A stretch of DNA of 64,000 nucleotides from an uncultured Bacteroidota bacterium (GTDB lineage Bacteria > Bacteroidota > Bacteroidia > Chitinophagales > Chitinophagaceae): assembly GCA_903837525.1 (NCBI GenBank), contig CAILUU010000038.1, positions 1 to 64,000 of the forward strand, in the 5' to 3' direction. A model generated the notes under the pieces. It made no database searches, had not been told where the DNA came from, and saw nothing but the letters and a program-made list of their open reading frames with translations. The position numbers and the translations under genes were made by a program. Below are positions 1-64,000 of this stretch, one piece after another. Position 1 is the first letter of the stretch, and every line of letters begins with the position of its first letter.

Positions 1-2586
1 CCCAGCGTTTGTAAATACAGGGGTAACAGTTATGGTAGCAACTACAACTGTTGTTCCTCCATTGATGGCTGTAAAAGATGCTATATTTCCAGTTCCACTT
101 GCTGGCAAACCAATTGATGTATTACTATTCGTCCAGTTATAGATGGAGCCAGCTACTGCTCCACTAAATACTATTGCAGCTGTTGAAGCTCCTGCACAAA
201 CAGTTTGATTGGGAATAACATTTACAGTAGGTATAGGATTCACAGTAATAGTAAATATATTAGAGCTCGAGCATCCACTTAAAGTTGCAGTTACATTTAT
301 ATTAGCAGTAATTGGCACGCCTGTAGCATTCGTTGCTACGAAAGAAGGGATAGGGTTAGAACTACCACTTGCCCCAAGTCCTATTGATGTATTACTATTC
401 GTCCAGGTAAATGTTGCACCCGGTACACTTGTAAAGCTCAAGGGTCCCACAGTCGCACCTGCACAAACAATAATATTAGCAGGTACAACAGGAGATGGTG
501 TTACATTAACTGTTACAGGAATAGAAGTTGTAGTTGTTCCACATTCATTAGTAACCGATAATGTAATTGTATATGTACCCGGAGTTGAATAAACAATTGT
601 ACCCGGATTTAATGTAGTAGCTGAAGATGGCGTACCTCCCGGGAAAGACCATAAATATGTTGTTGCAGTATTGATATAACAGGTAACTGCCGCATTTGGA
701 TTCACAGATTGATTTGCACAAGTTGGAGCCAATGCATTAATAGAGACTACAGGTTTACCCTTTACCGTAATTTGTTGAGTTGACACAAGTGAAGAGCATG
801 CTGCAGCGGGTGCAATCGTTGTTAGGCTGATTGTATAAATACCGGGATTAGAAAATAGAAATTGCGGATTGACTGATGAAGCATTTGTTCCATTAATAAA
901 ACTGGCGCCATTAGTATTAGGCAAACACCCTGCTGTTGAAGAGTATGAAACCGACCATAAATATGAATTTTGTCCACACGATGGAGTTGGAGAATTATTT
1001 GTGGTGTTAACTGTAAGCGGGGCACATCCGATGTTCTGATTAACGGTAAATGAAGCTGTTGGAGTAGGATTAACGCAGATTGTTTTTATTATAGAATCTA
1101 TGCCACAAAGCGTATTTGCGCCAACCTTAAGTTTGATTGTATAAACACCCGGAGCAGTGAAATTCAATTGTAAAACTGCTGTTCCGTTTGTCCATAAAGC
1201 GGGATCGTTAAACCCATTATCATTCCCCCTTGTACCGCTTGAAATAGTCCATCCTGTTGGCGGCGTTACAGACCATACCTGTTTGCCATTTGTACACGAA
1301 CCTGTGGGAGAAGAGGGAGTAGCAGTTCCATTTACCGAAGTATTAGTTAAGGTAACAACAGTATTTACGCAAACTGTATCTTTTGGTGCAATGGTAAAAG
1401 AAGCAACAGGTTTGCGAGAAACATATATAGGAACAATATTGACTGATGAGGTACCGCAGGGATTTGAGGCAACTATACTTGCAGAAAATGAATTGTTAAA
1501 AGTTAACGTTCCATTAGAACTATTTGTGCCACAACTGCTAGAATTAAATTGATGAGTTACACTAGCAGGAGGGGGATGAGGGAAAACTACAGGAGGAGAG
1601 CCATCATTAAAAGTAACTGTATAAATCGTTCCTGGTGTATTTGAAGCAGTTCCCGTTATTGGAAAAGTAAGAGAGGTTCCAGTACAGATAGATGTAGACC
1701 CTGGATTTTCAAATCCAATAGCTGGATTTGTTCCTAAGAAAACAGTATACATAGCAGTATCAGTACATCCATTAATTCCTGTTACAATAAAACGCAATGT
1801 ATAGGTACCAGCATTATAAGTATGGGAAGTAGTTGTAAAAATAGTGTTAATAAAATCAGTGGAGTTGTCTCCCCAAACAATTCTATAGGAGGTGTTTGGG
1901 ACTGTACTAGACTGATTGATAAAAGTAAAAAGGTAATTGGTATTTGATGAACAGACTTGAAAATATGGTAACCCATTGTAGGTTGTAGCCCCGGTTCCCC
2001 CTAATTCAGTTCCTGGACGTTGCAAATTTGTTACAGTAGCTGTAATCGAATCTTTACAACCATTACTACTGGTAGCAATTAATTTAACTGTAAATGACTC
2101 CGCTCCGGTTCCTGTGGTGCCAATAAAATTATGCACAGGATTGATTAATGTTGAAGTGTTGTTAGCTCCTGAATTTGGATCCCCAAAATCCCACAGGTAA
2201 GTAAGTCCTGACCCTGTTGATGTATTTGTAAAAATTACTGGAGTTGTGGCACAAACGTTATTAGGATTAAAAGTAAAAGATGCTGTTGGTTTTGGAAGAA
2301 CATTTACTATAACCGGACCTAATGTAGTATCACCTGGCAACCCTTCATTTAATCTTACATAATAATTTCCTGCTGAGTTGGCTGTATATGAAATTAAAGT
2401 TGCCCCTGAAATATTTGTACCAAGCGGATTTTGCCATTGAAAAGTTGTACCAACTGGTACAGCTGTAACAGTTAGTGCCTGGCTACTTCCCTGGCATAAA
2501 TTTATTGGCCCGGGTGGGTTTATTGTTTGACAATAAATACCTGCAATAAAAAATAATGAAACTAGAAAACTACAAAGCACCTTCAT
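1..2586 (-). CDS. Giant secreted PKD/Ig-like repeat protein, N-terminal part (C-terminus beyond window)
   Basis: The reading frame is open from an ATG at 2586 down to base 1, giving 862 codons without a stop, so the gene continues off the left edge. Residues 1-20 form a signal peptide ending IYCQ. Residues ~97-170 contain a classical PKD domain (LTYLWDFGDP, then a HNF-type strand); further PKD/Ig-like modules follow (VWGDNSTDF, YLWSVSYSS, YLWSFPGG). The last ~180 visible residues hold two copies of a ~90-residue PKD-like module, each with a WTNSNTSIGL core. Cys and Thr/Ser/Asn are frequent and Lys/Arg scarce, as in secreted adhesins. In this phylum such proteins usually end in a type IX secretion or gliding-motility C-terminal signal, which would lie outside the window. 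Role as an adhesin or surface-layer protein is inferred. Confidence 0.9.
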   Translation of the reverse strand, partial: MKVLCSFLVSLFFIAGIYCQTINPPGPINLCQGSSQALTVTAVPVGTTFQWQNPLGTNISGATLISYTANSAGNYYVRLNEGLPGDTTLGPVIVNVLPKPTASFTFNPNNVCATTPVIFTNTSTGSGLTYLWDFGDPNSGANNTSTLINPVHNFIGTTGTGAESFTVKLIATSSNGCKDSITATVTNLQRPGTELGGTGATTYNGLPYFQVCSSNTNYLFTFINQSSTVPNTSYRIVWGDNSTDFINTIFTTTSHTYNAGTYTLRFIVTGINGCTDTAMYTVFLGTNPAIGFENPGSTSICTGTSLTFPITGTASNTPGTIYTVTFNDGSPPVVFPHPPPASVTHQFNSSSCGTNSSNGTLTFNNSFSASIVASNPCGTSSVNIVPIYVSRKPVASFTIAPKDTVCVNTVVTLTNTSVNGTATPSSPTGSCTNGKQVWSVTPPTGWTISSGTRGNDNGFNDPALWTNGTAVLQLNFTAPGVYTIKLKVGANTLCGIDSIIKTICVNPTPTASFTVNQNIGCAPLTVNTTNNSPTPSCGQNSYLWSVSYSSTAGCLPNTNGASFINGTNASSVNPQFLFSNPGIYTISLTTIAPAAACSSLVSTQQITVKGKPVVSINALAPTCANQSVNPNAAVTCYINTATTYLWSFPGGTPSSATTLNPGTIVYSTPGTYTITLSVTNECGTTTTSIPVTVNVTPSPVVPANIIVCAGATVGPLSFTSVPGATFTWTNSNTSIGLGASGSSNPIPSFVATNATGVPITANINVTATLSGCSSSNIFTITVNPIPTVNVIPNQTVCAGASTAAIVFSGAVAGSIYNWTNSNTSIGLPASGTGNIASFTAINGGTTVVVATITVTPVFTNAG
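113..406 (-). repeat. Tandem module repeat inside the PKD-like gene (90-codon period)
   Basis: A 24-base identical segment occurs at 113-136 and 383-406, exactly 270 bases (90 codons) apart. It encodes the WTNSNTSIG core of two successive PKD-like modules. The surrounding modules have diverged more at the DNA level, so this is an old duplication with a conserved core. Confidence 0.8.
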
Positions 2587-2780
2587 AGCAGTATGTTTTA
2601 ATATGTAATCTATATTGTACCTTTTTTACAAAAAAAGGTACAATAATCAAGCCACAAGTTATGTATACTTAGTGATAATTACCAGTAAGCGGATGTATGA
2701 ATATTATTGACGTTTTTATTGAAGCTAAAGGAACTGATTTAATAAAGTTATCCTACATACTATAAACTGGAATATTACTT

Positions 2781-2859
2781 CCAATAACGTTTTGCGTGTA
2801 GGCGATGTTGCCTTGGTTGCGCCTGCGGAAGGGTTATGGCGCTTACACGCTGTTATGGG
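2781..2859 (-). repeat. attC-like imperfect palindrome (downstream end of putative cassette)
   Basis: Read on the minus strand the site begins with CCCATAAC (2859-2852), has a left arm GCGTGTAAGCG (2850-2840), a central ~35-base spacer, a right arm CGCCTACACGC (2804-2794), and ends with GTTATTGG (2788-2781). The arms pair at 10 of 11 positions and the outer boxes pair as ATAAC/GTTAT. This is the R''-L''-loop-L'-R' plan of integron attC sites, although the outer boxes deviate from strict RYYYAAC/GTTRRRY. It starts 4 bases after the stop codon of the small repeat-protein gene, where an attC site belongs. Confidence 0.5.
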
Positions 2860-2863
2860 TTGG

Positions 2864-3253
2864 TTACATATAAAAGTAGAAAAACAAAATAATCTCCATT
2901 CTCCGAAGACCATCTGCCCTTCCTATTCTGCTACCAGAACCATCATATAAATAATCTCCATCCATTCGCCCTATCCTTGACCCAGATCCATTGTATAGGT
3001 AGTCCCCATCTATTCTACCAATTCTCGATCCTGAACCATTGTAAATATATTGTCCATCAACACGTCCAATTCTTGAGCCTGAACCGTTGTAAATATATTC
3101 ACCTTCAACGCGGCCTACCCTTGAACCAGAACCATCGTAATAGTATTGACCATCAACACGACCTATCCTTTTTCCATTTCCGTCATACATGTACTGGGCA
3201 CTCACGAAATTAAAAGTTAGCAAAATAATTGCTAAAATTAATAATTTTTTCAT
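2864..3253 (-). CDS. Small secreted protein with 16-residue YDGSGSRIGR repeats
   Basis: 129 residues. Residues 1-19 are a signal peptide (MKKLLILAI...VSAQ). The rest is six tandem 16-residue units of the form YxYDGSGSRIGRVDGx, rich in Gly, Tyr and Arg, ending in an aromatic tail (FFYFYM). The regular aromatic/Gly spacing suggests a beta-rich solenoid or beta-flower fold; the biochemical function is unknown. The repeats are also visible in the DNA as a 48-base period. The gene lies alone between two attC-like palindromes, with no neighbour in the same transcription unit, which fits a captured gene cassette. Start is the ATG giving the signal peptide. Confidence 0.8.
   Translation of the reverse strand: MKKLLILAIILLTFNFVSAQYMYDGNGKRIGRVDGQYYYDGSGSRVGRVEGEYIYNGSGSRIGRVDGQYIYNGSGSRIGRIDGDYLYNGSGSRIGRMDGDYLYDGSGSRIGRADGLRRMEIILFFYFYM
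2920..3195 (-). repeat. 48-bp tandem repeats within the small secreted repeat protein
   Basis: About six imperfect direct repeats of 48 bases, each encoding one 16-residue unit with the GSGSRIGR core. Copies differ mostly at third codon positions and in the VDG/IDG/MDG residue. Confidence 0.8.
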
Positions 3254-3396
3254 TTTTTAGTTTTTAAATTATGTTTTTATTCTTATGGACTTTTAGATTA
3301 CTCCCTGTTTTTTAAGTGGGTTTCGGACTCCACTTTTTTTTATAAATATATCAAATTATTATTTAAGATATGAACATACTCTCTCTTTTAAACTTG

Positions 3397-3475
3397 CCCA
3401 TAACTAATATATAGGTCTGACAAAGTCAGACTTATATACCCTAAATTGGGTCGCTTTGTCTGACAAAAGTTAGGC
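3397..3475 (-). repeat. attC-like palindrome (upstream end of putative cassette)
   Basis: On the minus strand this 79-base segment starts with GCCTAAC (3475-3469), a perfect RYYYAAC box, and ends with GTTATGGG (3404-3397). In between are nested complementary arms: GTCAGAC pairs with GTCTGAC, and ACCC pairs with GGGT around an AATTTA loop. The terminal GTTATGGG is the exact complement of the CCCATAAC that opens the downstream site, as expected for the two ends of one integron cassette. The rest of the 3254-3739 gap shows no gene. The arms could alternatively be a plain hairpin. Confidence 0.4.
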
Positions 3476-3739
3476 TTTGTTTATTTTGTAATGTAGTATT
3501 TTATTATTATAAATCTTCAATTGGGCTTTTTATTTGTTGAAGTGCATACAGCCAGTCTTCTCAATGCATTTTGAATGTAAAAAATGATAGGGCATATTTT
3601 CATGACCGCATAAACGTAAATGGTAAACTTAGTTTTATTCCCATAAAAGCATTCCTTATTTTAGGTGATCAGGTTAACATCAATTGTCAAGCCAAAAATG
3701 CAAATTGGATCTACGGGTCTTATAAAAATTCAAAATAAT

Positions 3740-4648
3740 TTAACTAGTTAAACTCCTAAACACATCTTCTAAACTGCTGCTAGCTTGGCTTTGTAAATTT
3801 TGAATAGTTAAGTTTTTATCAATAGCTAATTGAAGAAGTTGTTTTTTAACACCATCGCTATTATTAGTTGAAAGTTGATAGGTGAATGGTGAACCTGTGG
3901 TTACTGATGTTACATCTTGTAGTTTTTGCAACCACTCCATATTTATATCTTCAGTAAAGCCTACTGTTATATTTTGGGTAGATGTGTTGCCTTTTTGCAA
4001 ATTACTTAAGGTATCATCTGCAACTATATTGCCTTTGTTTATAATAATTACTCTATCGCAAATAGCCTCAACTTCTTGCATGATGTGAGAGGAGAAAAGT
4101 ACAGTTTTGTTTTGCCCTAAACGTTTTATTACTTCACGTATTTCTATAATTTGATTGGGGTCAAGTCCGCTAGTTGGTTCATCTAAAATTAACACTTCTG
4201 GGTTATGAAATAATGCTGCAGCCAAGCCTACACGTTGTTTATAACCTTTACTAAGTTGGCTAATTTTTTTATTGGCTTCTAGCGTTAAACCAACTGTATT
4301 TATTATTTCTTCTATTTTTTGTTTACTCGTTTCAACGTTGTGTATGCTGCCTACAAATGCAAGGTATTCTCTTACATACATATCAACATAAAGCGGATTA
4401 GCCTCTGGCAAATAACCAATTTTACTCTTTGTTTCGTTGTTATTAATATGTACAGTTATGCCACAAACTTGCGCTGTACCACCATCGGCTTGTAGGTAGC
4501 CAGTAATCATTTTCATGGTTGTGCTTTTACCTGCACCATTAGGGCCTAAAAAGCCAACTATTTCGCCTTTATTAATAGTAAATGAAATATTGTTTACTAC
4601 TTTTTGTGCTCCGTAGTTTTTAGAAAGATTAGTAACTGTTATTGACAT
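3740..4648 (-). CDS. gldA: Gliding-motility-type ABC transporter ATP-binding protein GldA
   Basis: 302 residues, the usual GldA length. Walker A GPNGAGKS at residues 35-42, ABC signature LSKGYKQ at 132-138, Walker B and catalytic Glu in EVLILDEP at 151-158, and an H-loop in SSHIMQEVE. GldA is the ATPase of the GldAFG transporter needed for gliding in Flavobacterium; homologues are retained in many non-gliding relatives, so gliding cannot be concluded. No GldF/GldG partner lies beside it. It follows the ricT-like gene across a hairpin terminator and probably has its own promoter. It could be a general ABC-2 ATPase, since GldA is not sharply separable from that group by sequence alone. Confidence 0.8.
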   Translation of the reverse strand: MSITVTNLSKNYGAQKVVNNISFTINKGEIVGFLGPNGAGKSTTMKMITGYLQADGGTAQVCGITVHINNNETKSKIGYLPEANPLYVDMYVREYLAFVGSIHNVETSKQKIEEIINTVGLTLEANKKISQLSKGYKQRVGLAAALFHNPEVLILDEPTSGLDPNQIIEIREVIKRLGQNKTVLFSSHIMQEVEAICDRVIIINKGNIVADDTLSNLQKGNTSTQNITVGFTEDINMEWLQKLQDVTSVTTGSPFTYQLSTNNSDGVKKQLLQLAIDKNLTIQNLQSQASSSLEDVFRSLTS

Positions 4649-4677
4649 ATAAATATTTACTAAAACAAATGTAAAAT

Positions 4678-4707
4678 AAAACGCTGGTTTTTTAAACCAG
4701 CGTTTTT
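4678..4707 (-). terminator. Hairpin terminator after the RicT/PSP1 gene
   Basis: The segment is a near-perfect inverted repeat: the AACGCTGGTTT arm pairs with AAACCAGCGTT across a short T loop, with A/T runs on both sides. It sits 6 bases past the stop of the PSP1 gene, and on the minus strand it is followed by a T-rich stretch. Confidence 0.8.
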
Positions 4708-4712
4708 ATGTA

Positions 4713-6062
4713 TTACGAAGTTTTATCGCCCTCGTTATTTGGCTTTTGTTGTTGCCGCTGTTGTTCATTATTTCTATTTTGCGGTGGTCGTTGTGGTCTG
4801 TTTTGTTGGTTTGGGTTTGGCCACTGTTGATTTTGATTACCTCTATTTTGATTACCACCTTGTTGAGTATTGCCCTGTTGACTATTACCTTGTTGTCTGT
4901 TGTTACCCTGTCTATTATTACCTTGTTGGCCTCCTTGCCTTTCATTATCTCTGCGTTTGCGGCTAGTTTTTTCTAAACTCTTTAAGCTAATTTGCCCAAC
5001 CACATCGGCATAAACAGGTTCAATATCTTTAGGTTTGTTGCTAGTTACATCTGCAGGTTCTAAATCTTCTGGCCGTATGCCTTGTTTATTTAATTCTTTT
5101 ATTTTTTTTACACGTTCAATAGTAAGTGGGTATTGTTTATTACTATCTGGCATGGTGTACCACATTAAATTTCTAAAAATATCTTTCTTTACTAAAAAGG
5201 CACGGCTTTTAGCCATTTCAATAACATCGGCATTTTCAGGAAAAAATTGAAGTGCATCCATGTACGTATCTAACTCGTAATTTAAGCAACATTTTAAGCG
5301 GCCACACTGCCCACTTAATTTGGTTTGGTTTATACTTAAATTTTGGTATCGGGCTGCATTTGTATTTACACTTTTAAAATCGGTTAGCCAACTGCTACAA
5401 CAAAGCTCTCTCCCGCAACTACCTATTCCGCCTACTTTTCCTGCCTCTTGCCTTGCACCAATTTGCCTCATTTCTACCTTTACTTTAAACTCCCCAGCGT
5501 ATAATTTTATAAGTTCTCTAAAATCTACCCTATCATCGGCAATGTAAAAAAAAGTGGCTTTACGCCCATCGGCTTGTATTTCTACTTCAGCCATTTTAAG
5601 CTCAAGCTTTAATTGCCTTGCCATGGCCCGGCTACGTATTAAAACTTCAGCTTCTCTAGCTTTTGTTTCTTTAAGTTTAGCTAAATCTGTTGTAGATGCT
5701 CTGCGTAGTATTCTTTTAATATCTACACTTTGCTCATCTATTTTATGTTTTTTTAGTTGTATTCTTACTAATTCGCCAGTTAAATTAACCATACCCACAT
5801 CAAAACCACTTACACCTTCTACGGCAATCATATCGCCTTTTTCGTAATAGTTAGTGCTTGTATTTTTAAAAAAGAATTTTCGGCTACCGTTATTAAAACT
5901 CACTTCTACAATTTTGCAATTGCTTTCAGGATCGGCAAAGGGTAAATTTGCCAGCCAATCATGCACATTCATTCGATTACAACCGCCGCTGGCACAATTA
6001 CCATGGCTTTGACAACCGCTTGGCGCTCCATCTTTACTAGTACCGCAACTTCCGCAACCCAT
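4713..6062 (-). CDS. ricT: RicT/PSP1-domain protein with Cys-rich N-terminus and Gln/Asn-rich tail
   Basis: 449 residues. The N-terminus has five cysteines in the first 28 residues (C3, C6, C17, C23, C28). The central PSP1 C-terminal domain (~40-300) carries the conserved GSCGRELCC and CGRLKCCLNYE cysteine clusters. The last ~80 residues are low-complexity Gln/Asn/Gly/Arg. In Bacillus subtilis the RicT (YaaT) homologue acts with RicA and RicF in an Fe-S-containing complex that affects RNase Y and sporulation phosphorelay; RicA/RicF are not seen here, so its partners in this phylum are open. It is immediately upstream of gldA and downstream of holB in the same direction. The tail is typical of RNA-associated or phase-separating proteins, which is inference. 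Confidence 0.8.
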   Translation of the reverse strand: MGCGSCGTSKDGAPSGCQSHGNCASGGCNRMNVHDWLANLPFADPESNCKIVEVSFNNGSRKFFFKNTSTNYYEKGDMIAVEGVSGFDVGMVNLTGELVRIQLKKHKIDEQSVDIKRILRRASTTDLAKLKETKAREAEVLIRSRAMARQLKLELKMAEVEIQADGRKATFFYIADDRVDFRELIKLYAGEFKVKVEMRQIGARQEAGKVGGIGSCGRELCCSSWLTDFKSVNTNAARYQNLSINQTKLSGQCGRLKCCLNYELDTYMDALQFFPENADVIEMAKSRAFLVKKDIFRNLMWYTMPDSNKQYPLTIERVKKIKELNKQGIRPEDLEPADVTSNKPKDIEPVYADVVGQISLKSLEKTSRKRRDNERQGGQQGNNRQGNNRQQGNSQQGNTQQGGNQNRGNQNQQWPNPNQQNRPQRPPQNRNNEQQRQQQKPNNEGDKTS

Positions 6063-6413
6063 ATTATTTAGGAATTAAAAATTAAAAATTAGGAATTGAT
6101 TGTGTGGAAGATTTTTATGTGCCTAGCTTTTGCACTACTATTTGGTATTTGTGGCGTGGCACTCTTGTACAGTGATAATTTTATTGAGCCGGCAAATGCT
6201 AACTCTTTGCTATTATTTAATGTGCTTGCTGCCTAAAGCGTTGCACATTGGTATGCGGTACAAGAGAAATTATTTTTTTCTTTTCTCAAAAGAAAGAAAT
6301 AACAATACTACGTTCACAACAATGTTCAATATAGTTGTAAAAGTTTCTCCTAAAAATATAGTTTAGAAAAAACAATTAGCTAGAAATCATAAACTCCTCA
6401 ACAATCCTCCACC
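6063..6413. other. Gene-free gap with short AT-rich direct repeats
   Basis: This 351-base gap between ricT and holB contains no convincing gene. Near 6068-6098 it has tandem AATTAAAAATT/TTAGGAATT words, similar to those upstream of radA (11966-12000). The one frame open for 78 codons lacks any coding signature. Confidence 0.5.
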
Positions 6414-7646
6414 TCAATTAACCAAAATTAACGAATTGTTATTAATAATGTGGTATAACTTAATAGAAAGGGCATGAAACAGCATTTTTGCATTGGCGTT
6501 ACGCTCAATATAATAACTGGCTTTGTTTAGCTCATTTATAATAGCCTCTTGCTGGTGCAGTTGGGTTATTTTGTTTAAACGTAGTGCAAAATCGTTTTCG
6601 GCATTGGCTTTTGGCTGTTCATTTGTAGTGCTAATTCGTACGGCCAACTCTAACAAATGTGTAAAATATTGAAGAAATTGTTTTTGCTTTTCTCTACCAA
6701 TTTTTGCGGTTTCATCTATCCATTTTACTTGAGCTTGTGGGTTAAATTTTACCACAGCGTTTAGCCATTCTCTTAGCATAGTTTGCCAATCATCTTCGCT
6801 ATGCTCTATCATTTGTAGGGCTTCTCTATAATTACCCTCGGCAACTGCTGCAATTTGTTGTGCTTTTTGCATAGGTACGCCTGCCCGTAATTCTAAAGCG
6901 CTTTCAATATCTAATTTAATAAGCATGGGTATTTTTACCAATTGTGTTCGGCTACGTATGGTGGGTAAAATTTGGTCTTCATTTTCGGCCACTAAAATAA
7001 ATAAGGTGTTTGCTGGGGGCTCTTCTATTAGCTTTAAAAGCTTATTACCTTCTTTGCCTAAATACTCTGGCATCCATAGTATTAGTATTTTATATTCGCT
7101 TTCAAAACTTTTTAAACTAAGCTTTCGCAAAATATCATTGCACTCGTGTGCTGTAATATTTCCTTGTTTATTTTCGGCATTAATAAATTGTAGCCAATCG
7201 TACACATTGCCATATGGACTTAGCTTTACAAACTCTCTCCACTGGGTAATAAAATCGGTGGCTATGGGTTTATCACCGGTTTTACGTGGAATAACGGGGT
7301 AGCTAAAATGAATATCGGGATGTACAATTTCTAATGCTTTTTTGCATGATGGGCAAGTGCCGCAACTGTCATTGTACGATGTTTGAGGTACGATGTTAGC
7401 TGTTGGTGCAGGTTCTGGCTCTCCAAATAAAGATGGCTCATTTGCTAACTGCACACTGCCAACTGCCAACTTTTTTCCATTTACAACCTCACAAGTTATA
7501 TACTGTGCAAATGCAATTGCTAACTGCAGTGCTCCGCTGCCCTCTTTACCCAGAAACAATAAGGCATGGCTTAAGCGATTGTGCTGTACCATGTGAACTA
7601 ATTGCTCTTTTACGGCTTTTTGGCCTATGATGGATTGAAAGGACAT
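6414..7646 (-). CDS. holB: DNA polymerase III subunit delta' with an in-frame insertion in the zinc module
   Basis: 410 residues. AAA+ clamp-loader fold: the N-terminal SFQSIIGQ box, a degenerate P-loop (GKEGSGAL lacks the GKT lysine and threonine, as in delta' subunits that no longer bind ATP), a zinc module with C52 and then C95, C98, C101, the LLKLIEEPP segment and the TIRSR (SRC-like) motif. In E. coli delta' the four zinc cysteines are at 50, 59, 62 and 65; here ~34 extra residues separate the first Cys from the other three. The insertion is Ala/Pro/Glu-rich and looks derived from a dispersed repeat. Delta' helps load the beta clamp at replication forks. Start ATG at 7646. Confidence 0.9.
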   Translation of the reverse strand: MSFQSIIGQKAVKEQLVHMVQHNRLSHALLFLGKEGSGALQLAIAFAQYITCEVVNGKKLAVGSVQLANEPSLFGEPEPAPTANIVPQTSYNDSCGTCPSCKKALEIVHPDIHFSYPVIPRKTGDKPIATDFITQWREFVKLSPYGNVYDWLQFINAENKQGNITAHECNDILRKLSLKSFESEYKILILWMPEYLGKEGNKLLKLIEEPPANTLFILVAENEDQILPTIRSRTQLVKIPMLIKLDIESALELRAGVPMQKAQQIAAVAEGNYREALQMIEHSEDDWQTMLREWLNAVVKFNPQAQVKWIDETAKIGREKQKQFLQYFTHLLELAVRISTTNEQPKANAENDFALRLNKITQLHQQEAIINELNKASYYIERNANAKMLFHALSIKLYHIINNNSLILVN

Positions 7647-7676
7647 GGTGCAAAGATAAGAGATGGGATTTTTTTC

Positions 7677-7740
7677 ACCGCAAAGACGCTAAGTTGTATT
7701 GAAAATATTTTACTTCTTTGTGCCTTAGCGACTTTGCGGT
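7677..7740. repeat. Dispersed inverted repeat with 17-base arms
   Basis: The arm ACCGCAAAGACGCTAAG (7677-7693) faces CTTAGCGACTTTGCGGT (7724-7740); 16 of 17 positions pair. It lies in the short gap between the glutathione peroxidase stop and the holB start. Words of this kind are common in Bacteroidota intergenic regions. It may also serve as a terminator or mRNA-stabilising hairpin for the gene upstream on the minus strand. Confidence 0.75.
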
Positions 7741-7746
7741 TATAAC

Positions 7747-8340
7747 CTACAATTTCCCTGTAATCTGCTCACTCATTGGAGTAACCTTGCTTGGAAAATA
7801 AGCGATCATATTTCCATTTTCATCTAATAAAAACTTATTAAAATTCCATTTTATTTCGGCGTCTAACACTCCGTTTTCGGTTTTGGTGCAAAGCCATTGG
7901 TAAATAGGAGCAGCATCATCGCCTTTTACACTAATTTTTGCCGCCATGGGGAAAGTAACACCGTAGTTTTGTTGGCAAAACGCTTTTATTTCGGTGTTGG
8001 TGCCTGGCTCTTGTCCGCCAAAATTATTTGCTGGGAAGCCCACAATTACCAATTTATCTTTAAATTTTTGGTATAAGGCTTCCAGCTCTTTGTATTGTGG
8101 TGTGTAACCACATTCGCTGGCGGTATTAACTATTAATATTTTTTTTCCCTTAAAATCTGCAAAGTTTATAGTTGTGCCATCTAAAGCTTCTACCTTAAAA
8201 GTATGTATAGAGGTCATTTCATTAGTTTTTACCATGGCTGAGGTATTAGCGTATGATTTATCGTATCCGTTATCGGTTTTTGTTGTGTTGCCCTGAGTGC
8301 AGGAGAGTAAAGCGGCAGTAATAGCTATTAATTTTAACAT
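7747..8340 (-). CDS. Lipoprotein glutathione peroxidase (Cys type)
   Basis: 197 residues. A lipoprotein signal (LLSC, lipidated Cys 14) is followed by a linker and a thioredoxin-fold peroxidase domain from ~45. The peroxidatic residue is Cys 77 in NTASECGYT, where animal enzymes have selenocysteine; the FPANNFGGQEPG and WNFNKFL motifs carry the other members of the catalytic set (Gln, Trp, Asn). Bacterial Cys-type enzymes usually reduce peroxides with thioredoxin rather than glutathione. The lipobox implies anchoring to the inner or outer membrane. A second, non-lipoprotein paralogue is at 39836-40513. Confidence 0.88.
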   Translation of the reverse strand: MLKLIAITAALLSCTQGNTTKTDNGYDKSYANTSAMVKTNEMTSIHTFKVEALDGTTINFADFKGKKILIVNTASECGYTPQYKELEALYQKFKDKLVIVGFPANNFGGQEPGTNTEIKAFCQQNYGVTFPMAAKISVKGDDAAPIYQWLCTKTENGVLDAEIKWNFNKFLLDENGNMIAYFPSKVTPMSEQITGKL

Positions 8341-8377
8341 ATTTTAGTTTATTTATGTATACAACAAAACTTATTGA

Positions 8378-9784
8378 TTATTGTTTTTCGTAACACCCAA
8401 TATCTGGTAAACCAACACTTCTTGCTTTATCATCTAAATCTTTTGCAAAAGTTGTTGCTACGCCTTTGTTTATGCCTGGCGCTGCAGCATCTTTCGTTAT
8501 TCTAAAGTCAAAAATATTTTTATTTACATCAACAGTATTAAAAGTAGGGTTTATATTTTTAAGGTTATTGGTTAAGGTTGCATTGACTGGGTCGGTAGCA
8601 TTTTTGTACAAATTATTTTCAAATAAAACAGTAAACGGGTTAGCCCCTTGTTTGGCTATTTGTATTTCGTTATCTACAAAACTATTATCGCCCCAAAAAA
8701 TAGTATTACGAAATGTTGCCGATAAATTTGCAGTAACCACACCACCAATGGTGTTAGCAAAATTAGTAATGCCTAGCACCTCGTTTTTGTGTGTAATATA
8801 TTTACTGCTATAAGCTACCACGGTACAGTTAGTAAACGAATAATTACCGCCATAACTAATAAAAACATTGTTGCCACAATTGCTTATTAAACTATTATTT
8901 ATTTGAGCAAAGGTGTTTACCAAAAGCAAACCTTCTTTAAAAGCGTTATCAAGTATGCACTGTTGTAAAATTAATTTAGGGTTTATATTTACACTTGGCT
9001 TTTCGGCTACTACTGCCTGATAGGCGTTTTTAATTACAGCAAATTGTAAAAAATTATTTTTACTAAACTCTCTAAAATAAATACCTGGCCAGCTTGCAGG
9101 CAAATCTTTATAATTTTCATCTAACCTATCTCCTGTAAAAACTACTTCGTTATTTTTTGTGCCATTGGCAATTAACGTACCATCTACTAAAATAGGAGCA
9201 TTGGCATGTAAGTAAATTTTTGTTCCTTGCGGTATAGTTAAGGTTGCATTTTCAGCAATTTTTAATCCATCTAAAATTACATAGGGTTTAGTATTGCTCC
9301 AGGTAGTATTAGTACTAATGGTTTGATTGCGTAAAAAAATAGCATTTTGCCCAAACGCTTGTAACTGCACATACTGAGTATTGCCATTATACTTTATTTG
9401 AATACTATCGCTCACTATAAAAGGTAAATTTGCCCCTGATGGATTTATAGTAGCCGATACAAATACATAAATACTATCGTTAGCAGCAAGCTCAATATTA
9501 CTAGCTTCTGTGGTGGGAACACTATTTACATTTATTTTATAAGCAGATGAAATTCCCCCCATTAGTTTTACAGTATTTAGTAAAAGCTTTTGATTGTTTT
9601 CGTTTATAATTTTAAACGATTTGGTAATTGAGCCAGTGGTCGTAAAAACGGTATCGTATTTTAAGCTATCTGTTGTAATGTTTACGCTTGCTTGGTTGCT
9701 AGTAATAAAACTATCTTTTTTGCAAGAGGTTTGAATGCAACAATAAGTGATAAGCAATAGACAATAAACAACTACTTTTTTCAT
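8378..9784 (-). CDS. Lipoprotein with right-handed parallel beta-helix
   Basis: 468 residues. Signal peptide with lipobox IQTSC at about residues 17-21. An immunoglobulin-like N-terminal portion (~30-150) is followed by a region (~160-430) rich in Asn/Val/Ile with short recurring strands (GLKIAENATLTI, PILVDGTLIANG, FISYGGNYSFTNCTV), typical of beta-helix surface proteins such as polysaccharide-binding or lyase-like proteins. No catalytic residues can be assigned. It ends SVGLPDIGCYE, a C-terminal phrase (xxPDIGAYE) common in such Bacteroidota proteins. Start ATG at 9784. The signal peptide DNA resembles a dispersed repeat. Confidence 0.75.
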   Translation of the reverse strand: MKKVVVYCLLLITYCCIQTSCKKDSFITSNQASVNITTDSLKYDTVFTTTGSITKSFKIINENNQKLLLNTVKLMGGISSAYKINVNSVPTTEASNIELAANDSIYVFVSATINPSGANLPFIVSDSIQIKYNGNTQYVQLQAFGQNAIFLRNQTISTNTTWSNTKPYVILDGLKIAENATLTIPQGTKIYLHANAPILVDGTLIANGTKNNEVVFTGDRLDENYKDLPASWPGIYFREFSKNNFLQFAVIKNAYQAVVAEKPSVNINPKLILQQCILDNAFKEGLLLVNTFAQINNSLISNCGNNVFISYGGNYSFTNCTVVAYSSKYITHKNEVLGITNFANTIGGVVTANLSATFRNTIFWGDNSFVDNEIQIAKQGANPFTVLFENNLYKNATDPVNATLTNNLKNINPTFNTVDVNKNIFDFRITKDAAAPGINKGVATTFAKDLDDKARSVGLPDIGCYEKQ

Positions 9785-9803
9785 TAATCAAATTTACTTA
9801 AAA

Positions 9804-10505
9804 CTATTTACTTGCAAATGCTAAAGTTGCAATGCTTAATGTAGTATTAGGTATTTGCAAAATGATGTTACCACAAGCTTCTAATGTAGCGCCAGTTGTA
9901 ATTACATCATCAACCAATAAAATATGTTTACCAGCCAAAGCTTGTGCATTGTTTAGTGCAAAACTTTCGGCAACATTTTGCCAACGTTCGGTTCGGTGTT
10001 TACGAGTTTGCGTTTCGGTAAAGCGCTTGCGAATAATACTATTATTTAATATAGGAATATTAGTTGTGTTGCTAATTCCATCACAAATAACCTTGGCTTG
10101 GTTAAAGCCTCTTTTACGTTCTTTATCGGCAAAAAGCGGCAAAGGTATTAAGGCATCAATATTTTTATATAAAGTAGAATTGTTTATACTATTACCCATC
10201 ATCTCTCCTAAAAAAATACCAATTTGTGTATTGCTTTTGTATTTAAGTTGATGTATTAAATGTTGTAGTAGCGATTCTTTATCAAAATAAAACTCAGCAA
10301 AAGCGGCTTTTATGGGTAAACGTCCCCAAAATATTTTTTCAATAGGATTTTTTTCAAATTTAGCATAGTTGGTATGTGGTAAATTATTGATGCACTCTAT
10401 ACAAAGTAAATTATCCTTATTTAATACATCGCTGTTGCATCCATTACAAAGGTGTGGGTAAAAAAGATGTAGGGTAGAGGAGATAATTTTTTTGAGGGCT
10501 TGCAC
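9804..10505 (-). CDS. ComF family amidophosphoribosyltransferase-like protein
   Basis: 233 residues. The N-terminal zinc finger has C20/C23 and C35/C38; the C-terminal phosphoribosyltransferase domain has the PRPP-binding motif ILLVDDVITTGAT. ComF takes part in DNA uptake during competence and in replication-fork restart in some bacteria; in this phylum the role is inferred by family. The start is a GTG at 10505; no ATG gives the zinc finger. It lies between radA and the beta-helix lipoprotein, all in one direction. Confidence 0.85.
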   Translation of the reverse strand: MQALKKIISSTLHLFYPHLCNGCNSDVLNKDNLLCIECINNLPHTNYAKFEKNPIEKIFWGRLPIKAAFAEFYFDKESLLQHLIHQLKYKSNTQIGIFLGEMMGNSINNSTLYKNIDALIPLPLFADKERKRGFNQAKVICDGISNTTNIPILNNSIIRKRFTETQTRKHRTERWQNVAESFALNNAQALAGKHILLVDDVITTGATLEACGNIILQIPNTTLSIATLAFASK

Positions 10506-10578
10506 TTGTATTCGTTGTTAAATTTTAGAATATTAACCAAATAGTTATGGACTAAAGCCCTTTTAGGGGTTTGGGGTC

Positions 10579-11964
10579 TTAAAACAAATACTGATACAAC
10601 TCCTCCACCTTAGCTAAGGGCACAACTTCAATACCATACTTTAAATTGGCTAATGATTTTATGTTGTACTTGCTTACAATAATTTTTTCAAAACCTAGCT
10701 TTTCTGCTTCGGCAATTCTCTGCTCAATGCGGTTTACAGCTCTTATTTCTCCGCTTAAGCCAACCTCTCCTGCAAAGCAATATTTTGGGTTAATAGCAAC
10801 ATCTTCGTAACTGCTAAGCAAAGCGGTTACAATGGCTAAATCTAATGAGGGATCTTCTACTTTTAATCCACCTGCAATGTTTACAAATACATCCTTAATA
10901 CCAAAATGAAAGCCTCCACGTTTTTCTAAAACGGCTAGTAATAATTGTAGGCGGCGCAAATCGAACCCAGTTACGGTACGTTGCGGAGTGCCATATACAC
11001 TTTGTGTAACTAAGGCTTGCCCTTCAATTAATAAAGGCCGTTGCCCTTCCATTGTTGCAGCAATGGCAATACCGCTAAGTTGTTCATCTTTTTGGGATAT
11101 CAGTAATTCCGACGGGTTGCTTACAGCCCTCATTCCACTGCCCGTCATTTCGTAAATGCCTAACTCGGCAGTGCTACCAAAGCGGTTTTTAAGGGTACGC
11201 AAAATGCGGTAGGTATAATTTCGGTCGCCTTCAAATTGAAGCACTGTATCTACCATATGCTCTAAAATTTTTGGGCCTGCAATATTTCCATCTTTAGTAA
11301 TATGCCCAATTAAAAAAACAGGGGTGTTTGTTTCTTTGGCAAAGCGTTGCAACTCGGCAGCACACTCTCGTATTTGGCTAATACTGCCAGGGCCACTTTC
11401 AACAAAAGGCGATTGTAAGGTTTGAATACTATCAACAATAACAACCTGTGGCTTTAGTTTTTTTATTTCTTGAAAAATGGTTTGAGTATTCGTTTCGGTA
11501 AGTAAATAAAAATTTTCGCCAAGGCTAGATGATGGACCTATAATTCTATCTGCCCTCATTTTTATTTGTTGTTCACTTTCTTCGCCGCTAATATAAAGGG
11601 TGGTGCAATCTTTTAATTGTAAACCATTTTGTAAAAACAAGGTACTCTTGCCAATACCTGGCTCGCCTGCTACCAATACAATACTACCTAAAACTATTCC
11701 ACCACCAAGAACTCTATTTAATTCCTCATCGCTAGTAACTATTCTTTTTTCCTCGGCACTGCTAACTTCATTTAGTGCAATTGTTTTTATTTTGGCATCT
11801 CTTTTATAATCTGCCCATTCATCTTTTTCTTTTTTATCCGTTCCTTTTATTATCACTTCCTCTACAAATGTATTCCAAGCATTACAACTCGGGCACTTAC
11901 CTGCCCACTTTGTACTTTCGTACCCACAACTCTGGCAAAAAAATGCCGACTTTGTTTTACTCAT
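10579..11964 (-). CDS. radA: DNA repair protein RadA (Sms)
   Basis: 461 residues. Zinc finger C10-x2-C13 ... C24-x2-C27, Walker A GEPGIGKS at 100-107, the RadA-specific KNRFG motif (LKNRFGSTAELG) and a C-terminal Lon-like domain (GGLKVEDPSLDLAI). RadA is a hexameric DnaB-like branch-migration helicase that works with RecA in recombination repair. comF follows downstream in the same direction after a 73-base gap containing a C-rich dispersed repeat (10545-10580), so co-transcription is possible. Confidence 0.95.
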   Translation of the reverse strand: MSKTKSAFFCQSCGYESTKWAGKCPSCNAWNTFVEEVIIKGTDKKEKDEWADYKRDAKIKTIALNEVSSAEEKRIVTSDEELNRVLGGGIVLGSIVLVAGEPGIGKSTLFLQNGLQLKDCTTLYISGEESEQQIKMRADRIIGPSSSLGENFYLLTETNTQTIFQEIKKLKPQVVIVDSIQTLQSPFVESGPGSISQIRECAAELQRFAKETNTPVFLIGHITKDGNIAGPKILEHMVDTVLQFEGDRNYTYRILRTLKNRFGSTAELGIYEMTGSGMRAVSNPSELLISQKDEQLSGIAIAATMEGQRPLLIEGQALVTQSVYGTPQRTVTGFDLRRLQLLLAVLEKRGGFHFGIKDVFVNIAGGLKVEDPSLDLAIVTALLSSYEDVAINPKYCFAGEVGLSGEIRAVNRIEQRIAEAEKLGFEKIIVSKYNIKSLANLKYGIEVVPLAKVEELYQYLF

Positions 11965-12332
11965 TCTTTAAAATTAGGAATTCAAAATTAGGGATTGGTA
12001 CTATCAATATTTATTTAAAAAAAAGGGTGACAAAATTTGTGTAACCTGTGGTTATTTAAAAGCAAAAGGACTACCATTTCTGATAGCCCGTTTACTTACT
12101 AACCCATTAAATTCTATTACTAAAGTACAATTTTACCGCACATAAAAAAATAAATTTTGTACAATGTTAATAAGTTTTCGTGTATGCTACCTGTTAGTAA
12201 GTCATAGCTAATTTGTTAATTAATTATTTGATAATCAATATTTTATATATATTTTTACGGTGCTTAAACTCTATTTTTAGGGTATATATTGGCGCAAAAG
12301 GCGAAAGACCGCCACTAGATTAGGACAGCTTT
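11965..12332. other. Gene-free divergent gap between radA and the small membrane protein
   Basis: The first ~35 bases hold AATTAGGAATTCAAAATT-type repeat words like those at 6068-6098. At 12066-12095 a weak hairpin (GGACTA and TAGCCC arms) can be drawn. The remainder is AT-rich with no recognisable gene. Confidence 0.4.
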
Positions 12333-12569
12333 ATGGCATCTTTCTTTTTAATGCTTTATGCTATACCAACATTTGTAACTGATGCTGCTCGTACCCTTAA
12401 ACCCATGTTGTGGGGTGGAATTACCTGTTGGATTTGTTGTTTAGTGTCTGTATATACCAAATCCGAATGGGATATGCTATTGATTGCATTTGCAGCAATT
12501 ATGGCTTGGCTTATACCGGGTATTATTTTATGGGCTAAATATAAAAAAGCTACTACGGTAAATGTTTAA
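12333..12569 (+). CDS. Small integral membrane protein, probably N-terminally truncated
   Basis: 78 residues with three hydrophobic segments (about residues 3-20, 25-43 and 48-67) and a short basic tail. The pattern (Pro-containing helices, GGITCWICC, AWLIPGIIL) looks like the C-terminal half of a larger multi-helix membrane protein. An in-frame TAG lies 12 bases upstream of the ATG, so no longer N-terminus is available. It may be a real small protein or the surviving end of a decayed gene. No function can be assigned. Confidence 0.5.
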   Translation: MASFFLMLYAIPTFVTDAARTLKPMLWGGITCWICCLVSVYTKSEWDMLLIAFAAIMAWLIPGIILWAKYKKATTVNV

Positions 12570-12667
12570 AGAGTTTGATCCAAATACATTATAATGATCC
12601 CAGTAAACCTTCTTTAAACAATAGGGTTGTGGTTTAGAATTAAACAATTTTATCAGTACAACGTTAT

Positions 12668-12675
12668 ACTTTTGT
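12668..12675 (+). promoter_or_regulatory. Putative Bacteroidota -7 box for the ABC gene pair
   Basis: TACTTTTG matches the TAnnTTTG consensus and lies 15 bases before the ATG at 12691. A T-rich -33 candidate is ~18 bases upstream. Confidence 0.4.
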
Positions 12676-12690
12676 ACATATTTATTTTTC

Positions 12691-13626
12691 ATGTCCGTAG
12701 TAATTAAGGTAGATAATCTTTCCAAAAAATTTAAGGATTTTACTGCTGTAAATAATTTATCATTTACTGTAAATAAAGGCGATGTATATGGCTTTTTAGG
12801 ACAAAATGGTGCTGGTAAAAGTACCACCATACGAATGTTGTTAACACTTATAAAACCAACTACAGGCAACATTACTATTTTTGAAAAAAATCTACAAACC
12901 AATCGTAAAAAAATTTTACAACAGACAGGCGCAGTAATAGAAAAACCCGATTTGTATAAATATTTATCTGCCTATGATAATCTTTCCATTTTTGCCAAAA
13001 TGAGTGGTATAAAATCTACTAAGCTGCTATTAATGAACCAGCTGGAAATGGTAGGCCTGGCACAACGAGCAAAGGATAAAGTAGAAACCTTTAGCCAAGG
13101 AATGAAACAGCGCTTAGGTATTGCTGTTGCATTAGTACACAACCCCGATCTAATTATTTTAGATGAACCAACCAATGGGTTAGACCCTCAAGGCATAACC
13201 GATATACGTAATTTAATTTTAAGTCTTAGTAAAGACAGGGGTAAAACTGTAGTAGTAAGTTCTCATTTATTAAGCGAAATAGAATTAGTAGCGAATAGAA
13301 TGATAATTATACACAATGGTAGAAAAATGGTAGAGGGTAATGTTGCCGAATTACTAGACCCTAGCAAAGCCCTAATACAACTACAAACTACCGACGATAT
13401 TTTTGCTCAACAACAATTACAACAAACAAAATGGATACAGTTTTTACAACCAAACACAACCAAATTACAATTGGTAATGCCTAAAAACGAAGTGCCCCAA
13501 TTAATAACCGACTTAGTAAGTAAACATGTACAATTACTTTCCATATCGCCAATGCATGCGTTAGAAAACTATTTTTTATCCTTAACCAATAACCCTACTA
13601 CCCATGTGGAATCTGCTGCAAATTGA
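12691..13626 (+). CDS. ABC transporter ATP-binding protein
   Basis: 311 residues. Walker A GQNGAGKST near residue 35, signature FSQGMKQRLG, Walker B LIILDEPTNGLDP and H-loop SSHLL. The C-terminal ~90 residues are a DUF4162-like regulatory extension. It is a paralogue of the gldA homologue at 3740-4648 but diverged. Its stop overlaps the start of the permease gene by 23 bases, so the two are translationally coupled parts of one exporter. The substrate is unknown. Confidence 0.9.
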   Translation: MSVVIKVDNLSKKFKDFTAVNNLSFTVNKGDVYGFLGQNGAGKSTTIRMLLTLIKPTTGNITIFEKNLQTNRKKILQQTGAVIEKPDLYKYLSAYDNLSIFAKMSGIKSTKLLLMNQLEMVGLAQRAKDKVETFSQGMKQRLGIAVALVHNPDLIILDEPTNGLDPQGITDIRNLILSLSKDRGKTVVVSSHLLSEIELVANRMIIIHNGRKMVEGNVAELLDPSKALIQLQTTDDIFAQQQLQQTKWIQFLQPNTTKLQLVMPKNEVPQLITDLVSKHVQLLSISPMHALENYFLSLTNNPTTHVESAAN

Positions 13627-14497
13627 GTTGTTTAAAATATCTAAACGCCCTCGTACCTATATTGCCTTTATTGCTATAGCTGCCATTGTTTTTATTTTTC
13701 AATTTGCTTTTAAGGCAGATGGTCAAAGCTATATGGATTTAATGCTGCAAAGTGTTAAAGATGATTTTACTTTTGAACGAGTAAAAGCCATCAACGGCTA
13801 TTTTATGTGTTACATAATTTTAAATACCTTATTAATACAAGTGCCTATTTTGGTGGCTTTAGTTGCTGCCGATAGTATAAGTGGCGAAGCAAATATGGGA
13901 ACCTTACGCTTAATGTTAAGTAAGCCAATTAGCCGTTCGCAAATAATTATAGTAAAATTTATTGCAGCTACTATTTTTACCTTGCTACTATTAGTATGGA
14001 TGGCTATTACCGCCTTATTTTTAAGTATGTTCATTTTTGGGGTAGATGACATGCTAATATTTAGAGTAAAGGGAGATGAATCTCAAATTTTACAAATAAC
14101 TAAAGATGATGTAATGTGGCGATATTTTGCTGCGTTTGGTTATGCAACGGTTGCACTTACAGTAATAGCAGCACTGGCATTACTCCTCTCTATTTTTGCA
14201 CAAAACTCAATTGGACCAATAATTGCAACAGTATGTATTGTTATTGTTTGCACAATAATTTCTAATATTAATGTACCTATAATTGATAATAACGTAAAGC
14301 CTTTTTTGTTTACCTCTTACTTAGTGGGGTGGAAGGGCTTTTTTTATATTGCTACTACGGAGGATGGGGAACCTATAAAAGGCAGTTTGGAAAATTGGTC
14401 AGCAATACGAAACAGTTTGTTTATATTAATTGGGCACATTGTAGGCTTAGTAACGCTATCTATACTTATTTTTAAACGAAAAGATATTCTTTCTTAA
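13604..14497 (+). CDS. ABC-2 type permease
   Basis: 297 residues with about six membrane segments and the ABC-2 signature region SGEANMGTLRLMLSKPISR after the first large loop. It overlaps the ATPase gene by 23 bases, and its stop is one base before the next ATG, so the three genes (ATPase, permease, LolA-like protein) form an operon. The organisation resembles Nos/Gld-type exporters, in which one permease dimerises. The substrate cannot be told from sequence. Confidence 0.88.
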   Translation: MWNLLQIELFKISKRPRTYIAFIAIAAIVFIFQFAFKADGQSYMDLMLQSVKDDFTFERVKAINGYFMCYIILNTLLIQVPILVALVAADSISGEANMGTLRLMLSKPISRSQIIIVKFIAATIFTLLLLVWMAITALFLSMFIFGVDDMLIFRVKGDESQILQITKDDVMWRYFAAFGYATVALTVIAALALLLSIFAQNSIGPIIATVCIVIVCTIISNINVPIIDNNVKPFLFTSYLVGWKGFFYIATTEDGEPIKGSLENWSAIRNSLFILIGHIVGLVTLSILIFKRKDILS

Positions 14498-14498
14498 C

Positions 14499-15251
14499 AT
14501 GAGTAAAATTCAATATAAAAATTTCGAATTTTGGATTTCGAATTTTCAATTTAAATTAGTAGTAGGTAAATTTTTGTTTTGCCTATTTTTCATTGCTTGT
14601 TACCAATTGCCAACATTTGCTCAGCAAGATGTAAATGTGTTATTGCAAAAAGTAAAAGCTAAAATAGAATCAGTAAATGATTACGAAGCCAATGGTAAAA
14701 TGAAAACCAATGTTGCCTTTTTAAAAGTACCCGTTGCAACTATTAAAATGTACTTTAAAAAACCTAACAAGCTCAAAATTAAAAATGAAAAGGGTATTTC
14801 ATTTGTACCCAGGGGTGCAGTAAGTATTAATTTAAACAATATACTTAGTGGAAATAAATATACCGTAATAGATATTGGTGAAGATAAAATATCCGGTGCA
14901 AAGGTTAGAGTGGTAAAGCTTTTACCAGATGATGATAATGCAGACATTATTTTAAGTACGTTGTATATAGACGAAACAAACTTAGTAATAAAAAAAGCTA
15001 AAACTACTACTAAAGATAATGGTACATATGAGTTAGAAATGACTTATGGCAAGTACACCGCATATGGCTTACCCGATAAAGTTATTTTTTCTTTTAACAC
15101 AAAAGATTATAAACTACCCAAAGGCATAACGTTTGATTTTGATGATGGTGCTGTAAAAAAACCGGTAGAGAAAAATAAAAAAGGAAGGGCAGAAATTGTT
15201 TTATCCTCTTACATAATAAATAAAGGTGTACTAGATAGTGTTTTTTTGTAA
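14499..15251 (+). CDS. LolA-like periplasmic lipoprotein-carrier family protein
   Basis: 250 residues. From ~42 onward it has the LolA/LolB-type beta-barrel pattern: an N-terminal helix VNVLLQKVKAKIESVNDY, then long antiparallel strands with a MYFKKPNKLKIKNEKG segment. The family carries or senses lipids in the periplasm. The N-terminus is odd: ~24 residues (KIQYKNFEFWISNFQFK...) precede a hydrophobic signal-like core ending TFAQ, and these extra residues come from AATTTCGAATT-type repeat DNA. No later ATG would preserve the signal. It is the third gene of the ABC operon, which suggests work with that exporter. Confidence 0.75.
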   Translation: MSKIQYKNFEFWISNFQFKLVVGKFLFCLFFIACYQLPTFAQQDVNVLLQKVKAKIESVNDYEANGKMKTNVAFLKVPVATIKMYFKKPNKLKIKNEKGISFVPRGAVSINLNNILSGNKYTVIDIGEDKISGAKVRVVKLLPDDDNADIILSTLYIDETNLVIKKAKTTTKDNGTYELEMTYGKYTAYGLPDKVIFSFNTKDYKLPKGITFDFDDGAVKKPVEKNKKGRAEIVLSSYIINKGVLDSVFL

Positions 15252-15397
15252 AGTAATTTAGTTGCTTTTAAATTTTAAAAATAATTCGAATGCAGTAGTT
15301 AAAATATTTTTTAACTTGATTTTCATCTTTATTTGTAACTCTTATTTATCCAGCAAATAAGTCTTTAAAATTTATATGAGGAAGATAATAAAATAAT

Positions 15398-16498
15398 TTA
15401 TTCAGGTATTTCTGAATTTTTTTGATCTACAACTCTTGATAACATACTTGCACTAACTTTTTTAAGAGGGTTTTTGTATTGGTCAGCATTTTCTTTTCTG
15501 GCAACAATAATATCAATACAAGTAAAAAAGGCTTGTCTAAAACTGCTTTCATCAGCCTTGCCTTTACCAGCTATGTCAAAGGCTACGCCGTGATCGGGGC
15601 TGGTACGGACACTATTTAAACCAGCAGTAAAATTTACACCTTCACCAATTGCTAAGGATTTAAATGGAATTAAACCTTGGTCGTGATAAAGTGCTAATAC
15701 AGCGTCAAATTTTTCATATTGACCTCTGGCAAAAAATGCATCGGCTGGGTATGGGCCAAAACAAAAAACATCTTTTTGTATGGCTTCCTTAATAGCGGGC
15801 TTTATTATATCTTCTTCTTCTTTACCTATTAAACCTTCATCTCCGGCATGAGGGTTTAAAGCAAGAAGGGCAATTTTAGGCTTGGCAACACCAAAGTCTT
15901 TTTTTAAAGAAGTATTTACCAATTGCAGTTTACTAATAATTTTTTCTTTGGTTATGTGTTGATTGATATCTTTAACAGGTAAATGTTCGGTAAGTAAAGC
16001 CACTCTCATATTATCGGCAACCATAAACATTACCACGTCTTTCACCCCAAAAAAATCTTTTAAAAATGGGGTATGCCCTGTAAAATTAAACGTAGCAGAC
16101 TGTACATTTTTTTTGTGTATGGGTGCAGTTACTAAACCATCTATTAAACCATCTTTTAAAGCCTTAGTTGCAATTTGTAAGCTAAGTACTGCAAATTTTC
16201 CACCAACATCATTAAGGCTGCCAGGGGTAATGTCAACGTCTTCTTCCCAACAATTAAATAAATTTACTTGCTTAGGATTAAATTTATTTAATTCTTTTAT
16301 TGTAGCATAGTTTATATTTATATCGGGTAAGCTCTTTCTATAAAAATTTAGCACTTTATTGTTTGCAAAAATAATAGGCGTACAAAAATCTAAAATTCTA
16401 GTATCTGCAAGTGTTTTTATAATTAATTCTGTACCAATTCCATTAATATCGCCACAGGTAAAGCCAATAATAGGTTTTTTATCCAAAACAGTACTCAT
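15398..16498 (-). CDS. pdxA: 4-hydroxythreonine-4-phosphate dehydrogenase
   Basis: 366 residues from the ATG at 16498; an in-frame TTG 30 bases upstream would only add a non-homologous leader. Family motifs: GDINGIGTELI near the N-terminus, TAPIHK, GHTPFL, LNPHAGDEG (metal-binding histidine), LYHDQGLIPFK and FTAGLNSVRTSPDHG. PdxA oxidises 4-phosphohydroxy-L-threonine in the DXP-dependent pyridoxal phosphate pathway. It is divergent from rsmA, a pairing also seen in enterobacteria (pdxA-rsmA), which supports both calls. Confidence 0.94.
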   Translation of the reverse strand: MSTVLDKKPIIGFTCGDINGIGTELIIKTLADTRILDFCTPIIFANNKVLNFYRKSLPDININYATIKELNKFNPKQVNLFNCWEEDVDITPGSLNDVGGKFAVLSLQIATKALKDGLIDGLVTAPIHKKNVQSATFNFTGHTPFLKDFFGVKDVVMFMVADNMRVALLTEHLPVKDINQHITKEKIISKLQLVNTSLKKDFGVAKPKIALLALNPHAGDEGLIGKEEEDIIKPAIKEAIQKDVFCFGPYPADAFFARGQYEKFDAVLALYHDQGLIPFKSLAIGEGVNFTAGLNSVRTSPDHGVAFDIAGKGKADESSFRQAFFTCIDIIVARKENADQYKNPLKKVSASMLSRVVDQKNSEIPE

Positions 16499-16824
16499 AG
16501 TGCATATAATTGAACTGTAAAAATACAATACTTTGTTGAGTAAATGCTTTATAACGCTATCTAAACCACAGCAATTAAATTAACAAGTCATTTTTTATTT
16601 TTTAAAGTAATGGTTACTTATATATCATTATATCCGAAAGCTGTTTTTACCCTTTGAGATTTTTGTTATGTTTAAGCTTATAACTTAAAATAGTGATTGC
16701 ATTTATTAAAGTACTCTTCTAATATAAATTTTAGCAACACTTATTTAAACAGGCTATTTCCCCTTTGCCCAGTTGATTATATCAATACTTACTAGATTGT
16801 TTCGTTTAGATTACTTTTGCTTTA
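16499..16824. other. Divergent pdxA-rsmA intergenic region
   Basis: 326 AT-rich bases with no gene. A -7-like box TACTTTTG lies at 16812-16819, only 6 bases before the rsmA ATG, so that transcript would be nearly leaderless if the box is used. No clear -33 element was found. Confidence 0.4.
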
Positions 16825-17577
16825 ATGTACACACTCAAAAAATCGTTAGGCCAGCATTTTTTAAAAGATGAAAATGTTATTACAAAAATAATAGAGGCAT
16901 TACAACAGCACCCTTTTACTAATTTATTAGAAGTTGGCCCTGGTGGCGGTGCATTAACTAAACATCTTATAACTCTACCTAATATTAATTTTAAAGCAGT
17001 TGAGTTAGATGCTGAAAAAGTGGAGTATTTAAAAAAAACATATCCAACGTTGGAGGATAAAATAATTCATCAAAGCTTTTTAGATATTGAAAAACCATTT
17101 AAAGAACCGTTTACTGTAATTGGTAATTTCCCCTACAATATATCTACCCAAATATTGTTTAAAATTTTAGATTGGAAGGATGATGTACCTGTTGTAATTG
17201 GTATGTTTCAAAAAGAAGTTGCACAACGGGCAGCATCAAAAGAAGGGAGTAAAGTATATGGGGTGCTAAGTGTATTAATACAAGCTTATTATGATGTTGA
17301 GTATTTGTTTGATGTAAACTCCGACTGTTTTACACCTCCGCCAAAAGTGCAAAGTGGAGTTATACGGCTTACTCTAAAAAAAGAAATGCTAAAAGCCAAG
17401 AGCGAACGAGCATTTATTATTTTAGTAAAAACAGCCTTTAATCAACGCCGTAAAACGTTACGTAATGCCGTAAAAAGTTTATTTACTACCGAAGTTTTGC
17501 AAGATGAACTTTTTAATAAAAGAGCCGAAGCGTTAAGTGTAGAAGATTTTGCAGCTCTTACCTTTAGAATGAGTTGA
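16825..17577 (+). CDS. rsmA: 16S rRNA dimethyladenosine transferase (KsgA)
   Basis: 250 residues. N-terminal KKSLGQHFL, SAM motif LEVGPGGGALT, catalytic NFPYNIS (the NLPYN-type motif IV with Phe for Leu), and FTPPPKVQSGV in the substrate region. It dimethylates two adjacent adenosines in helix 45 of 16S rRNA. The C-terminal domain has the expected NQRRKTLRN. Confidence 0.95.
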   Translation: MYTLKKSLGQHFLKDENVITKIIEALQQHPFTNLLEVGPGGGALTKHLITLPNINFKAVELDAEKVEYLKKTYPTLEDKIIHQSFLDIEKPFKEPFTVIGNFPYNISTQILFKILDWKDDVPVVIGMFQKEVAQRAASKEGSKVYGVLSVLIQAYYDVEYLFDVNSDCFTPPPKVQSGVIRLTLKKEMLKAKSERAFIILVKTAFNQRRKTLRNAVKSLFTTEVLQDELFNKRAEALSVEDFAALTFRMS

Positions 17578-17649
17578 TGTAAAATAATACGAACAATTCA
17601 TTTTAATTCTATTTATTGCGGCTTTTTTCTACCAATACGATCAAATAAC

Positions 17650-19047
17650 TTATTTATCAAACAAGTCTTTTTTATCTACTTTCTTCACTTTATCTTTTTC
17701 TTTAAGTGTTTTACTTATTAATTCATAAGGGCCTGTAATTACTTCATCTCCCTCTTTTAAACCCTCTGTTACTTCAATGTTGTTAATATCTTGAATATCG
17801 GTTTTCACTTTTACTTTTTTTACAGTACCATCTTTTAGTAAAATAAAAGCAACAACATCTAAATCATCTGCATTTATAGTTTGTTCTTTAATATCACTTT
17901 CATCTTTTTTCTTTTTTACAACATCGGCATTTAGCGTATCCCTTTTTTCTCTTGTTGTAATAGCATTTATAGGAACGCTTAACACATTACTATGTGTTTT
18001 TGTTTGAATATCGGCACTAGCGCTCATACCGGGTCTAAAAGGAAAAGTTCCTTTACCCAATAAGTCCATATAACTTTCTGCTAAAATTCTTATATATACT
18101 TTGTATTGCGTAACATCGCTACTTACATTACTTAGTGCATTTTGAGCCGCCGCACCATTGTTACTGCTAGCGATTTGTGTAACTAAGCCTTTAAATTTTC
18201 TTCCGGTATAAGCATCAACTTCTATTAAAGCACTGTCGCCTAATTTTACTTTAGGAATATCGTTTTCGCCAACATCAACCCGTACTTCAATTTTTTGCAT
18301 ATCTGCAATACGTAAAATTTCGGTACCTACATTAAAGCTATTACCCGATACACTCTCTCCTTTTTTTACATTTAATAAACTTACTACTCCATCTGTTGGT
18401 GCAGTAATAATAGTTCTGCTTAAATCTTTATTTGCTCTTTGTAATGTTGCTTGCGATTGTTGTACACCTGCTCGTGCACTTTGTACATTTGCACTACCGC
18501 CTTTTATGCCTTGTAAAGCTGCGTTATAGTTAGCTTTAGCACTTCGTAAACTTGCTTCGGCTAACTCTAATTCGCTACGACTTATCACTTTTTCATCAAA
18601 TAATTGTTTTAATCTGGTGTAGTTGCGTTGGCTCTGTTCCAACTGTGCATTTAATGCGTCTAGTGCAGCCTGTGAGTTACTTACATTTGCTTGCGATGCA
18701 TTTACCTGTGCTTGGGATTGTGCCACACCACCAGCTGCTTGGCTACGCTGTATATTATATTGGTCAGCATCAATTCTGGCTAACACTTGTCCTTTTTTAA
18801 CGGTATCGCCTTCTAGTACATTTAGCTCTGTAATTATGCCGCTTATTTCCGGACTAACTTTTACTTCTATCTCTGGGTAAATTTTACCACTAGCATTTAC
18901 TACTTCAATAATGGTACGTTTTTGTACCTTTTCGGCAGTTACTTTTTTACCTTCATCTTTACCAAAAATACCAGCTTTAGATAAAATAGTTAACAGCACT
19001 AATAAAGCGCCTACACTAATCAAAATCCACTTTAATTTTTTACTCAT
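17650..19047 (-). CDS. RND/MacA-type efflux periplasmic adaptor (membrane fusion protein)
   Basis: 465 residues. N-terminal membrane anchor (~7-25), a lipoyl half-domain (VKVSPEISGIITELNVLEGDTVKKGQ), a long Gln/Ala/Ser-rich coiled-coil hairpin (~90-215), the second lipoyl half (IITAPTDGVVSLLNVKKGESV), and beta-barrel and membrane-proximal domains. The C-terminal 30 residues are very Lys-rich. It lies just downstream of a TolC-family gene, so the two form periplasmic and outer-membrane parts of an export machine; the inner-membrane pump is not in the window. Confidence 0.88.
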   Translation of the reverse strand: MSKKLKWILISVGALLVLLTILSKAGIFGKDEGKKVTAEKVQKRTIIEVVNASGKIYPEIEVKVSPEISGIITELNVLEGDTVKKGQVLARIDADQYNIQRSQAAGGVAQSQAQVNASQANVSNSQAALDALNAQLEQSQRNYTRLKQLFDEKVISRSELELAEASLRSAKANYNAALQGIKGGSANVQSARAGVQQSQATLQRANKDLSRTIITAPTDGVVSLLNVKKGESVSGNSFNVGTEILRIADMQKIEVRVDVGENDIPKVKLGDSALIEVDAYTGRKFKGLVTQIASSNNGAAAQNALSNVSSDVTQYKVYIRILAESYMDLLGKGTFPFRPGMSASADIQTKTHSNVLSVPINAITTREKRDTLNADVVKKKKDESDIKEQTINADDLDVVAFILLKDGTVKKVKVKTDIQDINNIEVTEGLKEGDEVITGPYELISKTLKEKDKVKKVDKKDLFDK

Positions 19048-19095
19048 ACTATTTTTTTTGTAGTTCGTTTAACCTTTTTATGTAATTCCTCTTTC

Positions 19096-20544
19096 TTAAA
19101 ATTTTAACCCCATTCCTTTATAAAATTCTAACACCTTCATTTTAAAAACATAATCAAACTGATTAAGACTGTACTCTAATTTTGCTCTTAATAAATTATT
19201 TTGGTTTGTAATTAACTCTAACGTAGTAAGCATACCAATAGCATATCTTTTATTGGCAAAGCCATAACTACGTTCTGCTGTTTCTACACTTTTTTTGCTA
19301 GCGTTAAATTTTTCTAAGGCAACAACTGCTAAGGAGTGTGCTGTGTAAATATCTTGTTTTAATTTTTGATTGTCTTGCTCTTTGGTAAGTTCTAAGCTTT
19401 TTAAACTAAGTTTACTTCTTTGGTAAGTAGATTTTAAGGCGCCACCATTAAAAATGGGTACGCTAATACCAATACCGATATTTTGTCCAAAGTTTGCACT
19501 TAATTGGGTGAAAAATGGATTAGGAGTTATATTTCTAAAGGTTCCATTTTCTTTAATTTCGGGTTGTAAAACATTTAACGTATTGGCACCATTATTTACA
19601 ATTAAGCCAGATGGTATAAATTGTCCTGTAGCCGCAAAATTTGGAATAGCAGATTTAAAATATATATAATTTGTATTTAGGCCTCCAAATGCACCAATAG
19701 AGGGCATCATTGCACCTTTTGCAGCGTTTTTATTTTTTTCTGCTGCTAGGTATTTATACTTATTAAACTGCTGCTGGGGCATGTTGGCTAAAGCTAAATT
19801 ATAAACCGCATCTGGTTGTAAGGAAGCAATATCTTCAATAAATATTTTTTCAACCGGCGGCGTATCTACTTCAAAAGGTTGGGCAGCATCAAAATTCATT
19901 AAATTTTTTAGGCTTAAAACGCTTTGTTCTGTATTGCCTTTAGCTGCTATATAATTTGCACTATCTCTTGCAACTTGGGCTTCCAATTCTGCTGCATTTA
20001 ATTCTGGCAAAGTACCTGCAGTTACTAACTTCTGGGTGTTTACAAGTTGTTGTTTTGATTGTTGAAGCTGTATGTTTACAATTTCGCTTTGTTTTACATT
20101 AAGTAGTAGTTGTAAATAGCTTGATGCAACCGAAAGCGCTATATCATTTTTTTGTTTATCAATTAGCGCATAACTGGCCTTTACTTCCAAGTTATCTGCT
20201 GCTATTCTGTTTTTTTGACTGTACCAATTAAAAATGCTAACACTGCTTTGCATATTTAAACCGGTATTAAAAAAACGTTGGTCTTCAAAAATACCAGTGG
20301 TTGGGTTTTCTCGTCGCCCAAAACTTACACCATAATTATTATTAAGATTAAGGGTTGGATATTGCCCTTGTTTATCCTGTTTTAATTGTAAATCGCTAAC
20401 CTTGGCTTGCAAGGCAGTTTGTTTTATACCAATATTATTTTCCATGGCATAATTAACACACTCCAACAAGCTCCATTTTTTTTGGGCGGTGGCATGGGTA
20501 ATAAAAACAATACTAAATACTAAATAGCTAAAAATGTAACGCAT
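19096..20544 (-). CDS. TolC family outer-membrane efflux protein
   Basis: 482 residues with signal peptide (cleavage after THATAQ, ~21) and the two-fold TolC repeat of long amphipathic helices (for example YLQLLLNVKQSEIVNIQLQQ) and beta-strands, with the typical GIGISVPIFNGG near residue ~350. It forms the outer-membrane channel for the adaptor encoded 48 bases downstream in the same direction. Confidence 0.9.
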   Translation of the reverse strand: MRYIFSYLVFSIVFITHATAQKKWSLLECVNYAMENNIGIKQTALQAKVSDLQLKQDKQGQYPTLNLNNNYGVSFGRRENPTTGIFEDQRFFNTGLNMQSSVSIFNWYSQKNRIAADNLEVKASYALIDKQKNDIALSVASSYLQLLLNVKQSEIVNIQLQQSKQQLVNTQKLVTAGTLPELNAAELEAQVARDSANYIAAKGNTEQSVLSLKNLMNFDAAQPFEVDTPPVEKIFIEDIASLQPDAVYNLALANMPQQQFNKYKYLAAEKNKNAAKGAMMPSIGAFGGLNTNYIYFKSAIPNFAATGQFIPSGLIVNNGANTLNVLQPEIKENGTFRNITPNPFFTQLSANFGQNIGIGISVPIFNGGALKSTYQRSKLSLKSLELTKEQDNQKLKQDIYTAHSLAVVALEKFNASKKSVETAERSYGFANKRYAIGMLTTLELITNQNNLLRAKLEYSLNQFDYVFKMKVLEFYKGMGLKF

Positions 20545-20598
20545 ACAACAAAAATATAACAGTATTTGGTAAAGTAGCGTAGTGTTTTATATAAACGG

Positions 20599-22005
20599 TT
20601 ATTTATGGGTATTAGTAAGTTTTTTAAGTAAAAAATACAGCCCAATAAACCCAACCATTACAGCTAAACCAATAGTAGCAGCATTAGCTATGCCAAATTT
20701 AGCTAGTATATCGGTTGGTTTATAATCTAACGAAATACTTATGCCTACAAAAACATAGGCGGCAATAAATAGAATAGGCATTAAAGGAAATAACTTCATT
20801 TTATAAATACCTGTATCATCTAAATACTTTGTTTTTTTACGTAAAATAAAAATAGTGGCTGCCGAAAGAACCATTCCAAAACAATCTAAAAAAATGGTAA
20901 AACTTAATATTTTATCAAACTCTTTTGCCCAAAAAACAATAAAAATACAGAGTACTGCAAACGTAGTTAACGAGGTGGTAAGCACATCTGTTTTAGTATT
21001 TCTTTTTCCAAATAGGGGGGGTAAAATTTTATCTTCGCTCATTGCAAACATAACCCTTGGGTTGCTCATTAAAAGTACGTTTACATAAGCTAATACACTT
21101 AAAAATAAAAAGCCTGATAAAATACGTTCGGCATTTATACCAAATACTTTGGAGGCCATTACTGCAGCAATGTTTTTAGTGTCTTTTAGGTTTTCAAACC
21201 CAATTACTTTTATATAGGCATAGTTTATTGTTAAGTATAAAATAATAATGATGGCAATACCTAAAAAAATACCCCTTGGTACATTTTTAGTAGGCTTATC
21301 TACCTCTGCACCAAAATTTATGGTTTGCTGATAACCCCCGTAGGTAAAGCTTACAGCTACTAAGCCAATTCCAAATGCTTTTATATATTCCATAAAAGTT
21401 GGCGAAATAGTTGATGTGTTTATTACCTGACTACTGGCTTGAGCATCTGCAAAAAATAAAGGTGTAATCAATAATAAGATTAAAATAATTTTAATAAGGG
21501 TTAAAACATTTTGAGTTTTTGCACTCATTTTTAAACCCAATAAATTTACTCCGTAAAAAAGGAGAATAGCTACTATTGCAATAGTTATTTGTATAGTTTG
21601 AATGTAACTGGCATTAGCTGCAATTTTTATCCATTCAACATCTTTACTTAATGGAACAAAAATGGCCGTAATATATTCGCCACCAACTAACGCCACCATA
21701 GCTAAGGATGCTGCATTGCTTACTAATATTACACAGTTTATGGCAAAGGCAATACTGGGGTGGTAGGCATACGAAAATACTTTGTAGTAGCCTCCTGTAA
21801 CCGGTAGTCGACTGCCAATTTCGGCATACGTAAGTGCACCACAAAATGCAACTAAGCCACCAGCAATCCATGCAACAAAAAATAAAAAGGTATCTGGTGA
21901 TGCTTTCGCCACATTAGCTGGCGTTCTAAAAATGCCCATACCAATTACAAGGCTTACCACTATCATGGTAAAGTCGAATAAGGTTAGTTTTGATTTTGTA
22001 GCCAT
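20599..22005 (-). CDS. APC family amino-acid permease
   Basis: 468 residues from the ATG at 22005; an in-frame TTG 30 bases upstream is less likely, because homologues begin close to KLTLFDFT. Twelve or so membrane segments are visible. The first helix has the family's GMGIFRTP unwound segment, and LPVTGGYYKVF follows helix 2. These transporters exchange or import amino acids; the substrate is not predictable. It is the last gene of a minus-strand group and divergent from the metal-related operon at 22095. Confidence 0.9.
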   Translation of the reverse strand: MATKSKLTLFDFTMIVVSLVIGMGIFRTPANVAKASPDTFLFFVAWIAGGLVAFCGALTYAEIGSRLPVTGGYYKVFSYAYHPSIAFAINCVILVSNAASLAMVALVGGEYITAIFVPLSKDVEWIKIAANASYIQTIQITIAIVAILLFYGVNLLGLKMSAKTQNVLTLIKIILILLLITPLFFADAQASSQVINTSTISPTFMEYIKAFGIGLVAVSFTYGGYQQTINFGAEVDKPTKNVPRGIFLGIAIIIILYLTINYAYIKVIGFENLKDTKNIAAVMASKVFGINAERILSGFLFLSVLAYVNVLLMSNPRVMFAMSEDKILPPLFGKRNTKTDVLTTSLTTFAVLCIFIVFWAKEFDKILSFTIFLDCFGMVLSAATIFILRKKTKYLDDTGIYKMKLFPLMPILFIAAYVFVGISISLDYKPTDILAKFGIANAATIGLAVMVGFIGLYFLLKKLTNTHK

Positions 22006-22082
22006 ACTGAAAGATAATTTTTTTAACGTATTCAACCCTTTTAAAACTACAAAACTTTAACATTTACAAGATAAATATAATG

Positions 22083-22090
22083 TAACTTTG
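22083..22090 (+). promoter_or_regulatory. Putative -7 box directly upstream of the HYC_CC_PP gene
   Basis: TAACTTTG matches TAnnTTTG and is only 4 bases before the GTG start, implying a near-leaderless transcript or a later start codon. Confidence 0.4.
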
Positions 22091-22094
22091 TATT

Positions 22095-22487
22095 GTGAAA
22101 AAGGCCTTAGTTATATTAATACTTATTACCTATAGTTTTGCAACTATGGGTGCAACAATGCATTTGCATTATTGTATGAATGAGTATGTAGGCGCTAGCT
22201 TGTGGGATGGGGACGATACATCAGAATGTGGAAAGTGCGGAATGAAGGAAAAAAAAGGAGGGTGTTGTAAAGATGAACACAAAGCCTTTAAATTAAAAAC
22301 GGATCACCAAAAAAGTTCGATATCCGATTTTTTATCGACTAATTATGTACAAATAGTAAATACAACAGTAAATACATTCCCGTATCAATTAAATTCTATT
22401 GATCAGTTTACCTATTCAAATTACCATCCCCCCCCTAACATACATAAACAAAGCTTTAATGTTTTGTATTGCACTTTTTTAATTTGA
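22095..22487 (+). CDS. HYC_CC_PP family small Cys/His protein
   Basis: 130 residues starting at GTG. Hydrophobic N-terminus (signal peptide or single helix), then the family landmarks in order: HLHYCMNE (HYC), CGKCGMKEKKGGCCKDEH (Cys cluster ending in CC) and HPPP (a Pro-run before HKQSF). The role is unestablished; the His/Cys pattern suggests metal binding. It leads a run of metal-binding and outer-membrane genes. No methionine precedes the hydrophobic segment, which favours the GTG. Confidence 0.8.
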   Translation: MKKALVILILITYSFATMGATMHLHYCMNEYVGASLWDGDDTSECGKCGMKEKKGGCCKDEHKAFKLKTDHQKSSISDFLSTNYVQIVNTTVNTFPYQLNSIDQFTYSNYHPPPNIHKQSFNVLYCTFLI

Positions 22488-22581
22488 TTTATTCTTTTCT
22501 TTTTTAAGCCTACACTTAAATGTGCTTAGGCTATCATGCATTTACGCAATAAAATTATTTTACACTATAAAATTTAGAAAA

Positions 22582-23466
22582 ATGAAATTATTATTTTCAA
22601 TAGTAGCATTAATGGTACTATCAACAATATCTTTTGCACAAATAAAAAATAGTAAAACCGAAACGTTAAAAGTATATGGCAACTGTGGTATGTGTAAAAC
22701 AAAAATTGAAAAAGCAGGCACACAAAAAAAGCTTAGTAAAACAGTATGGAACGAAGAAACCGCAATGGCAACCATTACTTATGATAGCAAAAAAACAACA
22801 GCAAATGATATTTTAAAAAATATTGCTTTAGTTGGATATGATAGTGATAATTTTTTAGCACCAGATGCAGTTTATGAAAACCTACACGGCTGCTGCCAAT
22901 ATGAAAGAAAAGCAAAACCTGCTGCAACTATAGCCGCTCCAAAAGTTGAACCAAAAGATACACATAGTGGACATAACCACGGTGCAACACCTACTACGCT
23001 TACTGAAACAAAGCCTGTAGAAGCTAAGCAAGATGTAAATCAGGTACAAGCTATTTACGATAATTACTTTGCAGTAAAAGACGCCTTGGTAAAAACAGAT
23101 GCAAAAATTGCTGCGGAAAAAGCTACTGCATTATTAGCTTCATTAAATGGTATTGATATGGCTAAAATGAAAATGGACGACCATATGGCTTTTATGAAAG
23201 CAGAGAAAGCATTACAAGCAGATGCTGCACTAATTAGCACAAACAAAGATGTGGCTGCACAAAGAGATGCATTTAGCAATTTGTCTACTAATATGGTTGC
23301 TTTTATAAAAGTTACCAAAGCTTCAACACCAGTGTATTTGCAACATTGCCCTATGGCAAATGATGGCAAGGGAGCCGATTGGTTAAGTAAAGAAAATGTA
23401 GTTAAAAATCCATACTACGGTAGTATGATGTTGGGTTGTGGTAAAGTAACAGAAACAATTAAATAA
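22582..23466 (+). CDS. Secreted heavy-metal-associated domain protein with C-terminal DUF3347
   Basis: 294 residues from the ATG at 22582, which begins a signal peptide (FSIVALMVLSTISFAQ); an upstream in-frame GTG at 22522 would bury it. An HMA domain (~26-95) has the metal-binding GNCGMCKTKIE (CxxC). A Pro/Lys/His linker (HSGHNHG) leads to a DUF3347 domain (~155-290) with YLQHCPMA and MMLGCGK, the Cu-associated motif of CusB-like C-termini. This combination is typical of Bacteroidota periplasmic copper handling; binding copper is inference. Confidence 0.87.
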   Translation: MKLLFSIVALMVLSTISFAQIKNSKTETLKVYGNCGMCKTKIEKAGTQKKLSKTVWNEETAMATITYDSKKTTANDILKNIALVGYDSDNFLAPDAVYENLHGCCQYERKAKPAATIAAPKVEPKDTHSGHNHGATPTTLTETKPVEAKQDVNQVQAIYDNYFAVKDALVKTDAKIAAEKATALLASLNGIDMAKMKMDDHMAFMKAEKALQADAALISTNKDVAAQRDAFSNLSTNMVAFIKVTKASTPVYLQHCPMANDGKGADWLSKENVVKNPYYGSMMLGCGKVTETIK

Positions 23467-23518
23467 GTACATTAAAATTGTGCAGACTTCTAAAAGCCTT
23501 CACGTATAAAATTTTTAT

Positions 23519-24019
23519 ATGAAAAAAACTAGTTTAGTAATACCGTCTTTTGTATTTGCAATTATAGCCAATGCACAAATAACAAAAGTAGAAATAATGG
23601 CTACAGGCCTTACTTGCTCTATGTGTAGCAATGCAATAAATAAGCAGTTGAAAACAATAGATGAGGTAGAAAACGTAGATATTGATTTGAACAAAAATCT
23701 GTTTATTGTACGTTTAAAAAACAACAATACCCTTTCTCCAAAAATGTTTAAGGACAAAGTAGAAAAAGCAGGTTTTTTTGTTGGATCTATGGTGCTATTT
23801 ATTAATTTTAGAAATCAAACTGTAGAAGACAATAAGCAAATAGATAAGTATATTTTTATTGATACAAAAGCACAAACATTAAATGGTGTTGCCAAAGTAA
23901 GGGTATTAGATAAAGGTTATGTTACCACTAAAGAACACAAAAAATTGGTAAAGTCATTTGCAAAATATACAACGTACAGCAAAGACAATGAAGGTATTTT
24001 TCATTTAAAAACAATATAA
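23519..24019 (+). CDS. Secreted heavy-metal-associated domain protein
   Basis: 166 residues. Signal peptide (ending ANAQ), then an HMA domain with GLTCSMCSNAINK (CxxC) and the GFFVGSMVLF segment. The C-terminal half (~100-166) is not recognised. It lies 52 bases downstream of the HMA-DUF3347 gene and 3 bases before the next gene, so it is in the same operon. A metal chaperone role in the periplasm is likely by family. Confidence 0.83.
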   Translation: MKKTSLVIPSFVFAIIANAQITKVEIMATGLTCSMCSNAINKQLKTIDEVENVDIDLNKNLFIVRLKNNNTLSPKMFKDKVEKAGFFVGSMVLFINFRNQTVEDNKQIDKYIFIDTKAQTLNGVAKVRVLDKGYVTTKEHKKLVKSFAKYTTYSKDNEGIFHLKTI

Positions 24020-24022
24020 CAA

Positions 24023-24832
24023 ATGAAAAAAATAATCAGTATAATTTCTATTTTACTAACTTTTAAAGCCAACGCTCAAGAGCTTTTTGTAATGACAGAA
24101 CCTGCAAGTAATATGCCTACAGGGTCCATAGGCATAAGAGCAATGAATAGCTTTATGTACGAAAAAAATGGCACACTAAACTATCATGTTATGCCCGAGT
24201 TAATGTGGGGCATAAGTGCCAAATGGATGGTGCATGTACAAAGCTTTCATAGCAACCGAAGCACAGGAGGTTTAAAAACAGAAGGCGGTAGTATTTATGC
24301 TAAATATCGGTTTTTTAGTAGCGATGATATACATAAACATTTTAGAATGGCATTTTATGGTAGGTATAGTAAAAATAGAGCAGATTTGCACCAAGAAGAA
24401 ATAGAAACAATGGGACACAACACCGGTTATGAAGGAGGCTTAGTTGCAACTAAGTTGGTAAATAAAGTGGCGGTAAGTTCATCGCTTAGTTATGAAAGAG
24501 CATTGGATAATAAGCCAGATTATAAATTTCCTTCTACACAAAGTAACAATGCTACCAACTACACATTATCTATTGGTAAGTTAATGTATCCTAAAACATA
24601 TACAAGCTTAAATCAAACCAACATAAACTTAATGTGTGAGTTTTTAGGGCAAACATTAAATCAAAACGGGAAGTCAAATTTAGATATAGTGCCATCGTTA
24701 CAATTTATTATACGTAGCCAAGCCCGTATAGATGTTGCCTATCGAAAAGAATTATACAGTTCGATGACGAGGACAGCACCAAACGGATTTATGATAAAAT
24801 TCGAATACACTTTTTTTAATGTAACAAAATAA
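24023..24832 (+). CDS. Putative outer-membrane beta-barrel protein of the metal operon
   Basis: 269 residues with signal peptide (ending ANAQ). The mature part alternates hydrophobic and polar residues with many aromatic girdle residues (for example YAKYRFFSSDD, FRMAFYGRYSK) and ends with an aromatic-rich final strand (MIKFEYTFFNV), as in small outer-membrane barrels. Its position right after two metal-binding genes points to metal traffic, but no specific family is recognised. Confidence 0.7.
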   Translation: MKKIISIISILLTFKANAQELFVMTEPASNMPTGSIGIRAMNSFMYEKNGTLNYHVMPELMWGISAKWMVHVQSFHSNRSTGGLKTEGGSIYAKYRFFSSDDIHKHFRMAFYGRYSKNRADLHQEEIETMGHNTGYEGGLVATKLVNKVAVSSSLSYERALDNKPDYKFPSTQSNNATNYTLSIGKLMYPKTYTSLNQTNINLMCEFLGQTLNQNGKSNLDIVPSLQFIIRSQARIDVAYRKELYSSMTRTAPNGFMIKFEYTFFNVTK

Positions 24833-24907
24833 AAAACCACGTCTAGAGTTTAAAAAGGAAATATTCTTTTATTACGCTAATTTATATTTCAATCTCCCTA
24901 CATTTGC

Positions 24908-25160
24908 AACAGATTTGGTTTTCGATTGTCAAAATCGGAATTAAAAGGGAATCCTGTTAAAATCAGGAGCTATCCCCGTAGCTGTAAAACCCCAACCCCT
25001 CTTCCTTCGGCTTTGCTTAGGAGGGGCTTTTGGTTTCTAACTAATAAACCACTGTTCATTAACTAAAATTGAATGGGAAGGAAGTTAGAAATGGGTTAAG
25101 CCAGAAGACCTGCCAGGCCTATAAACAATCATTCAAAGCTTTCGGGTGAAAGGCATGAAG
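24908..25160 (+). promoter_or_regulatory. Cobalamin riboswitch
   Basis: The segment has the core in order: GGGAATCCTGTTAAAATCAG, then GCTATCCCCGTAGCTGTAA, then near the 3' end AGCCAGAAGACCTGCC, the B12-box region of the Rfam cobalamin family, and a final hairpin with GGGTGAAAGGCA. Between 25005 and 25045 the variable arm is enlarged by a C-rich hairpin (ACCCCTC ... GAGGGGC) that resembles a dispersed repeat. It lies ~90 bases upstream of a BtuB-like TonB receptor and presumably represses it when cobalamin is abundant. Confidence 0.93.
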
Positions 25161-25252
25161 TTTAAAAGCCGTAAGGCATTTACATTTCGCCGTAGTTGAT
25201 TTTCTTCAATTACATTTTTCCAGAAAGCAGTCACAAAAAAATTTTTCAAAAA

Positions 25253-27199
25253 ATGAAAAAGAAAATTTTTATTGCGGCTGCTGTACTTATCAGTAGTTAC
25301 GCACAAGCACAAGACAGTACCAAACTTTTAGATGAAGTGGTTATTACGGCCACAAAATTCCCGTTAAAAACTTCTGCTACGGGTAAAGTATTAAATGTAA
25401 TTACGCAAGAGGAATTACAAAAAGCAGGTGGTAGAGATATTACACAACTGATTACCGAAAAAACTGGAGTGTATATCAATGGCTTTAATAGTAATATTGG
25501 AAAAGATAAAAGTGTGTATGTACGAGGAGCAAACCCAGCCTTTACTTTAATTACTATTGATGGCATACCAGTATATGATGCAAGTGGCATTGGGGGTAAT
25601 TTTGATTTACGCAATATGGCTATTGATAATGTTGAACGAATTGAAATTTTAAAAGGCAGCCAAAGTACATTGTATGGTAGCGATGCTATAGCTGGTGTAA
25701 TAAATATAATTACAAAGAAAGGGGGTACTAAAGCGCTTGGTGTAAATGGCTTAGCAAGCTATGGTAGCAACAATACTTTTAGAGGAAATATGGGTGTAAA
25801 TGGCACAAAAGATAAAATTGATTATTCTGTTAACTATTCTAATACAACAACAAAAGGAATAAACGAAACAATATCTGTAAATGGGGATAGAGATGGGTAT
25901 AATCAAAATAGTATACAAGCTAATATAGGGTTTAAACCTACTAATAAAGTGTATTTACAACCATTTTTTAGATACACACAAGTAAACGGAGATATTGACC
26001 AAGGCGCTTTTACAGATGAACAAGACTATACCTACAAACAAAAAAGTACACAATTAGGTATTAAATCAGCTGTTGACTTAAATAAAGGAAAACTAAATAT
26101 TTTATATAGTCACAATATTATTGATAGAGTATTTATTGATGATAGTATTAAAAGCAGAAATGGTTTTGATGCCTACAGTAAAGGAGCTTATAAAGGTAAG
26201 GAGCATTATATTGAAGCCTTTGCAGGGATTGATCTTAACAAGACCGTTAAACTAACAGTGGGTGGAGATTTTAGAGCATCTAATAGCGATCAATTGTATA
26301 ACTCAATAGGTTTTTTTGGTCCATTTAAAACAGCATTAGGGAAAGACAGTTTAAAACAAAACCAAGTAGGTTTATACGTTGCTGCAACTATTGCTACACA
26401 AAAAGGGTTTAATATAGAGTTTGGTAATCGTTTAAATATTCACTCGGAGTACGGAAGTAATTATGTATTTAATATTAATCCCTCTTACTTAATAAATAAT
26501 AAAGTAAAATTATTTACAAACTTATCAAGTGGTTACAGAGTGCCCTCTTTATATCAATTATACAGCGAGTATGGTAATAAACAATTAAAGCCAGAGGCTT
26601 CCTTAAATACTGAACTTGGTGTACAATACTTTAGTAAGAATAATCAATTTAATGCAAGAGTGGTTTATTATAATAGAACGATTAAAGATGTAATGTTCTT
26701 CTATTTTAATTCAACAACATTTCAAGCTCAATATATAAATCAAGATAAACAAAAAGATAATGGTTTGGAATTAGAAGCAGCGTACACAGGAGTAAAAAAT
26801 TTATCGTTAAAAGGCTTTTTTAATTTTGTAGATGGAAATATCAGTACTAAAACAGGCGCAGGAAAAGATACAACATTCTTTAATTTGCTACGCAGGCCAA
26901 AAACTAGCTTTGGTTTAAACATTGGCTATCAGGTTACCAAACAACTCTATGTTAGCACTAATATTGCTGCATTTGGCAAAAGAGAAGATGCTTATTTTGA
27001 TAACACAACATTTACTACAAAATATGTTACACTACAAAACTATGCGTTACTTAATTTATATACCCAATTCTCTTTTAATAAAAACAAGGTCACTGTCTTT
27101 GTTGATGTAAGAAATATTTTAGATAGCGGTTATATAGAAGTAAGTGGCTACAATGCTTTAGGTACGACCTTCTTTGGTGGGGTTCGCTTTAATTTTTAA
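25253..27199 (+). CDS. btuB: TonB-dependent outer-membrane receptor, BtuB-like (cobalamin uptake)
   Basis: 648 residues from the ATG at 25253, which starts a signal peptide (IFIAAAVLISSYAQAQ); an in-frame TTG at 25196 lies in the riboswitch tail. A TonB-box-like segment (DEVVITATKFP) is followed by the plug domain (~40-150, with VERIEILKGSQSTLYGSDAIAG) and a 22-strand-type barrel ending in an aromatic (GVRFNF). The length is that of BtuB. The upstream cobalamin riboswitch is the main evidence for vitamin B12 as substrate; the barrel alone would not decide it. Confidence 0.88.
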   Translation: MKKKIFIAAAVLISSYAQAQDSTKLLDEVVITATKFPLKTSATGKVLNVITQEELQKAGGRDITQLITEKTGVYINGFNSNIGKDKSVYVRGANPAFTLITIDGIPVYDASGIGGNFDLRNMAIDNVERIEILKGSQSTLYGSDAIAGVINIITKKGGTKALGVNGLASYGSNNTFRGNMGVNGTKDKIDYSVNYSNTTTKGINETISVNGDRDGYNQNSIQANIGFKPTNKVYLQPFFRYTQVNGDIDQGAFTDEQDYTYKQKSTQLGIKSAVDLNKGKLNILYSHNIIDRVFIDDSIKSRNGFDAYSKGAYKGKEHYIEAFAGIDLNKTVKLTVGGDFRASNSDQLYNSIGFFGPFKTALGKDSLKQNQVGLYVAATIATQKGFNIEFGNRLNIHSEYGSNYVFNINPSYLINNKVKLFTNLSSGYRVPSLYQLYSEYGNKQLKPEASLNTELGVQYFSKNNQFNARVVYYNRTIKDVMFFYFNSTTFQAQYINQDKQKDNGLELEAAYTGVKNLSLKGFFNFVDGNISTKTGAGKDTTFFNLLRRPKTSFGLNIGYQVTKQLYVSTNIAAFGKREDAYFDNTTFTTKYVTLQNYALLNLYTQFSFNKNKVTVFVDVRNILDSGYIEVSGYNALGTTFFGGVRFNF

Positions 27200-27201
27200 C
27201 T

Positions 27202-27402
27202 ATGAGTTTACACGAAATAAAATATTGCCCATCTTGTAATCAAAAATTTGAGTGTAAAGTGGGTAGTATTTATTTATGCCAATGCAGCACTATTAAGCTA
27301 TCTGAGAAAGAAAAAAATTATGTCGAAAATAAATATTCGGACTGCCTTTGCATAAATTGTTTGCAAAAAATTAAAGTACAATTAAGTAAGGGTAAAAATT
27401 AA
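27202..27402 (+). CDS. Cysteine-rich CWC-family small protein
   Basis: 66 residues with eight cysteines arranged CPSC ... C ... CQC ... CLC-x2-C, the pattern of the cysteine-rich CWC family (probable zinc or Fe-S site). It starts 2 bases after the TonB receptor stop, so it is co-transcribed under the riboswitch. Genes of this family are often found next to B12 or other TonB receptors; the biochemical role is unknown. Confidence 0.75.
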   Translation: MSLHEIKYCPSCNQKFECKVGSIYLCQCSTIKLSEKEKNYVENKYSDCLCINCLQKIKVQLSKGKN

Positions 27403-27451
27403 GTTTTAGCTATCAAAACCTAATAAGTATAACATTTACAAAATCCCCTTT

Positions 27452-27459
27452 TATCTTTG
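27452..27459 (+). promoter_or_regulatory. Putative -7 box for the marC-like gene
   Basis: TATCTTTG fits TAnnTTTG and lies 15 bases before the ATG at 27475; the -33 region is not clear. Confidence 0.4.
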
Positions 27460-27474
27460 TAAAAATTAGCAGAT

Positions 27475-28065
27475 ATGAATTTTAGCGAAATAGCATTCAA
27501 AGAAATACTAACCGTGTCATTTACTTTGTTTGCAGTAATTGATATGCTAGGCTCTATACCTATTTTAGCAGCACTTAGAGAAAAAATGGGCGGAGTAATA
27601 AAATCAGGTCAGGCTACTTTTACTAGTGGAGGTTTGATGATTTTGTTTTTGTTTTTAGGGCAAGAGTTTTTAAAAGTGCTTGGGTTAGATGTTAAAAGCT
27701 TTGCAGTTGCTGGTAGTATAGTTATTTTTATTTTGGGGTTAGAAATGGTGCTTGGCTTAGAATTTTTTAAACCAGATAAAAATGCTAAAAGTGGAAATAT
27801 TGTGCCAATAGCCTTTCCATTAATTGCAGGTAGCGGTACCCTTACTACTATAATGAGTTTAAAAGCCAACTATGCAGATGCTAATATTTTAATAGGTATC
27901 TTAATAAATTGTATTGTAATTTATTTAGTATTAGCCTCGTTAAAGTGGATTGAAAAAGTACTTGGACCCAATGGGATGGCTGTTGTACGTAAATTTTTTG
28001 GTGTAATACTTATCGCAATTGCGGTAAAAATATTTGGTAGTAATATTGTAAAGTTTAGTACGTGA
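27475..28065 (+). CDS. MarC/UPF0056 family membrane protein
   Basis: 196 residues with six predicted helices and the internal repeat of the family (FAVIDMLGSIPIL at the start and AFPLIAGSGTLTTIMSL in the middle, matching the MarC GPxxxP-like and GPG-like regions). Function is unsettled; the family was once linked to antibiotic resistance but this was not confirmed in E. coli. Confidence 0.9.
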   Translation: MNFSEIAFKEILTVSFTLFAVIDMLGSIPILAALREKMGGVIKSGQATFTSGGLMILFLFLGQEFLKVLGLDVKSFAVAGSIVIFILGLEMVLGLEFFKPDKNAKSGNIVPIAFPLIAGSGTLTTIMSLKANYADANILIGILINCIVIYLVLASLKWIEKVLGPNGMAVVRKFFGVILIAIAVKIFGSNIVKFST

Positions 28066-28148
28066 TAAAGTATACGATTTGGGATATAGGGGTGTCGTAA
28101 ATAATAAGGCATTACTTAACATCGTACATCAACCATCCTACATCACTT

Positions 28149-28220
28149 GGCTCTTTAGTTTAATGGATAAAATTTCAGATTCCGATTCTGAAGATACAGG
28201 TTCGATTCCTGTAGGGGCTA
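28149..28220 (+). tRNA. tRNA-Arg (anticodon CCG)
   Basis: Cloverleaf: acceptor GGCTCTT with AGGGGCT (with G-U pairs), D-arm with AATGGAT loop, anticodon stem TCAGA/TCTGA with loop TTCCGAT giving anticodon CCG, and T-arm ACAGG-TTCGATT-CCTGT. CCA is not encoded. It decodes the Arg codon CGG. Confidence 0.9.
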
Positions 28221-28222
28221 CA

Positions 28223-28256
28223 AAAAAGCCATTCAATTTAAATGAATGGCTTTTTA
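28223..28256. terminator. Bidirectional terminator between tRNA-Arg and the acyl-CoA synthetase gene
   Basis: AAAAAGCCATTCA pairs with TGAATGGCTTTTT over a 7-base AT loop, flanked by T runs on the plus side and A runs that become T runs on the minus side. It can end both the tRNA transcript and the convergent fatty-acid gene. Confidence 0.85.
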
Positions 28257-28257
28257 T

Positions 28258-30039
28258 TTAACTATAAATTCGTTCAATAGCCTCTTTATATTTTTCCATA
28301 ATTACTTTTCGTTTTAGTTTAAGTGTTGGTGTTAGTTCACCAGTATCTACGGTCCATTCATTTGGGAGTAATTCAAATTTTTTAACTTGCTCTACATGGT
28401 TAAAAAATTTATTAAAAGAGTCTATCAACTCTCTGTAAAGTGCTAAAACTTTTGGATTATGTATAGCATCTTCGGGGGTGGTAAAAGGAATATCTTTATG
28501 CCTCATCCACTCCTGTAAGCTAGGGAAAGAAGGTACAATTAAAGCCCCAACAAATTTTTGCTCTGCACCAATAATGATCATTTGCTCAACAAAAGGACTT
28601 TCTTTCATTTTATTTTCAATAGGAGATGGGGCAACATATTTCCCGCCACTTGTTTTAAATAACTCTTTTTTTCGATCGGTAATTTTTAAATACTTGCCAT
28701 CTTCAAGCACTCCAATATCTCCGGTATGTAACCATCCATCTATAATCGTTTCGGCATTTAATTCGGGGCGTTTATAATAACCCAGCATTACACTTGGCCC
28801 TTTTACACAAATTTCACCATCGGCTTCTAACTTTATCTCTTGCCCAACAATACATGGACCAACAGTGCCTATTCTTAAATCGTTTTTTGGGTTTACAGTA
28901 ATTACTGGCGAATTTTCAGTTGGGCCATATCCTTCTCTAATGGGTATTTTTGCGGCATTAAAAACTCTTAATAAACGTAACTGGCAAGCAGCACCTCCTG
29001 TAATTATTAATTCAACATTTCCGCCTAATCCTTCTCTCCATTTGCTAAATACAAGTTTATTAGCAATGCCTAATTGTATTTTATACCAAGCACTTTTTCC
29101 TCTGGTATCATACTGGTCACCTAAAGCCAAACTCCAATCAAATAGTTTTCTTTTAATACCCGTTAGCGCTGTGCCTTTAGCAACAATTTTTTCATATACC
29201 TTTTCTAATAATCTAGGTACAGTTGTAAATAAATTAGGTTTCACTTCTTTTATATCATCTCCAATGGTTTCTAAACTCTGTGCATAATAAATACTATTTG
29301 CACTGGAGATGTATATGTAGCTCACCATTCGCTCAAAAATATGGTTGAGCGGTAAAAAACTTAATGCTTTTTTAGTACTATCTACTTCAAAAGGAAAGCT
29401 TTTTTTTGCATTAAGCACATTGCTAACAATATTGCTGTGGCTAAGCATTACGCCTTTAGGTGTTCCTGTAGTACCGCTTGTATAAATAATGGTGGCACAA
29501 TTTTGTGGTACTATTTCGCTTTTAATTTTTGTTAAGGTAGCTATCTTTTCTGGTGTTGGTTCTTGCAACATTTCTTCCCAGTAGGTGGAGCCCTCTAGTT
29601 TATCAAAGCAATAAATTGTTTTTAAACTTGACACTTTATTTTTTATACTATTGGTTTTAGCTAAAATTTCTTCATCGCTAACAAAAGCATATTTTACTTC
29701 AGCATCATTAAAAATAAATTCTAACTCCGTTACATTGGTTGTAGGGTAAATAGGGCAAAGGCAAACTCCAACTTGTTGGCATGCAATATCTAACATTAAC
29801 CACTCTGGCCTGTTTTTACTTATTAAGGCAATTTTATCTTGTTGCTCAACAGGAATATTATTTCCACCACCAATACCAAGGGCTAATAAGCCTAGGCTTA
29901 ATTTATCTACGGTATCTTTTACTTCTTGTGTACTATACAGTCTCCAGCTGCCATTTTCTTTTGCCGCAAACATATCTGGCTTAGGAAAATTGGTTAATTG
30001 GTGTTGTAAAAAGTTAAATAAGCAATCTGTGTAATTCAT
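28258..30039 (-). CDS. Long-chain acyl-CoA synthetase (AMP-forming)
   Basis: 593 residues. ANL superfamily: P-loop TIIYTSGTTGTPKGVMLSH (~195), motif YGPTENSP, hinge region LHTGDIGVLEDGKYLKITDRKKELFKTSGGKYVAP, and the long-chain-specific LPLNHIFERM. It activates fatty acids to acyl-CoA through an acyl-AMP intermediate for beta-oxidation or lipid synthesis. Its length and the FERM-type motif put it with the FAA1/FadD15-like group. The gene is alone in its direction between a tRNA and a TPR gene. Confidence 0.92.
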   Translation of the reverse strand: MNYTDCLFNFLQHQLTNFPKPDMFAAKENGSWRLYSTQEVKDTVDKLSLGLLALGIGGGNNIPVEQQDKIALISKNRPEWLMLDIACQQVGVCLCPIYPTTNVTELEFIFNDAEVKYAFVSDEEILAKTNSIKNKVSSLKTIYCFDKLEGSTYWEEMLQEPTPEKIATLTKIKSEIVPQNCATIIYTSGTTGTPKGVMLSHSNIVSNVLNAKKSFPFEVDSTKKALSFLPLNHIFERMVSYIYISSANSIYYAQSLETIGDDIKEVKPNLFTTVPRLLEKVYEKIVAKGTALTGIKRKLFDWSLALGDQYDTRGKSAWYKIQLGIANKLVFSKWREGLGGNVELIITGGAACQLRLLRVFNAAKIPIREGYGPTENSPVITVNPKNDLRIGTVGPCIVGQEIKLEADGEICVKGPSVMLGYYKRPELNAETIIDGWLHTGDIGVLEDGKYLKITDRKKELFKTSGGKYVAPSPIENKMKESPFVEQMIIIGAEQKFVGALIVPSFPSLQEWMRHKDIPFTTPEDAIHNPKVLALYRELIDSFNKFFNHVEQVKKFELLPNEWTVDTGELTPTLKLKRKVIMEKYKEAIERIYS

Positions 30040-30067
30040 ATATAATCGTTATGTATCTAAGGTAATA

Positions 30068-30110
30068 AAAAAAAGCCATCTTACTTCAATTAGGATAGCT
30101 TTTACTATAG
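30068..30110 (-). terminator. Probable terminator after the TPR gene
   Basis: On the minus strand an imperfect stem (AGCTATCCTA with TAAGATGGCT) is followed by eight T's. It lies between the stop of the TPR gene and the start of the acyl-CoA synthetase gene. Confidence 0.5.
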
Positions 30111-30129
30111 TTTTATTTGCGTAATATAC

Positions 30130-31128
30130 TTATTTATAATACTCTCCGCTAGGGACTTTAAAAATTCGGCCTCGATGAAAACGATTCATTTCTTCGTATT
30201 CGCTAGAATGGGTGGTTGTCCAATTTTGATAGGCAGGTAAATTATTTGCAGCCGTAAATATCCATTGATTATAGGCTTCAAAAACTCCTTCTTGTAATAA
30301 TTGTTTTTGCCAATCGAATAAACGGTAAGGGAATTTAGTGCCAAAATCATTAAACCAATCTAAAACAAAACGGGTACGAAGCATAATTAACGACTCAGTA
30401 TTTATGCCAGATGAAATTACGCTGAACTGTTTAAAAACAGTTTGTAAAAAAGCCTGTACAAAAGGGCTATTATCATTTTTATTTTTTTCTACATCGGCAT
30501 CTACAAAAAGTTTTTTATAGCTGTCTAATAAGATGTTTTTTATTTCGGGAGATGAGGTACTCATGGGTTCCATATTTAAAAAGATTTCTCCATAAATAAT
30601 ACTCCACACTTTATCGGTACTAAAATAATAATACTTACTAGCATTAAAATAATTTTTAGAAAAACTTGGAGCAACTTCTATGCCTTTTTCCCACATTTTA
30701 ATTGCTTCGTAACTTTTTTGTGCCCACATTAATTTGCCTAACTCATTATATAAAGATCCACTAGTAGGAAATTTTTTTATTCCTTTTTTGTATAATTTTT
30801 CACACTCTTTAGGATCATCATTGGCTAATAAAATATCACCGGCTATTTGATAACATTTATCATCTGCATCTTCTCTATCTAACAATGGCTTCATGGTTTC
30901 CATTGCTTTTTTAGTATTGTTGCTAAAGTAATAATTGAGCGATAAATCTTTTGCTATATCAATATTACTTGGCTGTAAACTAAGAGCTTTATTCAATACA
31001 ATAATGGCATTAGCATAATCGCCTTGTATCATAAAAGTACGACCAGTTTCATGCAGCTGTGCAGCATCTTGGCAATAACTTACCGCTATTGAAAAGGTTA
31101 ATAAAATACAGGCAACTATTTTTTTCAT
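30130..31128 (-). CDS. Secreted tetratricopeptide-repeat protein
   Basis: 332 residues. Signal peptide (ending SYCQ), then TPR units from ~25 to ~180 (GDYANAIIVLNKALSLQPSN, and later units with DPKECEKLYKKGIKKFP and YEAIKMWEKGIEVAP). The C-terminal ~140 residues are alpha/aromatic-rich and unrecognised. Probably a periplasmic scaffold; no partner is evident. It lies 25 bases downstream of the DUF1015 gene. Confidence 0.75.
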   Translation of the reverse strand: MKKIVACILLTFSIAVSYCQDAAQLHETGRTFMIQGDYANAIIVLNKALSLQPSNIDIAKDLSLNYYFSNNTKKAMETMKPLLDREDADDKCYQIAGDILLANDDPKECEKLYKKGIKKFPTSGSLYNELGKLMWAQKSYEAIKMWEKGIEVAPSFSKNYFNASKYYYFSTDKVWSIIYGEIFLNMEPMSTSSPEIKNILLDSYKKLFVDADVEKNKNDNSPFVQAFLQTVFKQFSVISSGINTESLIMLRTRFVLDWFNDFGTKFPYRLFDWQKQLLQEGVFEAYNQWIFTAANNLPAYQNWTTTHSSEYEEMNRFHRGRIFKVPSGEYYK

Positions 31129-31153
31129 GTACTAAAGATACAACCCAAAAACA

Positions 31154-32386
31154 TTACGCTGTAATTAGGTGTGTTAATAATCCGTCTCTTAATTTAGGTT
31201 CAAACCAAGTGCTTTTTGGAGGCATTACATTACCGCTATCGGCTATATCAAATAATTGCTCAAGACTTACGGGGTAAAGGCTAAATGCCACCACCATTTC
31301 ACCACTGTTCACTCTTTTTTCTAATTCGGCCAATCCTCTAATTCCACCCACAAAATCAATACGCTTATCGGTGCGTTGGTCGGCTATACCTAAAATGGGC
31401 TCTAAAATATTATTACTTAAAATAGTTATATCTAAAATGCCAATGGGGTCTGTTGTAAACGTATTTTCTTTAGAGGTTAGTTTGTACCACTGATTATTTA
31501 AATATAGACCAAACTCATGTAAGTTTTTTGGAGAAAAGGCTGTACTTACTTTTTCGCAATCAAACTTCTCTTCAATTTTTTTTAAAAAATCTGCTTCGTT
31601 TAAACCATTTAAATCTTTTACTACTCTATTATAATCCATTATTTTTAACTGGTTAGATGGAAACAACGTTGTTAAAAAATAATTTGCTTCTTCCGTTGCA
31701 TCGTTACCTAAAACAGCTTTCACTTTTGCAGCACTTGCTGCTCTATGGTGCCCATCGGCAATATAAGTGCAAGGTACCTGCTCACTAAAAATGGTGGTAA
31801 TGTTTTCTATCGAGGTTTCTTCATTTACAATCCAAATAGTGTGTTGTATTCCATCGTCTGCAGTAAAATCGTATACCGGGCTTTTGTCTTTTTTCCAATC
31901 CTCTATTAAGGTATCTAAGTCTGCTACGTTTTTATAGGCTAAAAAAACATTACCCGTTTGTGCCCCAATAGTCCTCATGTGGTCAATTCTATCTTTCTCT
32001 TTTTCGGGCCTTGTAAACTCATGTTTTTTTATCAAATTATTTTCATAATCATCTATACTGCTAGTAGCCACTAAACCAGTTTGGCTTCTTCCATTCATGA
32101 TTAATTGATAGATGTAATAGCAAGGTTTACTTTCTTTAAATAAAATATTACGACTAATAAAAGCATCTAAATTTTCTTTGGCTTTATCGTACACTAGTTG
32201 AGCGTGTATATCAATATCATCTGCCAAGCCAATTTCGCTTTTTGTTATGTGTAAAAAAGAAGCCGGGTTGCCTTGTGCTTCAATTTTAGCCTCAGCACTA
32301 TTTAAAACATCGTAAGGCTTACTAGCTACTTGTTTAGCTAATTGTGCTTCTGGCCTTAATGATGCAAAGGGTTTTATATTACTCAT
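31154..32386 (-). CDS. DUF1015 family protein
   Basis: 410 residues with the DUF1015 landmarks: N-terminal FASLRPEAQLAKQVASKPYDVLN, middle YIADGHHRAASA, and FVGG / WFEPKLRDGL near the C-terminus. The family is near-universal next to serine biosynthesis genes in Bacteroidota (serC is 43 bases upstream here). The YIADGHHR motif suggests a nucleotide- or metal-binding role; recent work on homologues points to a kinase-like activity, but the function here is not shown by the sequence. Confidence 0.85.
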   Translation of the reverse strand: MSNIKPFASLRPEAQLAKQVASKPYDVLNSAEAKIEAQGNPASFLHITKSEIGLADDIDIHAQLVYDKAKENLDAFISRNILFKESKPCYYIYQLIMNGRSQTGLVATSSIDDYENNLIKKHEFTRPEKEKDRIDHMRTIGAQTGNVFLAYKNVADLDTLIEDWKKDKSPVYDFTADDGIQHTIWIVNEETSIENITTIFSEQVPCTYIADGHHRAASAAKVKAVLGNDATEEANYFLTTLFPSNQLKIMDYNRVVKDLNGLNEADFLKKIEEKFDCEKVSTAFSPKNLHEFGLYLNNQWYKLTSKENTFTTDPIGILDITILSNNILEPILGIADQRTDKRIDFVGGIRGLAELEKRVNSGEMVVAFSLYPVSLEQLFDIADSGNVMPPKSTWFEPKLRDGLLTHLITA

Positions 32387-32429
32387 TCTGGATTAGGGTT
32401 TCTTAGCTGCAAAAATACACCAAATAATT

Positions 32430-33497
32430 TTAAGCATTTTTTTGTGCAAAATCGTTCATTAATTCTACTAAATAGTTAACACTTTCAAGCGGAAGTGCAT
32501 TATATAAAGATGCTCGGAAACCGCCAACACTTCTATGCCCCTTTATACCATAAATATCATTTTCTTTAACATATTGTAAAAATCTTTCTTCTATTTCTAC
32601 ATTATCCATTACAAAGCATACATTCATTTTACTTCTATCTTCAACAGCTACAGTGCCTTTAAATAAAGGATTAGCATCTATTTCGCTATATAGGGTTGTG
32701 GCTTTTTCGTTGTTAATTTTTTCAATCGCATCAACACCACCTTGCTCTTTTAACCAGCGTAGCGTAAGCATGCAAACATAAATTGCAAATACTGGGGGTG
32801 TGTTTAACATACTGCCCTCTTTAATTTGGTTACGGTAATCTAGTATTGTTGGAATATTACGCTTTACCTTACCTAAACAATTTTTATTTATAACTACAAT
32901 ATTTACACCTGCTGCACCAATATTTTTTTGTGCCCCCGCATATATTAAATCAAATTTATTAAAGTCTAAAACTCTGCTTAAAATATCGCTACTCATATCT
33001 GCTACCAACGAGTTGCTAGTATGTGGTATTTTTTGCCATTGCGTTCCGTAAATGGTATTGTTAGTAGTTATATGAAAATACTTTGCATCGTTAGGTACTG
33101 CAAAATCTTTAGGTATCAACGTATAGTTACTTTCTTTTGAAGAACATACAATTTCAACATTACCAAAAAGTTTAGCTTCTTTTATGGCTTTTGCACTCCA
33201 TACACCCGTATCGGAATAGGCAGCAGTTTCTTTATCACTAAGCAAATTCATAGGTACTTGCATAAACTGGGTACTAGCGCCGCCATGTAAAAAAAGTACT
33301 TCATGGTCATTATCTAATTTCATTAATTCTTTAAGTAAAACTTTAGCCTCATCCATAACAGCTTGAAAAGTGGGGGTACGGTGTCCAATTTCTAAAATAG
33401 ATAAACCACTGTTAGTATAATTTAAAACTGCTTCAGATGCTTGTTCAAACAAAGTTTTAGGCAATATGGAGGGACCCGCATTAAAATTATGTATCAC
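32430..33497 (-). CDS. serC: Phosphoserine aminotransferase
   Basis: 355 residues starting at a GTG (33497) that yields the conserved HNFNAGPS N-terminus. PLP lysine K191 in YAGAQKNIGAAG; substrate region HGGAS. SerC makes phosphoserine from 3-phosphohydroxypyruvate in serine synthesis and also acts in the pyridoxal phosphate pathway, where PdxA (15398-16498) follows. Together with the DUF1015 gene downstream it forms a two-gene operon; serA is not in the window. Confidence 0.93.
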   Translation of the reverse strand: MIHNFNAGPSILPKTLFEQASEAVLNYTNSGLSILEIGHRTPTFQAVMDEAKVLLKELMKLDNDHEVLFLHGGASTQFMQVPMNLLSDKETAAYSDTGVWSAKAIKEAKLFGNVEIVCSSKESNYTLIPKDFAVPNDAKYFHITTNNTIYGTQWQKIPHTSNSLVADMSSDILSRVLDFNKFDLIYAGAQKNIGAAGVNIVVINKNCLGKVKRNIPTILDYRNQIKEGSMLNTPPVFAIYVCMLTLRWLKEQGGVDAIEKINNEKATTLYSEIDANPLFKGTVAVEDRSKMNVCFVMDNVEIEERFLQYVKENDIYGIKGHRSVGGFRASLYNALPLESVNYLVELMNDFAQKNA

Positions 33498-33589
33498 TTT
33501 TATACGTGTTAAATGTTGTAGAATAAATAGGCTGCAAAAGTAACGGTATTCCGCAAGTTTTTGAATGAAAGTATTGTAAAACTAAGTTG

Positions 33590-33597
33590 TATTTTTG
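33590..33597 (+). promoter_or_regulatory. Putative -7 box for the IcmF gene
   Basis: TATTTTTG matches TAnnTTTG. If used, the mRNA leader would be about 110 bases, enough to contain the hairpins at 33629-33688. Confidence 0.35.
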
Positions 33598-33665
33598 TGG
33601 TTAGATTGTTTGTATAATTAACTGCCATAAAAGAGAATGCAGCTTTTACACTAAGTATTGATGCG

Positions 33666-33688
33666 TAAGCTCTTTTAGCTTATTTTTT
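33666..33688 (+). promoter_or_regulatory. Terminator-like hairpin in the IcmF leader
   Basis: TAAGCT pairs with AGCTTA over a CTTTT loop and is followed by six T's, 25 bases before the ATG. An upstream hairpin (TAAAAG ... CTTTTA, about 33629-33650) overlaps an AAAAGAG word able to pair with the CTCTTTT at 33670-33676, so alternative structures are possible. Confidence 0.35.
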
Positions 33689-33712
33689 AGCAGCGAAATC
33701 AAAATAAATATT

Positions 33713-36700
33713 ATGAGTTTTTCTACCAAAAACAACGTTCGTATTGTAACTGCTGCCAGTTTGTTTGATGGGCATGATGCTGCCATAAACATTATGCGTA
33801 GAATTATGCAAAGCAAAGGTGTGGAAATTATTCACCTTGGCCATAACCGAAGTGTAAAAGAAATTGTGGAAGCTGCTATAGAAGAAGATGCTCAGGGTAT
33901 TGCAATTACTAGCTACCAAGGAGGGCATGTAGAGTTTTTTAAATACATGAAAGATTTGCTTGTAGAAAATGGATGTGAACATATAAAAATTTTTGGTGGG
34001 GGCGGTGGTACAATTTTACCAAGCGAAATTGAGGAACTACACAAGTATGGAATTACAAAAATTTATAGTCCAGATGATGGTCGACATATGGGCTTAGAAG
34101 GAATGATTGAAGATGTAATTTCCAGTTGCGACTTTTCATTAAAGGGTAATGGAGAATATAAACAAGCAATGACGTTAGGCGAAGTAAAAGATGTACGAAC
34201 TATTGCCAGAAAAATTACCAATGCAGAAAATGGAGTAGAAACAAAACTTACTAAATCATCACAAACAAATACTATACCCGTTTTAGGAATAACTGGTACG
34301 GGTGGTGCAGGAAAAAGTAGCGTAACAGATGAAATTGTACGCCGCTTTTTAAACAACTTTACCGATAAAACTATTGCCGTTATTAGCGTTGACCCAAGTA
34401 AGAAAAAAACAGGGGGCGCCTTATTAGGCGATAGAATTAGAATGAATAGCATAAGCCATGGCAGGGCATATATGCGTAGCTTGGCTACTAGAGATGATAA
34501 TACTGCATTAAGTAGTTACGTTCAAGAAGCCATAGATATTTGTAAAGAAGCAAATTTTGATTTTATTATTTTAGAAAGTGCAGGCGTAGGACAAAGCGAT
34601 GTAAGTATTTTAGATTATTGCGATGTAAGTATGTATGTAATGACGCCAGAGTATGGAGCAGCATCGCAATTAGAAAAAATAAATATGCTTGATTATGCAG
34701 ATGTGGTTTGTGTAAATAAATTTGATAAAGCTGGTGCTTTAGATGCTTTTGCAGATGTATGTAAACAGTACAAACGAAACCATAGTTTGTGGACAGCTAC
34801 GAATGAAGAGTTGCCTATTATTGGCACAATGGCAAGCAAGTTTAACGATGAAGGTGTTAATCATTTATTTGAAAAATTATTAGTTGCCATTGAGAAAAAA
34901 ACCTCTACAACATTTGGTAACTATAGTTTTGGCGCAACTGCAAAAGTAACCTCTGCAATAATACCAAGTAGCCGTGTACGTTACCTAAGCGAAATAACTG
35001 CAACTATTAAAGACTACGATAATTTAGTAATAGAGCAAAGTGCTATTGCTACAAAATTGTATCAATTAAATGGAGCGTTAGAAGTTATAAAAACTAAAGG
35101 AGATGTAAATGTTATTAGTGCATTAGAACAACAAATAGAATTTTTTACGAACCAACTTACACCAGTAGCCAAAAAATTAATTACCAATTGGCCTAATAAG
35201 TTAGAAGAATACCAAAAAGATTTTTACGAATATAAAGTACGAGATAAAGTTATAAGGCAACCAATGACGGCTGTAAGCCTTAGTGGCACTCGTATTCGTA
35301 AGGTTATTTTACCAAGGTTTAAAGACTGGGGCGATTTACTTACCTGGCAAGGGCAAGAAAATGTACCGGGCAGTTTCCCCTTTACAGCAGGTGTATTTCC
35401 TTTAAAAAGAGAGGGCGAGGACCCAACCAGAATGTTTGCTGGAGAAGGCGGACCAGAGCGAACTAACAGGCGTTTTCATTATGTAAGCCAAGGCCAACCA
35501 GCAAAGCGTTTAAGTACTGCTTTTGATAGTGTTACGTTATATGGAGAAGACCCTGCACCACGGCCAGATATTTATGGCAAAGTAGGCAACAGTGGTGTAA
35601 GTATTGCAACCGTTGATGATGCTAAAAAATTGTATAGCGGTTTTGATTTATGCAGCCCAAAAACATCGGTTAGTATGACCATTAATGGGCCAGCACCTAT
35701 GCTATTAGCCTTCTTTTTAAATGCAGCTATTGACCAACAATGTGAAAAATATATTATTGAAAATAACTTAAGAGATGAAGTAAATAAAATTATTGAAGCA
35801 AAATATACTATTGATAATCTACCAAAATATATTGGGGTTGATGGTAAACCTATTCAATTACAAAAAGGCGAAATGCTAGGCAAATTGCCAGAGGGTAACG
35901 ATGGATTAGGCTTACGCTTATTAGGCCTAAGCGGTGCAGATGTTTTACCTGCAGATATTTATGCCACTATAAAAGCAAATGCTTTACAACAAGTACGTGG
36001 CACTGTACAAGCTGACATTTTAAAAGAAGACCAAGCACAAAACACCTGTATTTTTAGTACAGAGTTTGCATTAAAATTAATGGGAGATGTGCAGGAGTAT
36101 TTTATTACCCAAAAAATACGCAATTTTTATAGTGTAAGTATTAGCGGCTATCACATTGCAGAGGCTGGCGCAAACCCCATTACGCAATTAGCTTTTACCT
36201 TATCAAATGGGTTTACGTATGTAGAGTATTATTTAAGTAGAGGAATGAATATTGATGACTTTGCAGCTAATCTTTCTTTCTTTTTTAGCAACGGTATGGA
36301 TCCTGAGTATAGTGTAATTGGCAGAGTAGCTCGTAGAATTTGGGCAAAAGCCATGAAGTATAAATACAAAGCAAACAAGCGTAGCCAAATGCTAAAGTAT
36401 CATATACAAACGAGTGGTAGAAGCTTGCATGCACAAGAAATTGATTTTAACGATATACGGACAACACTACAAGCCTTATATGCTATTTATGATAACTGTA
36501 ATAGTCTGCATACTAACGCTTACGATGAGGCGATAACTACACCAACCGAAGAAAGTGTACGCCGAGCCATGGCCATTCAATTAATTATTAATAGAGAATT
36601 AGGCACTGCTAAAAATGAAAACTCCAACCAAGGAAGTTTTTTAATTGAGGAGTTAACCGATTTAGTTGAAGAAGCTGTATTAATAGAGTTTGATAGAATT

Positions 36701-37096
36701 ACAGAACGTGGTGGTGTGTTAGGTAGTATGGAACGTATGTACCAGCGCAATAAAATACAAGAAGAGAGTTTGTTTTACGAACACCAAAAACATACTGGCG
36801 AATTACCTTTAATTGGGGTAAATACTTTTTTAAGTAAAAATGGTAGTCCTACTATTTTACCTACTGAAGTGATACGTAGCACCACAAAGGAAAAGGAGCA
36901 ACAAATAATAAACGTAAAAGCCTTTTGGAAACGCAATGAACAGGCAAGTGCCCACAGATTAAGTAAATTAAAAGAAGTGGCAATAAATAATGGCAACTTA
37001 TTTGAAGAGTTGATGGAAACCGTAAAATATTGCAGTCTAGGGCAAATTACCAATGCGTTATATGAAGTGGGTGGCCAGTATAGGAGGAATATGTAG
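33713..37096 (+). CDS. icmF: Fused B12-dependent acyl-CoA mutase with chaperone GTPase (IcmF type)
   Basis: 1127 residues, three parts in one chain. (1) B12-binding domain ~1-140 with DGHD at 19-22, where H21 is the expected cobalt ligand. (2) MeaB-like G-protein chaperone ~165-410 with Walker [10 protein letters not shown] at 195-203. (3) Mutase TIM-barrel ~540-1120, with [27 protein letters not shown]. The GSFPFTAG segment is the IcmF type, not the methylmalonyl-CoA mutase type (RGPYxTMY). IcmF enzymes interconvert isobutyryl-CoA and n-butyryl-CoA, and some accept pivalyl- or isovaleryl-CoA. The gene stands alone, and its cofactor supply links it to the B12 receptor at 25253. Confidence 0.93.
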
Positions 37097-37117
37097 AAGT
37101 TTATAAGCTTAATTATT

Positions 37118-37150
37118 ATAAGTAGGTTGAAAGCTCGACCTACTTATTTA
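37118..37150 (+). terminator. Terminator of the IcmF gene
   Basis: A 13-base-pair stem (ATAAGTAGGTTGA with TCGACCTACTTAT, one G-U) closes on an AAGC loop 21 bases after the stop codon, followed by TTTATAC. Confidence 0.8.
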
Positions 37151-37279
37151 TACAGTTTTGCTGTCCTTTTTCCTACTCCTAAAAAATCAAATAATACCAC
37201 CCAAAGCAGCAGTACCCAATGCAATAAAACCATTCTATTATTCATTTTTGTTTTAGTTCCCCTTTTGGTGTGGAGGGGG

Positions 37280-37879
37280 TTACATCCTCTCTTCCACTTT
37301 ACTCCAATTTACCACATTCCAAAATGCGGCTAAATAATCGGCACGGCGATTTTGGTAGTTTAAATAGTAGGCATGTTCCCATACATCGCACCCTAATATT
37401 GGCTTGCATTTACAATCAGCAACATCCATTAACGGATTGTCTTGATTGGGAGTTGAGCAAACAACCAATCCACCATCTTTAACGCCAAGCCAAGCCCAGC
37501 CGCTTCCAAAACGAGTCATCCCTGCCGCAGCAAATTTTTCTTTAAAAGCATCAAAACTTCCAAAAGCTTCGTTAATGGCAGTTGCAAGTTTTCCGCCAAC
37601 TGGCGGAGTAGCACCAGCATTGGGTGCAAGGCTTTCCCAAAAAAATGTATGGTTCCAATGGCCACCGCCATTGTTACGTACCGCTGGAGAAATGCTACCA
37701 GCATGGGCAACTAATTCCTCAATGGTTTTATTTTCGTTGTCGGTACCAGCTATGGCTTTGTTTAAATTATCTACATATGCTTGGTGGTGTTTTCCATGAT
37801 GTATTTCCATGGTTTTAGTATCAATATGAGGCTCTAATGCATTGTGTGCATAAGGCAATGGAGCTAAAGTGAATGCCAT
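37280..37879 (-). CDS. sodB: Superoxide dismutase (Fe/Mn type)
   Basis: 199 residues. Metal ligands H27 (in [11 protein letters not shown]), H77 (GHWNHTFFW), D165 and H169 (CDVWEHAYY). The GGGHWNH pattern and the [15 protein letters not shown] signature are those of the family; Fe versus Mn cannot be decided by eye. No signal peptide is seen, so it is cytoplasmic. It converges with icmF. Confidence 0.95.
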
Positions 37880-37984
37880 AATTAAAGAATTAAAAAATGA
37901 ATGAATTAAAATTTAGAAATGTAAAATTACACATAAGCCGCAACAATTTAAGTACTGCTTTTATTTTCTTTCCAATTTCGGAAA

Positions 37985-38422
37985 CTACCGCTTAGCCTTA
38001 AAAAAATCTTTCATTAAAACAGCGCATTCATCTTGCAAAATACCGCCCACCAACTCGGTTTTTGGATGAAATGGATTTGAAGTTCCACAGCATTTTCGGT
38101 AACTATTTTTATCATCTGGTGCACCAAAAACAATTTTACCAATTTTACTCCAGTATAAAGCGCCACTGCACATGAGGCAGGGCTCTAGCGTTACATATAA
38201 AGTAGCTTGCGGCAAGTATTTACTGCCTAAAAAATTATAGGCTGTAGTTAAGGCTAAAATTTCGGCATGGGCAGTACTATCGTTTAATAACTCTACTTGG
38301 TTATGTGCTTTGGCAATAATGGTATTGTTTAAAACGATAATGGCACCAACAGGCACTTCATCGGCATCAAAAGCTTTTTTAGCTTGTTGCAGTGCTTGTT
38401 GCATATATTGTTCATTGGTCAT
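37985..38422 (-). CDS. tadA: tRNA adenosine deaminase TadA-like nucleoside deaminase
   Basis: 145 residues. Zinc site H52-A-E54 (TAHAEILAL) and PCLMC (C82, C85). The family deaminates adenosine 34 of tRNA-Arg(ACG) to inosine, or guanine in the GuaD branch. The PCLMCSGALYWSKI stretch is close to both branches, so the tRNA enzyme is the better but not certain call. It is divergent from the aldehyde dehydrogenase gene. Confidence 0.82.
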   Translation of the reverse strand: MTNEQYMQQALQQAKKAFDADEVPVGAIIVLNNTIIAKAHNQVELLNDSTAHAEILALTTAYNFLGSKYLPQATLYVTLEPCLMCSGALYWSKIGKIVFGAPDDKNSYRKCCGTSNPFHPKTELVGGILQDECAVLMKDFFKAKR

Positions 38423-38456
38423 ACTTTTTAAATTAACTTACAACAAAATTACGTTA

Positions 38457-39830
38457 ATGGCTTACACAAATGAATTATTGAATTTGCAAAATTATTTTAA
38501 AACAGGTGAAACAAAATCGTATGCCTTTAGGTTAAAACAATTAAAAAAATTAAAGCAAAGTATTTTAAAGCATGAAGATGACTTATATGATGCATTAAAC
38601 AAGGATTTAAAAAAGAGTAAGGAAGAAACTTGGGTTACCGAAACGGGTATGGTACTATCGGAATTAAGTGCTGCTTTAAAGCATTTAAAAAATTGGATGG
38701 AGCCAGAAAGAGTAAGTACCAATTTATTAAATATGCCAAGCAGCAGTAGAATAATACCAGAGCCGCTTGGCGTTGTATTAATTATTGGGCCATGGAATTA
38801 TCCTTTTCAGTTGGTAATAAATCCGTTGATAGGGGCTATTGCTGCTGGTAATTGTACCGTAATAAAGGGTAGTGAATTTGCATCTGCCACAGGGGCGGTT
38901 ATAAAAAAAATTATTGAAGAAACTTTTGAAGCAAACTATATTTTATTTGTAGAAGGAGATGGAGCAACTGTGGTACCTGCAATGCTAAACAACTTTACGT
39001 TTGATCATATTTTTTATACAGGAAGCACAGCTGTGGGCAAACTAATTTATAAAATGGCTGCTGAAAATTTAACCCCTGTTACTTTAGAGCTTGGAGGCAA
39101 AAGTCCCTGTGTGGTTGAAGAAGATGCTAATATAAAAATTGCGGCAAAGCGAATTGCTATTACCAAATACAGCAACTGTGGCCAAATGTGTGTAGCGCCA
39201 GACTATGTATTAGTACATAAAAATAAAAAAGATGAATTAGTAGGAGCGCTTAAAAAAAGTATTGCTGCTTTTTATGGGGAAGACAGTACTACAAATTATA
39301 ACTATGGAAAAATAATTAATGAAAAACAATTCGATAGGCTTACTAACTATTTACAACAAGGTAATATTTTATATGGCGGAAAAACAAACAAGACACAATT
39401 GTTTATTGAACCCACAATTATAGACAATGTATCGGTAGAGGATAGCATAATGAAAGATGAGATTTTTGGCCCAATACTTCCAATTATTACTTACAATACA
39501 AAAGAAGAAGCGTTGGCCATTATTGAAAAAAATAAAAACCCTTTGGCGTTTTATGTTTTTACCTCTAGCAGTAGCAACGAAAAATTTTGGATAAATAATG
39601 TAGCGTTTGGCGGCGGCTGTGTAAACAATGCTAGTTGGCATTTAACAAACCATAACTTACCTTTTGGAGGTAGAGGATTTAGTGGCACAGGTAATTATCA
39701 TGGAAAAAATAGCTTTGATACATTTAGTCATAAAAAAGCAGTGATGAAAACACCTACATGGTTTGATCCTTCTATAAAGTACCCGCCGTTTAAGGGTAAG
39801 TTGAAAATATTTAAATGGATAATAAAATAG
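38457..39830 (+). CDS. Aldehyde dehydrogenase
   Basis: 457 residues from the ATG at 38457; the open frame extends upstream only as an antisense overlap with the tadA-like gene. NAD-binding region IIGPWNYPFQL and FYTGSTAVGK, catalytic Glu in TLELGGKSP, and nucleophile Cys in NCGQMCVAPDY. The short class 3 type (fatty aldehyde, FALDH-like) fits the length and the C-terminal membrane-proximal basic stretch (KLKIFKWIIK). It is 5 bases upstream of a glutathione peroxidase gene, so the two are probably co-transcribed for lipid-peroxide-derived aldehydes, which is inference. Confidence 0.92.
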   Translation: MAYTNELLNLQNYFKTGETKSYAFRLKQLKKLKQSILKHEDDLYDALNKDLKKSKEETWVTETGMVLSELSAALKHLKNWMEPERVSTNLLNMPSSSRIIPEPLGVVLIIGPWNYPFQLVINPLIGAIAAGNCTVIKGSEFASATGAVIKKIIEETFEANYILFVEGDGATVVPAMLNNFTFDHIFYTGSTAVGKLIYKMAAENLTPVTLELGGKSPCVVEEDANIKIAAKRIAITKYSNCGQMCVAPDYVLVHKNKKDELVGALKKSIAAFYGEDSTTNYNYGKIINEKQFDRLTNYLQQGNILYGGKTNKTQLFIEPTIIDNVSVEDSIMKDEIFGPILPIITYNTKEEALAIIEKNKNPLAFYVFTSSSSNEKFWINNVAFGGGCVNNASWHLTNHNLPFGGRGFSGTGNYHGKNSFDTFSHKKAVMKTPTWFDPSIKYPPFKGKLKIFKWIIK

Positions 39831-39835
39831 TAAAA

Positions 39836-40513
39836 ATGAAAAAGTTAAAACATTTCTTTATTCTAATGGCACTACTATTAGGTAGTTTTGCTATTTATGC
39901 ACAAGTTGTAAATCGTAATTCAAAAAATATGACGTTCAGGCAAAAAGTTTTAAAAACGCTTTATCCAGCTTTTATTTGGATAACAAAAGCTGCAGGCAAA
40001 AATGTAGAAAAACTAAGCAGCACAAAAGAGCCCATTGTTTCTTTTTATACCTTAAGCGATACCCTAAATAATAATACTGCACTTAGCTTTGAAACATTAA
40101 AAGGTAAAAAAGTTTTGTTGGTAAATACCGCAAGCGATTGTGGCTACACCAATCAGTACGATGATTTACAAAAATTGAGTGAGTTGTACAAAGAAAAATT
40201 AGTAGTTATTGGCTACCCAGCAAACGATTTTAAGGAGCAAGAAAAAGGAACCGATACTGATATTGCACAATTTTGTAAACTTAATTATGGGGTAACATTT
40301 CCATTAGTTAAAAAAAGTGTGGTAATAAAATCGGCACAGCAAAACTTGGTTTTTAATTGGCTTAGCAACGCAACAAAAAATGGCTGGAATGATAAAGCGC
40401 CAAGCTGGAATTTTAGTAAATACTTAGTTAATGAAAACGGCGTATTGGTAAATTATTTTGATCCCTCTGTGACGCCGTTGGATGCGGAAGTGAAAAGCGC
40501 AATTGAACATTAA
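39836..40513 (+). CDS. Secreted glutathione peroxidase (Cys type), second paralogue
   Basis: 225 residues from the ATG at 39836, which starts a signal peptide (FFILMALLLGSFAIYAQ). Peroxidatic Cys 102 in NTASDCGYT, with GYPANDFKEQEKG and WNFSKYL conserved. It lies 5 bases after the aldehyde dehydrogenase stop; an ATG overlapping that gene by 16 bases is also in frame but would only lengthen the N-terminus. Exported without a lipobox, unlike the paralogue at 7747-8340. Confidence 0.88.
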   Translation: MKKLKHFFILMALLLGSFAIYAQVVNRNSKNMTFRQKVLKTLYPAFIWITKAAGKNVEKLSSTKEPIVSFYTLSDTLNNNTALSFETLKGKKVLLVNTASDCGYTNQYDDLQKLSELYKEKLVVIGYPANDFKEQEKGTDTDIAQFCKLNYGVTFPLVKKSVVIKSAQQNLVFNWLSNATKNGWNDKAPSWNFSKYLVNENGVLVNYFDPSVTPLDAEVKSAIEH

Positions 40514-40572
40514 TTGAACTTACCATACTTGTTTTTTACGTTATTAACCTTATCGGCAGAACATCAACTAAA

Positions 40573-41493
40573 TCACTTTCCAAAAGTACTCGGTTGCATA
40601 CTGGTATTTCTGCTATAAAATTCCATAATGCTTTGCAAAAACGCTTTAGCAAAATTTACTCTGCTTGTTTGATTATCTCTTACACCAATAAAATTACTTT
40701 CTATTTGCCAACCATACACTTTAGGGTATACTGATGATGTGTAGCGTTGTGTATTGTAGCCTCCGTCAAAGTAAGGGTCGCTTAAAAGAGGCGCAGGGTC
40801 TTGTGCAGATGGTACACAAGGAAAATTTTTATTTGCCATCAATGTGCCAAAAGCATTGGGGGTAGTTAAAAATTGGTTCTTACTTAAAAACGGATTTTGC
40901 AACAACATATTGTAGTAAGATGTTGATGAAGGTAGAATAGAAGAGGGATTGCGTAATTCGCTACCGCTTACTAAATAACCCAGCTCTAAGCGTTGCTTAG
41001 TATGCCCATGACCATGTAAATCCACAAACAAAGCCTGAGGATATTTTAGTAAAATCTTTGTAATAAAACTATCAATGCTTAAATGATAATTATTCCAAAT
41101 AGATGCAATAGAACTATTGCTACAAGTAGCTTCATTAATTTCTCTATTTTGATCAAGCTTTGTACGTTTTAAATAACTAATTACCAAATACGGTTGAATA
41201 GCATAATCTGCTTTACATACGCTGTCAATTGCATTAGCTAATTCTATAGTGCGGCTATCTGTAACAGTTGTAATGTTAGGGCATGTTCTATCAGAAATGC
41301 TTGAAGGGTTATCAGTACCACCATGCGGCACACTAATAATTAAAGGCATATTACCGTATTGTACTTCGGTGTAAAAGTCTAGCTTTTTTTTAGTTACAAT
41401 GTCTTTAGGGGGTTCAATAAAAGGCTTGTCTGGCTTGCAGCTAACTGGTAAAATCAATAAAAAAATAACACTAACTAACTGGGCATTTTTCAT
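40573..41493 (-). CDS. N-formylglutamate amidohydrolase-like lipoprotein
   Basis: 306 residues. Lipoprotein signal with lipobox LPVSC (~18). The mature part has family landmarks: SVPHGG (~57), DSRTIELA, a KLDQNREIN segment and the DLHGHG motif (~160), which in N-formylglutamate amidohydrolases bind zinc and substrate, and a late GWQIESN (Glu/Asn). Classical members are cytoplasmic enzymes of histidine breakdown; an exported lipidated form suggests another amide or peptide substrate. Its start overlaps the dus gene by 23 bases, so it is coupled to it. Confidence 0.7.
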   Translation of the reverse strand: MKNAQLVSVIFLLILPVSCKPDKPFIEPPKDIVTKKKLDFYTEVQYGNMPLIISVPHGGTDNPSSISDRTCPNITTVTDSRTIELANAIDSVCKADYAIQPYLVISYLKRTKLDQNREINEATCSNSSIASIWNNYHLSIDSFITKILLKYPQALFVDLHGHGHTKQRLELGYLVSGSELRNPSSILPSSTSYYNMLLQNPFLSKNQFLTTPNAFGTLMANKNFPCVPSAQDPAPLLSDPYFDGGYNTQRYTSSVYPKVYGWQIESNFIGVRDNQTSRVNFAKAFLQSIMEFYSRNTSMQPSTFGK

Positions 41494-42514
41494 GATAATT
41501 GATTAATTCAATCGGCGTTTTTACAAATTCGTAACCAGCATATTTTATATTAATTTCATCTAACACAGCTAAAATTTCATCAACGCTTTCAAGGGTTACT
41601 AATCTTAACCTATAATCTTTAATACCTGGCAAGCCCTTTAAATAGTTGGTGTAGTGCCTACGCATTTCAAAAATACCCACTTTAGGCCCTTTCCACTCAA
41701 ATGAACGATGTAAATGTTTTTTGCACACTTCCACTCTATCCTCAACCGTTGGCGATGGTAGGTGCTCACCCGTTTTTACAAAATGTTTTATTTCATTAAA
41801 TATCCATGGGTAGCCAATCGCTGCTCTTCCAATCATAATACCATCTACCCCATATTTATTTTTATATTCAACAGCTTTTTCTGCACTATCAATATCGCCA
41901 TTGCCAAAAATGGGGATGGTAATTCTTGGGTTTTCTTTAACCTTAGCAATTAACTCCCATTGTGCTTCTCCTTTATACATTTGGGCCCTAGTACGGCCAT
42001 GTATAGCAAGGGCTTTTATGCCAGCATCTTGCAAACGCTCTGCTACTTCTTCAATATTTTTAGTATGATCATCCCAGCCTAATCTTGTTTTAACGGTAAC
42101 GGGTAGCCTAGTACTTTTTACGCAAGCAGTTGTTAAACGTATCATTAAATCAACATCTTTTAGTACACCAGCACCAGCACCTTTTAGTGCAACTTTTTTT
42201 ACAGGGCATCCAAAATTTATATCTAATAAATCGGGGTTGGTAGCATCTACAATTTTAGAGGCTAAAGCCAGGCTATCCTCATCGCCTCCAAAAATTTGAA
42301 TACCCACAGGTTTTTCATAATCAAAAATATCAAGCTTTTGGCGGCTTTTAATAGCATCTCTAATTAGGCCTTCGCTGCTAATAAATTCGGTATACATCAA
42401 ATCTGCACCTTTATCTTTACACACCGCCCTAAATGGCGGATCGCTAACATCTTCCATAGGTGCAAGCAATAAGGGAAAATCTGGTAACTCAATATTATCG
42501 CCAATTTTTATCAT
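41471..42514 (-). CDS. dusB: tRNA-dihydrouridine synthase
   Basis: 347 residues, DusB-like. FMN-binding TIM-barrel with LAPMEDVSDPPFRAVC at the N-terminus, DINFGCPVKKV (catalytic Cys in NFGCPV), HGRTRAQMYKG, IFGNGDI and GIMIGRAAIGYPWIF. It reduces uridine in the tRNA D-loop. The downstream lipoprotein gene overlaps its 3' end. Confidence 0.93.
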   Translation of the reverse strand: MIKIGDNIELPDFPLLLAPMEDVSDPPFRAVCKDKGADLMYTEFISSEGLIRDAIKSRQKLDIFDYEKPVGIQIFGGDEDSLALASKIVDATNPDLLDINFGCPVKKVALKGAGAGVLKDVDLMIRLTTACVKSTRLPVTVKTRLGWDDHTKNIEEVAERLQDAGIKALAIHGRTRAQMYKGEAQWELIAKVKENPRITIPIFGNGDIDSAEKAVEYKNKYGVDGIMIGRAAIGYPWIFNEIKHFVKTGEHLPSPTVEDRVEVCKKHLHRSFEWKGPKVGIFEMRRHYTNYLKGLPGIKDYRLRLVTLESVDEILAVLDEINIKYAGYEFVKTPIELINYHEKCPVS

Positions 42515-42528
42515 GTTTTGTTTGATTA

Positions 42529-42571
42529 TGTAACCACAGATTAAAAAGATTTTTTACACAGATTATCACAA
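42529..42571. repeat. Dispersed CACAGATT-type intergenic repeat
   Basis: The stretch starting AACCACAGATTAAAAAGATT resembles the reverse complement of the stretch at 45202-45244 (AACCACTGATGACACTGATT on the minus strand). It sits in the divergent dus-CPBP gap. The remaining gap to 42655 has no gene. Confidence 0.6.
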
Positions 42572-42655
42572 ATTGTTTTCTTCTTTGTTTCTGTGGCAAT
42601 AAATCTTTGCTTCTGAGGCAATTGCTTATTTTTGCTTCAAAATTACAACATAATA

Positions 42656-43666
42656 ATGGCACATACAGCTACACGTAAAATTTCGTACCTGGGGCAAGCA
42701 GGTATTTTAGGCGGTTTAATAGTGGGTGGCTTAGCTGTGGCGGCATTGGTGCAGTTTATTGGTATGTCGGGCACAATAAATTTAGCCGAGTTAGATAAGT
42801 TAGATTCTAAAGTATTTATGGATAAATTATTGGTACCCGAAAATGCTAATCTTTTAAGGGTACTCCAATTTTTATCTACCTTAATAATGATGTTTTTGCC
42901 AACCTATATTTATGCCAAAATTTGCCATGCAAAACCGTTTGTGCATTTAGGATTAGTTAAAAAGCCAACAGTAGCACAATTCGTTATGGTTATATTAATT
43001 GTATTGGCCTGCTTACCCATAATAGGCGCTTTGCAAGAAGCTATGAAATTAATACCCTTTAGCAAAGAAACCTTAGTAATATTTCAAAAAGCCGAAGATG
43101 ATTATTTTAAACAAATTTTAGTAATTGGTAAAATGAATAGCTTTGGCGAATATGTATTATCGTTAGCCATGATAGCCTTACTACCAGCTATTTTTGAAGA
43201 AGTTTTATTTAGAGGCGGCATACAGAATTTATTAAGCCGTTGGTCAAAAATACCCATATTATCTATTTGTATTACGGCAGCTATATTTAGTTTTGTACAT
43301 GGCAGTTATATTGGGTTTTTACCAAGGTTTGTTTTAGGTTTTGTGTTGGGGTGGCTTTTTTATAGAACAGATAAATTGTGGCTGAGTATTTTAGCCCACT
43401 TTATAAACAATGCCCTTGGCGTTACTATGATGTATGTTATGACAAAGATGGGAAAGCCCATTACACCTAACTCTATGGAAGAAAGTTTTCCTATACTGAT
43501 AGGAGTAGCAGCGTTGGCAACACTTATTGGCTTATTGCATGCTTTTGATAAAATAAGCAAAAAAGATATTGATAAACCTGGGTTAGAAGTAGCGTTACCC
43601 GGTTATATTAACCCTAACAACCCGTTTGAAAAAAATTATGTAGCTAAAGAAAATAACCCCCAATAA
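42656..43666 (+). CDS. CPBP family intramembrane metalloprotease
   Basis: 336 residues from the ATG at 42656; the TTG at 42632 only adds a short leader. Seven or eight membrane segments; motif 1 EEVLFRGGIQ (two Glu, Arg), motif 2 FSFVHGSYIGFLPRF (His) and motif 3 HFINNALG (His, Asn), as in CAAX-processing and bacteriocin-processing (Abi) proteases. The substrate is unknown. It is 4 bases upstream of cdsA, so they share a transcript. Confidence 0.88.
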   Translation: MAHTATRKISYLGQAGILGGLIVGGLAVAALVQFIGMSGTINLAELDKLDSKVFMDKLLVPENANLLRVLQFLSTLIMMFLPTYIYAKICHAKPFVHLGLVKKPTVAQFVMVILIVLACLPIIGALQEAMKLIPFSKETLVIFQKAEDDYFKQILVIGKMNSFGEYVLSLAMIALLPAIFEEVLFRGGIQNLLSRWSKIPILSICITAAIFSFVHGSYIGFLPRFVLGFVLGWLFYRTDKLWLSILAHFINNALGVTMMYVMTKMGKPITPNSMEESFPILIGVAALATLIGLLHAFDKISKKDIDKPGLEVALPGYINPNNPFEKNYVAKENNPQ

Positions 43667-43670
43667 ATTT

Positions 43671-44357
43671 ATGGCATTAAATATAGATACCTTAAAAATC
43701 CGTAGCCTTACTGCATTAATTTTTGTAGCCATAATGTTGATGGGGTTGTTATGGAATTTTTGGAGTTTTGTTTTATTGTTTACTATTATACATTTTGGTT
43801 GTTGGTATGAATATGTAAAGCTGATAAAGAAAATATACGGCAAAAATGTTTTGTATTTTTTATTAGGCTTGATTTATATAACGATGCCAATTGTTATGAT
43901 GATTGATGTAGCACACAAATGGCACATATATACAACTGATAATACTAATTATGTTGAGTTTCTTAAAATAATACCTTGTCTAATCATTTTTTCCATTTGG
44001 ATAAACGATACTATGGCCTACCTAGTAGGTTCTGTAATTGGTAAAACACCTTTCTCTAAAATATCACCAAAAAAGACTTGGGAGGGTACGATTGGTGGGG
44101 CAATACTTTGTGTTATTGTAATTTCACTAATTGCCTATTTTACAGAACTTATCAAAGTAAAAAATGCAGCTATCATAGCAGCACTTTGTGCAATATTTGG
44201 CACCCTCGGCGATTTATTCGAAAGCAAACTTAAACGTATGGCAAATGTAAAAGACAGTGGTAGTTTTATGCCAGGCCACGGCGGCTTTTTAGATCGGTTT
44301 GATAGTTTACTATTTGCAGTACCTGCTGTTTGGATTTATATAAAGCTGTTTTTATAG
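43671..44357 (+). CDS. cdsA: Phosphatidate cytidylyltransferase
   Basis: 228 residues, at the short end for the family. Several membrane segments; the CdsA signature begins SKISPKKTWEGTIGG and continues in GDLFESKLKRMANVKDSG ... GHGGFLDRFDS, which holds the catalytic Asp pair. It makes CDP-diacylglycerol for phospholipid synthesis. Followed by psd, the order of lipid synthesis. Confidence 0.9.
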   Translation: MALNIDTLKIRSLTALIFVAIMLMGLLWNFWSFVLLFTIIHFGCWYEYVKLIKKIYGKNVLYFLLGLIYITMPIVMMIDVAHKWHIYTTDNTNYVEFLKIIPCLIIFSIWINDTMAYLVGSVIGKTPFSKISPKKTWEGTIGGAILCVIVISLIAYFTELIKVKNAAIIAALCAIFGTLGDLFESKLKRMANVKDSGSFMPGHGGFLDRFDSLLFAVPAVWIYIKLFL

Positions 44358-44450
44358 GTGTAAGGTCACTATCTAGTACTTTAAAAACTACTGACTTTGC
44401 TTAGTTAATAAATACCTAGGTAAAAAAATTTTCAACTAACAACTATAAGT

Positions 44451-44458
44451 TATCTTTG
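44451..44458 (+). promoter_or_regulatory. Putative -7 box for psd
   Basis: TATCTTTG is a full TAnnTTTG match 17 bases after a TTTTC -33-like word and 17 bases before the ATG at 44476. Confidence 0.45.
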
Positions 44459-44475
44459 CTGCTCAAAACAACTGC

Positions 44476-45135
44476 ATGACAATTCATAGAGAAGGGTATA
44501 AATCCATTGCCATTGGCACACTAATTTTCGGTTCAATCAACTTTGTTTGTTGGTATTTTTTTAGTGCATCGCTACCCCTTTTGTGTTGGGTAATATTTGC
44601 TGTCACACTTTTTGTACTGCTTTTTTTAGTTTCTTTTTTTAGAATACCTAATAGAGTGTTTACTATAAACGAAAACCAACTTATTGCCCCTGCCGATGGT
44701 AAAGTAGTGGTAATTGAAGAAACAGTAGATGTAGAATATTTTAAAGATAAACGATTACAGGTTTCGGTTTTTATGAGCCCGGCTAACGTGCATGTAAATC
44801 GTAATCCGTTAAGTGGAGAGGTGGTTTACAATCAATACCATAAAGGCAAATTTTTAGTAGCTTGGGATCCTAAAAGCAGTACAGATAATGAACGCCATAG
44901 TGTAGTTATTAAAAAAGGGAATACAGAGGTTTTAGTAAAACAAATTGCAGGGGCACTAGCAAAGCGTATTGTAAATTATTTAAGTGTTGGGCAAAAAGTT
45001 AACCAAACAGATGAGTTTGGCTTTATAAAATTTGGTAGCAGGGTAGATTTGTTATTACCCGTTGGCACAAAAATTAATGTACAATTAAATGAGGTGGTTA
45101 AAGGTGGGGTTACGGTAATAGCTACACTATCGTAA
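44476..45135 (+). CDS. psd: Phosphatidylserine decarboxylase family protein
   Basis: 219 residues, the short type. Two N-terminal membrane segments, PADGKVVVIEE, FMSPANVHVNRNP (catalytic region with the His) and the self-cleavage site GS in KFGSRVDLLLP near residue ~187, where the pyruvoyl group forms. It makes phosphatidylethanolamine in the inner membrane. It follows cdsA by 118 bases with its own probable promoter. Confidence 0.9.
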   Translation: MTIHREGYKSIAIGTLIFGSINFVCWYFFSASLPLLCWVIFAVTLFVLLFLVSFFRIPNRVFTINENQLIAPADGKVVVIEETVDVEYFKDKRLQVSVFMSPANVHVNRNPLSGEVVYNQYHKGKFLVAWDPKSSTDNERHSVVIKKGNTEVLVKQIAGALAKRIVNYLSVGQKVNQTDEFGFIKFGSRVDLLLPVGTKINVQLNEVVKGGVTVIATLS

Positions 45136-45201
45136 TTTAACCGCATATTTACTCAGGTTACTGCACAGATATTACGACAAGTTTAGTATAAAGGTTTTTT
45201 A

Positions 45202-45244
45202 AATCTGTGTCTATCTGTGAAAAAATCAGTGTCATCAGTGGTTC
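45202..45244. repeat. Dispersed CTGTGTCTATCTGTG-type intergenic repeat
   Basis: Related by reverse complement to 42529-42571 and by words to 62590-62700. It lies in the psd-miniprotein gap. Confidence 0.6.
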
Positions 45245-45266
45245 AATCCCAATATTTTAACATTTT

Positions 45267-45274
45267 TAACTTTG
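45267..45274 (+). promoter_or_regulatory. Putative -7 box for the Lys/Cys-rich mini-protein
   Basis: TAACTTTG followed by C fits TAnnTTTG(C). The mRNA leader would be about 50 bases to the ATG at 45332. Confidence 0.45.
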
Positions 45275-45331
45275 CTACGCTATTATATTCATCTATTTTT
45301 ACATTGATTAATCACAATAAATTATACAAAA

Positions 45332-45535
45332 ATGAAAAAGTTTTTATTATTAGCTACTGCTGCTTTATTAGTAACAGGTGTTGCAATAGCAGACAATGGC
45401 AAAAAGAAAAAGAAGAAATGTGCAAAAGGTCAAACTTGTTGCGCTAAAGACAAAGCAACTGCTGTAACTACAACTAAAAAAGCATGTTGCAAAGACAAAC
45501 AAAGCGAAACTAAAACTGCAGAAGTTAAAATGTAA
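45332..45535 (+). CDS. Secreted Lys/Cys-rich mini-protein
   Basis: 67 residues: signal peptide (KKFLLLATAALLVTGVAIA), then a highly basic mature peptide of ~46 residues with two similar modules (CCAKDK and CCKDK) and a run KKKKKKCAKG. Five cysteines and the KDK spacing suggest metal binding or a disulfide-linked peptide. No enzyme fold is possible at this size. It has its own promoter-like box and a strong terminator, so it is likely a real, well-expressed gene. Confidence 0.75.
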   Translation: MKKFLLLATAALLVTGVAIADNGKKKKKKCAKGQTCCAKDKATAVTTTKKACCKDKQSETKTAEVKM

Positions 45536-45558
45536 TTAAACCCCTTGGGTTAGTAAGC

Positions 45559-45590
45559 CTCTCATAAACTGAGGGGCTTTTTTATTTCTA
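45559..45590 (+). terminator. Terminator of the mini-protein gene
   Basis: GCCTCTCA pairs with TGAGGGGC (one G-U) over TAAAC and is followed by six T's. Confidence 0.85.
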
Positions 45591-45612
45591 TTATTTGCAC
45601 TACTAGCGAAAC

Positions 45613-45638
45613 CTGCCTTTGCCGGCAGGCAAAGGCAG
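45613..45638. repeat. GC-rich palindromic repeat
   Basis: CTGCCTTTGCC and GGCAAAGGCAG form a perfect 11-base stem around GGCA. Its GC content is far above its surroundings, as in dispersed palindromic elements of Bacteroidota. It lies just beyond the stop of the YjjG-type gene. Confidence 0.75.
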
Positions 45639-45645
45639 TAGAAAA

Positions 45646-46344
45646 TCAAAAAATATCCTCCAACTCTTTTAAATGTGTCACTATATAAGTGGGTTGCAAA
45701 TTTGTAGTAGCATTTATATGATTTACAAAAACACTATCCATTCCGGCGTTAATTGCTCCGCTAATATCGGCATCTAAATTATCGCCTAGCATTATGCTCT
45801 CTTTTAAGGGAGCATTTGCAGTTTTTAGGGCGTATTCAAAAATTGCTGCATTTGGTTTTACACTATTACTTTCTTCGCTTGTAATTATATGGGTAAAAAA
45901 ATGAGTAAGGTTACTGTACTTTAACTTATTATGTTGTACTTCTTTAAAGCCATTAGTAATTAAATGTAATTGATAATTTTTTTGTTTTAAGTAAGTAAGA
46001 ATTTCTACGGTATACGGAAAAAGTTTATCTCTAGTAGGTAACAAATCTAAAAAATGGCTACTTAACTCCTTGGCCAAATTTTCATTCCCAATCTTAAAAT
46101 CAAGTAAAGCAAAATACATTCGTTTCCACTTTAACTCATCGGCTTTTATTTTACCAGTATTGTATTTGCTCCATAATAGTTCGTTGTGGTATAAATATTG
46201 TTTAAAAAATACTTCAAAACTAGTAGATAACAGTTCTCCTAATTGTTGTTCGGCATATATTTTTGATAAGGAATCTTTGCAGTTCGTTTCAAAATCCCAT
46301 AGGGTATGATCTAAGTCAAAAAAGAGGTGTTTGTATTTTTGCAT
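45646..46344 (-). CDS. YjjG family noncanonical pyrimidine nucleotidase (HAD)
   Basis: 232 residues. HAD motif I FFDLDHTLWDFE (DxDxT), motif II HLITNGF, motif III Lys in NSVKPNAAIFEYAL, and motif IV MLGDNLDADISGA. The helical cap type matches YjjG, which removes phosphate from dUMP, dTMP and damaged pyrimidine nucleotides. It is divergent from the SDR gene. Confidence 0.88.
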   Translation of the reverse strand: MQKYKHLFFDLDHTLWDFETNCKDSLSKIYAEQQLGELLSTSFEVFFKQYLYHNELLWSKYNTGKIKADELKWKRMYFALLDFKIGNENLAKELSSHFLDLLPTRDKLFPYTVEILTYLKQKNYQLHLITNGFKEVQHNKLKYSNLTHFFTHIITSEESNSVKPNAAIFEYALKTANAPLKESIMLGDNLDADISGAINAGMDSVFVNHINATTNLQPTYIVTHLKELEDIF

Positions 46345-46421
46345 TTAATAAATTAGTTATTGAAAATTGAAGTGTAAATTTACATAACTAAAATAACCTT
46401 ACCATAACTTAACTATAAATA

Positions 46422-47117
46422 ATGTACGTAGTAATTACAGGAGCATCAAAAGGGATAGGAAAAGCCTTAGCAAAAAAATTTGCGGCAAATGGCTACAATT
46501 TAATTTTGTGCTCAAAAGGCGAGCTAGACTTATATAAAACCATGCAGGAGTTGCAAACAGCCTTTCCTGCTATAGAAATAAAAGCAAAACCATTTGATTT
46601 AAGTATTGATGCTAAAGCATTTGGCGATTGGGTATTAGACAATAATAGTACTCCAACTATTCTAATAAATAATGCTGGTTATTTTGAGCCTGGTAATGTT
46701 TATAACGAACCAGAGGGCTTGTTAGAAAAACAAATAGAAACAAATTTATACAGCGCCTACCATCTTACTCGTAAGTTATTACCTAAAATGATGGAGGCGG
46801 CAAGTGGTCATATATTTAATATTTGTTCTGTAGCATCTTTACAAGCGTATTCAAATGGGGGTGCATATAGCATAAGTAAATTTGCCTTGGCAGGGTTTAG
46901 TAAAAACTTACGTCAAGAAATGTTAGCACACAACATTAAAGTAACAGCTGTTTACCCAGGGGCAGTACTTACTAATAGTTGGGGTAATTTTGATAATAGT
47001 AAAAATAGAATTATGGAGGCAAATGATATTGCTGATATGGTTTTTGCAGCTTCTCAATTATCAATTGGTGCCTGTGTAGAGGAAATTGTATTAAGGCCGC
47101 AACAAGGCGATTTGTAA
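46422..47117 (+). CDS. Short-chain dehydrogenase/reductase
   Basis: 231 residues. NAD(P) motif TGASKGIGKAL at 7-17, NNAG (INNAGYFEPG), catalytic Ser in NICSVASLQAY, and YxxxK as YSISKFAL. The substrate cannot be predicted. Confidence 0.9.
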   Translation: MYVVITGASKGIGKALAKKFAANGYNLILCSKGELDLYKTMQELQTAFPAIEIKAKPFDLSIDAKAFGDWVLDNNSTPTILINNAGYFEPGNVYNEPEGLLEKQIETNLYSAYHLTRKLLPKMMEAASGHIFNICSVASLQAYSNGGAYSISKFALAGFSKNLRQEMLAHNIKVTAVYPGAVLTNSWGNFDNSKNRIMEANDIADMVFAASQLSIGACVEEIVLRPQQGDL

Positions 47118-47127
47118 TACCATCTTT

Positions 47128-47490
47128 ATTTTATTAGTAGCCCAACGGGTTACGTTGAAATATTAGATGGTATTATGCCGACAGAAAAGACGAACCTACT
47201 GCAAACACAAAAATGGTTTTAAGGAAAGATGAAAAAGTAGAACAAGAGGGAATTGTGGAAAAACAACAAAGGATAAATAAAGACTGGTTAGTGCTATCTA
47301 CAAATTGCGCAACTACAAATGATAAAATAAATGTAAATATTATAAACCAAACAAGGAAGTAGCTACTGCATTGGAAATGTATTTATATAATCCATTTGCA
47401 GAAAAAATGTCATTGGGAATTATGTACGAAAAGGGCGTAGCAATTGTAAGGTCTTTAACTGCTATAAGTAAAGTGAAGACAGCAACTTAA
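47128..47490 (+). pseudogene. Frameshifted gene remnant
   Basis: This gap has no intact gene, but coding-like peptide runs continue in three successive frames: FISSPTGYVEILDGIMPTEK (from 47128), then ADRKDEPTANTKMVLRKDEK and on to VNIINQ (47177-47355), then NKEVATALEMYLYNPFAEKM and on to VKTAT before a TAA at 47488. The frames join if two single-base indels are assumed. The protein is not recognised. The last bases overlap the end of the converging response-regulator gene. Confidence 0.45.
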
Positions 47491-48191
47491 TCTTCCATAA
47501 ATTTATACCCAATACTTCTTACAGAAAAAAAGTACTTTGGATTACGGCTATCTTCCTCGAAGTACTTTCTAAAATTTAAAATAAAATTATCTATTGTTCT
47601 TGTAGTAGGATAAACATTGTAGCCCCATACTGCTTGTAAAATTTTTTCTCTGGTAACTACTTCATTTTTATTTTCAATCAAAAGTTTTAGTAGCTGTACT
47701 TCTTTTTTTGTTAAAAAAATAGTTTTACCCTCTTTATCAATACACTCTAATGATTTAAAATTTATTTTATTTTTTCCAAAACTATACACTTCTTCAATAG
47801 GTGTTCTGCTGGCTAACCGTTCGCTTTTAACAAGTAGTTTATTAACTCTTAATAAAAGTTCTTCTAAATTAAAGGGCTTGCTTAAGTAATCATCTGCTCC
47901 TTTTTTTAAGCCTAAAATTCTATCGGCACTTGTATTTTTTGCACTTAAAATAAGAATAGGTAAATCTGGATGGCTTAATCGTACCGTTTCACAAACGCTA
48001 ATTCCGTCTATTTCTGGTAGCATTACATCTAAAATCATTAAATCAAAATACTCTTGTTGTACAAATTTTAAGGCCTCTGCACCATCGTACGCACTGCTAA
48101 CATCATAGTCTTCTAATTCCAAGTTAAGCTTCAAGGCTTCTTGTAAATTTTCTTCATCTTCTACTAATAGTATCGATTTTTTTTTACTCAT
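47487..48191 (-). CDS. OmpR-family response regulator
   Basis: 234 residues. Receiver domain with acidic pair EDEEN, phospho-acceptor Asp in LMILDVMLPEIDG (~54), Thr/Ser in LILSAKN and Lys in LSKPFNLEEL; C-terminal winged helix with VWGYNVYPTTRTIDNFI. It is the partner of the histidine kinase whose stop is 2 bases upstream of its start. Target genes are unknown. Confidence 0.93.
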   Translation of the reverse strand: MSKKKSILLVEDEENLQEALKLNLELEDYDVSSAYDGAEALKFVQQEYFDLMILDVMLPEIDGISVCETVRLSHPDLPILILSAKNTSADRILGLKKGADDYLSKPFNLEELLLRVNKLLVKSERLASRTPIEEVYSFGKNKINFKSLECIDKEGKTIFLTKKEVQLLKLLIENKNEVVTREKILQAVWGYNVYPTTRTIDNFILNFRKYFEEDSRNPKYFFSVRSIGYKFMED

Positions 48192-48193
48192 TG

Positions 48194-49168
48194 TTACGTA
48201 CTCAAGGGTAATACAATTTCAAAATTACTTCCATTTGGTAAATTATCTGTCACAGATATGTTGCCTTTATGTTTACCTATAATATTTTTAGTTAAATACA
48301 AGCCTAAGCCAGTGCCTTTTGCCCCTTTTGTAGCCGCATTACCTACCCTATAAAATTTGTCGAATATTTTTTGTTTGTCTAATTGGCTTATTCCTTTACC
48401 CTTATCAATTACTTGCAAAGTAGTTTGATTATTACGGACAAATAAATTTATTAGTATTTCAGATTCTTTAGGGGAATATTTAATGGCATTATCTATTAAA
48501 TTATTTACTGCAATTTGTAGCAACATTCTATCCCCAATTATAAAGTTATTTTCATTTATATTTTTTATAAATTGGTGAGAAGAGAATCTATTTTTATACT
48601 CAGCAATACTAGTTTCTAGTAATTCACTTAAATTCACATCTTCATTCGTTAAAGAATAATTTGATGCATCAATTTGTGATGATAGTAACATATTATTGCA
48701 AAGCGAATTTAACCGGTTAGCTTCTTGTAACGTATTTTGTATTAACTTTTGTTGTTGAGGCTCTTCTAACTTTCTTTTTTGTAGTGTTTCTAAATTTAGT
48801 GTAGCTACAGCAATGGGGGTTTTCAATTCATGGGTAAGCGCCATCATAAAATGTTGTTGTTCTTTACTAAAACGTAGTTGCTTACGCACCGCTCTAAAAA
48901 TAAAAATAGCACCAGCTAGTATTAATAAAAAAAAAGTTATTCCTTCGCCAAGGTATTGAAACGTTTTTCTTTTTTGTTGGTTTTTTAGTTGTTGAATATC
49001 TTTAGTGTAGCTTATGCTAGTGGTGTTTAATTGCTGCATTTTATAAATTGCCATTTGTTTATTTTGCTTATTTAAAGCAACAAACCACCATACTAAGGCA
49101 GCAATAATGTAGGCTAGTAAAACCCAATAAATAATAAAAATGGTATTTAATTTTTTTTGCTTTGCCAT
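48194..49168 (-). CDS. Sensor histidine kinase
   Basis: 324 residues from the ATG at 49168 (a TTG 9 bases upstream is weaker). Two membrane segments (~8-30 and ~70-88), H-box ALTHELKTPIA, N-box NNLIDNAIKYSPK, G1 DKGKGIS, F-box DKFYRV and G2 GTGLGLYL. The small periplasmic loop (~40 residues) gives little room for ligand binding, so it may sense a membrane signal. Paired with the response regulator. Confidence 0.92.
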   Translation of the reverse strand: MAKQKKLNTIFIIYWVLLAYIIAALVWWFVALNKQNKQMAIYKMQQLNTTSISYTKDIQQLKNQQKRKTFQYLGEGITFFLLILAGAIFIFRAVRKQLRFSKEQQHFMMALTHELKTPIAVATLNLETLQKRKLEEPQQQKLIQNTLQEANRLNSLCNNMLLSSQIDASNYSLTNEDVNLSELLETSIAEYKNRFSSHQFIKNINENNFIIGDRMLLQIAVNNLIDNAIKYSPKESEILINLFVRNNQTTLQVIDKGKGISQLDKQKIFDKFYRVGNAATKGAKGTGLGLYLTKNIIGKHKGNISVTDNLPNGSNFEIVLPLST

Positions 49169-49201
49169 AAAATGCAAAGGTAAAGTATAAAAGTGGTAAG
49201 G

Positions 49202-50077
49202 CTAATTCCTAATATCCAACCCCCAACTTAGTTTGGTACGTAAGGTTTGTAAAAAATTATTTTCGTTTAGGCGTATAAGGTTTAGTGCAAAGGTTTCTTT
49301 TTTTACTGCCAATTGAATTTCCTTAGCAACTAATTCTCTACGGCTGTCTAAGGTGCAAATAAATCCATCTGTTCTACCTTCTACCTCAAACGAAATGATA
49401 GAATTATCCGGAACAATAATTGGGCGTATGTTAAGGTTGTGTGGAGACACAGGTGTAATTACAAAACTTGCACTATCTGGAAAAACAACAGGGCCGTTAC
49501 AACTTAGCGAATAACCTGTGCTTCCCGTTGGGGTGGCAACAATTAATCCATCTGCCCAAAATGTATTTAAAAATTCACCATTTAAATAGGTATGAATTTT
49601 TATCATTGGAGAAGTATCTTTTTTGTGAATGGTAAATTCGTTTAAGGCGTAAGGGGCATCACTAAATAATGAAGTATTACTTGATAAATGTATTAACGTT
49701 CTTTCATCAACCACATACGATTGATTGACTAAAGCCTTTACAGCTTCTTGTATTTCGGCCTTACCTATGTTTGCTAAAAAACCCAATCTACCATAATTTA
49801 TGCCTACTACTGGTGTACCGGTATCTTTAACTAAGGTAACTGTATCTAACAAAGTACCATCGCCGCCTAAGCTTATTATGCAACTAATGGTTTCATCTAA
49901 ATCGGTACTGGAATTAAACGTACTGTACTTTTTTAGTTGAAGAGAGGAATAAAATTGGTTGAAAAAATCTTGATAAAAAACAGGTTCTACGCCATACTTA
50001 TCTAATTCGTCTAACAACAATTTAAAATCTTGATGTTGAGAATTTTCTATCCCTCTGCTGTAAATTGCAATACGCAT
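49202..50077 (-). CDS. nadK: NAD kinase
   Basis: 291 residues. GGDGT motif in ISLGGDGTLLDTV, VGINYGRLGFL, NEFTIHK, DGLIVATPTGSTGYSLSCNGPVV and LNIRPIIVPD. It phosphorylates NAD to NADP. The neighbouring BamA-like and CBS genes are a conserved Bacteroidota arrangement. Confidence 0.94.
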   Translation of the reverse strand: MRIAIYSRGIENSQHQDFKLLLDELDKYGVEPVFYQDFFNQFYSSLQLKKYSTFNSSTDLDETISCIISLGGDGTLLDTVTLVKDTGTPVVGINYGRLGFLANIGKAEIQEAVKALVNQSYVVDERTLIHLSSNTSLFSDAPYALNEFTIHKKDTSPMIKIHTYLNGEFLNTFWADGLIVATPTGSTGYSLSCNGPVVFPDSASFVITPVSPHNLNIRPIIVPDNSIISFEVEGRTDGFICTLDSRRELVAKEIQLAVKKETFALNLIRLNENNFLQTLRTKLSWGLDIRN

Positions 50078-50094
50078 TAGTACAAGTTGAAATT

Positions 50095-51567
50095 TTAAAA
50101 ACCACTTTGAAAACGTAAAAATAAACCCTTTTCGTTTAATTGGTTAAAACTATATTCAAATTTAATGCTAAAATCATAAAAGGTTAGCATGTCAACACCA
50201 AAGCCACCTGAATACAATAGCTTGTTATTTAAACTTGATGCATTGTATTTGCTATAAATATAGCCAAAATCGGTATAAGTTTTTGCAAAAAAGGTAAACG
50301 GAATTTTATCATTCTTTTTCAAGAAAAAAGGAATGCCAAATGGCAATTTTACTTTAAATGCAGCAATTTTCTTTTTTAGGGTTGCTTTGTTTAACATGTA
50401 TGCTACACCATCTATTGTATATAACTCTAGCCCACGTAAAAATGCATTACCATAACCAAGACCACGTTGGTTTATGTAAGCTTGCTTAAATGGAAGTTTA
50501 ATAGAAGCTGCTACACCATTACTAAAATACCAATTTCTACCAAGATCTATAAACTTATTATAACCACCCTCAAACGCTAACATATTTAATTTTCCACTAA
50601 AACCTAATCCTTTTTTTAAAATGCCCATAAAACTAGTATTACCTGTTAAAGGGTAAGCTACATTATTTACATTGGAGTGTATATAATTGTACGAAAAGTT
50701 GGGGAAGTTAATGGTGGATTTTGCAGCACCTAAATAATTTGAATTGTATTTTAAGTGAATAGAATCGCTAACTTTTAAATAGGTAAAAGCTCCTCCAAAA
50801 ATGTGGGTATTAAATACTCCTTTACGAATACGGTATGATGCATTAATAGTTAAATTTTTACTTACAAAAGAGTTTATAGAAGCGTCTTTTGTAGATTTTG
50901 TGGAGAAAAAAAGTAGACTGTTGTTCGTTGATGAAGTTGAGTAATTTACTTCTCTTGTTTGAGAAAAATTTACTCCTACAGAAAAACCTTCGGTGAGCGC
51001 TTTATTGCTGTATGGAGCGGTGTAAAAAAAGGATAGCCCCCTAGTGTAGCCATTTAATAGGTAAAAACGTAACTGATCTCTTCGGCCACTTATATTGTAA
51101 TCTGCAAATTTTACACCGTATACTACTCGTTGTAAATCGGCATTATATGTTTTTATCCATTCGTTAATACTTCTATCTACCAACTTAAATTGTGGGGTAG
51201 GAAATATATACCAACGCTCTTTTACTTCAATTTCTATTGCTATAGTAAATGCATCTACTGCAAGGGTATTTATTTTTACCTCATTAAATAAGGTGGTGTT
51301 ATAAATATTTTGCCTTGCTTGTTCTAACTTTTTATACAGCGTTGTAATAATAATTGAGTCGCCTTCTTTTAATTGAGCTTCTCTTAGTATAATATAATCT
51401 TTTGTTTTTTTATTGCCTTTTACAGTAATCTTATTTACGTGAAGGTGTAGGGAGGAATCTATATTGCTTTTAGTATGAACAATATCGTTAAATGCTAATT
51501 GTGCTTTACAGTTTTGGGAGAGTACAAAAAATATAAAGCAAAAAATAATATTTTTTAATACACCCAT
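50095..51567 (-). CDS. Omp85/BamA-superfamily outer-membrane protein with POTRA domain
   Basis: 490 residues from the ATG at 51567, which begins a signal peptide (ending NCKAQ); the in-frame TTG at 51615 is upstream of it. One POTRA domain at ~45-125 (VNKITVKGNKKTKDYIILREAQ ... IEIEVKERW), then a surface-antigen-type beta-barrel ending in a terminal Phe (FRFQSGF-type end). With a single POTRA it is not BamA itself and is nearer to TamA-like or Bacteroidota-specific assembly factors. The substrate is unknown. Confidence 0.8.
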   Translation of the reverse strand: MGVLKNIIFCFIFFVLSQNCKAQLAFNDIVHTKSNIDSSLHLHVNKITVKGNKKTKDYIILREAQLKEGDSIIITTLYKKLEQARQNIYNTTLFNEVKINTLAVDAFTIAIEIEVKERWYIFPTPQFKLVDRSINEWIKTYNADLQRVVYGVKFADYNISGRRDQLRFYLLNGYTRGLSFFYTAPYSNKALTEGFSVGVNFSQTREVNYSTSSTNNSLLFFSTKSTKDASINSFVSKNLTINASYRIRKGVFNTHIFGGAFTYLKVSDSIHLKYNSNYLGAAKSTINFPNFSYNYIHSNVNNVAYPLTGNTSFMGILKKGLGFSGKLNMLAFEGGYNKFIDLGRNWYFSNGVAASIKLPFKQAYINQRGLGYGNAFLRGLELYTIDGVAYMLNKATLKKKIAAFKVKLPFGIPFFLKKNDKIPFTFFAKTYTDFGYIYSKYNASSLNNKLLYSGGFGVDMLTFYDFSIKFEYSFNQLNEKGLFLRFQSGF

Positions 51568-51646
51568 TTGTTTGTTTTGCTTAAATGTAGTTTGCGTAAA
51601 AATAGGGGATAACAATTTATTACGAACAGTATAGGAAAGAGATAAC

Positions 51647-52309
51647 CTAAATATCTAGATAGTTCATTAAATGCTTGTAATTGCTATGAATTTCATTTTC
51701 AAATAATTCGGTACCAAAGTAGTAAAGTACATCATAATCGTATCGTTCAAAAGTAGATACAATGGAAGAAATTTCTTTTTTATTAATGTGTATCGTTACG
51801 GTAAATAAGCCCGTATCTTTTTGTGTGGTTGTATTTAAATGTAAAATAGTAGCATCGTTACTCTCTACAATTCTACTAATTTCAGAAATAGCAAAACTAG
51901 TACGTTCCATTTCTAAAATAATAATACCGCCAATTTCGTTTGTTCCGGCAAAGTTGCCTAATGCTTTTAACAAATCGGATGTAGTAATTACGCCTAAAAA
52001 ATCTTTAGCCTGACTAATAACAGGAACTACAGTAGTATCAAATTGGTTACTACAATTTACTGCATTTAAAAAATGCTCATTTTCAAAAACAGATGGATTT
52101 GTAAAGGCTTCTTGCATTAATTCAATTGGCATTTTTTCCTCTTCTACATCTAGTAAGTCTTCTTCGCTTACCATGCCTAAATACTTACTATCGGCAACTA
52201 CAGGCAAATGCGTTACTCTAAAATCGTTTATTAATTGCAAGGCTTTTCCCACACTATCTTGCAACTGTAATCGGGGAATATTGTTATTGATTAGCTCTAT
52301 GGTAAGCAT
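51647..52309 (-). CDS. CBS-domain protein with C-terminal ACT-like domain
   Basis: 220 residues. Tandem CBS motifs (~1-125: HLPVVADSKYLGMVSEEDLL and ...DFLGVITTSDLLKALG) and a C-terminal ACT-like segment (~135-210: GIIILEMERTSFAISEISRIVE). It probably senses an adenine nucleotide or amino acid. Together with nadK and the BamA-like gene it is in one minus-strand run. Confidence 0.83.
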   Translation of the reverse strand: MLTIELINNNIPRLQLQDSVGKALQLINDFRVTHLPVVADSKYLGMVSEEDLLDVEEEKMPIELMQEAFTNPSVFENEHFLNAVNCSNQFDTTVVPVISQAKDFLGVITTSDLLKALGNFAGTNEIGGIIILEMERTSFAISEISRIVESNDATILHLNTTTQKDTGLFTVTIHINKKEISSIVSTFERYDYDVLYYFGTELFENEIHSNYKHLMNYLDI

Positions 52310-52387
52310 TTAATAATAATTATTTAATGAATACTTGTTAAACGTAAAATAAAAATTAACGATTACAAATAAAGACAAAAATTTTTG

Positions 52388-53161
52388 TTAAACTGTTGTA
52401 GGCGATTTTAATTTATCTAAAAAGCCACTCAATATTTTATTAAACTCAACGGGTACTTCCATCATAGGGGCATGGCCGCACTTATCTACTAAATGTAATT
52501 CGCTATTTGGAATTAATTTGTTAAACTCTTTACCTACAAATGGAGGAGTAATTATATCGTTATTGCCCCAAATTAAGCAAGTGGGTTGTTGTATTTGGCT
52601 TAACTCTTCTCCTAAATTACTACGAATAGCACTTTTTGCTAAGGTAATAATTTTTATAACTTTTAAACGGTTATTTGTAATTTCAAAAACTTCATCAACC
52701 AACTCATCCGTGGCCATTGATGGGTTGTAAAAAGTTAAAGCAGTTTTATTACGTATATATTCTTTATCGCCTCGTTTTGGGTAGGTATCTCCCATGCCAT
52801 TTTCAAACAATCCACTACTACCTGTTAATATAAGCGATTTAACCTTTTCTGGATTTTTTAAAATGTGTACTAAAGCTACATGCCCCCCTAAGGAGTTACC
52901 TAATAAATGTATATTGTTGTAATTGCGATGCTCAATAAATTTTTGAACGAACTTTTGTAAACCTCCTACTGAAGTATGCAATAAATCCATTTCTAATAGG
53001 GGCAACATTGGAACAATTACTTTATTTCTTATTTTAAAATATTCGATCAGTGGCTCAAAATTGCTAAGGGCTCCAAACAAACCATGCAAAAGCATTAGTG
53101 GTTCACCCTCTCCTACTTCAATAAAATTAAATTTCCCGTCTTTTCGTATTTCGTAGCTCAT
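52388..53161 (-). CDS. Alpha/beta hydrolase
   Basis: 257 residues. Oxyanion LLHGLFG, nucleophile elbow GNSLGGH (Ser), Asp in WGNNDIITPP and His in CGHAPMMEVP, a complete catalytic triad. No signal peptide. The substrate is not predictable. Confidence 0.88.
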   Translation of the reverse strand: MSYEIRKDGKFNFIEVGEGEPLMLLHGLFGALSNFEPLIEYFKIRNKVIVPMLPLLEMDLLHTSVGGLQKFVQKFIEHRNYNNIHLLGNSLGGHVALVHILKNPEKVKSLILTGSSGLFENGMGDTYPKRGDKEYIRNKTALTFYNPSMATDELVDEVFEITNNRLKVIKIITLAKSAIRSNLGEELSQIQQPTCLIWGNNDIITPPFVGKEFNKLIPNSELHLVDKCGHAPMMEVPVEFNKILSGFLDKLKSPTTV

Positions 53162-53269
53162 TTGTTAGTTTAAATAAACATTCTTTCTTATGCAAAATAA
53201 TTGATTTACATCAAAAATGTACATTTAAAGTAATATTGATAAATAGAGTAGCCTCTTTTACTTATTTTA

Positions 53270-53806
53270 TTAGGGGATATTAGTTGATTCCTTACCAAAA
53301 AAATTACTTAATTCAGCAAACATATCTTTAAAAATTGGAATTACAGTACCAATGCTATTCATAACCTTTGGCCCTATTGGGCTTAGGTAAGAATATGTAC
53401 TAGAAGCCTCTATAACTGAGGGTTGTATCAATTGAATTTTTTCGATGTAAAATAAAAATAAGCTAAAAATTATAATGTATAGCGCTATGTAAAATGCAAT
53501 ACCGCCTATTTTATTTACCCAACCTAATAGGGCTAGTTGAAATGTTTTTTCTATCAACCTTGCTCCCCAACGAACTAATAAAATAACTATAAAAAAAACT
53601 AACGCAAATGAAATAAAGGGCAACCATTTGGTATTTACACTTACACTATTCCCTAACCAACTTGCTACAGCAGTAGATAATTTTAATGCGGCTGCTAACC
53701 CTATAATAAATGCAACTATTGAAAATACAGCAATTATAAGCCCTTTTTGAAAGCCTTTAATACAAGCCATAATTAATAGTATTGCAAAAACTATATCTAT
53801 TAACAT
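53270..53806 (-). CDS. CvpA family membrane protein
   Basis: 178 residues with four membrane segments and the family's GFQKGLIIAVFSIVAFIIG and WVNKIGGIAFYIALY. In E. coli CvpA is needed for colicin V production and for envelope stress tolerance. It is one base from the YqeY gene. Confidence 0.87.
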   Translation of the reverse strand: MLIDIVFAILLIMACIKGFQKGLIIAVFSIVAFIIGLAAALKLSTAVASWLGNSVSVNTKWLPFISFALVFFIVILLVRWGARLIEKTFQLALLGWVNKIGGIAFYIALYIIIFSLFLFYIEKIQLIQPSVIEASSTYSYLSPIGPKVMNSIGTVIPIFKDMFAELSNFFGKESTNIP

Positions 53807-53807
53807 A

Positions 53808-54260
53808 TTAGTTAGTTAGTAATTCTTTTACAATTGTGCTTATCGTTTTACCATCGGCTTTTCCTGCTAATTGCTTACTAGCTGCACCCATCACTTTACC
53901 TAAATCGGCTGCTGATGTTGCACCAATTTCTGTAATTAGTTTAGCAACAGCTTCTTTAATTTCGGCTTCAGTTAATTGCTTTGGTAAAAATTTTTCTATA
54001 ACAGCCATTTCTTCTCTCTCCTTAACTGCTAAATCTTCTCTACCTTGTTTCTCAAAAATTTCTAACGAATCTTTTCGTTGCTTCATCATTTTTTGTAAAA
54101 ACTTTTGTTCTGTTGCTTCATCAATTTCTCCCCCTGCACCCGGTTCGGTTTTAGCTTTAATAATTTCAGCTTTAATAGCTCGTAAACCTCTTAGTACACC
54201 TTCGTTTTTACTTTTCATGGCATCTTTCATTTCTGCCATTATGTTTTGTTCTAAGCTCAT
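53808..54260 (-). CDS. GatB/YqeY domain protein
   Basis: 150 residues, all helical: N-terminal AMKSKNEGVLRGLRAIKAEI, then REEMAVIEKFLPKQL and the C-terminal DLGKVMGAASKQLAGKADGK. The domain is the tail of GatB, which may position glutaminyl-tRNA, and here stands alone. Its function is unsettled. Confidence 0.9.
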   Translation of the reverse strand: MSLEQNIMAEMKDAMKSKNEGVLRGLRAIKAEIIKAKTEPGAGGEIDEATEQKFLQKMMKQRKDSLEIFEKQGREDLAVKEREEMAVIEKFLPKQLTEAEIKEAVAKLITEIGATSAADLGKVMGAASKQLAGKADGKTISTIVKELLTN

Positions 54261-54331
54261 ATAATTCTTAATTTTTTGGTGTTTGTTAAACTTGGTTAAG
54301 AAGATCAGGTTTGTCTTTTGTTTATTTTCTA

Positions 54332-54676
54332 TTACCCATTTTCCTTCAACTGGCTTTGCCTAAATTTTTCAAAAAAGTTTTTTGCAAATGTTTTCATATC
54401 ATCACAAAGCTCTTGATTTTGTGTAGCTCTTTTAAACGTATCGGCCATGCTTATAAGCATTTGGTAATAAAAATCGGCCATTTCATCTACCATCATTTCT
54501 TTTGTCCAAAGGTCAATTCGCATGGCAGTTTTATCATTAGCATCCCAAAAGGCAATACACATAGCTTTTGCTTTTTGAGCCATATCGGCACTGCTATCTG
54601 TAGCTTGCCAACTAATTTGTTCCGGCACTTTATTAGGGTCTAATAGTACATCTATTTTTATGGTAGATTGATTCAT
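54332..54676 (-). CDS. gldC: Gliding motility protein GldC
   Basis: 114 residues, the GldC length. Family-typical sequence MNQSTIKIDVLLDPNKVPE, then SWQATD, KAMCIAFWDAND, LRIDLWTKEM-type (here MRIDLWTKEM) and QMLISMADTFKRAT. GldC is a small cytoplasmic protein first tied to gliding in Flavobacterium but kept in many non-gliding relatives. GldB, often adjacent, is not in the window. Confidence 0.9.
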   Translation of the reverse strand: MNQSTIKIDVLLDPNKVPEQISWQATDSSADMAQKAKAMCIAFWDANDKTAMRIDLWTKEMMVDEMADFYYQMLISMADTFKRATQNQELCDDMKTFAKNFFEKFRQSQLKENG

Positions 54677-54721
54677 AATAAGTTAATTCTTTTTTTACAA
54701 ATGTACTATGTTTTCAAAAAA

Positions 54722-54823
54722 TTAAAAATCATAAATTATTTTTCCTAGAGATAGGGTAGATTTTTGTGCAATTAAACTAAAAGGCAACAAAAAGAGCACA
54801 GCAATAACTACTTTTTTAAACAT
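54722..54823 (-). pseudogene. 33-residue remnant with a complete signal peptide
   Basis: An ATG at 54823 encodes a textbook signal peptide (MFKKVVIAVLFLLPFSLIAQ) and then only 13 more residues before TAA. This is either the surviving 5' end of a secreted-protein gene or a very small secreted peptide. No continuation of coding sequence is seen downstream on the minus strand before gldC. Confidence 0.45.
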
Positions 54824-54882
54824 GTAAATAGAATTATAAATAAAATGTAGTAGGTAAAGATAAGCTTTGTAAGATGCCAATT

Positions 54883-55983
54883 TTAATACACCATACGCTC
54901 TAGCTCCTCAACTGTTTTTTCTATCGTATATATAATACTAAATTCAACTCCTTTTTTAATTAATTGATTACGATAGTTTTCATCTTTATAAAGCAAAATC
55001 ATTTTATCGGCATAAGCAGTAATATCGATAGATGTAGCATAACCAACACTATCGTTAAAAATGGCTTGCACCCCGTTATTTTTATTTGTAATTACAGGCA
55101 CATGGCATTGCATAGCTTCTAGTATTTGGATAGGAAAATTTGTTGTACAATATGGAAAGAAAAAACAATAGGATGCCGATAAAACTTTTGCATATTCATC
55201 AACAAAAATATTGGTTAATAACTGCACATCCTCTTTGTATTTGTAGTTAGATAGTTGCTGTGTTAATTTGGTAGTTAAGTTGTTTGTTGTAGAAACAATT
55301 AATAAGTTCAAATTACTTTTTTGCCATTTTTTAAATTGGGTAAAGGCTTTTAATAAAATAATAAAATCTTGCTCATCAATGAATGTCGCATTAACCAAAA
55401 AATAATCATTGCCTTTAGTGACCCTATTTTTAATCTCTTGTTGATGTTGCCAAGGGCAAGGAACAAAATTAGCATTTGCACCTACAGATAGTTCACAAAC
55501 AAGAGGCTGTATTGATGGAAATGTACCACAAATTTTTTCTTTTGCAGCCTTACTTGTTACTATTATTTTTTTAGCCTTTAATAAGTTAGCCTCTATGTTT
55601 TTTTTACAATAGGCTGTTACTTTATCTGTAAATAGCTTAGTTGGGCCGTCTACTTCTATGTTATTTAAAAATAAAAATTGAGGTAAATTAGTTCTTAAAC
55701 TAACAATAGCATCTGTATTTATATAAGTAGTAGCATTTAATTTTTTTAAAATCCTAGGTATTTTTATGTTGTACCAATAAGCCCAAAATAAAACAGCTTT
55801 TGGCTGTTTTCCTAAAATATAGGTGGAACAATTGTTGGGTAAGGTGTGTAGAATAGTATTTTTATCTTGCACTAAAAAAATAAACTGTTGTGTAGGTTTT
55901 AGTTGAGCTAGTTCAATAAAACAATCTACAATAAAGCCATTGTTAACGCTGTTTTGTGTTGAGGTATTTACAACAATAATCAT
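54883..55983 (-). CDS. Glycosyltransferase (GT4-like)
   Basis: 366 residues. GT-B fold outline: N-terminal IIVVNTSTQN, a mid-protein SVGANANFVPCP hinge and the C-terminal donor-site region YCTTNFPIQILEAMQCHVPVITNKNNG with an E-x7-E-like pattern. The sugar and acceptor are unknown. It is immediately downstream of the CorC/HlyC-type gene. Confidence 0.8.
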   Translation of the reverse strand: MIIVVNTSTQNSVNNGFIVDCFIELAQLKPTQQFIFLVQDKNTILHTLPNNCSTYILGKQPKAVLFWAYWYNIKIPRILKKLNATTYINTDAIVSLRTNLPQFLFLNNIEVDGPTKLFTDKVTAYCKKNIEANLLKAKKIIVTSKAAKEKICGTFPSIQPLVCELSVGANANFVPCPWQHQQEIKNRVTKGNDYFLVNATFIDEQDFIILLKAFTQFKKWQKSNLNLLIVSTTNNLTTKLTQQLSNYKYKEDVQLLTNIFVDEYAKVLSASYCFFFPYCTTNFPIQILEAMQCHVPVITNKNNGVQAIFNDSVGYATSIDITAYADKMILLYKDENYRNQLIKKGVEFSIIYTIEKTVEELERMVY

Positions 55984-55997
55984 TTAGTGGTAAGCAC

Positions 55998-57266
55998 CTA
56001 TTTAAGTACTTTAATTTTTACGGTTTCTATTCTGGTATCGCTTACATTTAAAATATCGTATTGGTAATTACCAATAATTATTCTATCTTTTTCCTTAGGT
56101 ATTTGTTCGTTATTTTGAATAATATAGCCCGATAACGTCTCTGTTTCTTCTGTTTCTAAAAAAAATAATTTGTATTTTTCAATGATATAATCCAGCTCCA
56201 ATCGGCCGCTAAAAATAAATTCATTTGTAGCTAATTGTTTTTCTACAAATTCTTCGGTATCGTATTCATCTTTAATATCGCCAAATATTTCTTCTAATAA
56301 ATCTTCCATAGTTACAATGCCAGCAGTACCGCCAAACTCATCTATTACCCAAGCAATACTTTTACGTTCTTTAGTAAATTTATTCATTAAATCGGTTGCA
56401 CTCATACTTTCTGGTACCGTTGGTATAGGTAATAAAATTTCTTGTATGGTTGATGGTTTTTTAAACATATCTAACTGGTGTACATAACCTAAAATGCTAT
56501 CAATATTTTCATCAAATACGACTAGTTTACTTAATTGTGTTTGAATAAATTTTTGTTTTACCTCATCTATTGAACTACTATTTTTAATGGCTTCAATTTC
56601 TCTACGAGGAATAAGGCATTCTCTTAATTTTACTTCTCTAAGCGATAAAGCATTTTCAAATAATTCTTTATTTAATTCACTTGTTTCCTCCTCTTCTTGG
56701 CTTTTATTTTGTTGCATAAAGTACTCCAAATCAACCTTGCTAAATACCTCTTTTTTTTCGTTTAATTTTATGTTGAAAAGATATTTTAGCATCCACTCTG
56801 CTGCATTTACAAAAAAAGAAGCAACACCAGAAAAAAGCGAATAAAAAAATTGCATCATACTTGCAATAACTCCGTTGCTTAATAACGATGATGATTTTGC
56901 TCTAAAGAGGGCTTTAAAAACAAATTCTATTAGTAAAAGTAATAGGGTAGATACAGCAGTTTCAACCGCTAAACGTACATAGGTATTTGTACCATTAAAA
57001 TTTTTCCAAAGTAATTGTTGTAATAAGCCACTACATAGTAATCCATATATAACTAATACAATGTTAAATCCTATTAAGGTTGTGCCAATAAATTTTGTTG
57101 GTTTTTCATTAAATAAGGCCCAAGTTTTGCCTGAATAGGTGCCTTGTTTTTTTCTTAGCTCAATAGATAATTTATCTGCCGAAACAAAAGCAATTTCTAT
57201 ACCCGAAAAAAAGCCAATGAGCAATAAAGAAACAATTATTGCAATTAGGGATAACACATATTCCAT
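55998..57266 (-). CDS. CorC/HlyC-type (CNNM) membrane protein with CBS pair
   Basis: 422 residues from the ATG at 57266 (the TTG at 57281 is upstream of it). DUF21 with four membrane segments (~1-150, FFSGIEIAFVSADKL), a tandem CBS pair (~200-330, including EEIFGDIKDEYD after it) and a C-terminal CorC_HlyC domain. The family includes Mg/Co-linked transport proteins and the gliding-associated GldE; the sequence does not let me choose between these. Confidence 0.85.
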   Translation of the reverse strand: MEYVLSLIAIIVSLLLIGFFSGIEIAFVSADKLSIELRKKQGTYSGKTWALFNEKPTKFIGTTLIGFNIVLVIYGLLCSGLLQQLLWKNFNGTNTYVRLAVETAVSTLLLLLIEFVFKALFRAKSSSLLSNGVIASMMQFFYSLFSGVASFFVNAAEWMLKYLFNIKLNEKKEVFSKVDLEYFMQQNKSQEEEETSELNKELFENALSLREVKLRECLIPRREIEAIKNSSSIDEVKQKFIQTQLSKLVVFDENIDSILGYVHQLDMFKKPSTIQEILLPIPTVPESMSATDLMNKFTKERKSIAWVIDEFGGTAGIVTMEDLLEEIFGDIKDEYDTEEFVEKQLATNEFIFSGRLELDYIIEKYKLFFLETEETETLSGYIIQNNEQIPKEKDRIIIGNYQYDILNVSDTRIETVKIKVLK

Positions 57267-57296
57267 ACTATAAAAATACAAAAGTTATCCTAAAGG

Positions 57297-57872
57297 CTAA
57301 CCCTTCATGAAATTTGATACAATTTCAGTTGCTTCTTGGCATGCAGTTTCCAAATGATTGTTTGTAATTACTTTATTAAAATGCTCTTTAAACGAAAGTT
57401 CATAAGCAGCCTTGTTGATTCTAGCTTGTAAAGAAGCTTCTGTTTCTGTACCTCTTGCCAATAACCTATTTTTAAGCTCACCAACCGAGGGGGGTTCAAT
57501 AAATAGCGATAAAGAAGTATGCGGATATTGCTGTTGTACATGTATTGCCCCTTTTACATCAATATCTAAAACAGGTATTTTGTGTTGATCCCAAATTTTT
57601 TGAAGTTCGCTTTTTAACGTACCGTAATATTTTCCTTCGTAAACCATTTCCCATTCCACAAAATCGTTATGTTGAATATGTTCTTTAAAATCCTCTTCTG
57701 TCATAAAATGATAATCTACTCCATCTTTTTCATTAGCTCTAGGCTTACGAGTAGCAGCACTTACCGAAAAAGCTAATTGTGAAAACTGGTGCATTAAATG
57801 CCTAGTGATAGATGTTTTACCAGCACCCGATGGGGCGGTAATAATGAGTATTTTATGTTGAGTATTATTCAT
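57297..57872 (-). CDS. gmk: Guanylate kinase
   Basis: 191 residues. P-loop TAPSGAGKTSI (~11-20), SAATRKPRANEKDGVDYHFM (GMP-binding), and EWEMVYEGKYYGT. It converts GMP to GDP. It is one base from the next gene. Confidence 0.95.
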   Translation of the reverse strand: MNNTQHKILIITAPSGAGKTSITRHLMHQFSQLAFSVSAATRKPRANEKDGVDYHFMTEEDFKEHIQHNDFVEWEMVYEGKYYGTLKSELQKIWDQHKIPVLDIDVKGAIHVQQQYPHTSLSLFIEPPSVGELKNRLLARGTETEASLQARINKAAYELSFKEHFNKVITNNHLETACQEATEIVSNFMKG

Positions 57873-58292
57873 TTATTGGCCAGGTAAAAAATACATTAAT
57901 ATATTTTTTTTATTTGCTACACTACTTAGCGTCATATCATTTTCGGTAATCGAATTTATGGTATAATTATTTGTATTGTTGTTTACATTTGTAATGCAGG
58001 TTAATGTTTTTTCTTTCTCATTAATGGTGTAAGTGCCTTGTACAATGGTTCTGCCAGCAGCACTGGTTGTATAACTACCATCTTTATTAAACGTCCAGCT
58101 AAGGCTTTTTAAGGCAGCTTCCATTGCAGCCACTTTTGCTGAATCTTCTGGGGTTTGAAATTTAGTGTCAACAGGGTCTAAATTATCTACCTTAACACAA
58201 TCCCATTTTTTGGTAATAAGTTGTTGGGTTTTGTTTTGGCAAGAAGAAAAAATAACAAGTATAAAACTTAATATGGTTAATAATAGTTTCAT
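57873..58292 (-). CDS. Small lipoprotein, lipocalin-like
   Basis: 139 residues with lipoprotein signal (lipobox IFSSC, Cys ~18). The mature part begins TKKWDCVKVDNLDP and has short beta-strands (SWTFNKDGSYTT, GTYTINEKEKTLTC), a pattern of Bacteroidota lipocalin-like lipoproteins. The gene abuts gmk and is 7 bases from murA in the same direction. The function is unknown. Confidence 0.72.
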   Translation of the reverse strand: MKLLLTILSFILVIFSSCQNKTQQLITKKWDCVKVDNLDPVDTKFQTPEDSAKVAAMEAALKSLSWTFNKDGSYTTSAAGRTIVQGTYTINEKEKTLTCITNVNNNTNNYTINSITENDMTLSSVANKKNILMYFLPGQ

Positions 58293-58298
58293 TATAAT

Positions 58299-59603
58299 TT
58301 AATTTACTCGTTTAATATCTGCACCCAAATTTCGTAAACGTTCGTCAATATTTTGATATCCTCTATCAATTTGTTCAATATTTTGAATAATACTTTTGCC
58401 ACTTGCACTTAATGCAGCAATTAACAAAGCTACACCAGCTCTAATGTCTGGGCTGCTCATAGTTATACCCCGTAGCTTTTGTTCTCTTTCTAAGCCAATT
58501 ACAACGGCACGGTGAGGATCACACAAAATAATTTGGGCACCCATATCAATTAGCTTATCTACAAAAAACAAACGACTTTCAAACATTTTTTGATGTATTA
58601 ACACACTGCCATGTGCTTGTGTGGCCGTTACTAATACAATGCTTAATAAATCGGGTGTAAAGCCTGGCCAAGGGTGGTCGTAAATGGTAAGCACACCACC
58701 ATCCATATATTTTTGTATGTGGTAACTATCTTGCGATGGTATGTGAATATCATCGCCATTAAAATTTAGTTGAATACCTAACTGCTGAAACTTTTCGGGA
58801 ATAATTCCGAGGTGTTCTATGCCTGCATTTTTAATAGTAATATCACTTTGTGTCATTGCGGCAAGGCCAATAAAACTACCCACTTCAATCATATCGGGTA
58901 ACATTTTATGTGTACAGCCCCCTAAACTTGAAACGCCATGTACAATAAGCATATTACTACCAATGCCTGTAATATTTGCACCCATGCTATTTAGCATTCG
59001 ACAAAGCTGTTGTATGTATGGCTCACAAGCAGCATTGTAAATAGTGCTTGTGCCACTAGCTAACACTGCTGCCATCAAAATATTTGCAGTACCTGTTACA
59101 CTAGGTTCATCTAATTGCATTAAGGTACCTTCTAAACCTGTGGTGCTTAAATGAAAAAAGCCATCTTCATTATATGTAAATGTTGCGCCTAATTTTTCAA
59201 AACCTATTATATGTGTATCTAACCTGCGGCGACCAATTTTATCGCCACCAGGCTTTGGTATATAAGCTTTTTTAAACCTTGCTAACATGGGGCCAGCAAG
59301 CATTATAGAGCCACGTAGCTTCCCACTTTTTTTATGATAGTCTGGGCTGTTTAAATAATCAACGTTTACATTAGCGGCTTTAAAAATGCAAGTATCTCTA
59401 CTTACTCTATTTAGCTGCACACCCATCTCTCCCAATAACTCTATCAATAAATTAACATCTATAATATCTGGAATATTAGTAATGGTTACTTCTTCGGCTG
59501 TTAATAATACTGCCGAAATTATTTGTAAGACTTCGTTTTTTGCACCTTGTGGTGTTATTTCGCCGCTTAATTTTTTACCACCTCTAACTTCAAATGATTG
59601 CAT
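58299..59603 (-). CDS. murA: UDP-N-acetylglucosamine 1-carboxyvinyltransferase, Asp-type (fosfomycin-insensitive form)
   Basis: 434 residues. EPSP-synthase-like fold with K22/N23 (GAKNEVL), GLPGGxxIG-type loop and late GAD-like DMGAQ. The position of the catalytic Cys (C115 in E. coli) is D121 here, in PGGDKIGRRR. Asp at this position is known in Mycobacterium, Chlamydia and Borrelia MurA, which are insensitive to fosfomycin because the drug alkylates the Cys. It catalyses the first committed step of peptidoglycan synthesis. Upstream lies a DUF4290 gene. Confidence 0.95.
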   Translation of the reverse strand: MQSFEVRGGKKLSGEITPQGAKNEVLQIISAVLLTAEEVTITNIPDIIDVNLLIELLGEMGVQLNRVSRDTCIFKAANVNVDYLNSPDYHKKSGKLRGSIMLAGPMLARFKKAYIPKPGGDKIGRRRLDTHIIGFEKLGATFTYNEDGFFHLSTTGLEGTLMQLDEPSVTGTANILMAAVLASGTSTIYNAACEPYIQQLCRMLNSMGANITGIGSNMLIVHGVSSLGGCTHKMLPDMIEVGSFIGLAAMTQSDITIKNAGIEHLGIIPEKFQQLGIQLNFNGDDIHIPSQDSYHIQKYMDGGVLTIYDHPWPGFTPDLLSIVLVTATQAHGSVLIHQKMFESRLFFVDKLIDMGAQIILCDPHRAVVIGLEREQKLRGITMSSPDIRAGVALLIAALSASGKSIIQNIEQIDRGYQNIDERLRNLGADIKRVN

Positions 59604-59639
59604 TACTTTTTATAATTTTTCGTCCACTAAATATTTACC

Positions 59640-59678
59640 GATAAAAAATACCTGACGTAGTTAAACATCAGGTATTTT
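59640..59678 (-). terminator. Hairpin terminator after the DUF4290 gene
   Basis: AAAATACCTGA (59645-59655) pairs with TCAGGTATTTT (59668-59678) over a 12-base loop, and the minus-strand side continues into T's. It separates DUF4290 from murA. Confidence 0.75.
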
Positions 59679-59716
59679 AAAATTAACGTAATTCGTTTAA
59701 ATTAGTGGTATTGTAT

Positions 59717-60469
59717 TTAATATCTTTTCTTAAAATTTCTATTATTACTATTTCTATTATCGCTTCCGCCGCTTCTGTTATCTCTATTACCACCAAATGA
59801 GCTTCTGTTATTATCTCTTCCAGTACTTCCTCCTCTGTTATCTCTACTACCACTAAAATTTTTACGATAGTTATTATTGCTTCTACCGCTACCATATTCC
59901 TCTGTTCTATTATCGGTACGGTGTTTTACAAAGGGGCGGTTGTTAAATTCTAATTCGCCTTTTGTAATAGAGGAAAGTTCGGCTTGTATCGTATCATCAT
60001 GCACTAATTCTTTGTGCCAATTGCTATACGTAAGCTTCATATAATAAGCAATAGAGTTTGCAAAGCCTTGCTTTTTATCGGGGTTTTCTTCCTTTAAAGC
60101 TTTATCAATTACATGCTCAATATTTTTACCTAAATGATTATGCTTTGGATAACGCTTTGGATAAGGTAAACGCTCTGGCTTTGCCTTTAATGTTTCTCTT
60201 GTAGGAATAGGGTAAGGGCTTTCTACCTCTAACTTAAATTCACTAATAAAAAAAAGATGATCCCAAAGCTTATGTCTAAAATCTTCTACATTTTTCAAAT
60301 GCGGATTTAAAAAGCCCATTAACTCTATTACAGCAAAAGCGTTTTTTTGTCGTTGTTCTTTATCCTCAATAGTTAAAACATGCTCAACCATTTTTTGAAT
60401 ATGTCTGCCATATTCTTTCATGGATAGGTGGTTTCTTGATGTGTTGTACTCCATTTCTAATTCATGCAT
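59717..60469 (-). CDS. DUF4290 protein with Gly/Arg/Asn-rich tail
   Basis: 250 residues. DUF4290 domain ~1-180 (EMEYNTSRNHLSMKEYGRHIQ, PHLKNVEDFRHKLWDHLF, SNWHKELVHDD). The last ~60 residues are GRNS-only low complexity with repeated RDNR/NNRS words, similar in character to the tail of the RicT-like protein. Beside murA is its usual place in Bacteroidota. A role in RNA binding or envelope regulation is inference. Confidence 0.85.
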   Translation of the reverse strand: MHELEMEYNTSRNHLSMKEYGRHIQKMVEHVLTIEDKEQRQKNAFAVIELMGFLNPHLKNVEDFRHKLWDHLFFISEFKLEVESPYPIPTRETLKAKPERLPYPKRYPKHNHLGKNIEHVIDKALKEENPDKKQGFANSIAYYMKLTYSNWHKELVHDDTIQAELSSITKGELEFNNRPFVKHRTDNRTEEYGSGRSNNNYRKNFSGSRDNRGGSTGRDNNRSSFGGNRDNRSGGSDNRNSNNRNFKKRY

Positions 60470-60583
60470 AAGTATTACAAATATAGGGTTTTTGGCTTAT
60501 TTGCCTAAGATAGATGAGTTAAAGGGGTTAATATAGCCCTTTAAACTGTTGTTGTACTAGTACCCAATTTAGTGGCTAATTCG

Positions 60584-60976
60584 TTAGTTGATTATCCATT
60601 TTTTACAAACCAACCATCCGCAAATTGCCCCAAAAGTATCTGCTGCCCAATCCCAAACATCAAACATACGGCCTACCACAAAATGTTTTTGTATAAACTC
60701 GGTGGCTAAGCCCCATATACTTACACAAAGCATAATTTTTATAGCATAGTTTGTTTTTTGTTTTTTGGTAAGAGGTGTTTTTGTTATGGGCAAACTAAAT
60801 AAAAATACTAAGCCGCCAAACATGCCAGCATGTGCCCATTTGTCGGGGTAAATTTTATTAAACCAATTATCTAAAGAGGGGATATTATTTGGCGGCATGG
60901 TGATTAATAACCACACTAAAAAAAAACAGGCTATGCCTGGTGTAAATTGTTTTATATCACTTTTTGTAAAAATCAT
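60584..60976 (-). CDS. VanZ-like membrane protein
   Basis: 130 residues from the ATG at 60976, which is 1 base after the gcvH stop (the in-frame TTG at 60985 overlaps gcvH). Four membrane segments with PDKWAHAGMFGGLVF (the VanZ D-K-xx-H motif) and GLATEFIQKHFVVGRMFDVWDWAADTFGA. The family is named after a teicoplanin-resistance factor; most members have unknown roles. Confidence 0.85.
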   Translation of the reverse strand: MIFTKSDIKQFTPGIACFFLVWLLITMPPNNIPSLDNWFNKIYPDKWAHAGMFGGLVFLFSLPITKTPLTKKQKTNYAIKIMLCVSIWGLATEFIQKHFVVGRMFDVWDWAADTFGAICGWLVCKKWIIN

Positions 60977-60977
60977 G

Positions 60978-61355
60978 TCAAGCAACTGTTGCGCTATAGG
61001 CTTCTGAGCCTAGTAAAGCGGCTACATCATCGGCATTATCAACAGTCATTTTTACCATCCAACCAGCTCCGTAAGGATCGCTGTTTACTAATTCTGGCTG
61101 GGCTTCTAAAGCTTTATTAACTTCTGTAATAGTACCAGCAACAGGCAAAAACAAATCGCTTACTGTTTTTACAGCTTCTACACTACCAAAAACTTCTTCA
61201 GCAGCTAACGCTTTCCCTAAGGCACTAATGTCTACATAAACAATATCGCCTAATTCTCTTTGCGCAAATTCGGTAACGCCAATGGTGGCAATATTTCCTT
61301 CCAATAATATCCATTCATGATCTTTGGTGTAGCGTAGGTTTTCTGGAAAATTCAT
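60978..61355 (-). CDS. gcvH: Glycine cleavage system H protein
   Basis: 125 residues. Lipoyl lysine K63 in GSVEAVKTVSD; N-terminal RYTKDHEW. It shuttles the aminomethyl group between P, T and L proteins, none of which is in the window. VanZ follows in one transcript. Confidence 0.96.
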   Translation of the reverse strand: MNFPENLRYTKDHEWILLEGNIATIGVTEFAQRELGDIVYVDISALGKALAAEEVFGSVEAVKTVSDLFLPVAGTITEVNKALEAQPELVNSDPYGAGWMVKMTVDNADDVAALLGSEAYSATVA

Positions 61356-61427
61356 GCTGTTTTTTTAGTAGTTTAATTTATTTTATATGCAATTTAGCAA
61401 CATATTTTTAAAGAAATAATGTTGGTA

Positions 61428-62156
61428 CTATTTTATTACCTCTATTTTCATTCTAATATCGGTATTGGGTCTGTTGTTACCATCACCTGCAGCTTTTGCA
61501 ATTTTATCAATAACATCTAACCCACTTTCTGTTTCCCCAAAAACAGTGTATTGGGTATCTAAAAACGGAGTTCCGCCAACGGCAGTATAAGATTTGCGTT
61601 TTTTTGGCGAAAACTTGGTGCCCATTTGCATTTCCATACTACCTATCTCTTGCTCGGTATATTTTTTTCCCTGTACAATATAAAATTGACAGCCACTGCT
61701 AGCTTTTTCGGGGTTGTTTGTTCTGGCAGCAGCTAAAGCGCCTTTTTTGTGGAAGTAATTGGTATCAAACTCTGCTGGTATGGTATAGCCAACATCGCCG
61801 CTTCCTAACATGGAGCCTGCTACTGCATTTTTACTTTGTGGATCGCCACCTTGTATCATAAAGTCATTAATAACTCTATGAAATAAAAGGCTATCAAAAA
61901 ACTTTGCAGTTGCCAACTTTATAAAATTATCTCTGTGCTTAGGTGTGCCATCGTATAGGCGTAAAACAATTACACCACTATCGGTAGTTAATTTAATACG
62001 AGTGCCTGGTACTTTTTTAATAACTGGGGGTGTAAACTTTACCACCTTTTTAGTTACTACCTTCTTTTTTACTATGGGCTTTTTTACTTGTGCTAGGGTA
62101 AGGTTAGTAGCGCAAACTAGAAGTACAATAGACAATATAATTTTTACAAACTTCAT
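61428..62156 (-). CDS. Secreted cyclophilin-type peptidyl-prolyl isomerase
   Basis: 242 residues from the ATG at 62156, which gives a signal peptide (ending LTLAQ); the in-frame TTG at 62183 is upstream. A Lys/Val-rich linker (~24-50) precedes a cyclophilin domain with FHRVINDFMIQGGD, SSGCQFYI and TQYTVFGE. The signal places it in the periplasm as a folding helper. Confidence 0.92.
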   Translation of the reverse strand: MKFVKIILSIVLLVCATNLTLAQVKKPIVKKKVVTKKVVKFTPPVIKKVPGTRIKLTTDSGVIVLRLYDGTPKHRDNFIKLATAKFFDSLLFHRVINDFMIQGGDPQSKNAVAGSMLGSGDVGYTIPAEFDTNYFHKKGALAAARTNNPEKASSGCQFYIVQGKKYTEQEIGSMEMQMGTKFSPKKRKSYTAVGGTPFLDTQYTVFGETESGLDVIDKIAKAAGDGNNRPNTDIRMKIEVIK

Positions 62157-62210
62157 ACACTTAATACTTTTTTTAGATGGCAAAAATAATAAACAATTTT
62201 AATTTTAAAG

Positions 62211-62561
62211 CTAAATAAAACCTAATTGTTGAAAGTAAAGTAAAGCATGATCTTTCAAAAAATTTTCTTGCTCAAACATGTTAAAGTCGGGCAAAGCTTT
62301 AAGTTGTGTAAAGTGGGGCCAATTTTCTTCATCATACCCATCTAACACATAATAACCACTTTGTGCTAGTAAGGAGCATACCGCTATATGCATTAAATCT
62401 TGCTTTTGTTCTTTAGTAAACTCTTGTTTACCACTACCAAACTCTTGTATACCAATTAAAAATAAAACCCCATCCATATCGGGCTTTATACCAAACTGTT
62501 CTTTTAATTTAATCCGAAGTTTTAACCAACGTATAGATATATCTTCAAGTGCTTGTTGCAT
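62211..62561 (-). CDS. Conserved Bacteroidota protein of unknown function
   Basis: 116 residues, cytoplasmic, acidic and helical, with the pattern RWLKLRIKLKEQFGIKPDM, then LFLIGIQEFGSG and GYYVLDGYDEENWPHF. Not recognised as a named family by eye, but the even amino-acid use argues for a real gene. It is divergent from serS. Confidence 0.75.
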   Translation of the reverse strand: MQQALEDISIRWLKLRIKLKEQFGIKPDMDGVLFLIGIQEFGSGKQEFTKEQKQDLMHIAVCSLLAQSGYYVLDGYDEENWPHFTQLKALPDFNMFEQENFLKDHALLYFQQLGFI

Positions 62562-62589
62562 ACTGCAAAGATAATTGATAGAACGCTGA

Positions 62590-62700
62590 TGAAACTGATT
62601 GCTTAGTATTAATATGATTTTTTTTGTGCCTATCCCAGTAATCTTTGAGCAATCCTAAATTATCTGTATAAATTGACTCTAATCCGTTAAATCCGTGTCT
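62590..62700. repeat. Dispersed intergenic repeat in the serS upstream gap
   Basis: The gap contains words of the same family as 45202-45244 (CTGATGAAACTGATT, and AATCCGTGTCTCTATTTG near the end). No gene is seen between 62562 and 62732 apart from the serS start. Confidence 0.5.
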
Positions 62701-62732
62701 CTATTTGTATCTTTACAAAAAGTTTATAATAG

Positions 62733-64000
62733 ATGTTACAAATTGGATTTATACGGCAAAATGCCGATTTTGTTAAAGAAAGAATTGCTACAAAATATTT
62801 TACAGATGTAAATAGTGTAGATACTATAATTGCATTAGATGAAGAAGTACGTAAATTAAAAGTAGAAACCGAAACAATACAAGCTGCTGTAAATTTAGCT
62901 AGTAAAGAAATAGGTATGCTAATGGCAAAAGGCGAAAAAGATGCTGCCGAAATTAAAAAACAAGAAGTTGCACAACAAAAATCATCTCAACAAAACTTAA
63001 CCACACAATTAAGCAATGCCGAAAAGCAATTACACGATGAACTAGTTAAGCTGCCTAATCTTCCTCACAGTAGTGTGCCCAAAGGAAAAACACCCGAAGA
63101 AAACGAAGTAGTAAAAGAAGCTGGCATAAAACCAACACTAAGTGCAACCGCTGTGCCACATTGGGAGTTAATAAAAAAGTATGATTTAGTTGATTTTGAA
63201 ATAGGTGCAAAGCTTACGGGTAGTGGCTTTCCATTATTTAAAGGCAAGGGAGCAAAACTACAAAGAGCCTTAATACACTATTTTTTAGATTATAATACTG
63301 CTGCTGGTTATACCGAATACTTACCCCCGCTAATGGTTAATGAGGCTAGTGCTTATGGCACTGGGCAATTACCCGATAAAGAAGGGCAAATGTATCATGT
63401 AACAGAAGATGGGCTTTATTTAATACCAACTGCCGAAGTACCTATTACCAATATTTATAGAGATGAAATTATTAAGGAAGAAAGTTTACCTATAAAAATG
63501 ACGGCTTACTCGGCTTGTTTTAGAAGAGAGGCAGGAAGCTTTGGAAGTGATGTTAGAGGGTTAAATAGAGTACACCAATTTGATAAAGTAGAGGTAGTAC
63601 AATTAGTGCATCCTATAACAAGTTATCAAGTGCATCAACAAATGGTAGACCATATTGAAGGGTTATTAATAGCGTTAGAATTACCTTACAGAATACTTCG
63701 TTTATGCGGTGGCGATATGAGTTTTGCTAGTGCACTAACCTACGATTTTGAAGTGTATAGTGCTGCACAACAAAAATGGCTAGAGGTAAGTAGCGTTAGT
63801 AATTTTGAAACCTTTCAAACCAATCGAATGAAGATTAGGTTTAAAGGCGAAGATGGTAAAACACAGTTGGTACATTCTTTAAACGGCTCATCATTGGCAT
63901 TGCCACGTATTATGGCTTGTTTATTAGAAAACAATCAAACCGATGATGGTATTGCGTTGCCTAAAGTGTTGCATACTTATTTTGGTAGCAATGTTATTAG
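62733..64000 (+). CDS. serS: Seryl-tRNA synthetase (3' end beyond window)
   Basis: The frame from the ATG at 62733 stays open to the right edge, 422 codons, essentially the full length of the enzyme (~420-430). The N-terminal coiled-coil arm (~25-110) is followed by class II motifs: motif 2 (TAYSACFRREAGSFGSD) and motif 3 with NGSSLALPRIMACLLENNQ. It charges tRNA-Ser. The last residues visible are GSNVI; the stop lies outside the window. Confidence 0.95.
   Translation, partial: MLQIGFIRQNADFVKERIATKYFTDVNSVDTIIALDEEVRKLKVETETIQAAVNLASKEIGMLMAKGEKDAAEIKKQEVAQQKSSQQNLTTQLSNAEKQLHDELVKLPNLPHSSVPKGKTPEENEVVKEAGIKPTLSATAVPHWELIKKYDLVDFEIGAKLTGSGFPLFKGKGAKLQRALIHYFLDYNTAAGYTEYLPPLMVNEASAYGTGQLPDKEGQMYHVTEDGLYLIPTAEVPITNIYRDEIIKEESLPIKMTAYSACFRREAGSFGSDVRGLNRVHQFDKVEVVQLVHPITSYQVHQQMVDHIEGLLIALELPYRILRLCGGDMSFASALTYDFEVYSAAQQKWLEVSSVSNFETFQTNRMKIRFKGEDGKTQLVHSLNGSSLALPRIMACLLENNQTDDGIALPKVLHTYFGSNVI

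Follow-up and report, generated by a model that had tools for sequence, protein, structure and literature searches.

The four genes at positions 22095-24832 of the window (the whole 64,000-nucleotide stretch of Chitinophagaceae DNA analyzed here) are probably a little-studied accessory copper-tolerance module and not part of the adjoining vitamin B12 gene. The core of this module is the gene for a second HMA protein, HMA2, followed directly by the gene for a predicted outer-membrane beta-barrel, and this gene order is conserved. The metal handled is most likely copper. The set is probably an envelope module that would shield the periplasm from Cu(I), with exported binders and with HMA2 feeding the barrel for exit. 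The four features are:

22095..22487, + strand: HYC_CC_PP family protein of 130 aa; GTG start, HYC and CGKCG...GGCC motifs, signal-like N-terminus
22582..23466, + strand: HMA-DUF3347 protein of about 294 aa; signal peptide, HMA-like domain with GNCGMC, GCC motif, His-containing linker, DUF3347, then CPM...MxxCG
23519..24019, + strand: HMA2; signal peptide, Atx1/CopZ-like HMA domain with GLTCSMCS, C-terminal alpha/beta extension
24023..24832, + strand: predicted outer-membrane beta-barrel; 12 strands, conserved N-terminal QELFVxTEPASNM segment

In the ORF list of the window, the four genes follow one another in the same orientation (+ strand), and their coordinates give intergenic gaps of 94, 52, and 3 bases. 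Signal-like N-termini can be read in the sequences of all four encoded proteins. The HMA-DUF3347 frame is listed as 22522-23466 with a GTG at 22522; because an ATG at 22582 sits immediately before a clean signal peptide, the gene most likely spans 22582-23466. Based on these frames, the family matches, and the barrel prediction, the four-gene row described in an earlier note on this DNA (HYC_CC_PP, HMA-DUF3347, a second HMA protein, and a putative barrel) is real, and the Cys/His patterns and signal-like N-termini that it reported are present. It also stated that no inner-membrane pump is included, which holds for the four genes, but a Cu-type P-ATPase is encoded elsewhere in the genome, and many relatives carry pumps next to the module. 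Between positions 21950 and 25260, a promoter scan gave 18 matches (shuffle mean of 14.9) and a terminator scan gave 2 (2.1 in shuffles), neither of which is an excess. The -33/-7 pattern, the promoter pattern of Bacteroidota, has 11 matches in the window versus 8.15 expected, and none falls within 21950-25260.

HMA2 scores 34.6 bits on the Pfam HMA model (PF00403, gathering cut-off of 24.8) and contains the CxxC motif, which places it in this family. Residues C33 and C36 of the GLTCSMCS motif are invariant in 39 aligned rows, and the structure model built with this alignment has a pLDDT of 88.7. In the first half of the predicted structure, the matches are Atx1 (the best Foldseek match), Ccc2a, CopZ, and MerP, and ZntA domains match as well. 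HMA domains bind Hg, Zn, or Cd too. HMA2 resembles MerP in being an exported HMA protein with a matching fold and a weak match to the MerP model, but its 24.8 bits are far under the equivalog cut-off of 92.55, and it is paired with a barrel rather than with MerT; it is not assigned to MerP. The HMA-DUF3347 protein, at 27.3 bits against the same cut-off, is not assigned to MerP either. This protein belongs to the DUF3347 family (PF11827, 79.1 bits, gathering cut-off of 25.5), whereas its score on PF00403 (16.9 bits, E of 0.0086) is below the cut-off of 24.8 and its N-terminal domain is thus described as HMA-like. Two of its relatives, at loci L037 and L044, exceed that cut-off with 29.2 and 27.6 bits. 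In an alignment of the window protein with 20 relatives, GNCxMC is invariant in all 21 rows, and the invariant residues comprise C35, M37, C38, C104, C105, C256, M258, M283, and C286.

The barrel model (pLDDT of 87.5, 40-row alignment) has 12 strands. At E values up to 0.1, the window barrel matches no Pfam or NCBIfam family. When 40 members of the barrel family were compared singly with Pfam, the matches were weak and scattered, the best being BCSC_C for one member (E of 0.0066), and CopB (PF05275, cut-off of 27 bits) was absent from the families matched at E values up to 1. The CopB model likewise finds no match anywhere in the window's own genome; a control genome, that of Caulobacter vibrioides, does give a match. 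A search of the barrel family against PDB sequences returned one match, to an unrelated polyprotein at an E of 0.16. By sequence, this family, which carries no Pfam or NCBIfam name, does not match the CopB/PcoB family. The nearest structural matches are the 12-stranded channels FapF (Z of 22.1, rmsd of 2.9, 220 residues aligned) and COG4313 (Z of 20.0, rmsd of 2.8, 215 residues aligned), to which the aligned rows have 7-10% identity, and the common fold shows no function. PcoB (7pge) is found at rank 43 amid many barrels (Z of 12.6, rmsd of 3.8, 181 residues aligned), a low rank that excludes nothing.

The distribution of the barrel was considered at three scales. A search of 59 genomes found it in 19, that of the window among them, and all 19 belong to the same genus (19 of 36 genomes, and none of the 23 outside it). 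The barrel profile identified 24 of 392 genomes drawn across the phylum (six candidates being scored for most genomes), and a pattern scan confirmed at least 551 relatives in named genomes, the best 80 of which, mostly from Chitinophagaceae and Flavobacterium, were fetched. ORFs were called in 101 stretches (12-36 kb of the window, L028-L047, and L051-L130), and L047, which has no barrel ORF, was dropped. The resulting 100 loci consist of the best 80 from named genomes and 20 of congener type, the window among them. These loci are not independent: many are from close Flavobacterium species, L028 and L076 are one and the same contig, and several loci of the phylum sample repeat named-genome loci. 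HMA2 lies immediately upstream of the barrel on the same strand in 91 of the 100 loci (74 of the best 80 and 17 of the 20), and the gap between the two genes is -4 to +2 bp in 61 of the 74 cases measured among the best 80. Of 20 barrel loci from the 24 genomes identified across the phylum, 18 also have HMA2, and the pairing spans several Bacteroidota families. Conserved gene order across Bacteroidota, the check proposed in the earlier note, is thus observed for this pair.

The HYC_CC_PP protein is assigned to its family by NCBIfam NF047658 (47.0 bits, cut-off of 28). Counting the window, 16 of the 20 congener-type loci have a same-strand match to this family close to the barrel. In Flavobacterium loci, the place of the HYC_CC_PP protein is taken by another Cys-rich protein, here called Cc3, and one or the other is nearby on the same strand in 59 of the best 80 named-genome loci and 17 of the 20 congener-type loci. 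Homology between the two was considered and rejected; the hhalign alignment was limited to 23 columns at the signal peptide, and HYC_CC_PP and Cc3 are therefore treated as probably unrelated proteins that share a position.

The assignment of copper is based on the neighborhoods of these relatives. Among the best 80 named-genome loci, 52 have a Cu-type pump or oxidase on the same strand, with a CopA-type ATPase in 32, a multicopper oxidase in 30, and the N and C parts of CusA in 18 and 20, respectively; Flavobacterium islands also contain CusB (16 loci) and CusC (15 loci). In many Flavobacterium loci, the module is located within a copper island that has CopA and the oxidase, or CusCBA, often together with a TlpA-like thioredoxin. 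The identities of these partners were assessed by motif and model: 30 of 33 CopA-labelled ORFs of at least 500 aa hold both CPC and DKTGT, and the Cu P-ATPase model (cut-off of 397) gives 594 bits for a representative CopA of the islands. For one pair of CusA ORFs, the CusA/CzcA scores are 472 and 612 bits (whole-protein cut-off of 701), and a representative oxidase is nearest to copper_res_A (370 bits, below the cut-off of 479) and PcoA-like. HMBD metal-binding domains are present on the scanned ATPase, oxidase, and CusB. In contrast, 20 control regions of 16.8 kb, picked by coordinate in five Flavobacterium genomes, contain no pump, oxidase, HMA2, or barrel, and an HMA1-like protein is present in one of them; the barrel loci of the same five genomes have a pump or oxidase in five of five cases. 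Because pumps or oxidases adjoin the module in 52 of the best 80 loci and in none of the 20 control regions, copper is the most likely metal. The periplasmic soft-metal handling suggested in the earlier note is thereby supported, and the CopA, PcoA-like oxidase, CusA/CusB, and HMBD genes of the relatives narrow it toward copper.

Elsewhere, copper genes are sparse around the module. In the phylum sample, a Cu pump or oxidase is present at 6 of 20 barrel loci, and five of these six are the Flavobacterium loci of the control genomes. An automatic count gave copper genes at 3 of the 20 congener-type loci, of which only the oxidase of L029 stands on inspection (1 of 20); this locus also carries a MerC protein. 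At L030, an RND trio was considered as CusCBA and rejected, since a multidrug permease model fits it better (581 bits, against 365 bits for CusA/CzcA), and the trio was not counted as copper-specific. At L044, a 330-aa protein considered as CusB was rejected because Pfam identifies HMBD repeats in it. From the island and sparse counts, two settings can be distinguished: the module occurs in a copper-island form and in a stand-alone form, and the window copy is stand-alone. For the stand-alone set, the copper reading is based on homology with the island copies.

The genome that contains the window is a 2.17-Mb draft. Its one P-type ATPase match, located on another contig, is of the Cu type (489 bits, with a cut-off of 397 for the Cu P-ATPase model). 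This ATPase runs off the contig end, and another contig ends in an HMA N-terminus that shares an overlapping stretch with it. Cu-oxidase_3 has no match in the genome. Among the ORFs of the window, no CusA and no other Cu pump or oxidase is near the four genes; the genome encodes two full RND permeases, one of which was scanned and is nearest to a multidrug model. The copper-type AraC regulator of the islands has no full-length match in this genome, only its HTH part being matched, in a longer frame of 332 aa.

Downstream of the barrel, a cobalamin riboswitch (24899-25131, 85.5 bits) lies between the barrel and BtuB. The earlier note had used adjacency to the B12 receptor as a functional clue, and this clue does not hold: the receptor has its own riboswitch, and the window is the only one of the 100 loci in which the gene directly after the barrel encodes a TonB receptor. 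For these two reasons, BtuB is read as a bystander. Delivery of cobalt, or of a B12-linked metal, together with the adjoining BtuB has in its favor the adjacency in this one window, and with the riboswitch separating the two genes and the arrangement unconserved, this link was rejected as extremely improbable.

In the mechanism that is favored, the exported HYC_CC_PP and HMA-DUF3347 proteins would bind copper through their Cys, Met, and His sites and lower the amount of free periplasmic Cu(I). HMA2, as an Atx1-like exported chaperone, would collect Cu(I) and hand it over to the product of the next gene, the barrel, which would serve as the exit for copper from the periplasm. In the window's own genome, the stand-alone module would complement the CopA-type pump from another contig. 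By analogy, the role of the module would correspond best to that of the outer arm in Pco or Cus. A more specific form of this proposal, in which HMA2 and the barrel would constitute a dedicated chaperone-fed copper exit gate of the outer membrane, with HMA2 docking and unloading Cu(I) and no tripartite pump taking part, is put forward tentatively and considered rather unlikely.

The same parts could be arranged for the opposite direction of transport. If the barrel admitted copper, the metal would be captured by HMA2 and the HMA-DUF3347 protein and then delivered, jointly with a TlpA-like thioredoxin, to periplasmic cuproenzymes, for example cytochrome oxidase. A TlpA/AhpC-like gene is indeed on the same strand in 41 of the best 80 named-genome loci and 5 of the 20 congener-type loci, stand-alone copies mostly have no efflux genes, and the missing Cu-oxidase_3 match in the window's genome would agree with such a role. 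The gene between HMA1 and HMA2 at L044, which joins an HMA domain to a TonB-dependent receptor, would suit uptake. One study has made the case that PcoB is an uptake channel (PMC9210255). However, TonB receptors are found within eight genes of the barrel, on either strand, in at least 11 of the 100 loci by an iterated profile (8 on the same strand), and in 4 of the 100 by a narrower three-query search. Because receptors are this infrequent and detoxification genes adjoin the module in 52 of the best 80 loci, acquisition is less likely than tolerance, and it is regarded as an unlikely explanation. The capture and delivery proposed in the earlier note, taken as uptake, is disfavored on these counts. 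Handling of another soft metal, or of several (Ag, Hg, Au, or Zn/Cd) with copper as one among them, would fit the matches of the HMA folds to MerP and ZntA domains besides Cu chaperones and the MerC protein of one congener locus; Cus and CopA-type systems also transport Ag(I). Nevertheless, curated models or known associations mark the oxidase, P-ATPase, and HMBD partners that were scanned as copper-type, and a broader specificity is judged improbable.

Comparison of the tolerance module with known systems reveals both shared and distinct features. As in Cus (CusF and CusCBA), genes resembling those of periplasmic chaperones adjoin CusA, CusB, and CusC in some of the Flavobacterium islands, whereas the chaperone of the module has an HMA fold, which CusF is not known to have, and is paired with a separate barrel, and in the window the set has no CusA nearby. 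It differs from Pco/Cop in the barrel, as described above, and in its binders, which are HMA, DUF3347, and HYC proteins rather than PcoC or PcoE types. It resembles Pco/Cop in combining putative periplasmic copper binders with a predicted 12-stranded outer-membrane barrel (12 strands are given for PcoB in PMC9210255), as well as in having an adjoining multicopper oxidase at the 30 loci noted above, one of which was scanned. Published accounts of the route of copper across the outer membrane disagree: the argument for uptake through PcoB cited above stands against PcoB-mediated Cu efflux, with copper homeostasis in Caulobacter relying mainly on PcoB, as stated in another report (PMC12509749). 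HMA2 and the barrel offer a clean two-gene target for asking whether an outer-membrane channel is supplied by a chaperone in the periplasm. Hints of function also follow for the unnamed barrels and for the HYC_CC_PP and DUF3347 families. For Bizionia argentinensis, a published table names proteins with HMA domains along with RND components, an oxidase, and P-ATPases, some of them encoded in neighboring transcription units (PMC11213822). By titles and the starts of abstracts, the open-licence literature yielded no description of the module, which may be described elsewhere; the types of parts are known, and the paired HMA2-barrel unit appears to be undescribed.

Finally, a tree of 99 barrels suggests a complex history. 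The window barrel groups with those of L052 and L053 (support of 100/95), and this group is part of a clade of 83 rows (99/85) to which every one of the best 80 named-genome copies belongs. The window barrel is separated from a cluster of 13 congener copies (89/53, branch unstarred) and from three others (100/99). The genus label requires four changes on this tree, and one congener genome, G024, carries both barrel types (L029 and L032). Together, these observations suggest horizontal transfer, or an old duplication with losses. If real, the exit gate described above would represent a novel type of metal exporter in the outer membrane, one that has spread among Bacteroidota in part by horizontal transfer. 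At both L052 and L053, the order is the HMA-DUF3347 gene, HMA2, the barrel, and a gene of the oxidase cluster.

In relatives of the window's genome, the partners of the barrel gene vary. At a congener-type locus (L044), HMA-DUF3347 is replaced by an HMA protein that carries five HMBD repeats, and a receptor gene lies between HMA1 and HMA2 of the module. These two proteins, and a third one from other loci, are:

L044:4885-5877, HMA protein, then five HMBD repeats
L044:5935-8622, TonB-dependent receptor carrying an HMA domain at its N-terminus
L058:7519-7857 and similar, small Cys-rich exported protein (about 112 aa, ATCGTCMF motif)

The gene for the L058-type protein adjoins the HMA2-barrel pair in Sediminibacterium-type genomes.

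Two further observations concern copper-handling proteins encoded near the module in relatives:

L110:10664-13893 and similar Flavobacterium loci, CusA as two consecutive ORFs of about 426 and 646 aa
L098:12804-15395 and similar, PcoA-like multicopper oxidases of roughly 740-900 aa with a long C-terminal part

At the L110-type loci, the two ORFs match the N and C parts, respectively, of the CusA/CzcA model, and both are present at full size in 15 of the 80 named-genome loci. Unsplit long CusA ORFs are observed in L055, L079 and L124. Because the split is seen again in different species, it may represent a real two-chain CusA. In the L098-type oxidases, the final residues of the C-terminal part resemble barrel strands; this may be a fused outer-membrane part.

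The window's own genome has a single P-type ATPase match, which is interrupted where one contig stops (ends of contigs C11 and C25); the same short stretch is found at both contig ends. In the tree of barrel sequences, locus L074, from a MAG named Bdellovibrio sp., is placed among Bacteroidota rows, which points to either transfer or wrong binning. Finally, three other elements are predicted in the window:

24899-25131, cobalamin riboswitch, located 5' of the gene for the BtuB-like receptor
27202-27402, small Cys_rich_CWC protein (45 bits), directly 3' of the B12 receptor gene
3270-3338, - strand, DUF805 cis-regulatory RNA (55.6 bits)
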